DNA of 25,684 nt from a virus. The notes below the pieces were generated by a model that was not told the DNA's origin, did not search any database, and saw nothing but the letters and a program-made list of their open reading frames with translations. Within the stretch, counting starts at the first letter, position 1, and every line of letters starts with the position of its first letter. Location of the stretch: positions 13,502 to 39,185 of IMG/VR virus record IMGVR_UViG_3300000116_000059. The stretch is one strand, 5' to 3'. The translations under genes were made by a program, and so were the position numbers. Of this stretch, positions 1 to 25,684 are shown in pieces.

Positions 1-563
1 CGACCTGCCCAACCTGCTTCTGCTTCCCATGGCACAGCATTCTTAGGATATGTACGCTCTGCTAATACACGCCAGATGATAGGAACTTCATCCTCTGGTT
101 TAATAATAGCAATCAGACTGTTGTCAATCGTTCCTGCCATACAATCCTGTGCTGCATGCCATCCTTCATGGCGCATAACTTGCATAAGAATACCTGGTGT
201 GCCCATGTAGTCCTTATTCAGGAAGAAGTTGTTACTGACTGTGTGATAGACACCACGATGCATGGGTGGGAAATACTTACTATCAGCAAGAAATACATTC
301 ACACCAACTAGATTAAGTGAGTGCAACATATTATGAAACTCACCAGTAACACTAGTGAATTCTTCTGTGTTAGGATACTGTGATGAGATATCAAGCATCG
401 AGTATACTTTCTCGACATCATCAGTACACTCTCTCAAGAGCATACAACCCATAGCATCCATGCTATTGTATCCTTGAGTGATCTTATCTTCACCAGCATT
501 TACTGCTAGTCCATGTGCCATGCCAAACATTAGTCCAGCGAAGATTGCATTAAGTAGTTTCAT
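1..563 (-). CDS. Secreted HExxH putative metallopeptidase, 3' end outside window
   Basis: The reading frame is open from an ATG at 563 to the left edge, giving 187 residues without a stop. The first ~23 residues form a signal-peptide-like segment (MKLLNAIFAG, then a hydrophobic stretch ending near AVNA). Residues 131-136 read RHEGWH, an HExxH zinc-peptidase motif with His132, Glu133 and His136. A downstream PWEAEAGW segment (residues 178-185) offers Glu180 or Glu182 as a possible third zinc ligand, as in gluzincin-type peptidases. Start choice is supported by the signal peptide and by a 14-nt overlap with the upstream gene, typical of this genome. Substrate is unknown; a secreted protease acting on the host periplasm or envelope is inference. 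No family name is recognised, and the missing C-terminus prevents checking domain length. Confidence 0.7.
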   Translation of the reverse strand, partial: MKLLNAIFAGLMFGMAHGLAVNAGEDKITQGYNSMDAMGCMLLRECTDDVEKVYSMLDISSQYPNTEEFTSVTGEFHNMLHSLNLVGVNVFLADSKYFPPMHRGVYHTVSNNFFLNKDYMGTPGILMQVMRHEGWHAAQDCMAGTIDNSLIAIIKPEDEVPIIWRVLAERTYPKNAVPWEAEAGWAG

Positions 564-777
564 TTTGTTCATCAATAAATTGTTTACGAAATTCTTCGAC
601 TTGATCAATAACATCCTCAGAAAGAGGAGGTCCAGACTGAATAACTGGTGCAAGAAGTACAGCAGCGCCATCAGGTCTTTCAATACGCCAAACGCAGCGA
701 TTGCGTTCACACATGTCTACCATAAAGTCGAAGTACTTTTCCGCTTCTTCTAAAGTTACTCTAATAAATTCAGTCAT
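550..777 (-). CDS. Small conserved-looking protein, possible Phd/YefM-like fold
   Basis: This 75-aa protein begins at an ATG whose ATGA overlaps the stop of the upstream gene, which favours this start over an ATG 15 nt upstream and suggests translational coupling. The N-terminal half (MTEFIRVTLEEAEKYF, then a helix with VDMCERN, then VWRIERPDGAAVLLAP) follows the beta-helix-helix-beta-beta order and the G-x-A-VLL ending of YefM/Phd antitoxin N-terminal domains. The resemblance is weak and no toxin partner is adjacent, so the call is tentative. The C-terminal third is acidic and probably helical. Its 3' end overlaps the secreted HExxH gene by 14 nt, so the three left-edge genes look like one operon driven from the promoter at 987-1015. 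Confidence 0.6.
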   Translation of the reverse strand: MTEFIRVTLEEAEKYFDFMVDMCERNRCVWRIERPDGAAVLLAPVIQSGPPLSEDVIDQVEEFRKQFIDEQNETT

Positions 778-965
778 CGCACAGCAAAACAATAGGTAAT
801 CAAATCGTTATCAATAATCTCTTGAACCTCAGAGATTGTTTCGGCAAATCCTTCGGAACCTTCGTCATCGAACTTCCAGTGAACATCTTTTTCATATCCT
901 TCGTCATCAACCAGGGTCATTTTGCGTTTGGAGAAGTTTACGAAGATGTGTGAGAGGGTGTCCAT
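774..965 (-). CDS. Small acidic hypothetical protein
   Basis: This predicted 63-aa protein starts MDTLSHIFVNFSKRK. An in-frame GTG at 986 would add seven residues. However, the GTG abuts the -10 of the promoter at 987-1015, so it would lie at or upstream of the transcription start. The ATG at 965 has an AAGGA Shine-Dalgarno sequence three bases upstream and is preferred. The product is acidic (VDDEGYEKDV, FDDEGSEGF) with a predicted C-terminal helix and no signal peptide or membrane segment. I do not recognise the family. Its stop overlaps the start of the next gene as ATGA. Confidence 0.6.
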   Translation of the reverse strand: MDTLSHIFVNFSKRKMTLVDDEGYEKDVHWKFDDEGSEGFAETISEVQEIIDNDLITYCFAVR

Positions 966-986
966 AGATTCCTTGGTTACTCCCAC

Positions 987-1015
987 AGCATAGCACAGAT
1001 GTCAAGCGTTGTCAA
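987..1015 (-). promoter_or_regulatory. Sigma70-type promoter for the left-edge small genes
   Basis: On the minus strand TTGACA (1015-1010), 17 bases, then TATGCT (992-987). The -35 overlaps the gp5 stop codon. It would start transcripts near 980 and serve the two small ORFs and the secreted HExxH gene. The perfect -35 and 17-bp spacer suggest early expression, separate from late gp5. Confidence 0.65.
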
Positions 1016-3564
1016 TTCAAGAAAATTGCCTTGCCAGAAACCCTGACGACACCCTGAGAACTGATGTTTAGTGCAGCAAGGGCAGAGATAGTACCAACAG
1101 CACTCGCCTGGATCCTAAACAATCCTGCTGCAACATCAACATTGAATGCTCCAGTGGTGACACTACAGTTATATCCAGTAGCACCTGCAACATAACTTAC
1201 AGGACCAGAGGGGTTAGTGACACTATATCTAGGTACAGTGTCAGCACCGCCAGAACCAGGAATAAGAATAGAATCAATAGAACCTCTAACCGTATTAAAG
1301 ATTCCCGACTTAGCAGAAATTGGATTGCCAACTGGAAAGTTAATAAAGTGATATTCTGAGACAGTATTGAAATGAATTGCATTATTAGCATTCATCAAAA
1401 TATCTCCTCCAGAATAATTTTGATTCATACAACCATTTTCGTAACTTCCTCCTGCAATTTTATGTGCTTGAGCACCAAGTTCAATCTCAGATGATTGAAG
1501 AGCAAATTTAGCACCTGCTACATTGACATCAAGATCAGAACCAAAACAAAGAGTATGTTTTTGAATCCTATCATTTTCACTAGCACCTTTCTGGGGAGCA
1601 ACTTGTGGTGCTCCAGCAGCATTTAAGAAGAAACCACCACCAACTTCAAGATGACAATTTCCAGTAATTTTTAAATGATAGTCCCCTTCAACAGTAATTG
1701 TTTCTGTTCCATCAACGATCTCACATCGGTCACCATGAACTTCACTTGTATAATTGCCAGCATAAGAACTATGGTCGGCAACTAAATTACCACTGTCTCC
1801 AGTATTGGAGGTAGATTTCTTCTTATACTTTTGTAATCTTGACTCCAATTCTTCAGTAGAAAGATCTGGATTTTCTTCTCTTACTTTTTTCTGATACGTA
1901 TACTCTGCATACGTATTATTATTAAGAGATACTGAAGAGTGTGTAGTTCCATTAGTACTCTTTTTAATAGACGCTTGGCGACCAGGAGTTCCAACAAACA
2001 TCTCATAAGAACCATCAAGCATAGTTTTTGCTTGTGTTAAATATGGATCTGCTTGATTAATAATATTATCAATTAAACTTCCACCTGCACTAGAATCTCC
2101 ACATGCTCCTCTTTGCCTACCTCTAATATCATTAATTTTATCAAGTTCATCAGCACTACAATGAGTAACACCAAATAAAGGAAACCAACCAACGGTATCT
2201 AGACCACCATGTGCCTCACGATTACAACCAGATGAGAAGAATTTTAAGAAGAATGAAATGATTCCAGTGATACTTGTAATACCATTTTTAATTAAGTCTG
2301 TACCATCTTCAAAAATTTCACTACCTTTCTTCCATGCTTCAAGAATTTCTGTTGCTTGCTCTACGCCATCGACAATAGTAGATACAGTATCAACAATCTT
2401 TAACATTGTGTCGATGATGTTTTGAACTTGGCAAACAACACTATCAATAACTGCTTGAACACCTTGAAGCACCATCGATGCTTTATCAATAGCAGAATCT
2501 AAGAATCCATTAAGAATATCCAACAAAGAACCAATAGGATCACTGATATACCCAATCAGTTGCGAATCAATATTACAAAGAGAACTAAGGATTTGTGTAA
2601 TTGCAGACTGAATTGTAGTAAAAATAATATATGGTGCTCCAGTAGCACCACCTAAAAGATTTACTATAGACAACTGGTCTGCAAGATTAGATAACTGCTG
2701 TCGGATTGCAGCAACAACCTGTGCAAATACAGAACTTAAAAAGTTTTGTAATTTAGAAGTAAGAGATTGTGCGGTAATTAATTTACCAGTAATGATATCG
2801 ATAAAATCTCCATTCTCTGCTTTAACAAGATTGCCAGCAGTATCTGCAATATCTTCAATCAAATATGACAACTTATATTCTAATGTTTTCCATGGACCAC
2901 CGACACCATTTGCAGCAGGAATTGGTTTTTCTGGATTTCTAGGTTTCTGAGGATTGCCACTACTACCAGCGACTCCTGGCATAGTTCCGATATTTGAAGG
3001 TGATCCAACTCCTCCAGGTTCTGTAGTCTTCTGCCCAGGAACAGATACACTATTATTTTGTGGAGCGGGACGTATAAATGTAGGAGTTCCGTCAGGATTT
3101 CTGGCAACAGTATTAGTTTCACCAGGGGGAAGTGATGCAGGATTTGGAGCGACACCTGGTTCCATATTTTCACCAGTAAATGCAAATTGTTTTTTATCTC
3201 TGGTATCACCAGATTTATTAACACGCATTACCCCAATAACAATAGGCATCTGTGCAGACTCACCGTCCATAAAGAAACCCATGACAATAGCCCCAGGTTG
3301 CAATTGCCCAGAACTTTCACCTTGTCCATCATTACCTGCTTGAGAAGTATGTTGAAGTACAGTTGCCCATGGAAGATTATCAGTTGGCAAAGAATCTGTA
3401 GTTCCACCACGAACGTTTGTATAATATCCAAGCACACGAACTTTTACTCGACCCAACTCCATAGGATCTTCATTATCTTCTACCTCACCAACCCACCAAA
3501 AAAATCCATCTTTACCTACAAAATTTACTGTAGGTTCATTGATGATACCGTCAATGGTGTTCAT
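1012..3564 (-). CDS. gp5: Baseplate central spike protein gp5-like, without lysozyme domain
   Basis: This 850-aa protein resembles T4 gp5 in its two end domains. Residues ~15-115 look like the OB fold (FFWWVGEVEDNEDPMELGR, GRVKVRVLGYY, LPWATVLQHTSQ, PGAIVMGFFMDGESAQMPIVIG). Residues ~600-850 are a Gly/Asn/Val-rich repetitive beta segment typical of the trimeric spike needle. T4 gp5 (575 aa) has a lysozyme between them. Here that region is a Pro-rich linker (~130-225), a long amphipathic helical segment rich in I/L/V/Q (~228-440) with scattered cysteines, and a mixed region; no lysozyme motif is visible. Role: membrane-piercing spike at the tail tip. It follows the tRNA cluster and has its own late-type promoter at 3590-3597. 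Domain limits are by eye. Confidence 0.88.
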   Translation of the reverse strand: MNTIDGIINEPTVNFVGKDGFFWWVGEVEDNEDPMELGRVKVRVLGYYTNVRGGTTDSLPTDNLPWATVLQHTSQAGNDGQGESSGQLQPGAIVMGFFMDGESAQMPIVIGVMRVNKSGDTRDKKQFAFTGENMEPGVAPNPASLPPGETNTVARNPDGTPTFIRPAPQNNSVSVPGQKTTEPGGVGSPSNIGTMPGVAGSSGNPQKPRNPEKPIPAANGVGGPWKTLEYKLSYLIEDIADTAGNLVKAENGDFIDIITGKLITAQSLTSKLQNFLSSVFAQVVAAIRQQLSNLADQLSIVNLLGGATGAPYIIFTTIQSAITQILSSLCNIDSQLIGYISDPIGSLLDILNGFLDSAIDKASMVLQGVQAVIDSVVCQVQNIIDTMLKIVDTVSTIVDGVEQATEILEAWKKGSEIFEDGTDLIKNGITSITGIISFFLKFFSSGCNREAHGGLDTVGWFPLFGVTHCSADELDKINDIRGRQRGACGDSSAGGSLIDNIINQADPYLTQAKTMLDGSYEMFVGTPGRQASIKKSTNGTTHSSVSLNNNTYAEYTYQKKVREENPDLSTEELESRLQKYKKKSTSNTGDSGNLVADHSSYAGNYTSEVHGDRCEIVDGTETITVEGDYHLKITGNCHLEVGGGFFLNAAGAPQVAPQKGASENDRIQKHTLCFGSDLDVNVAGAKFALQSSEIELGAQAHKIAGGSYENGCMNQNYSGGDILMNANNAIHFNTVSEYHFINFPVGNPISAKSGIFNTVRGSIDSILIPGSGGADTVPRYSVTNPSGPVSYVAGATGYNCSVTTGAFNVDVAAGLFRIQASAVGTISALAALNISSQGVVRVSGKAIFLN

Positions 3565-3589
3565 TTCGTCTTAGACCTTATAACAAATT

Positions 3590-3597
3590 TATTTATG
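3590..3597 (-). promoter_or_regulatory. T4-type late promoter -10 for gp5
   Basis: CATAAATA on the minus strand matches the late consensus TATAAATA at seven of eight positions. It lies 26 nt upstream of the gp5 ATG and immediately after the tRNA-Val 3' end at 3599. That lets gp5 be transcribed late, independently of the cpeT-tRNA transcript. Confidence 0.6.
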
Positions 3598-3598
3598 A

Positions 3599-3670
3599 TG
3601 CTCGAAGAGGGGATCGAACCCCCGACAATCTCCGTGTAAAGGAGGTGCTCTACCGCTGAGCTATTCGAGC
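3599..3670 (-). tRNA. tRNA-Val (UAC)
   Basis: The minus strand folds into a full cloverleaf. The acceptor stem is GCTCGAA/TTCGAGC, the D stem GCTC/GAGC, and the T stem GGGGG/CCCCT with loop TTCGATC. The anticodon loop TTTACAC reads TAC. The first anticodon-stem pair is a C-A mismatch. The discriminator is A and no CCA is encoded. It is last of four tRNAs in transcription order and reads GUA codons. Confidence 0.92.
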
Positions 3671-3673
3671 GAA

Positions 3674-3745
3674 CTCCCAAGGCTGGATTTGAACCAGCGA
3701 CCAGCCGATTAACAGTCGGCGGCTCTGCCACTGAGCTACTTGGGA
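3674..3745 (-). tRNA. tRNA-Asn (GUU)
   Basis: All stems pair. The acceptor is TCCCAAG/CTTGGGA, the D stem GCTC/GAGC, the anticodon stem GCCGA/TCGGC with loop CTGTTAA, and the T stem GCTGG/CCAGC. Anticodon GTT, discriminator G, no encoded CCA. Only three bases separate it from tRNA-Val. Confidence 0.94.
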
Positions 3746-3767
3746 ATGATGGAACTTATAGGTCCAA

Positions 3768-3839
3768 AGCCTCTGACAAGATTTGAACTTGCGACCTGAG
3801 CTTTACAAAAGCCCTGCTCTACCACTGAGCTACGGAGGC
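3768..3839 (-). tRNA. tRNA-Thr (UGU)
   Basis: The minus strand forms a cloverleaf with anticodon stem GGGCT/AGCTC, loop TTTGTAA (anticodon TGT), D stem GCTC/GAGC and T stem GCAAG/CTTGT. The acceptor stem GCCTCCG/CAGAGGC has one C-A mismatch at the sixth pair. The discriminator is T and CCA is not encoded. It reads ACA, a codon favoured in AT-rich phage genes. Confidence 0.9.
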
Positions 3840-3842
3840 ATA

Positions 3843-3916
3843 CGGGATTGATGGGACTTGAACCCACGACTTCCTGCGTGACAGGCAGGCGCTCTAACCA
3901 ACTGAGCTACAACCCC
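3843..3916 (-). tRNA. tRNA-Asp (GUC)
   Basis: The acceptor stem is GGGGTTG/CAATCCC with one G-T pair. The anticodon stem is CCTGC/GCAGG with loop CTGTCAC, anticodon GTC. The discriminator is G as expected for Asp, and there is no encoded CCA. Its first ten bases overlap the 3' end of cpeT: the cpeT stop TAG is tRNA bases 8-10. It is first of the four tRNAs in transcription order. Confidence 0.94.
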
Positions 3917-4362
3917 ATACGAGTGAAACGATATAGTTCAGTACTACCCCATACCATTTTACCTGTTTCTAAATCAATACCACGATCACATGTATGTAAT
4001 TTGTCACCGTAGGCATGAATTTCAGAGATAACTTTATCTCCTCGATAACCAGTGCAACTATCACCAGCAAGTTGCCCGTGCCATGCTTCGCCATCGAATG
4101 TAAATAGTATATCACAATCTTCGTGTCTTGTCCAGTCTAAATGATAATTTTGAACAAGAACTTCGACATTTGATAACTCAACAAATTTATGATTCTTCTT
4201 TCTATATGGAAAATCGGGACCCTCACACCGTTTATAGTTACAGGATTGATAACCTTCCTCATGAAGTTTCCATATAATCTCTACAGAAACCCAATTAGTA
4301 GGATCTGACTGTGCTTGGTGTTTATTTGTCCAATGTCCAACTAAGTAATCTTGAAGTTTCAT
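3907..4362 (-). CDS. cpeT: CpeT/CpcT-like phycobiliprotein lyase homologue
   Basis: This 151-aa protein matches the CpeT/CpcT family in length and landmarks. The N-terminus is LQDYLVGHWTNKHQAQ (family: a short L-x-G-x-F/W-N-x-x-Q-A opening). A central FPYRKKNHKF corresponds to the PYRQR region. Near the end, GIDLETGKMVWGS followed by YRF matches the family's D-x-x-T-G-x-x-x-W-G and YRF ending. Host CpeT-type lyases attach bilin chromophores to phycobiliproteins, and cpeT is a known cyanophage auxiliary gene. Whether this copy still binds bilin cannot be judged from sequence. It has its own sigma70-type promoter at 4400-4428, and its stop codon lies inside tRNA-Asp, implying a shared cpeT-tRNA transcript. 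Confidence 0.78.
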   Translation of the reverse strand: MKLQDYLVGHWTNKHQAQSDPTNWVSVEIIWKLHEEGYQSCNYKRCEGPDFPYRKKNHKFVELSNVEVLVQNYHLDWTRHEDCDILFTFDGEAWHGQLAGDSCTGYRGDKVISEIHAYGDKLHTCDRGIDLETGKMVWGSTELYRFTRMGL

Positions 4363-4399
4363 AATAAAGCTTATAGGTTTTCTGAACCCTCACAGTGTT

Positions 4400-4428
4400 A
4401 TTCTAATGAAGATTTTGGTAAATGTCAA
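4400..4428 (-). promoter_or_regulatory. Sigma70-type promoter for cpeT and the tRNA cluster
   Basis: On the minus strand TTGACA (4428-4423), 17 bases, then TAGAAT (4405-4400). It sits in the 67-nt gap between cp12 and cpeT, with transcription expected to begin about 30 nt upstream of the cpeT ATG. The consensus -35, optimal spacer and near-consensus -10 suggest early use by host RNA polymerase. Confidence 0.8.
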
Positions 4429-4429
4429 G

Positions 4430-4657
4430 TCAATCTTCGTAGACTAAACATTCTGGTTCTGATGGGTTAGCATCACAATACAATTCTAATGGTGAGGGGT
4501 CATGATGATCACCTGCTTCAATCTCTGACTTATGGTGTTCAACATATTCTTCCAATTCATGTAGTTCCCCTTCAATATGACGCCTAGTCTGAGGTGAAAC
4601 TGTAGGGTCATTGAGGATTTCTACATCCTTCTTAATATGTTGCTCGATACTATCCAT
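4430..4657 (-). CDS. cp12: CP12-like Calvin-cycle inhibitor
   Basis: This 75-aa protein ends in LELYCDANPSEPECLVYED, the CP12 C-terminal signature with cysteines 61 and 70 flanking the acidic/proline loop and the terminal YED. CP12 bridges GAPDH and phosphoribulokinase and inactivates them under oxidising conditions. Cyanophage copies are thought to turn host carbon flux from the Calvin cycle towards the pentose phosphate pathway and nucleotide synthesis. The N-terminal part (residues 1-50) is helical and charged but has no cysteine, so the N-terminal disulphide of canonical CP12 is missing, and the central AWD_VEEL motif is not recognisable. The gene lies 26 nt after the hub gene. An AGGAG ribosome binding site precedes the ATG, and a late-like -10 lies at 4678-4685. 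Confidence 0.88.
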   Translation of the reverse strand: MDSIEQHIKKDVEILNDPTVSPQTRRHIEGELHELEEYVEHHKSEIEAGDHHDPSPLELYCDANPSEPECLVYED

Positions 4658-4677
4658 GATATCTCCTAGTGTATAAT

Positions 4678-4685
4678 TATTTATT
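4678..4685 (-). promoter_or_regulatory. Late-type -10 upstream of cp12
   Basis: AATAAATA on the minus strand differs from TATAAATA only at the first base. It lies 20 nt upstream of the cp12 ATG and overlaps the TAA stop of the hub gene. AT-richness makes chance matches possible, so confidence is moderate. Confidence 0.4.
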
Positions 4686-6069
4686 ATTGTATAGAATCCT
4701 TCAATAAAAGCAACTCTGTTGCCATGTTGTTATTAACAATTTTGTGAGATACTCCAGCAATTAAATATCTGCCACTATATCTTTTATCAATTTTTGTAGT
4801 CTTTCCACTTCTTGCTGTAGATGGAATTACAACCTCTATACCATATCCTGCATACAAATCTAGGTTTCCAGGAACAACAATTTGAAGTTTGACATTTTTA
4901 ATTGATTCAATTCTCATCCATTGATATGCTTGAAGTTCAACCAATTGTTCATAATTTTTTTGAGGATTTGTGCTATACTTAGGATCAAAGATTTGATTTG
5001 GTAGGATTGTATAACGAACTCTCTTAGGATAATCAATCATCTCTTGAATACCCTTATCCATCTGCTCAATAGGATTTTTATTTTTACCACCTTTAAGATG
5101 CGACATCTTACCCCAAGATTCTTTGATGGAATAACGATACGCATCAGCAGCTAAATCTGTACTTACCCCCATTTTTGATGATGATACAGTAACAGGATCT
5201 AAACCAATACTAAATCCAGACCACGTTCCATGCCTCAATCCCATCAAAAAGTTTTTTTCTTCTGGGAATGTAATAGACTCAATCTTAAATTGTTCTAAAA
5301 TTTTATTTTCTGCGGTATTTTTGGGTGTATATTCATACTTGTAAAGTCTTACCTTAGCAGATGATTCCGTTCCATTAGGATTGGTTTCAGTATCTGCACT
5401 TTGCTTATTAACATCATCAATCATCTGGTCAACTGATTTAAAATGATATCCTATTCTGTTTTCAAAAAATACATATCCACCTTGTAGATTTTTTCCTGGT
5501 GAGTTGTTTCTAATAGAACGATTGCACAACCAATAAATGCAATCAAATGGTCTCCAGTTTGGAATAATAAATTGATGTTTATTTAAACTTTGTTCTACAT
5601 ATACTCTTTTCTTGGAATTAAGATATAGATTACTTTTTATGATGGTTTCTATAATTTTCTTAGCACTGGTTTCTTTAAAAATTACTTCACTATTTCCAAA
5701 TACATTAGAGACTTCATTTCTAATATATTCATCAGATGTTAGATTTATAATGAATACGTCACTAGTCTGATTAATTTTTGAACGAGACTCAATATTATAT
5801 GCTCTCATAAAATAAGTATTATCATATACACTACCAGTAATACTAATCTTAAATAATTCAGATCCTGTAAATTGATTTATCAATCCAGCATTATCTTGAA
5901 TGACTAATTTTGCCTCAAGAGTAGCAGAACTAATGCTTTCATATAATTCAATACCAACTATAAATTCATTGATATCTGATGCTCCCTGAGCATTCTCTAA
6001 CAACTTTCCATCGCGGTATACTTGTACGCGAACCGATACTTCACCCGATTCTGCTCTGTTTAACGTCAT
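4684..6069 (-). CDS. Baseplate hub protein, probably gp27-like
   Basis: This 461-aa protein has no signal peptide or membrane segment. It opens with beta-rich sequence (VRVQVYRDGKLLENAQ, FIVGIELYESISSATLEAKLVIQD). A central element, HQFIIPNWRPFDCIYWLCNRS (split near residues 165-186), resembles hub proteins of the T4 gp27 and late-control-D type. The C-terminal third contains a PGNLDLYAGYGIEVVIPS segment and then KIDKRYSGRYLIAGVSHKI, a layout common in tail hub proteins. The hub would form the ring connecting tube and spike. Its ATGA start overlaps the stop of the preceding hydrolase gene, so it is coupled to the tail module. Assignment to gp27 rather than another hub protein rests on position and weak similarity. 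Confidence 0.6.
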   Translation of the reverse strand: MTLNRAESGEVSVRVQVYRDGKLLENAQGASDINEFIVGIELYESISSATLEAKLVIQDNAGLINQFTGSELFKISITGSVYDNTYFMRAYNIESRSKINQTSDVFIINLTSDEYIRNEVSNVFGNSEVIFKETSAKKIIETIIKSNLYLNSKKRVYVEQSLNKHQFIIPNWRPFDCIYWLCNRSIRNNSPGKNLQGGYVFFENRIGYHFKSVDQMIDDVNKQSADTETNPNGTESSAKVRLYKYEYTPKNTAENKILEQFKIESITFPEEKNFLMGLRHGTWSGFSIGLDPVTVSSSKMGVSTDLAADAYRYSIKESWGKMSHLKGGKNKNPIEQMDKGIQEMIDYPKRVRYTILPNQIFDPKYSTNPQKNYEQLVELQAYQWMRIESIKNVKLQIVVPGNLDLYAGYGIEVVIPSTARSGKTTKIDKRYSGRYLIAGVSHKIVNNNMATELLLLKDSIQ

Positions 6070-8771
6070 TTGAAAATACCTTTAAGTGGATTGTTAAAAG
6101 AATTCAACACTGCGGCAGTAGTACTTACTATCTTAGATCCAGTGCCTGCCATAACAGGAGCACCGCTAGATGAATTATTCATCATTGTTCCAATGAGAGA
6201 TGTTGCTTGCTGTGCTATTTGACCAGCACTGGCATTATTCTGTGTAACTTGAGCTACTGTCATCTGAACACCTGCTTGAGCAAATTGTAAAATACGTTGT
6301 TTTGCATCATTACGTTGTTGAGTTGCTGCTTGCATCTGTTGAGATGATGTACCCCCACTTGAATTTATATTAGTACCACTTAAAGTTTGCCCAGATCTAA
6401 CTCCAGTTGAGTTTTGTGAATAATCCCCCATTGAAGTTTGACCTCTGGTGGACTTTGCTCCAAGTAAACTTGCACCAACATAGTTACGTGTGGTATCCAT
6501 ACCGAAACCATTACTACTCCTATCGATACTATCACTTCCACTACCAGGAGGACCACCACCAGTTCCTCCATCAGGATTAATTTCAGAGTTTACAGTTTTT
6601 AATCCAGGGTTACTTGCAGTATTGAATGTGTGATTCCCATACTTAACCTCATTGACCTGTTGGGAGGGATCTACGAAAGCAGCATCATAATTTCTAAATC
6701 CAGTTGATGCCATCAAGTAGTTAATTTGTTCAGGAGATATATTACCCTTTGCTTCAAGTCTACCCCTAAGGTCTGCAGGATTTCTTGCTATCTCAATTGC
6801 TTTTTTCGCCTTTTCCAAATCCCCTGCAGACCTTACTCGATCAATCGAACCGTTTTTAGTAGGTGAATACTGTGGACCTGCTCCATAGATAATATCATTA
6901 ATACTACCACTTTTGGACATGAATATTCCAGGTCCAACAACACCCGATTGAACCAGACCCGATCTGTTTAGAACCGATCTAGCAACTAATGCCATACCTA
7001 ATTCACCTTCACCACTTGATTCTGCCAAAACAAGTCTTTGCAATAAATTATATTCGGCACTATTCATTTTATTGTCTCCACCAGTAGCATCAGCACCAGC
7101 ACCAGGACCCGATTCGTTCAGTACGGGAGGATTTGACATTCCCATAAATCTCTTCATCATCATGCGAAGTTTATCACCACCACCACCATCAGGGTCGGTT
7201 TTCTTAAGTTTGTGTAAGTCAGAACGCTCTCCAGTTCCACCCCACCAAGTAGGACCATAATTAGGAGTTGGTCTCCTACCATCCTTGTTTGACGCTGCTT
7301 CTGCATGCGTCATAACATTTTTAATGCTTACATCACTTGGTTTCCATCCCCAACCTTTAGCAACAGCTGCTGCCTCACCAGTCATTGCATCAAGTTGTTT
7401 TTTCTTTGGACTATATCGATCCCAGTTATAGTCTTTCATTGCTGCAACAGAAATACCTACGTTTCCTGTATTTCTGCGCCAAGTATGACCAGTGTACTGA
7501 TTATATTTTTTATGCTTATGTAAGGAACCATCACCCTGAACCGTAGTATGATATGGTCCATTTTTCCAATTATATCTACTAGCAGTCCAATGCATGTAAA
7601 TTTGCTTATTTAAATTACCACCAGCAGCAAATCCAGGTAATTTAAATCCTGCTTTCTGTGCCTCACCGATTCTCTTATCGGTAAGTCCAGGCATTCTCTT
7701 AGTCGCAGAAGTATTGAAGGGAACAACAAATGCTCCACCACCTGCTTTACGAGCAACATACTCTTTACCATGACCAATGAATGATGTGCTCCTGCCACCA
7801 TCTAAAGATACAGGATAACCAGACTGAGGACCATCAATCCAACCACCAGCAGCACGTTCTGGGATATATCCCTGCGCTTTTGCATCTTCTAGTAATCCTC
7901 TTGCTTTTAAGGTTGCTCTTGTTGGTTTACCTTTAGTAGATGGATCATATCCTTCTTCTCCCTTAGTTCTACCCTCAGCATCCATATTGCCAATCAACGA
8001 ACCATCACCAGCAGGACGGGTTGCAACGCCCTCAGAAAGTAACCAGAGAGCAGCAGCACCAAGACCAACCTTACCAAGCGCACCAAGAGCACCTTTACCC
8101 TTTGTGAATGCAATCAGCAGTCGAATACTAGTACCAATATCCTTAATAATTTTAAGAGGATTAGTAAGATACCTAATACCTAATAAAATTGTACCTAAAC
8201 CAATAATTGCTTTACCAAATCCTAAAGTTTTTTCCCACCAAGTAGTTTCTCCACTAAACAATTCATATAAACCGTCAATGGTATTTGAAATTCCAAATTC
8301 TGCCCATTTGAACAAAAATTCACCAAATGTTACAATACCACCAATAATAGTTTTGACAGTCTTTCTATTTTCTGGATCTGCAATCCAGTCTAAAACTTTC
8401 TTTCCAATATAAATTTTAAATAAATTACCAAGAAGTCCTAAGACACTTTCAAAGAAACCCTTAACTTTATTTGCTCCAAGATTTCCAAGAAATCCCGAAT
8501 TTTTTCTTTCTGTTTTTTCTTTAGCAAACTTTGCTTTAAAAACTTTCTGATTTTTTTGCTTTTGTTCTAGATCAGATAATGAAATTGTTTTAAGATCTGA
8601 TAGTATAAGTGCCAATGAGTTGACAGTTCTACCTAAGTTATTAACTGCCGTAGTATTAGAGTTCAGAGCAGCAACTAATTTAACCTCAGATTTTGGTAAA
8701 CCTTCACTAGGTTTCTTTACCTGAACGAATTTGTAAAAATTTATTTTACTAGTTTTAGATATGATTGCCAT
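6066..8771 (-). CDS. Tape-measure-like tail protein with amidase and SleB-like hydrolase domains
   Basis: This 901-aa protein has four parts. Residues ~30-205 are paralogous to the next-upstream gene (NTTAVNNLG, GKKVLDWIADPENRKTVKT, DGLYELFSGETT). Residues ~195-250 are hydrophobic. Residues ~388-522 look like an Amidase_2/PGRP N-acetylmuramoyl-alanine amidase (IYMHWTAS with His394, THAEA with His489, a later Asp518 as possible third zinc ligand). Residues ~572-720 look like a SleB-type cell wall hydrolase (LLQRLVLAESSGEGELGMAL with Glu584 as likely catalytic residue, VARSVLNRSG, and YGNHTF near the end). The C-terminal 180 residues are Gly/Ser/Gln-rich. The start ATG overlaps the upstream stop (TAATG). 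Inferred role: a tail-interior protein that opens the peptidoglycan during DNA delivery. Confidence 0.75.
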   Translation of the reverse strand: MAIISKTSKINFYKFVQVKKPSEGLPKSEVKLVAALNSNTTAVNNLGRTVNSLALILSDLKTISLSDLEQKQKNQKVFKAKFAKEKTERKNSGFLGNLGANKVKGFFESVLGLLGNLFKIYIGKKVLDWIADPENRKTVKTIIGGIVTFGEFLFKWAEFGISNTIDGLYELFSGETTWWEKTLGFGKAIIGLGTILLGIRYLTNPLKIIKDIGTSIRLLIAFTKGKGALGALGKVGLGAAALWLLSEGVATRPAGDGSLIGNMDAEGRTKGEEGYDPSTKGKPTRATLKARGLLEDAKAQGYIPERAAGGWIDGPQSGYPVSLDGGRSTSFIGHGKEYVARKAGGGAFVVPFNTSATKRMPGLTDKRIGEAQKAGFKLPGFAAGGNLNKQIYMHWTASRYNWKNGPYHTTVQGDGSLHKHKKYNQYTGHTWRRNTGNVGISVAAMKDYNWDRYSPKKKQLDAMTGEAAAVAKGWGWKPSDVSIKNVMTHAEAASNKDGRRPTPNYGPTWWGGTGERSDLHKLKKTDPDGGGGDKLRMMMKRFMGMSNPPVLNESGPGAGADATGGDNKMNSAEYNLLQRLVLAESSGEGELGMALVARSVLNRSGLVQSGVVGPGIFMSKSGSINDIIYGAGPQYSPTKNGSIDRVRSAGDLEKAKKAIEIARNPADLRGRLEAKGNISPEQINYLMASTGFRNYDAAFVDPSQQVNEVKYGNHTFNTASNPGLKTVNSEINPDGGTGGGPPGSGSDSIDRSSNGFGMDTTRNYVGASLLGAKSTRGQTSMGDYSQNSTGVRSGQTLSGTNINSSGGTSSQQMQAATQQRNDAKQRILQFAQAGVQMTVAQVTQNNASAGQIAQQATSLIGTMMNNSSSGAPVMAGTGSKIVSTTAAVLNSFNNPLKGIFK

Positions 8772-11110
8772 TATTGCATTCTCTGCGTTAAGGTAGAAGT
8801 TCCGCTCTGGACAGCATTACTAGATGAATTATTTATTGGTACTGCTTGAGGAACAAGTTGGAATTCTTTTATGACGATTGGAATTGGTAGGAATTCGATC
8901 GCTTCTTGCATAACATACCTTTCAGACAACCCACCTTGAGATAATGCATCATTTCCTCTACTAACTGCACCGATAATTTTAGGGTCAACACCAACTTGTG
9001 CTGCAGTTTCAGCAATTCCCGCACTCATATCTCCACCAGTAATTGCTGCTTTAGCAATACCAGATATACCAGAAGGTATACCAAGAGAAGACGTAACCAT
9101 GCCGAGACCCTGATCCATTGCACCCATATAGTTTCCAGAAAGAATGCTCTGCCCAATCTGTCCAAGAGGACTACTCATAGCAGCACTAAAACCAGGGATA
9201 AAACTACCTGCAGCACCTAAAATATCACCCACATTGAAATTACCTTGCATAATGTTAGATGCCATACCAATTCCTGCCATGATAGGTCCTGCACCAGGAA
9301 TGAATGATGCAACACCTCTCACTATAGGATTGTTAACAACACTACCAATTGCCTTACCAATTCCACCTGTAACTCCTTTGATTGCATTACCAACACTCTT
9401 AACTACACCACCAAGGAACATCTGCTGAGGTTGTACAAGACCACCATTAGATTTACCCATTGGAGGTGCTTCGCCAGCAGGATGTGGAAGAATACCATCT
9501 TGGACTAGTTTATTATATGCGTCTAGTGATTGGAATCCATAATTATCACCAGCAAAATACTTTTCTTGACCGTCAATAGTTACTTTTTCACCAACTTTCT
9601 TATCATCGAGATTCATAGTATCTCTAGAGAAGAATGCCTTTCCTATGAGTTTTGCTTTATCAAGCATATTCATAGGATTCATCATAAAGAAGGGATCAGG
9701 AACTTTCTGTCCAAAGATATTCATCTTTGGAAATCCATCTAGTAATCTACTAAATCCATCTCCTGCCCAACCAATGAATAATTTTCCTGCTTCAAAAAGT
9801 TTTTGAATATCTCTCTTTAACTTGGCTCCAACTGCACCAGGACCATCCCCTTTGATGAGGATGTACATGAGTTCACCAACATATTCACCAAGGATAGCAC
9901 CAAGAGCAGTACCAAGAATAGGAATAGGGATAAAACTACCAAGTAATCCACCGAGAGCAGTACCACCTGCTACAAATAATGCTTTACTTAAGTTTCTATC
10001 AGGTTTCCCGTCTAGAGGATCGACATCTTCAAAATATGTGTAGATACCAGCGATGAGAGCACCAACAAATGGTATTCTACCCATGGCATTCTTCGCTGCT
10101 GCTGAAGATGCTCTAGCAATTTTTGCTGCTTTCGGACCTGCTTTAAATGCTGCTCTCTGAAGACCAGGAGACAATGGAACGTTAGCAGTACCAGTTTGAA
10201 GATTTGCCCTAAATCCTGCCATTCTACTTGCTCTGGCAGGTTGTGTTAGACCTGATGCAGTCTGTCCAGGTCTAACAACTCTGTTGAGATTATCTCTATA
10301 TTGACTTCCTCTTCCAGCAACTTGATTTCCTGCAGAATCGCTTCTTCGCATGAAACTAGCAGGTCTGGAAAAACTTCTTGCCCCAGACTGGAATGCATTC
10401 GTCCCTCTTTGGGTATTCCTTTGATTGTTGTTTCTATTTCTATTTAAGTCTCTATCTCTACCACCAGGAAGTGCATTAGCAGCAAGAAGAATGGCACCCA
10501 TTCCTCCAATTGCTAGAGCAATTTTACCAAATGCTTCTAATCTTTGTTCAATTGTAGTCTCTTTACCAAAGATGAAATCTAGTCCATCTGAGACTTTAGA
10601 TGTGATATCACCAGATAACTCTTTAATCTTATCAAATACAAATTGAGACCTTTCTAAGAAAGTTTTAATCTTTATTGAATTTTCTGGATCTGAAAAATAA
10701 TCTAATGCCTTTTTTGTAAGAGCAAATGCACCAAGATCAAGGAGTAATGAACCAAGAGGACCTAAGAAATTTTGCAACCAACCAAATGCACCTTTGGTAG
10801 TTTTCTTTAATCCCGATTTTAATTTTGATTCGTCTTTTTTATTAGGTTTATCTTTTACTATTTCTTCAGAACTTTCTGCCTGCTTGTCTTTTTCTAATCT
10901 TTCTTGTCTTCTTTCAATAAGAATATTCTTTTTATCTATCTTCGATTTTGCGTCACTAATCCCTCGGAGATCACTGATAGTATTTGCAATACTAGTGACA
11001 GCAACACCTAAGTTATTGACAGCATAGGTATTTAAATTTATCGCATTAACAACTGTACTCTTTTGAGATATCTCTGGACTGACCAATTTGTATGCGGTAA
11101 TGTTAGCCAC
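8771..11110 (-). CDS. Tape-measure-like tail protein (paralogue of the following gene)
   Basis: This 779-aa protein starts at a GTG overlapping the stop of the -1-frame gp51-like ORF (GTGGCTAA), with AAGGAG upstream. Residues 18-52 (NAINLNTYAVNNLG, then SDLRGIS) and ~108-210 (TKKALDYFSDPENSIKIKT, DGLDFIFGKETT) align with the next protein. Between these modules is a charged, probable coiled-coil stretch (~55-105). Then come an Arg/Asn/Gln-rich low-complexity segment (~217-300), an Ala-rich helix, and Gly/Ala/Ile-rich hydrophobic segments (residues ~345-420 and again around 555-640). Long helical and hydrophobic glycine-rich segments, together with a position just after the gp26/gp51-like pair, fit a tape-measure protein (T4 gp29 role). 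No enzyme motif is visible. Confidence 0.65.
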   Translation of the reverse strand: MANITAYKLVSPEISQKSTVVNAINLNTYAVNNLGVAVTSIANTISDLRGISDAKSKIDKKNILIERRQERLEKDKQAESSEEIVKDKPNKKDESKLKSGLKKTTKGAFGWLQNFLGPLGSLLLDLGAFALTKKALDYFSDPENSIKIKTFLERSQFVFDKIKELSGDITSKVSDGLDFIFGKETTIEQRLEAFGKIALAIGGMGAILLAANALPGGRDRDLNRNRNNNQRNTQRGTNAFQSGARSFSRPASFMRRSDSAGNQVAGRGSQYRDNLNRVVRPGQTASGLTQPARASRMAGFRANLQTGTANVPLSPGLQRAAFKAGPKAAKIARASSAAAKNAMGRIPFVGALIAGIYTYFEDVDPLDGKPDRNLSKALFVAGGTALGGLLGSFIPIPILGTALGAILGEYVGELMYILIKGDGPGAVGAKLKRDIQKLFEAGKLFIGWAGDGFSRLLDGFPKMNIFGQKVPDPFFMMNPMNMLDKAKLIGKAFFSRDTMNLDDKKVGEKVTIDGQEKYFAGDNYGFQSLDAYNKLVQDGILPHPAGEAPPMGKSNGGLVQPQQMFLGGVVKSVGNAIKGVTGGIGKAIGSVVNNPIVRGVASFIPGAGPIMAGIGMASNIMQGNFNVGDILGAAGSFIPGFSAAMSSPLGQIGQSILSGNYMGAMDQGLGMVTSSLGIPSGISGIAKAAITGGDMSAGIAETAAQVGVDPKIIGAVSRGNDALSQGGLSERYVMQEAIEFLPIPIVIKEFQLVPQAVPINNSSSNAVQSGTSTLTQRMQ

Positions 11111-11297
11111 TTGCTGCCTGCTGCTCCTTCATACGTTTTTCTTCTTCTTTAAGGAATTGAACTAATAGATTTACATAAATTTCTTTTTCCCAGGGCATGA
11201 GATTATCAATATGTTCTATATTCCATTTATGATGATGCATTAATGCAAAATTGCCCTCATAATAAGACCGAAGATTCGTGTGTAGGAGTACTATGCG
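11103..11297 (-). CDS. gp51-like domain in the -1 frame of gp26 (predicted frameshift extension)
   Basis: This 64-codon reading frame follows directly from a -1 slip near the end of gp26. It begins RIVLLHTNLRSYYEGNFALM and continues HHHKWNIEHIDNLMPWEKEI, then a Lys/Glu-rich helix ending EQQAASG. The NLMPWEKEIYVNLL segment is characteristic of small hub-assembly (gp51-type) and tail-assembly-chaperone C-terminal domains. No ATG, GTG or TTG begins the frame. The first internal ATG, at 11240, would cut off the conserved-looking YYEGNFALM part and has only a distant GAGGG. The simplest reading is expression as a 299-aa gp26-gp51-like fusion by programmed -1 frameshifting, with a 45-aa form from 11240 as the alternative. 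Its TAA overlaps the GTG of the tape-measure-like gene. Confidence 0.7.
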   Translation of the reverse strand, partial: RIVLLHTNLRSYYEGNFALMHHHKWNIEHIDNLMPWEKEIYVNLLVQFLKEEEKRMKEQQAASG

Positions 11298-12001
11298 AAA
11301 AAACTCGCTAATCCCTCAAGTACGATCTCATTTTCAACTCCAGTGTTAGGATTGGTTACCTTGATTGTATGTGACAATTTGGGCATGGTTTCAAAGAAAT
11401 TTTGAATCATACCAAATTGCTTGCTACTTAGTTGATCAAAAAATTCAAGAAGTTCTGCTTTAGGGAAATCCTTACAATCATATACTTGATTAGCATCAGA
11501 AATTGTTTTAATGCAAGTTGCTGCCATCTCAAAAACTTGATCCACCTGATTATTGCCATTGTCAAAGTTCATCTGGACAAATGTCTCAATGGAAGGATAT
11601 CCCATAGAGATTGCAACTTCATCAGACAATTTTATATCAGATTTATGTCCCCTAGTCTTATGAATTTTGATGTCATCCAAAGGAATGGTGACATCAACTT
11701 CAGTTTCACCATCATCATTACAAGTGACCGTTGCATTAACATTTTCACCTACAGATGATGTGCGAATTTTAAGAAATAAAAATTCAATATCAAAAGTAGC
11801 TAAAGAAGAAACGTCTTTAATATCAGTACAATCAGTGATGATTTTTTTGATTGCGTTAACCATATCTTCTGAATCACCAGTTTCAGTGGCGATCAAAAGA
11901 AGTTTTTCTTCTTTTACTAGAAATGGTCTATAAGTAACCTTTGTTCCCGTAGATGGTAATGTTGTTTTATAACTAGGAACATTTAACTTAGGTAATGGCA
12001 T
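11291..12001 (-). CDS. gp26: Baseplate hub subunit gp26-like / tail-assembly chaperone
   Basis: This 236-aa protein starts MPLPKLNVPSYKTTLPSTG and contains KVTYRPFLVKEEKLLLIA, TDCTDI and the FDIEFLFLKIRTSSVGE motif (about residues 68-84) typical of the T4 gp26 baseplate family, whose members carry a conserved FDF/FDI sequence. T4 gp26 is 208 aa, so the length fits. A late promoter (12023-12030) lies 22 nt upstream, but no Shine-Dalgarno is visible before the ATG. The last codons contain a slippery heptamer that can extend the protein into the gp51-like frame. With the tape-measure-like gene next, a dosage-controlled tail-assembly chaperone role (lambda gpG/gpGT style) is inferred in addition to the hub label. 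Confidence 0.8.
   Translation of the reverse strand: MPLPKLNVPSYKTTLPSTGTKVTYRPFLVKEEKLLLIATETGDSEDMVNAIKKIITDCTDIKDVSSLATFDIEFLFLKIRTSSVGENVNATVTCNDDGETEVDVTIPLDDIKIHKTRGHKSDIKLSDEVAISMGYPSIETFVQMNFDNGNNQVDQVFEMAATCIKTISDANQVYDCKDFPKAELLEFFDQLSSKQFGMIQNFFETMPKLSHTIKVTNPNTGVENEIVLEGLASFFA
11297..11317 (-). other. Programmed -1 frameshift site at the end of gp26
   Basis: In the gp26 frame the codons read AGT TTT TTC GCA TAG. The heptamer T TTT TTC (11303-11297) allows both phenylalanine tRNAs to re-pair perfectly after a -1 slip. A Shine-Dalgarno-like GAGGGA (11317-11312) lies eight bases upstream, the position of the stimulatory element in dnaX-type bacterial frameshifting. The zero-frame stop follows one codon after the site. 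No strong downstream hairpin is evident by eye. Confidence 0.7.
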
Positions 12002-12022
12002 AACAATTCAATTCAGTAATTT

Positions 12023-12030
12023 TATTTATA
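12023..12030 (-). promoter_or_regulatory. T4-type late promoter for gp26
   Basis: An exact TATAAATA, preceded by C as in the extended late consensus, lies on the minus strand between gp54-like (stop at 12040) and gp26. It would start transcripts near 12017 and drive gp26, the -1-frame ORF, both tape-measure-like genes and the hub gene. Confidence 0.8.
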
Positions 12031-12039
12031 GAGGCACGT

Positions 12040-12894
12040 TTACGCTAGTCCAACGTCTATGCTATTAGTAACTCTACCCGAAATAGAACCAAACTGACTG
12101 ACAGCAGAAGGTACTGATATACTACCGAGAGGATCTCTTCCAGGATTTGTAGCATTATCTATTGGAGCAGGGACAAATATTCTCTCATTTCTTTGACTAA
12201 ACTCACTACTTTGAAAGAATCTATAGCGTTCATAGTAAAACTGAACACTCATAGTCATTAGTTTATTCTGACTATTATCTAATTGAATAGAACCAATATT
12301 AAAGGGGAATACATTTCTTAACTCATATACTCCCGTAAGTTGATCTAATTTAGGTGTCAACGCTGTGCTTCTAGTAAGTCTAGAATCTCTGACTGCTCTA
12401 AGCATTTCTCTTTTAGAGATTGCAAGGTCACCACCACCTCTTTCCCACTTATAAATTCTCAAAAACGGACATGCATAGTTTTCATAATACTCAGTATATT
12501 GACTTGCATCGTTTGACATCAAAGAAATCCAACGCTCAAAAAATGCCCTAGTTTCTCCAGAACGAGGTACTCTAAAATTAATACTAATTTGACTAAAGGT
12601 AGAACCTGTAGCATACCTAATAGCAGAACCCAGTTGATTATAGTTTCCAGTTGTTACTTGCTTACTAGGAAGATTTACACTATCGGCATAATAGTTTAAT
12701 AACTCTCTCAAATCTCCTTGTTGGGGATCATACTTAGTACCTCTTTGATACCCACCTGGTCCCATCATTGGTGGAGTAGTAAGATGTACAGAAAATAGAT
12801 TCGCGAAAGAAGGTGCGTTATTTTTCTCCTTAAAAAATCCAATAAAATTCTGTAACGAATTATATTGTGCTGATTGTTCGTTTGGAATCGTCAT
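12040..12894 (-). CDS. gp54: Baseplate tail-tube initiator, gp54-like
   Basis: The start is the ATG at 12894, which shares its A with the gp4 stop codon (TAATG). A longer open frame exists but would overlap gp4 by 79 nt. The 284-aa product reads as a tail-tube-fold (gp19/gp54) protein: NLFSVHLTTPPMM, LLNYYADSVNLPSKQVTTG, FSQISINFRVPRSGETRAFF, ERWISLMSND, then GVYELRNVFPFNIGSIQLDN and MTMSVQFYYERYRF. These match the order of the gp19/gp54 family: a bipartite beta sandwich, the W-I/Y contact segment, the LxNxFP strand and a final beta strand with aromatic residues. Length exceeds gp19 (163 aa) and is near T4 gp54 (320 aa), favouring the tube initiator on the baseplate over the tube itself. Confidence 0.68.
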   Translation of the reverse strand: MTIPNEQSAQYNSLQNFIGFFKEKNNAPSFANLFSVHLTTPPMMGPGGYQRGTKYDPQQGDLRELLNYYADSVNLPSKQVTTGNYNQLGSAIRYATGSTFSQISINFRVPRSGETRAFFERWISLMSNDASQYTEYYENYACPFLRIYKWERGGGDLAISKREMLRAVRDSRLTRSTALTPKLDQLTGVYELRNVFPFNIGSIQLDNSQNKLMTMSVQFYYERYRFFQSSEFSQRNERIFVPAPIDNATNPGRDPLGSISVPSAVSQFGSISGRVTNSIDVGLA

Positions 12895-13313
12895 TATACT
12901 TTTAGTTCTTTTTCTGTGATTAACATAAACTCCCAACCTTGATCCATACAAAATTCGGTTGCTGCTTTCCACTTTGCTTGATTCACAGCATATGTCACAA
13001 CTTCATTAATATACCTTTTTGTGTGCCTTTTTTGAGTTTTAGGTTCTTTAGTTTGTTTAAAAGGTTTCACTTCAACTAGATACTTTCTTTTGCCAATCTT
13101 AACATAAAAATCTGGAAAGTATCGATGCCTTCTACCATCAACAGGAGATATGTAAGGAATAATAATTTCTTCACTGCCCCACTCTTGAACAGATCTAGTA
13201 ATGTCACACCATTTCATAAATTTATACTCCCAAGATGATCTGTAAATTACATTACTTGGGTCTCCTTTATACTTCCCAGGAAAGGAAGGTCTGTATCTAC
13301 CTTGATATCTCAT
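12894..13313 (-). CDS. gp4: Head completion protein gp4-like with PD-(D/E)XK motif
   Basis: This 139-aa protein follows T4 gp4 (150 aa) closely: GRYRPSFPGKYKGDPSNVIY, RSSWEYKFMKWCD, WGSEEIIIPYISPVDGRRHR, YFPDFYVKIG, YLVEVKPFKQT, EVVTYAVNQAKWKAA, EFCMDQGWEF. T4 gp4 acts late in head maturation, joining tails to filled heads and protecting DNA ends. The Glu29, Asp68 and Glu81-x-Lys83 arrangement matches the TnsA-like PD-(D/E)XK nuclease core recognised in this family. The gene opens the minus-strand tail module. Its ATG overlaps a plus-strand late-type -10 element belonging to gp48. A minus-strand late-like element lies at 13335-13342. Confidence 0.9.
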   Translation of the reverse strand: MRYQGRYRPSFPGKYKGDPSNVIYRSSWEYKFMKWCDITRSVQEWGSEEIIIPYISPVDGRRHRYFPDFYVKIGKRKYLVEVKPFKQTKEPKTQKRHTKRYINEVVTYAVNQAKWKAATEFCMDQGWEFMLITEKELKV

Positions 13314-13318
13314 AAATA
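13311..13318 (+). promoter_or_regulatory. Late-type -10 for gp48-gp53
   Basis: CATAAATA on the plus strand matches the T4 late consensus at seven of eight positions. It lies 31 nt upstream of the gp48 TTG and overlaps the gp4 start codon on the other strand. Transcription would begin near 13324. Confidence 0.55.
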
Positions 13319-13334
13319 CATAGAGGTCACATAG

Positions 13335-13342
13335 TATTTAGG
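13335..13342 (-). promoter_or_regulatory. Late-like -10 for gp4 and the tail module
   Basis: CCTAAATA on the minus strand matches TATAAATA at six of eight positions. It lies 21 nt upstream of the gp4 ATG and faces the plus-strand element at 13311-13318. The surrounding 14 bases ACCTAAATACTATG recur exactly upstream of gp32. Confidence 0.45.
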
Positions 13343-13349
13343 TATAATT

Positions 13350-14375
13350 TTGGCACGTAACTCAAAGATCCTAAGATATCCAATAAAACCGCCAGTTGCA
13401 GATGTTAGTGGAGCTGATGATGTAGAGTCTCCTACAGAATTTATCGACTATCTATCGTTACGTAGGTATCAGATTGATTATTCTGATAAGGCAACTTCAT
13501 ATTATGGACAAAATCTTCCTGGTAATAATGTAAAAAAATCCTATGGTTCTGATACCAGAGTATATCTAGCACTACCTAATAGTATTGAAACTTCATATCA
13601 ACCTCAGTATAGTCAAGTTGACTTGGGAGTTGGTGGTATTGCAGCTGCTGGACTAGTTGGTACTAGTGGTGGTCTTGATTCGATTGTAAATACAGTTACA
13701 GACTTTGCAGGAAGTGCTGGTAATGAATTTGTTTCTAGTGCCATTGCGGGTGCTGCAAACAATGTATCACAGATGTTAGGATTGGCAGGAAATCTTGATG
13801 CAAACTCCTTACAATCTCTTACTACAGGAAAGGTATTTAACCCCTTTCAAGAGCAAATTTTTAAGAATATGCAGTTTAGAACTCATTCTTTTAATTTTAA
13901 ATTATTTGCTCGTAGTGCTCAAGAAGCAGCAGAAATTTATGATATCATTCAATGGATAAAAATTGGTGCTGTTCCAAAAATTGGTGCTGCTAGCAGTAGT
14001 GGTCTTGACAAGGCAGATTTAAGTTCCTTTGAGTCACAACTTAAAGGATCGGATTCATTTAAAAAAGCAACCAATGCTAGATTCTTTGAAGTTCCTGATA
14101 AATTTGAAATTTCATATAAAAGGATGCAACCAGATAAAGGCAGTGGAAGAAATGGATTATTTCTTCACCATAGAATAAAAGATTCTGTATGTGCTGGTAT
14201 TAAAGTTAACTTTACTCCTGATGGTTCTTACAATGCTTTTAGATCATTTAAAAGTTCAGGAAATTTTGTAACTAGGAATGACTTTGGTCAGATTCATGTT
14301 CCTTCGGTGACCTTGGCATTACAGTTCATCGAAACTTCTATTATTACTCTCGACGACGTTCTCGAAGGATTCTAA
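13350..14375 (+). CDS. gp48: Baseplate tail-tube cap gp48-like
   Basis: This 341-aa protein starts at a TTG (MARNSKILRYPIKPP) with TAGG upstream; no in-frame ATG occurs before residue 142. T4 gp48 is 364 aa. Features seen: RVYLALPNSI (71-79), a Gly/Ala-rich stretch (91-148), NPFQEQIFKNMQFRTHSFNF (164-183), then FKLFARSAQEAAEIYDIIQW (183-202). The last two resemble the gp48 core, where an R-x-F-x-F strand precedes a helix with E-A-x-x-I and a proline. The C-terminal half ends in FIETSIITLDDVLEGF. It caps the hub and, with gp54, initiates tail-tube polymerisation. gp53 begins at the next base after the stop, so the two are co-expressed. Confidence 0.75.
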   Translation: MARNSKILRYPIKPPVADVSGADDVESPTEFIDYLSLRRYQIDYSDKATSYYGQNLPGNNVKKSYGSDTRVYLALPNSIETSYQPQYSQVDLGVGGIAAAGLVGTSGGLDSIVNTVTDFAGSAGNEFVSSAIAGAANNVSQMLGLAGNLDANSLQSLTTGKVFNPFQEQIFKNMQFRTHSFNFKLFARSAQEAAEIYDIIQWIKIGAVPKIGAASSSGLDKADLSSFESQLKGSDSFKKATNARFFEVPDKFEISYKRMQPDKGSGRNGLFLHHRIKDSVCAGIKVNFTPDGSYNAFRSFKSSGNFVTRNDFGQIHVPSVTLALQFIETSIITLDDVLEGF

Positions 14376-15353
14376 ATGTCTTACTTCTCACAATTGCCCA
14401 ATATCTACGTTGCTGAAGGTATCACATCTTCAGAAAATTTCAAGTATCGTTTGGTTAAAAATATATTTCGACGAGTTCTCGCAAGAGAAGACTTAGACAA
14501 ATATATTACTGTATTTGAAACGTATTCCATTAGAGATGGCGATACTCCATCTACTCTTGCTAATGACGTTTGTGGTGATCCACTTAAAGACTGGGTAATT
14601 TTATTGATTAATAATATTACAGATTTTTATGAAAATTGGCCCAAAGACAGTAATGAACTTCAGGGGTTTGTTGCTGATAAGTATGTTTCTGCAGATGGTC
14701 TTCACCACTGGGAAACTCAAGAAGTATTATATAATGGCATGGTATATGTAAAAGCAGGAATTGAGATTAATGAATCATATAGAACTATAATGCCTGATGG
14801 TGTTACATTGACAAAAGATGAATCTATATACGCAGTATCAAATTATGAATATGAAGAATATAAAAATGAGTTGAAAAGAAATATATTACTCCCTAATTCT
14901 CAAATCATTGACTTAATTATTGAAGAATTTGATGATCTGGTTGAATATAAACCAAATAGAGAATTGGATAATTCCAATAACAAAAAAACTACTTTGAGTA
15001 TTTCACAACTATTCTTAAATAGAAAATCAACTGTATATGCAAGTTCTGCTCGAAATACATCTGTTGGTGTTGTGACATCATTTGATTTTGGTAGCACTAC
15101 TGGTTCATCATCAGCAACCCAAGGTGTTATTGCAACAGTCATTGCAGTTGATAATACTACAACTACTACTGCTGCATCTTCTGGAGGTTCAGGCACAAAT
15201 ACTGGTGGAGGTGCTGTAACTCCAACACCAAGTCCATCGCCATCACCCTCACCTTCTCCGAGTCCTTCACCAAGTCCAAGTCCTAGTCCTTCACCATCTC
15301 CTTCTCCGAGTCCTAGTCCTAGTCCCTCACCAGGTTACGGCGGTGGATACTGA
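14376..15353 (+). CDS. gp53: Baseplate wedge gp53-like with Ser-Pro repeat tail
   Basis: Residues 1-~110 are recognisable gp53: FSQLPNIYVAEG, YRLVKNIFRRVLAREDLDKY, DTPSTLANDVCGDPLKDWVI, LLINNITDFYENWPKDSNEL, FVADKYVS. This protein forms part of the baseplate wedge. T4 gp53 is 196 aa; this one has 325. The additional C-terminus (about 200-325) is Ser/Thr-rich and then consists of 17 Ser-Pro dipeptides (286-319) ending in GYGGGY. The ATG follows the gp48 stop without a gap. The gene overlaps the following small ORF by 11 nt. The repeat tail is unlike the compact T4 protein and suggests an exposed, extended or glycosylatable appendage (inference). Confidence 0.85.
   Translation: MSYFSQLPNIYVAEGITSSENFKYRLVKNIFRRVLAREDLDKYITVFETYSIRDGDTPSTLANDVCGDPLKDWVILLINNITDFYENWPKDSNELQGFVADKYVSADGLHHWETQEVLYNGMVYVKAGIEINESYRTIMPDGVTLTKDESIYAVSNYEYEEYKNELKRNILLPNSQIIDLIIEEFDDLVEYKPNRELDNSNNKKTTLSISQLFLNRKSTVYASSARNTSVGVVTSFDFGSTTGSSSATQGVIATVIAVDNTTTTTAASSGGSGTNTGGGAVTPTPSPSPSPSPSPSPSPSPSPSPSPSPSPSPSPSPSPGYGGGY
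15231..15332 (+). repeat. Hexanucleotide repeat encoding (Ser-Pro)17
   Basis: Seventeen consecutive Ser-Pro codon pairs near the end of gp53. The serine codons mix AGT, TCA, TCT and TCG, and the proline codons mix CCT, CCA, CCG and CCC, so the DNA repeat is degenerate while the protein repeat is perfect. This points to selection on the protein, not recent microsatellite expansion. Confidence 0.95.
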
Positions 15354-15534
15354 TCCTAACGAAGATTACATAACTATAGATATAACAAAAGACGGACTTG
15401 CACTTATGTACAAATCCGTCTGTTTTCATTTGGATAAATGGCCTGGTGGCGATTCTTATGAGCAACAAGGACTCATGTTAATGAAAGATAATTTATTTCG
15501 TCTTATATTGGAATCTCAATTCAGAAAACCTTAG
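15343..15534 (+). CDS. Small hypothetical protein downstream of gp53
   Basis: This 63-aa protein starts at a GTG inside the last codons of gp53, in another frame. The sequence DYITIDITKDGLALMYKSVC, FHLDKWPGGDSYEQQGLMLM, KDNLFRLILESQF is compact, with alternating strand and helix character, and looks like a small ORF conserved next to gp53 in cyanomyoviruses, though no function is known to me. It has no membrane segment. It is the last gene of the plus-strand block; a terminator hairpin begins four bases after its stop. Confidence 0.65.
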   Translation: MDTDPNEDYITIDITKDGLALMYKSVCFHLDKWPGGDSYEQQGLMLMKDNLFRLILESQFRKP

Positions 15535-15537
15535 AGA

Positions 15538-15573
15538 CTGAAAAATTGGCGGAGATTTTTTCCGCCGTTTCAG
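15538..15573. terminator. Hairpin terminator between convergent genes
   Basis: An inverted repeat with core GGCGGA (15548-15553) and TCCGCC (15561-15566), flanked by a second complementary pair CTGAAA (15538-15543) and TTTCAG (15568-15573). It separates the plus-strand gp48-gp53 block from the minus-strand gp32 transcript and may stop both. A loop T-run and an outer T-run support plus-strand use. Confidence 0.7.
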
Positions 15574-15596
15574 GGAATCAAAAGTCGAATTTCGTT

Positions 15597-16016
15597 TTAC
15601 CCCCCATCAATTTGGCAACCTGCCAGTGCTCCACCGACAATACCAAGAGGGATCGCCCAGAGGCGTCCTTCTTTACGGGATGCAGCAGCACCGATACCAC
15701 CTCCAGCAATACCACCTAGGATTGAACCTTCGATGCAAGAATTGTCATCGGTATTGTGTCTCCTAGGGGTATCATCACGACGATAGACTTCACGATTACA
15801 AGGAACTTCTACTCGCTCTTTATATGATGAGACATATCCAGGAGATCTGGATGTGCCAGGAATATACTCTTCGCGGTATTCATTACGATAGCATCTGTTC
15901 TCTGAAGCATATCCTCTTTGAGAATTATATGCTTGACGGTTGCTTCGCTCACCAATACTCTCTGCACTAACAGGCAGAGCAGAGAGTAACATCATTGTAG
16001 CGAGTGCCAGTTTCAT
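15597..16016 (-). CDS. Secreted glycine-zipper protein
   Basis: The ATG at 16016 shares its A with the gp32 stop (TGATG), giving 139 aa; a GTG one codon upstream is possible. Residues 1-~18 form a signal peptide (MKLALATMMLLSALPVSA). A Tyr/Arg-rich, soluble middle region follows (NRCYRNEYREEYIPGTSRSP, CNREVYRR). The C-terminus is a glycine zipper: IEGSILGGIAGGGIGAA, a short charged turn (SRKEGR), then a second segment LWAIPLGIVGGALAGC. This is the layout of two-helix glycine-zipper outer-membrane or periplasmic proteins. Position directly after gp32 on the same transcript suggests expression during replication. Function is unknown; envelope modification of the infected cell is inference. Confidence 0.72.
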   Translation of the reverse strand: MKLALATMMLLSALPVSAESIGERSNRQAYNSQRGYASENRCYRNEYREEYIPGTSRSPGYVSSYKERVEVPCNREVYRRDDTPRRHNTDDNSCIEGSILGGIAGGGIGAAASRKEGRLWAIPLGIVGGALAGCQIDGG

Positions 16017-16975
16017 CACTCTTCCTCAGCAAGACGAGCAAACATTGACAAGGTAACCTCATCATCATCATCGACAGGAGAAGCAGCGACTGCTTTTGCT
16101 CGGAAGTTACTCACTTCAGTACCCCAATCAGGTTGATTGGATGCCATGATGTCAGGGGAGTTAAAGTCAGCAGATGCTGCAACAGGTTCATCTTGCTCAT
16201 CCATACGAGGTGCAGAAGAAGTCGAAGTCTTACCAAGCACTAGATTCATACGTGCCGTAAGTTGCTCATAGGACTTGAAGTTCTTAGGATCTTCAAACTC
16301 TGCAAGAGAGTATCCTTGGTTCCAGATACCTTCCAGTTTGTCATCATCAAAGTTACCAAGAGTGCTAGGTGCAGCAAACTCAGACTTATCATAGTTCCAG
16401 TAACCTTCGACCTTACGAATCTTCAGTTTGAAGTCAGCACCTTTCCAGAAGTTGAAAGGATCGATAGGTGATTCATCAGCAAATGCAGGTTGCATTGCTT
16501 CAGTCAGTTTGTCAAAGATTTTCTTTCCAAAACGATAAAGGAAGACACGACCTTCATTTTCTGGGTGAGCAGAATCACTCACAACATAGATGTTACTGTA
16601 GTAAGAGAGTTTGCGCTTCTGAGCACGAGCGATCTCTTTATCGCTATCACGACCACTGTTCCACAGTTCGCGATTCATTTCACCGATAGGATCGTCCTTA
16701 CCAAGAGTGGTGAGGGAGTTCTCGATGTACCATTGTCCACCAGGACCTTTGAATGCATGACTCCAGACCTTTGCCCAAGGCATCTCCTCTCCATCAGGAG
16801 CAGGCAGGAATCGGATAACAGCATAACCATTGCCAGACTTATCCATCTCTGGTTTCCAGAAACGTTCGTCAGCAGAAGAACCAGCAGCAGGCTGATTCAG
16901 TTTGTCAATCTCTCGCGTCAGTTTAGCGAAGGTGTCACCCTTGCTTGACGCTTTTTTGAGACTTGCAAAAGACAT
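16016..16975 (-). CDS. gp32: Single-stranded DNA-binding protein gp32
   Basis: This 319-aa protein matches T4 gp32 (301 aa) in layout. The basic N-terminal self-association segment is SLKKASSKGDTF. The core runs ADERFWKPEMDKSGNGYAVI, RFLPAPDGEEMPWAKVWSHA, FKGPGGQWYIENSLTTLGKD, then YYSNIYVVSDSAHPENEGRV and FDPFNFW-like DPFNFWKGADFKLKIRK. The tail is acidic (VDDDDEVTLSMFARLAEEE), which in T4 contacts gp59 and other replication partners. It coats ssDNA during replication and recombination. The region carrying the zinc-binding cysteines in T4 has none here, and the protein contains no cysteine at all. It follows DUF1825, gp59 and gp33, and has its own promoter region at 17025-17053. Confidence 0.95.
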   Translation of the reverse strand: MSFASLKKASSKGDTFAKLTREIDKLNQPAAGSSADERFWKPEMDKSGNGYAVIRFLPAPDGEEMPWAKVWSHAFKGPGGQWYIENSLTTLGKDDPIGEMNRELWNSGRDSDKEIARAQKRKLSYYSNIYVVSDSAHPENEGRVFLYRFGKKIFDKLTEAMQPAFADESPIDPFNFWKGADFKLKIRKVEGYWNYDKSEFAAPSTLGNFDDDKLEGIWNQGYSLAEFEDPKNFKSYEQLTARMNLVLGKTSTSSAPRMDEQDEPVAASADFNSPDIMASNQPDWGTEVSNFRAKAVAASPVDDDDEVTLSMFARLAEEE

Positions 16976-17024
16976 TTAGTATTCTCCGTATTGAGTGTGT
17001 AGTTGGATTGTTTGCTACTGGGTT

Positions 17025-17053
17025 ATCGTAGCATAGTATTTAGGTCTCGTCAA
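17025..17053 (-). promoter_or_regulatory. Promoter region of gp32
   Basis: On the minus strand TTGACG (17053-17048), 17 bases, then TACGAT (17030-17025), a sigma70-type match. Within the spacer CCTAAATA (17044-17037) resembles the late -10, and ACCTAAATACTATG is identical to the sequence before gp4. The -35 lies inside the end of the DUF1825 gene. A GGAG ribosome binding site precedes the gp32 ATG. Confidence 0.5.
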
Positions 17054-17372
17054 CCTCCCTCTGTGCCGCTTGTTCAAGTGTCTCCACCATGGAATCCATG
17101 CACTCTCCGAGGTCTTGATACCCAAAAGCATTTGACAAAGCATTGATTCTAGTTTTCATGTCTGCTGCTTCAGCATCTTCCGATGCAGCAAGGCATAGCC
17201 TACCATAAAAAGTTTTCTGTTTATCAATTAAGATTTTACAATCTTCTATATGATTTAACTTTTCTTTCGTATTCATAGTCCCTAGTTGGGAAGTCATTGA
17301 TGCGATCTGCTGATAGGTTTCAAAAATATCTTGTAAATTTGTTTGTACTTGTTCTGACTTAAAAAAACTCAT
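17040..17372 (-). CDS. DUF1825-like protein
   Basis: This 110-aa all-helical, acidic protein opens MSFFKSEQVQTNLQDIFETY, closely following the cyanobacterial DUF1825 opening (M-x-F-F-x-S-E-x-V-x-x-x-x-x-x-x-F-x-x-Y-Q). A second helix (KEKLNHIEDCKILIDKQKTF, then YGRLCL) corresponds to the family's R-x-F-x-x-R segment. Function is unknown in hosts and phages. It sits between gp59 and gp32, joined to gp59 by an ATGA overlap, so a role around replication or transcription takeover is plausible by position only. The stop lies inside the gp32 promoter motif. Confidence 0.65.
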   Translation of the reverse strand: MSFFKSEQVQTNLQDIFETYQQIASMTSQLGTMNTKEKLNHIEDCKILIDKQKTFYGRLCLAASEDAEAADMKTRINALSNAFGYQDLGECMDSMVETLEQAAQREVDET

Positions 17373-17968
17373 AACTTAGTCCGTATAACTGTGAGTATTA
17401 TCTCTTTGTATTTTTGGCAATTGATATTTAAAAATGGTTTGTATTTTACCACCCTATTTTTAATCTCTTTCCATATAGGATCATTTAATTTTTTATCAAA
17501 CCGTTCAACATATCCTAAACAAGTTTCAAATACAACGAGAGTTTCTAATGATATCTCTCCAGAAAGATAATTCCTGACGAGTAATGGGTGACTACCTTCT
17601 TCTACTTTAAAAATTTTATCAAACTTATCTTGATAAGGTGCTTCAAAATATGTTAATAAGATGTCTACGTCCTGTCTAAATTTATAAGAGAAAGATTCTT
17701 GATTTACTTTCCACTTTTCATAGTTGCCATCACTAAATGATTTTATATATCCCTTAGGATTATCCATAAAATTAGCGACAAAGTAATGAAGCATTTTCTG
17801 CTCCTCATACTTCGTCGCTAATTTCTTAAAGAAGTAACGATCACGTCGCTCTTCAAAAGATTTTTCAGAGGCAGATACTTTGCCTCTGTATTTTATATAA
17901 TCGTAAGAGTCTTTAGTGAAGTGCATCTTTAATGCGAGATACATTTTGTACACTTCAAATCCTGTCAC
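17369..17968 (-). CDS. gp59: Helicase loader gp59
   Basis: This 199-aa protein starts at a GTG overlapping the gp33 stop (GTGA). T4 gp59 is 217 aa. The opening FEVYKMYLALKMHFTKDSYD, then YIKYRGKV, is the gp59 N-terminal signature, followed by FKKLATKYEEQKMLHYFVAN and FMDNPKGYI. The protein is basic and mostly helical. gp59 loads gp41 helicase onto gp32-coated forks; its synteny with gp33 upstream and gp32 downstream, as in T4, supports the call. Confidence 0.93.
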   Translation of the reverse strand: MTGFEVYKMYLALKMHFTKDSYDYIKYRGKVSASEKSFEERRDRYFFKKLATKYEEQKMLHYFVANFMDNPKGYIKSFSDGNYEKWKVNQESFSYKFRQDVDILLTYFEAPYQDKFDKIFKVEEGSHPLLVRNYLSGEISLETLVVFETCLGYVERFDKKLNDPIWKEIKNRVVKYKPFLNINCQKYKEIILTVIRTKL

Positions 17969-18216
17969 AGTGGCAATACTCCTTTCGATCTTTTCTTCAT
18001 GTAGTTTAAACGTTCTGCTTCATGGCGTAAACGTTCTTTGAGTGGCTTGGAAATTAGTTTTGGAACAGTTTCCAATTCAATTTCGTTCTCTTGACAGTAA
18101 GTTACTACTGCTTCGACATACGTAATCAAACCGTTACTCATCTTTACTAGTCGCTCAATCTCTTGAGAGAATTTGGTAGCAGTTAAAAACTTGTCATCCG
18201 TTTTTTCTTTAGGCAT
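17965..18216 (-). CDS. gp33: Late transcription co-activator gp33
   Basis: The ATG at 18216 (MPKEKTDDKFLTATKF) is preferred over an upstream ATG. It overlaps the stop of the exonuclease gene by eight bases and has AGGGG six bases upstream. The 83-aa product is helical: FSQEIERLVKMSNGLITYVE, AVVTYCQENEIELETVPKLI, KPLKERLRHEAERLNYMKK. This layout matches gp33, which binds RNA polymerase and links the sliding clamp to gp55 late transcription. T4 gp33 is 112 aa. The 33-59-32 gene order is diagnostic. The presence of gp33 agrees with the TATAAATA-type promoters in this window. Confidence 0.88.
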   Translation of the reverse strand: MPKEKTDDKFLTATKFSQEIERLVKMSNGLITYVEAVVTYCQENEIELETVPKLISKPLKERLRHEAERLNYMKKRSKGVLPL

Positions 18217-18892
18217 GTTTTCCCCTAACAAATTCGTCAATATAGGACTTGAGTAATTGTAGATAGTCATCAAGATTGTACTTCTCAAATATTTGAATAG
18301 TTCCCTCTTCGGTTGCGATAAGTGTGACAATTTTCTTTACCTTTAAACCTGAACGTTCAAGGAACATTGCTGCATATGCAGTCTCTTGAACAAAATAGTT
18401 CTCGATGTATGATTCCTTTTTTTCTTTAGTTGAAGTTTTAAAATCGATTACTGCTAACTCACCATCAAATTCAGCGATACAGTCAACACGACCAGCCAAA
18501 CCAAGATAATGGGAATATAAAAAAGTCTCTAAACAATGAATGTTATTGATCCTGTTTAGTGTAGACTTTGCTGACTGAAACATTCTAACAGATAATGGAT
18601 TATTTTCCAAGTATTTGTCGATGTTTAGTTCTCCTTTGAAATAATCTTCTGCAAGTCCATGAAAAGCAGTGCCTCTCTGTGTTGCTCTAGCAGTAATACG
18701 ATTCGCCTCATTTTCACCAATTCTAGATCTCCACTTAGTGAAGAACTCAGCGTTCTTAAACGATGTGATTGAGGTTACACTCGGATAGTATTTATCTGCC
18801 CCAGGAATAGGATAGAAACGAGTACCGTCTTGAGTCACAGGTTCAACCTCCACATGTTCATGGAGATCGACATCAATAAAATTAAAGGGCAT
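18209..18892 (-). CDS. RecB-like PD-(D/E)XK exonuclease
   Basis: This 227-aa protein carries the Cas4/RecB-type nuclease signature in order. His78 lies in TQRGTAFHGLAE and Glu122 in HCLETFLYS. Asp137 (LAGRVDCIAEF), Asp150-Phe-Lys152 (LAVIDFKTS) and Gln169-x3-Tyr173 (FVQETAYA) follow. It resembles the small MGME1-like exonucleases common in cyanophages. The substrate may be ssDNA or DNA ends during replication or host genome degradation (family inference). It starts at TAATG, sharing a base with the phoH stop, and overlaps gp33. The HExxH gene elsewhere in the window is unrelated. Confidence 0.85.
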   Translation of the reverse strand: MPFNFIDVDLHEHVEVEPVTQDGTRFYPIPGADKYYPSVTSITSFKNAEFFTKWRSRIGENEANRITARATQRGTAFHGLAEDYFKGELNIDKYLENNPLSVRMFQSAKSTLNRINNIHCLETFLYSHYLGLAGRVDCIAEFDGELAVIDFKTSTKEKKESYIENYFVQETAYAAMFLERSGLKVKKIVTLIATEEGTIQIFEKYNLDDYLQLLKSYIDEFVRGKHA

Positions 18893-19650
18893 TAGAAACC
18901 AAGATTATATTTTGTAAGGAGATAAGATTTAACTAGTCCTGAACGAACGATATCTTCGATGCTGAACTCAACGCAACTAAACTCCTGCATGTTCTGAAGA
19001 ATCTTAATAAAGTCTGCAATACCAGACTTTTCATTTTCTTTCACAAGATCAGTTTGGGTGATGTCACCACACAACATAATCTTAGAATCTTTACCAATAC
19101 GAGTAATCATAGAATCTAATTCATGGAAATTTAGATTCGAGAACTCATCGACAATAACAATAGCATTGTCAAGAGTAACTCCACGGATAAAAGAAGTAGA
19201 CCAAAATGAAATAGTCTCTTGCGCTCGGAGATTGTCGTATAGCATGTCAAAGGAATTGTCATCAGGCATACTGAACATGTATCTTACCATGTTTTTGTAT
19301 GGAATCTGATACAATGCTGACTTATCTTCATGGTCTCCAGGAAGGAAACCAATCTCACGAGTAGGGACAAGAGACCTTACAATGTATATCTTATCATAAG
19401 GTGTGTATTCGTCAAGCACTTCTTTCAATGCAAGATACAAAGTAATAAATGTTTTACCTGTACCAGCAGCACCATGTAGAAGGATGTTTTGCCCTTCGGC
19501 ATACTGCTCAAACACAGTCTCTTGATTAGGAGTAAGAGGATTGATCTCTATCATGTAAGAGTTATCAATCGGTTTCTTTCTTCTAATTTGTTTAGCGGTC
19601 ATATTAGAAACAGGATTACTTGTAGTATTCCTTTTACGTGCTCTTGGCAT
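18892..19650 (-). CDS. phoH: PhoH-like ATPase
   Basis: This 252-aa protein has a basic tail (MPRARKRNTTSN) and then the PhoH ATPase core. NPLTPNQETVFEQYAEG lies before Walker A GAAGTGKT (60-67). KIYIVRSLVPTREIGFLPGD (88-106) is the hallmark PhoH segment. Walker B is AIVIVDEF (163-170), followed by ITRIGKDSKIMLCGDITQTD, where GDxxQxD is the family motif. PhoH is widespread in cyanophages. Its role is unsettled; RNA-helicase or RNA-processing activity has been proposed, and a phosphate-stress link comes from E. coli only. The gene begins one base after the stop of the FmdB-like gene and shares a base with the exonuclease start. Confidence 0.95.
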   Translation of the reverse strand: MPRARKRNTTSNPVSNMTAKQIRRKKPIDNSYMIEINPLTPNQETVFEQYAEGQNILLHGAAGTGKTFITLYLALKEVLDEYTPYDKIYIVRSLVPTREIGFLPGDHEDKSALYQIPYKNMVRYMFSMPDDNSFDMLYDNLRAQETISFWSTSFIRGVTLDNAIVIVDEFSNLNFHELDSMITRIGKDSKIMLCGDITQTDLVKENEKSGIADFIKILQNMQEFSCVEFSIEDIVRSGLVKSYLLTKYNLGF

Positions 19651-19651
19651 A

Positions 19652-19882
19652 TCAAGTAAAGCGACTAAGGTTTGAGCGAGGATGTGCTTTTTGGACTTTG
19701 GACATTACTTCCTTAAATCCATCAGATTGTTTGGGGTTGCCGTAGGTTGTACCTGCAACACCCGCATGCCAATCTTTATCCCAATCGGGATTATCAATTT
19801 TCCATTGCTCATATTCGGCAACGGTCTTGCGAAACTCTTGTTTTTCGCCAGTGACCTTATTTAGTACGTTGTATAGTGGCAT
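19652..19882 (-). CDS. Small FmdB-like protein without zinc ribbon
   Basis: The ATG at 19882 shares its A with the thyX stop (TAATG); a longer frame from 19918 lies inside thyX. The 76-aa product reads MPLYNVLNKVTGEKQEFRKT, VAEYEQWKIDNPDWD, then SDGFKEVMSKVQKAHPRSNL. The opening M-P-x-Y followed by a short strand-turn-strand, and the C-terminal DGFKEVxxKxxxxxPxSxL helix, resemble small cyanophage proteins related to FmdB. FmdB members carry CxxC zinc-ribbon pairs; this one has no cysteine. Function is unknown. Confidence 0.6.
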   Translation of the reverse strand: MPLYNVLNKVTGEKQEFRKTVAEYEQWKIDNPDWDKDWHAGVAGTTYGNPKQSDGFKEVMSKVQKAHPRSNLSRFT

Positions 19883-20592
19883 TAGTCTATCCTCAAAGAA
19901 GGTTGAATACAGTTGCACTCATCAAGATGCTCAGGGCATCCACAGTCACCCTCAGAGCACCACTCAAGCGCCTCAGAGATGACTGGGAAGTTGCAGATGA
20001 AATGCTGCTTGGCAAGGTTTGCAATGTCCATGTGTTCCTTCTGGGTTCCATTGGAGGAACGCAATTGGATATAATGGATCCAGTTTCTGAGATTGCCAGT
20101 CATGTACATTTTTGTGCCTACACACAATGGAAGCACATTTCTTGCACATTCCTTTGCAATACCCTCATCAAGCATTTTCTGATAGAGATCCATTCCTTGT
20201 GCAAAATGTTGTTGCATCAACATTTCAAACTTCTGCCTCTTAAACGGGTCAATATCATCAATAGAATTCTGACGATTCTTGGTGTCTTGCCTACGGAGTT
20301 CTGGTAGAGGGATCGTCGATGAGAGTAGGGAAGAATCAGCATAGCGTTGTGAAAATTCTTGAAATGTGAAACTCCTATGACGTAGCACCTGAGCCGCGAT
20401 TGCTCTAGTAGTACTGATTTCTAAAGTCATAGATGCTTGTTCAAACACAGACCAGTGTCCATGCTTAATACAATACTTTAACAGTCCAGAAATTTTAGGG
20501 TTCTCCTGATTAGCAGGGTTGCTCACACGAGCAATATATCCAATTGTCTTCTCTGCATCAGGAGTAACAGAGATCAAACATACTTTAGTCAT
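19882..20592 (-). CDS. thyX: Flavin-dependent thymidylate synthase ThyX
   Basis: This 236-aa protein converts dUMP to dTMP with methylene-tetrahydrofolate, FAD and NADPH, supplying thymidine for AT-rich phage DNA. The ThyX motif is present at residues 71-84 as RHRSFTFQEFSQRY, with Thr at a position that is usually Ser. NLRNWIHYIQLR and KEHMDIA form the second conserved block. C-terminal residues 212-228 carry five cysteines (pattern C-x4-C-x-C-x6-C-x-C), which are not part of the catalytic fold I know. The start overlaps the upstream membrane gene as ATGA. Confidence 0.96.
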   Translation of the reverse strand: MTKVCLISVTPDAEKTIGYIARVSNPANQENPKISGLLKYCIKHGHWSVFEQASMTLEISTTRAIAAQVLRHRSFTFQEFSQRYADSSLLSSTIPLPELRRQDTKNRQNSIDDIDPFKRQKFEMLMQQHFAQGMDLYQKMLDEGIAKECARNVLPLCVGTKMYMTGNLRNWIHYIQLRSSNGTQKEHMDIANLAKQHFICNFPVISEALEWCSEGDCGCPEHLDECNCIQPSLRID

Positions 20593-20843
20593 TCTTTTCC
20601 ATCAATAATAATACGAGCGATGAGATACAAACCAAATGACTTTAGATAACCGATAGCGGCAAGTCCAAAGATACCTGGCATCAGCCAGTTCCATAATAGC
20701 ATAAGAACCAGAGGTTTGCCAAAGAAAAAGATGGTCGAAACAATAGCTGCTACTACTTCTTTCTGCTTCTCTTCTTTCTCAAGTTCTTCTACTCCTGCCT
20801 CTTCAACTTCTTCAACAGTTTTTTTGAAAGTGTATAGAGTCAT
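20589..20843 (-). CDS. Small inner-membrane protein
   Basis: The ATG at 20843 overlaps the upstream stop (ATGA) and is preferred to an ATG eight codons upstream. The 84-aa protein has a Glu-rich cytoplasmic helix (EEVEEAGVEELEKEEKQKE) and then two hydrophobic segments: VVAAIVSTIFFFGKPLVLML and, after a short Trp/Pro turn, GIFGLAAIGYLKSFGLYLIA. A charged tail follows. No family recognised. It lies directly upstream of thyX in the same operon. Confidence 0.65.
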   Translation of the reverse strand: MTLYTFKKTVEEVEEAGVEELEKEEKQKEVVAAIVSTIFFFGKPLVLMLLWNWLMPGIFGLAAIGYLKSFGLYLIARIIIDGKE

Positions 20844-21082
20844 TTTTTCTCCGATGGAGGGTTCCACATCCTAGGGTTGATTGTTCCAGAGGATTGTGTC
20901 ATGTTAATAAGATCGCTCCTATACGAATCCCAATAGTGGTCAAAGATATCAACCTTTTTATCGGCAGTCACTATATCAAACTTAGTAATACCATCTTGTA
21001 AATACTCTACAAGATATGCGGTATATGGAAGTGACTTATCTTTTGCACTGGTGGGATCACAATCTTTAGCAATAAACTTCAA
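20840..21082 (-). CDS. Small hypothetical protein, TTG start
   Basis: Two starts are possible: an ATG at 21097 and a TTG at 21082. The TTG is preferred because GGGGAGG lies about six bases upstream and because it overlaps the preceding stop as TTGA, the usual coupling here; the ATG would precede that ribosome binding site. The 80-aa product starts MKFIAKDCDPTSAKDKS and has beta-rich YTAYLVEYLQDGITKFDIVT followed by aromatic IFDHYWDSY and NPRMWNPPS. No signal peptide, no membrane segment, no known family. Confidence 0.6.
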   Translation of the reverse strand: MKFIAKDCDPTSAKDKSLPYTAYLVEYLQDGITKFDIVTADKKVDIFDHYWDSYRSDLINMTQSSGTINPRMWNPPSEKK

Positions 21083-21540
21083 GAACGACCTCCCCATTCA
21101 ATAGATGGGAATGCCTCTGCTACTACTGCTTTGGTGATACGCTTATAATTTTCGCTCAACCTACCATCCTTTAGCAGGATTAATAGTTCTGCTTCTTCAG
21201 CACAAAGTCCTTCTAAAAGTTGAACAAACATTGATTCCCTCTTGAGGGAAGGTAGTTTAGCGCCACCTTTAAAGAAGCGGTACAGACCACGATACTCTTG
21301 CTCAAGGCGAGTATGGTCTGTACCTGGTGGTGCATCATTAGGAGTATAAGGTACATCTCCTTCAGGCAATTCGCAGATAACACTATCGTCAAAATTGATA
21401 ATCATCAATTGACGGATTGCATTGCTGTTGTATTTACGGAGCAAAGAAATTTTTTCTTGCTTCGTTTTTGCATTGGAGACCTTTCTCAAAATCTCACTAA
21501 TCAGCAACCGAGGGTTGCTATTTTCCATACTACTTGGCAT
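21079..21540 (-). CDS. DUF6433-like conserved phage protein
   Basis: This 153-aa protein resembles a conserved cyanophage family (DUF6433 as I recall it). Seen: LISEILRKVSNAKTKQEKIS, LLRKYNSNAIRQLMIINFDD, ELPEGDVPYTPNDAPPGTDH, LYRFFKGG, LKRESMFVQLLEGLCAEEAE and ITKAVVAEAFPSIEWGGRS. The predominantly helical fold, the P-E-G-x-V-P-Y and G-T-D-H elements and the terminal WGG are the landmarks. Function is unknown. AAGGAG lies before the ATG, 15 bases after the upstream stop. It overlaps the following small gene. Confidence 0.72.
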   Translation of the reverse strand: MPSSMENSNPRLLISEILRKVSNAKTKQEKISLLRKYNSNAIRQLMIINFDDSVICELPEGDVPYTPNDAPPGTDHTRLEQEYRGLYRFFKGGAKLPSLKRESMFVQLLEGLCAEEAELLILLKDGRLSENYKRITKAVVAEAFPSIEWGGRS

Positions 21541-21555
21541 AATTAACTCCTTAAA

Positions 21556-21789
21556 TTAGTCTTCGTCTTCTTCCTCAAATTCATGCCAGTATTGGGTATC
21601 TGGTCTGAGGTAGATAAGTTCATCGTGAATCATATTACCATTTTCATCAAACATTTCTGGATGTGTAACAGATTTAGCATAGGCAGCGTTTTCAATAAAA
21701 TCTTCAACGTATCCCTTTGCCAACCAAGAAACAGAAATTCCTAAAATGAATGCTCCAATGACAACTAAAACAACTAGTGCAATTAACAT
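21556..21789 (-). CDS. Single-pass membrane protein with acidic tail
   Basis: This 77-aa protein begins with one long hydrophobic segment (LIALVVLVVIGAFILGISVS, residues 2-21) and then WLAKGYVEDFIENAAYAKSV and an acidic cytoplasmic-type tail ending EFEEEDED. There is no signal cleavage site, so it is probably an N-anchored inner-membrane protein. A strong AGGGAGG ribosome binding site lies upstream, partly covered by an inverted repeat at 21789-21830. Function unknown. Confidence 0.65.
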   Translation of the reverse strand: MLIALVVLVVIGAFILGISVSWLAKGYVEDFIENAAYAKSVTHPEMFDENGNMIHDELIYLRPDTQYWHEFEEEDED

Positions 21790-21830
21790 GGTTTCCTCCC
21801 TTAAAACCTTTTACAATGATCTGGAAACCA
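21789..21830 (-). promoter_or_regulatory. Inverted repeat covering the ribosome binding site
   Basis: On the minus strand TGGTTTCC (21830-21823) is perfectly complementary to GGAAACCA (21796-21789) across a 26-base loop. The second arm takes in the end of the AGGGAGG Shine-Dalgarno sequence and the A of the start codon. Folding would hide the start of the membrane protein gene. It is a sequence match only; no thermodynamic estimate was made. Confidence 0.4.
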
Positions 21831-21864
21831 ACCTCCTATGTTTGAACTCTTTGATTATTTAGTC

Positions 21865-22101
21865 TCAAATTAGATTGTTTTCTCTGAGATATTTCACAGT
21901 TTCTGTGCAACCTCCTAGTCTCTGAGAGTCTAGCAAAACCTGAGGGAATGTACTACCAGCACCAAATTGAGAGTAAAAATCCTGTCGTGTAAAATCACGA
22001 TTCAACTGCATCTCTGTAAAAGAAAGATTCTTTCCTTGAAGGACCTGCTTTACTTTGGTGCAGTACGGACAACCAGTTCTTGAATAAATTTTAAAATTCA
22101 T
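21865..22101 (-). CDS. grx: Glutaredoxin
   Basis: This 78-aa protein has the classic glutaredoxin layout: a first strand FKIYSRTG, dithiol active site CPYC (residues 11-14), helix KVKQVLQGKNL, strand FTEMQLN, the TFPQV cis-proline segment (TVP-type, 52-56) and a GG-C-T-E helix start (GGCTETVKYL). It reduces disulphides with glutathione and probably supplies electrons to ribonucleotide reductase during phage dNTP synthesis. An AGAGG ribosome binding site precedes the ATG. The terminator of the upstream beta-barrel gene ends only 14 bases before this ATG, so expression depends on read-through or an unseen promoter. Confidence 0.95.
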   Translation of the reverse strand: MNFKIYSRTGCPYCTKVKQVLQGKNLSFTEMQLNRDFTRQDFYSQFGAGSTFPQVLLDSQRLGGCTETVKYLRENNLI

Positions 22102-22114
22102 AATACCTCTAGAA

Positions 22115-22139
22115 TAAAAAAGGGACTCCTAAGAGTCCC
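22115..22139 (-). terminator. Rho-independent terminator of the beta-barrel gene
   Basis: On the minus strand GGGACTC-TTAG-GAGTCCC is a perfect seven-pair hairpin followed by six T. A second inverted repeat (22161-22166 with 22175-22180, GAGACC/GGTCTC) lies between it and the beta-barrel stop at 22192, without a T-run. Confidence 0.9.
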
Positions 22140-22191
22140 ATGGGTGTTCCGACTTTTGTAGAGACCGCACGAAAGGTCTCCACATTATTTA

Positions 22192-22563
22192 TCAGAAGGA
22201 GTACTTGACACCCAATTTAGCACCATATCCACGGTCAAGGTCTTCGTCACCTGAACCGACGAACGAGACTTCACCATAAGCACCCAGGGCATCGGTGAGG
22301 GAGACGCCAACGCCTGCCTTACCAGAAGGAACGGTGTCAGCATCACCACCATCAGGAGTGACTACGGTAGCGCCGCCTTGGACGTAGTATGAAGCAGACT
22401 CACCGAGTTCGCCTTCGTAACCCAGGTGAAGGTCTGTTCCAGCACCATTGTACTCGGATCCAGTCCAACCAGCGTTGGTTTCGACGTTGACGTAGGGGCC
22501 AGCGAAAGCGGCACCAGCAGATACAGACAGAGCAGCGGTTGCTGCGAATACAGATTTGATCAT
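22192..22563 (-). CDS. Small secreted outer-membrane beta-barrel protein
   Basis: This 123-aa protein has a clear Sec signal peptide (MIKSVFAATAALSVSAGAAFA, cleavage before GPY). The mature ~102 residues alternate polar and hydrophobic residues in Gly/Tyr/Val-rich strands (YVNVETNAGWTGSEYNGAGT, LHLGYEGELGESASYYVQGG, AGVGVSLTDALGAYGEVSFV, YGAKLGVKYSF). The C-terminal residue is Phe preceded by alternating hydrophobic residues, the usual sorting signal of outer-membrane barrels. Short turns are acidic (PDGGDADTVPSG, GSGDEDLDRG). The gene is GC-richer than its neighbours. It has a consensus sigma70 promoter, a 70-base leader with a small hairpin, and its own terminator. No named family recognised; insertion into the host outer membrane to alter permeability or phage adsorption is inference. 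Confidence 0.8.
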   Translation of the reverse strand: MIKSVFAATAALSVSAGAAFAGPYVNVETNAGWTGSEYNGAGTDLHLGYEGELGESASYYVQGGATVVTPDGGDADTVPSGKAGVGVSLTDALGAYGEVSFVGSGDEDLDRGYGAKLGVKYSF

Positions 22564-22638
22564 TTTGTTTAATTACCTTTTTACTTGTGGAGTTGAACCC
22601 ACAGATGATAGAAGACTCGACTTGTCTCCGTTGAAATA

Positions 22639-22667
22639 AGTATAGCATCTTTAGGGAATGCTGTCAA
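22639..22667 (-). promoter_or_regulatory. Consensus sigma70 promoter of the beta-barrel gene
   Basis: On the minus strand TTGACA (22667-22662), exactly 17 bases, then TATACT (22644-22639): a perfect -35 and a five-of-six -10. The start point would be near 22632, giving a ~70-base leader. A small hairpin TGTGG/CCACA lies at 22586-22603, upstream of an AAGG 12 bases before the ATG. It is the strongest promoter match in the window. Confidence 0.92.
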
Positions 22668-22732
22668 CAAGGAGATGCGATTAATTGAGGCACCTTCAAC
22701 TTGTTGTAATTCGTTACATTAGTAACAGTGTA

Positions 22733-22740
22733 TATTTATA
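22733..22740 (-). promoter_or_regulatory. Possible late promoter upstream of the beta-barrel gene
   Basis: An exact TATAAATA on the minus strand just after the stop of the 77-aa ORF, 170 bases upstream of the beta-barrel ATG and upstream of its sigma70 promoter. It would give the gene a second, late transcript. The surrounding sequence is nearly palindromic (GTATATTTATAC), which may be chance in AT-rich DNA. Confidence 0.55.
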
Positions 22741-22745
22741 CAGTT

Positions 22746-22979
22746 TTAATTTTTAGATTTTGAGCGTTTCTCTTTGAGTCTTCGATCTTCTAGTTCTTGC
22801 CTTGCTTTGATTAGAGATTGTGCTGTCTGCAATCGAGATTCATAGAATCTATTAGGATCAATTTGAAGATCGATAACATCCTCTGGATTGACGATAGCAT
22901 CAAACTCTAAATCATTATCTCCTAGAATCTGTTTTAATTCTTCAGGTAGATTTTCGTTTTTAATTTTAGGTAATTTCAT
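22746..22979 (-). CDS. Small charged hypothetical protein
   Basis: This 77-aa protein overlaps the end of the 717-aa gene by 14 bases. It begins MKLPKIKNENLPEELKQILG, has an acidic centre (DNDLEFDAIVNPEDVIDLQI) and ends in a basic, probably coiled helix (ARQELEDRRLKEKRSKSKN). No signal peptide or membrane segment. No family recognised. The tight overlap suggests co-expression with the large structural protein, possibly as its partner or chaperone (inference from position only). Confidence 0.6.
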   Translation of the reverse strand: MKLPKIKNENLPEELKQILGDNDLEFDAIVNPEDVIDLQIDPNRFYESRLQTAQSLIKARQELEDRRLKEKRSKSKN

Positions 22980-25119
22980 AATACTCGTAACCTATGGCGT
23001 CCCTTGTTGTCCAAATTAAATTACCCCCACCTAAATTAGATAAGTCTGTTGATCTTGCAATGATATTTGCGTCATCTAGAGCACCAGCAATTTGTGTGAT
23101 ATCAGTAATTTTAACATATGCATTACAATCACTACCATCTGCATCTCGATAGCAAATTTTCTTTCCGTTGTCTTCAATAACAAAACCACCATCATTTCCA
23201 AATAACGACATCAGATGAGTCTTACCAGCTTCCATAGTAATTGTACTTTGAACAGAACCATCACTATCATCATGTTGTGTAAAACTAAGACCTTCATGAT
23301 TTGAAGGGAATCCTCCCCACCTTACAGAATCCATCGCCTTACCATTAGTATTTGGATTGTCATCATATTCAAATAAGAATACAACTCTAGCAAAACCATC
23401 ACCTGCAGTTACGATATTGCCCCTATTATCAAAAGTTACTCTAACAGCACCTGGTGTTGTTGCAGCAGGTCGTATTGTCCAAGCAATACCACCAGGATTA
23501 GAATTCCAATTGTCACCATTATCAGTGTTAACAACTGTACATGTTATGGTATGAGCTCCAGAAGACAAGTTGTTGAGGGCATATGTGTTAGAACTAGGAA
23601 CATATGGTGATGTAATAATTCGGGTCCCATCTAAATCCCATGTGCCATCATCATCAACACCGTATTCTAGCACATAATTTCCTGTATAGGGAACATTAAT
23701 ATTCCATGTTGCTGTATGAACCTGGTCAATTAGCATGTCAGAGTTTGATGGGAAGACTGCATAGGTATTCATAAACTGTCCCCAATCATTACTAGCATCA
23801 GGACCAGATCTTACCCAAGGAATATCATTCCCTTGCGTACAAGCTCCACCTCTACAGATTTTAATGTACCAACCACCAGGATTTCTTGACCAATCATATG
23901 CAAGACCATACGGTTTACCTTCAGCATCAACAAATCCTGCTGCAGAGTTAGTACACCTAACAGTCAAACTTAAATTTCTATTTCCAATTAAATTTCTTGT
24001 AGCAGTATATGGAGTGCTCAACGGACCTCCAGCAAAAATCCCTCCAGAAACATCCATGAACGGTAACTGCTCATCATTAATAAAGATTTGCATATTATCA
24101 TCACAACCAACTTCAAATGTATATTCATCAGAAGTTGGAATAGGAATTGTGTAGGTAACTGATTGCTCGTCAAGTGGGAGTGTACAGACTGCGGGGTTCA
24201 CCCAAACACCATACTTATTCCCATCTTCACTCCAAAAACCAACGTTAGAAATAGTGCTAATTGCTGCCACATCTTTGATTATTAATTGTGCATTGCAATC
24301 ATCATCGTCTGAGTCAAAGAAGCAAAGTTCATCATCTCCTTTATTTTCAAACCCACCATATCCAGTACCACCATTAATAATACCCGAATATACTTGACCA
24401 GCTTCAACAGTTATCCAAGTACTATCAGAACCCTCTTCCTCACCACCTGTTTGAACAAAAGTATACCCACCGATACTGAAAGAACTTAAAGCAGTACCAG
24501 CAGTACTTGGATCGTCATCCCATTCAAAATCTAATCTAACTCTACCAGAACCAGTACCATTTACCACTAAGTCACTACCACTCCATTTAGCACTAACTGT
24601 TGACGTTGATACTACCGCTTCTAGACTAGAGGTGACAGGAAAAGTTACAGGTTTAGATCTTTCTTTTCTTTGATAAGTAGCAAGTTCTCCATTAGCACGA
24701 AAAAATTGTACTGTTCTAATATTAATATCCGTATCAAAAGGTGAACAAGTTTCTGGTGTTAGGTTGGGAACAAATAAATCTTCATCTAATCTTAAATTGG
24801 CTACTGAGGAAGATGCCCATGGGTAACAAACTCCATAAGGATCTAGACATTTAGCAAAATCGTCCCATGCATCTGGAGGATTAATCCAATCGTCTATACA
24901 ATCATAGTATGTTCCATCATCTCTCACCTTACATTTTCTACTTCTTAGAATAGGTTCACCAAGATAATAGTTGTAATCATCTGCATTTGGATCATCAAAA
25001 ACTATTACTCTCTCATCAGATACAGAGGTAGCAGATCTCTGTAAATTGCCCAAGTCTAATTCACTAATCCCATCATCACAAATAGGACCAAAATATCCTT
25101 CGGGATAATAATACGCCAT
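22966..25119 (-). CDS. Repeat-built virion structural protein or adhesin
   Basis: This 717-aa beta-rich protein has no signal peptide. The N-terminal ~175 residues are Asp/Tyr/Cys-rich (YYYPEGYFGPICDDGISELD, RSRKCKVRDDGTYYDCIDDW). Four modules follow in A-B-B-A order. A1 (~184-285) has RVRLDFEWDDDPSTAG, TVEAGQVYSGI and DDDDCNAQLIIKDV. B1 (~317-421) has YTIPIPTSDEYTFEVGCDD and WSRNPGGWYIKI. B2 (~466-550) has WNINVPYTGNYVLEYGVDD and WNSNPGGIAWTI. A2 (~567-675) has RVVFLFEYDDNPNTNG, TMEAGKTHLMSL and GSDCNAYVKITDI. The B modules resemble carbohydrate-binding beta sandwiches. A late-type promoter and size suggest a tail-fibre or head-decoration protein. No Shine-Dalgarno is visible; the ATG follows the T-run of a terminator. 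Confidence 0.7.
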   Translation of the reverse strand: MAYYYPEGYFGPICDDGISELDLGNLQRSATSVSDERVIVFDDPNADDYNYYLGEPILRSRKCKVRDDGTYYDCIDDWINPPDAWDDFAKCLDPYGVCYPWASSSVANLRLDEDLFVPNLTPETCSPFDTDINIRTVQFFRANGELATYQRKERSKPVTFPVTSSLEAVVSTSTVSAKWSGSDLVVNGTGSGRVRLDFEWDDDPSTAGTALSSFSIGGYTFVQTGGEEEGSDSTWITVEAGQVYSGIINGGTGYGGFENKGDDELCFFDSDDDDCNAQLIIKDVAAISTISNVGFWSEDGNKYGVWVNPAVCTLPLDEQSVTYTIPIPTSDEYTFEVGCDDNMQIFINDEQLPFMDVSGGIFAGGPLSTPYTATRNLIGNRNLSLTVRCTNSAAGFVDAEGKPYGLAYDWSRNPGGWYIKICRGGACTQGNDIPWVRSGPDASNDWGQFMNTYAVFPSNSDMLIDQVHTATWNINVPYTGNYVLEYGVDDDGTWDLDGTRIITSPYVPSSNTYALNNLSSGAHTITCTVVNTDNGDNWNSNPGGIAWTIRPAATTPGAVRVTFDNRGNIVTAGDGFARVVFLFEYDDNPNTNGKAMDSVRWGGFPSNHEGLSFTQHDDSDGSVQSTITMEAGKTHLMSLFGNDGGFVIEDNGKKICYRDADGSDCNAYVKITDITQIAGALDDANIIARSTDLSNLGGGNLIWTTRDAIGYEYYEIT

Positions 25120-25120
25120 T

Positions 25121-25144
25121 AAAAAAGAGGGTTGTTACACCCTC
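25121..25144 (-). terminator. Rho-independent terminator of purM
   Basis: On the minus strand GAGGGT (25144-25139), loop GTAACA, ACCCTC (25132-25127), then six T. It begins 12 bases after the purM stop and ends two bases before the ATG of the 717-aa gene. A late-type promoter abuts its first arm. Confidence 0.85.
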
Positions 25145-25152
25145 TATTTATT
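25145..25152 (-). promoter_or_regulatory. Late-type -10 for the 717-aa structural gene
   Basis: AATAAATA on the minus strand, one mismatch to TATAAATA. Transcription should begin about six bases downstream, near 25139, which is at the end of the first terminator arm. Late transcripts would therefore lack that arm and escape termination. Confidence 0.5.
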
Positions 25153-25156
25153 TTAA

Positions 25157-25684
25157 TTACTCAACCTCTCCAATAATCCAAGACCTCATACCAAATGGTG
25201 TATCAGAAATCAGAGTTTGAGTTAATGTTGCTACCTCTCGTGGCACCACCAAACAGAATCCAATACCAAGATTGAATACATTTCTCATCTCTTCCTCAGC
25301 AATATCTCCTGCCTCTTGGATCTTGTTAAAGAGTTCTGGTCGTTCCCAAGCAGACCAATCAACATCAACAGTCAGACCTTCTGGAAGGCATCGTGGGAGG
25401 TTCTCAGGCAGTCCTCCTCCAGTGATATGTGCCATGCCTAGGATAGGAACCTCGTCTAATAGGTGCTGTATGAGACGGGCATAGATGGTGGTTGGCACCA
25501 ACAGTTCTGGCATCTCCTTGTAGTAAATATAATTTCTCCACAGCATATCATTGACAAGAGTGTATCCATTACTATGAAGTCCACTACTCTCAATACCAAT
25601 GACTACATCACCAGGTCTGATGTTACTACCATCAACAATCTCATTCTTCTCTACAATACCAGTGCAGAAACCAGCAAGGTCATA
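25157..25684 (-). CDS. purM: Phosphoribosylformylglycinamidine cyclo-ligase PurM, 5' end outside window
   Basis: The frame is open from the right edge to a TAA at 25157, giving 175 C-terminal residues (family about 340-350). Hallmarks: YDLAGFCTGIVEKNEI, IRPGDVVIGIESSGLHSNGY (the conserved G-L-x-S-N-G-[YF]), TTIYARLIQHLLDEVPILGM, AHITGGGLPENLPRCLPEGL (the conserved A-H-I-T-G-G-G-x-x-E-N-[IL]-P-R) and EEEMRNVFNLGIGFCLVV. PurM closes the imidazole ring of AIR in purine synthesis, using ATP. It is a common cyanophage nucleotide-supply gene. It is followed by a terminator, so the purine gene unit ends here. Confidence 0.97.
   Translation of the reverse strand, partial: YDLAGFCTGIVEKNEIVDGSNIRPGDVVIGIESSGLHSNGYTLVNDMLWRNYIYYKEMPELLVPTTIYARLIQHLLDEVPILGMAHITGGGLPENLPRCLPEGLTVDVDWSAWERPELFNKIQEAGDIAEEEMRNVFNLGIGFCLVVPREVATLTQTLISDTPFGMRSWIIGEVE

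Follow-up and report, generated by a model that had tools for sequence, protein, structure and literature searches.

This locus raises the question of how the gp51-like domain encoded just beyond the gp26 stop codon is translated, namely as a small protein of its own or as an extension of gp26 made by a -1 frameshift. The window, that is, the whole stretch of 25,684 nucleotides that was analysed, belongs to a 39-kb virus contig, and the locus lies on its minus strand. The gp26 ORF (11291..12001, 236 aa) was assigned as a putative short form of a tail assembly chaperone (TAC-N or G-like). Its product matched the Pfam family PF12322 (T4_baseplate; E value, 2.5e-76; 256.6 bits versus a curated cut-off of 24.5) and phrog_150 (E value, 2e-88), and showed 94.5% identity with gp26 of Synechococcus phage ACG-2014b. 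The AlphaFold model of gp26 had a mean pLDDT of 86, and the only match with appreciable probability was a weak one to the HK97 chaperone 2ob9 (probability, 0.63-0.66; E value, 0.6-1.0). PDB structure searches with the AlphaFold models gave no significant match, and a model of the T4 gp51 type gave none.

Direct reading of the 3' end of gp26 gave GCG AGT TTT TTC GCA TAG, in which the zero-frame codons AGT TTT TTC contain the heptamer T TTT TTC (11297..11303), and the TAG stop (11291..11293) is one codon past it. A Shine-Dalgarno (SD)-like GAGGG is located at 11313..11317, with its GAGG ending 10 nt 5' of the heptamer; read as GAGGGA (11317..11312), the motif is separated from the heptamer by eight bases. 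The -1 frame starts with CGC at 11297, encodes a domain beginning with RIVLLHTN (RIVLLHTNLRSYYEGNFALM...QAASG) over 64 codons (11106..11297), and ends at a TAA (11105..11103). This frame matched phrog_634 (baseplate hub assembly catalyst, gp51; E value, 4e-31 over 62 residues), and tblastn found the domain in 485 phage records. A preliminary description of this DNA had pointed out the heptamer at the end of gp26, the SD-like GAGGGA eight bases upstream and a protein-like -1 frame that stays open for 64 codons, all of which were borne out. If the frame is shifted here, the tryptic junction peptide of the fusion is predicted to be VTNPNTGVENEIVLEGLASFFR, while the short form would terminate in ...GLASFFA.

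Conservation was evaluated with 117 gp26 genes that were less than 90% identical to each other in nucleotide sequence (hereafter, the representatives). The -1 frame was open in 117/117, while each of the other two frames contained stops within 50 codons in 117/117. In the -1 domain, 64% of the differences fell at third positions, the ratio of synonymous to non-synonymous codon changes was 18797:9090, and the constraint was stronger than that on gp26 itself. These values indicate purifying selection on the -1 domain.

The terminal Phe-Phe pair was encoded by a slippery sequence in 116/116 representatives, whereas the other Phe-Phe pairs of the same gp26 genes were slippery in only 3/133 cases. 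The first terminal Phe codon was TTT in 117/117. TTC accounts for only 30% of the Phe codons in these genes and is thus the minority codon, yet it was used for the second Phe (codon 234) in 114/116. When lineages sharing less than 60% nucleotide identity were compared, the heptamer was present in 10/10 and a slippery control Phe-Phe pair in 0/10 (Fisher's exact test, 1e-5), and at less than 70% identity the values were 20/20 and 0/20. Since this contrast persists at both cut-offs, it is robust to relatedness. Across all 178 loci that carry the domain after gp26 and a six-T run in the right phase, the sequence was TTTTTTC at 174, TTTTTTT at three and TTTTTTG at one. The heptamer is absent from a further locus (L144) owing to a deletion at the end of its gp26; the last ca. 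28 codons are missing near 1880-1900 while the gp51 domain is intact, and this gap is either a real deletion or an assembly error. Judged from these counts, the heptamer is under selection, far above chance. The alignment of many homologues proposed in the preliminary description thus found both the heptamer and the open -1 frame to be conserved.

The sequences flanking the heptamer were then compared. GGAGG or GAGG ended exactly 10 nt 5' of the heptamer in 87/117 representatives, and Glu codon 228 was GAG in 101/109 as against an overall GAG usage of ca. 31%. An SD-like motif 10 nt 5' of a slippery site is the arrangement of the dnaX-type stimulator. In the clade of P-SSM2 and S-PM2 (including loci L083 and L084), a 10-bp hairpin starts 6 nt 3' of the heptamer. 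Pairing was retained in 90% of cells, covariation exceeded that of all 500 shuffles, and one of the pairs is U-A, A-U or G-C depending on the phage. In the window's clade, the RNAalifold consensus gave only a trivial structure, the covariation of two helices drawn by hand was not above that of shuffles, and no well-supported downstream stimulatory hairpin was found. Separately, the segment 11279-11321 of the window, which spans the SD-like motif, the heptamer and the sequence down to CTCC, can form a strong hairpin, for which no covariation support was found in that clade. Because of this lack of covariation, the energy minimum around the heptamer was discounted as a stimulator in the window's clade.

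A comparison with T4 related the two reading frames to a single known protein. T4 gp26 matches PF12322 only, while T4 gp51 matches PF12322 over residues 1-201 (E value, 4e-52) and phrog_634 over residues 147-246 (E value, 1e-23). The predicted frameshift fusions were combined into a profile, which aligned with residues 16-245 of T4 gp51, running straight across the junction, but with T4 gp26 only along the part corresponding to the short form. The short and long forms of T4 are, therefore, separate paralogous genes.

These observations bear on three other explanations of the locus. If the heptamer were an accident of a conserved Phe-Phe pair and the -1 ORF a decaying remnant, the conservation of Phe-Phe itself would be accounted for, but this idea is contradicted both by the rarity of T TTT TTY at the other Phe-Phe pairs and by the purifying selection on the -1 domain, which leaves it next to no probability. 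The same fusion could also arise from a mixed mRNA population if RNA polymerase slipped on the T run and inserted a U, and it is true that the conserved element is a six-T run. However, six T's are short for transcriptional slippage, slippage of this type should favour the longer T TTT TTT, which occurs in only 2/116 representatives, and the SD-like spacing and the hairpin located 6 nt downstream are translational signals; we regard polymerase slippage as hardly credible.

It is also very unlikely, if less far-fetched, that gp51 is a separate small protein made from its own start or through reinitiation after ribosomes terminate at the gp26 stop. This is how public records present it, since gp51 begins at or just past the gp26 stop in those of P-SSM2, S-PM2, S-CRM01, phiM7 and MED4-213, and an ATG, of the P-SSM2 and S-PM2 type, is indeed the fourth codon after the slip in 55/117 representatives; in P-SSM2 and S-PM2 annotators have used it as the start of gp51. 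In P-SSM7 (locus L082, 1600-1695), the annotated gp51 begins at an internal Met (MPWEKEIYV...), which halves the conserved domain, and the ACG-2014b record that was opened omits gp51 altogether. A separate start does not fit the other phages. No ATG, GTG or TTG was present in the -1 frame 5' of the heptamer in 117/117 representatives, and in 32 of them, including the window, the earliest start codon of the frame is an ATG at codon 20, inside the conserved domain. The window's clade accordingly has no ATG, GTG or TTG before codon 20, in agreement with the preliminary description, which saw no good start in this frame. The annotated start of P-SSM7 likewise falls inside the conserved domain, and separate translation would leave the heptamers of 116/116 representatives unexplained, while T4 gp51 directly shows the fused form. 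Even the ATG of the P-SSM2/S-PM2 clade is part of the 5' arm of the hairpin that covaries, and the sequence is, therefore, more in keeping with a frameshift stimulator than with a start site.

We thus consider it probable, at roughly 90%, that a programmed -1 frameshift joins gp26 to the gp51-like domain and yields a short and a long tail assembly chaperone, as the preliminary description had suggested. This reading is the best supported because of the conservation of the heptamer, the codon choice, the SD-like spacing, the lack of a start codon and the co-linear homology to T4 gp51. From the comparisons above, we infer the slippage, its efficiency and the roles of the products as follows. Most ribosomes would read gene 26 to the TAG and produce the short form of 236 residues. 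A minority would be paused by binding to the SD-like GAGGG 10 nt upstream, both Phe-tRNAs would slip back by one base on U UUU UUC, and the TAG would be missed. The slipped ribosomes would then add the gp51-like domain of 64 residues to give a long form of ca. 300 residues. As the analogy to lambda gpG/gpGT suggests, coating of the tape measure protein, the presumed product of the next gene, would fall to the short form, and recruitment of tail-tube subunits to the long one. The chaperone role is proposed on the basis of T4 gp26/gp51, the lambda analogy and the position in front of a candidate tape measure gene.

This next gene (8771..11110, 779 aa) begins with a GTG and overlaps the stop of the -1 frame by 8 nt (11103-11110; GTGGCTAA), and this offset of the start recurs in 79/108 representatives. 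Because of this overlap, only frameshifted ribosomes would run into the gene, and the arrangement may couple them into its translation. The best family match of the 779-aa product was phrog_790 (labelled endolysin), and the gene and its relatives carry that label in public records, although Pfam detected no lytic domain in this copy. The preliminary description had called the gene tape-measure-like; its position and composition suggest a candidate tape measure protein, but sequence and family searches gave no match to a tape measure family. On the other side, the chaperone locus follows a gene of a tail-tube family (phrog_45).

The junction extends beyond cyanophages. T TTT TTC is kept in Vibrio phages 6E35.1a and Bakedbeans, Cronobacter phage LPCS28, Aeromonas phage AsFcp_1 and a vibriophage contig of 244,834 bp; T TTT TTT is present in Methylophilales phage Melnitz and Sinorhizobium phages phiM7 and phiM12, and T TTT TTG in Rhizobium phage RHph_I9. 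A search of viral contigs with the domain of Cronobacter phage LPCS28 found no relatives. Among the Ackermannviridae, Kuttervirus, Taipeivirus and Aglimvirinae (L095 and L194-L196) keep the gp51-like domain in the -1 frame after gp26, and 280 records, many without an annotated gene, matched their version of it. No classical slippery heptamer is present at their junction, ATT TTC ATT TAA, and most Ackermannviridae thus appear to have lost it.

Taken together, these distributions could mean that the 26(-1)51 frameshift is ancestral to the T4-like superfamily, a tentative reading whose parts, as a whole, we place at slightly less than even odds. In it, T4 and its close relatives would have escaped frameshifting by gene duplication, with the long form fixed in frame. 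The stimulators would differ between lineages, the SD-like motif acting alone in the window's clade, whereas in the P-SSM2/S-PM2 clade it would act together with the covarying hairpin, in which the presumed start of gp51 is concealed. In most Ackermannviridae, which keep the -1 domain, the heptamer would have been replaced by ATT TTC ATT TAA, so that either the shift site would be unusual or the two parts would be joined by other means.

The frameshift also bears on how these genes are recorded. The gp51 proteins of cyanophages and marine vibriophages seemingly lack their first ca. 200 residues (Sullivan et al. 2010, PMC3037559). The frameshift would account for this N-terminal gap, since it supplies these residues from gp26. 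Since the cyanophage records opened either omit gp51 (ACG-2014b), truncate it (P-SSM7) or assign it a separate start, annotation as a joined gene is advisable.

The idea of a frameshifted T4-like chaperone is already in the literature, and the gain here is in detail and breadth. According to the passages of the phage Adele paper (PMC12846349) that cite Vladimirov et al. 2022, T4-like phages are known to have poly-T slippery sequences in their short-form genes, and according to the corresponding passages of the PRFect paper (PMC10885494), some T4-like phages do without frameshifting and have two chaperone genes, one for the short form and a fused one for the long form. The T4-like chaperones of Vladimirov, Gautam and Davidson 2022 (Virology 566:9-15) are, as far as these citing passages describe them, apparently the same proteins as ours. 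Since both papers cite that work for T4-like chaperones, we count the kind of system as known, and the cyanophage gp26/gp51 case is possibly already listed there. Full-text literature searches, whose reach did not extend to Vladimirov et al. 2022, yielded no publication that describes a gp26/gp51 frameshift for cyanophages. The codon-choice test, the SD spacing, the covarying hairpin and the Ackermannviridae exception may or may not be included in that work; the hairpin that buries the annotated gp51 start in P-SSM2/S-PM2 and the heptamer loss in most Ackermannviridae may be new details.

Among characterised systems, the predicted arrangement resembles lambda gpG/gpGT, in which a low-level -1 slip near the 3' end of the gene for a short protein gives a longer form with a C-terminal domain. 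The C-terminal domain of lambda gpGT acts with the tape measure protein, and neither product is found in the virion (PMC5009743). The present system differs in having the heptamer U UUU UUC and an SD-like stimulator, and no sequence similarity between the two is expected. The chaperones of Vandenendeviridae and Andersonviridae, described with phage Adele, have a conserved -1 frameshift at a poly-T in the 3' end of the short-form gene (PMC12846349), but belong to another phage group and use the motif GTTTTT. In T4, gp26 and gp51 are hub assembly chaperones, and gp51 is not in the particle (T4 review, PMC3004832). T4 gp26 is the short form and gp51 an in-frame fusion of a gp26-like domain with the C-terminal domain, encoded by two genes on opposite strands, whereas the window has one locus with a predicted frameshift. 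The preliminary description had proposed that a T4-type 26/51 was turned here into a G/GT-style pair; the likeness to the G/GT frameshift stands, but 26/51 of T4 is already a short/long pair, divided between two genes. This two-gene pair accounts for T4 being listed as an exception to the frameshift of G-T chaperones (Atkins et al. 2016, PMC5009743).
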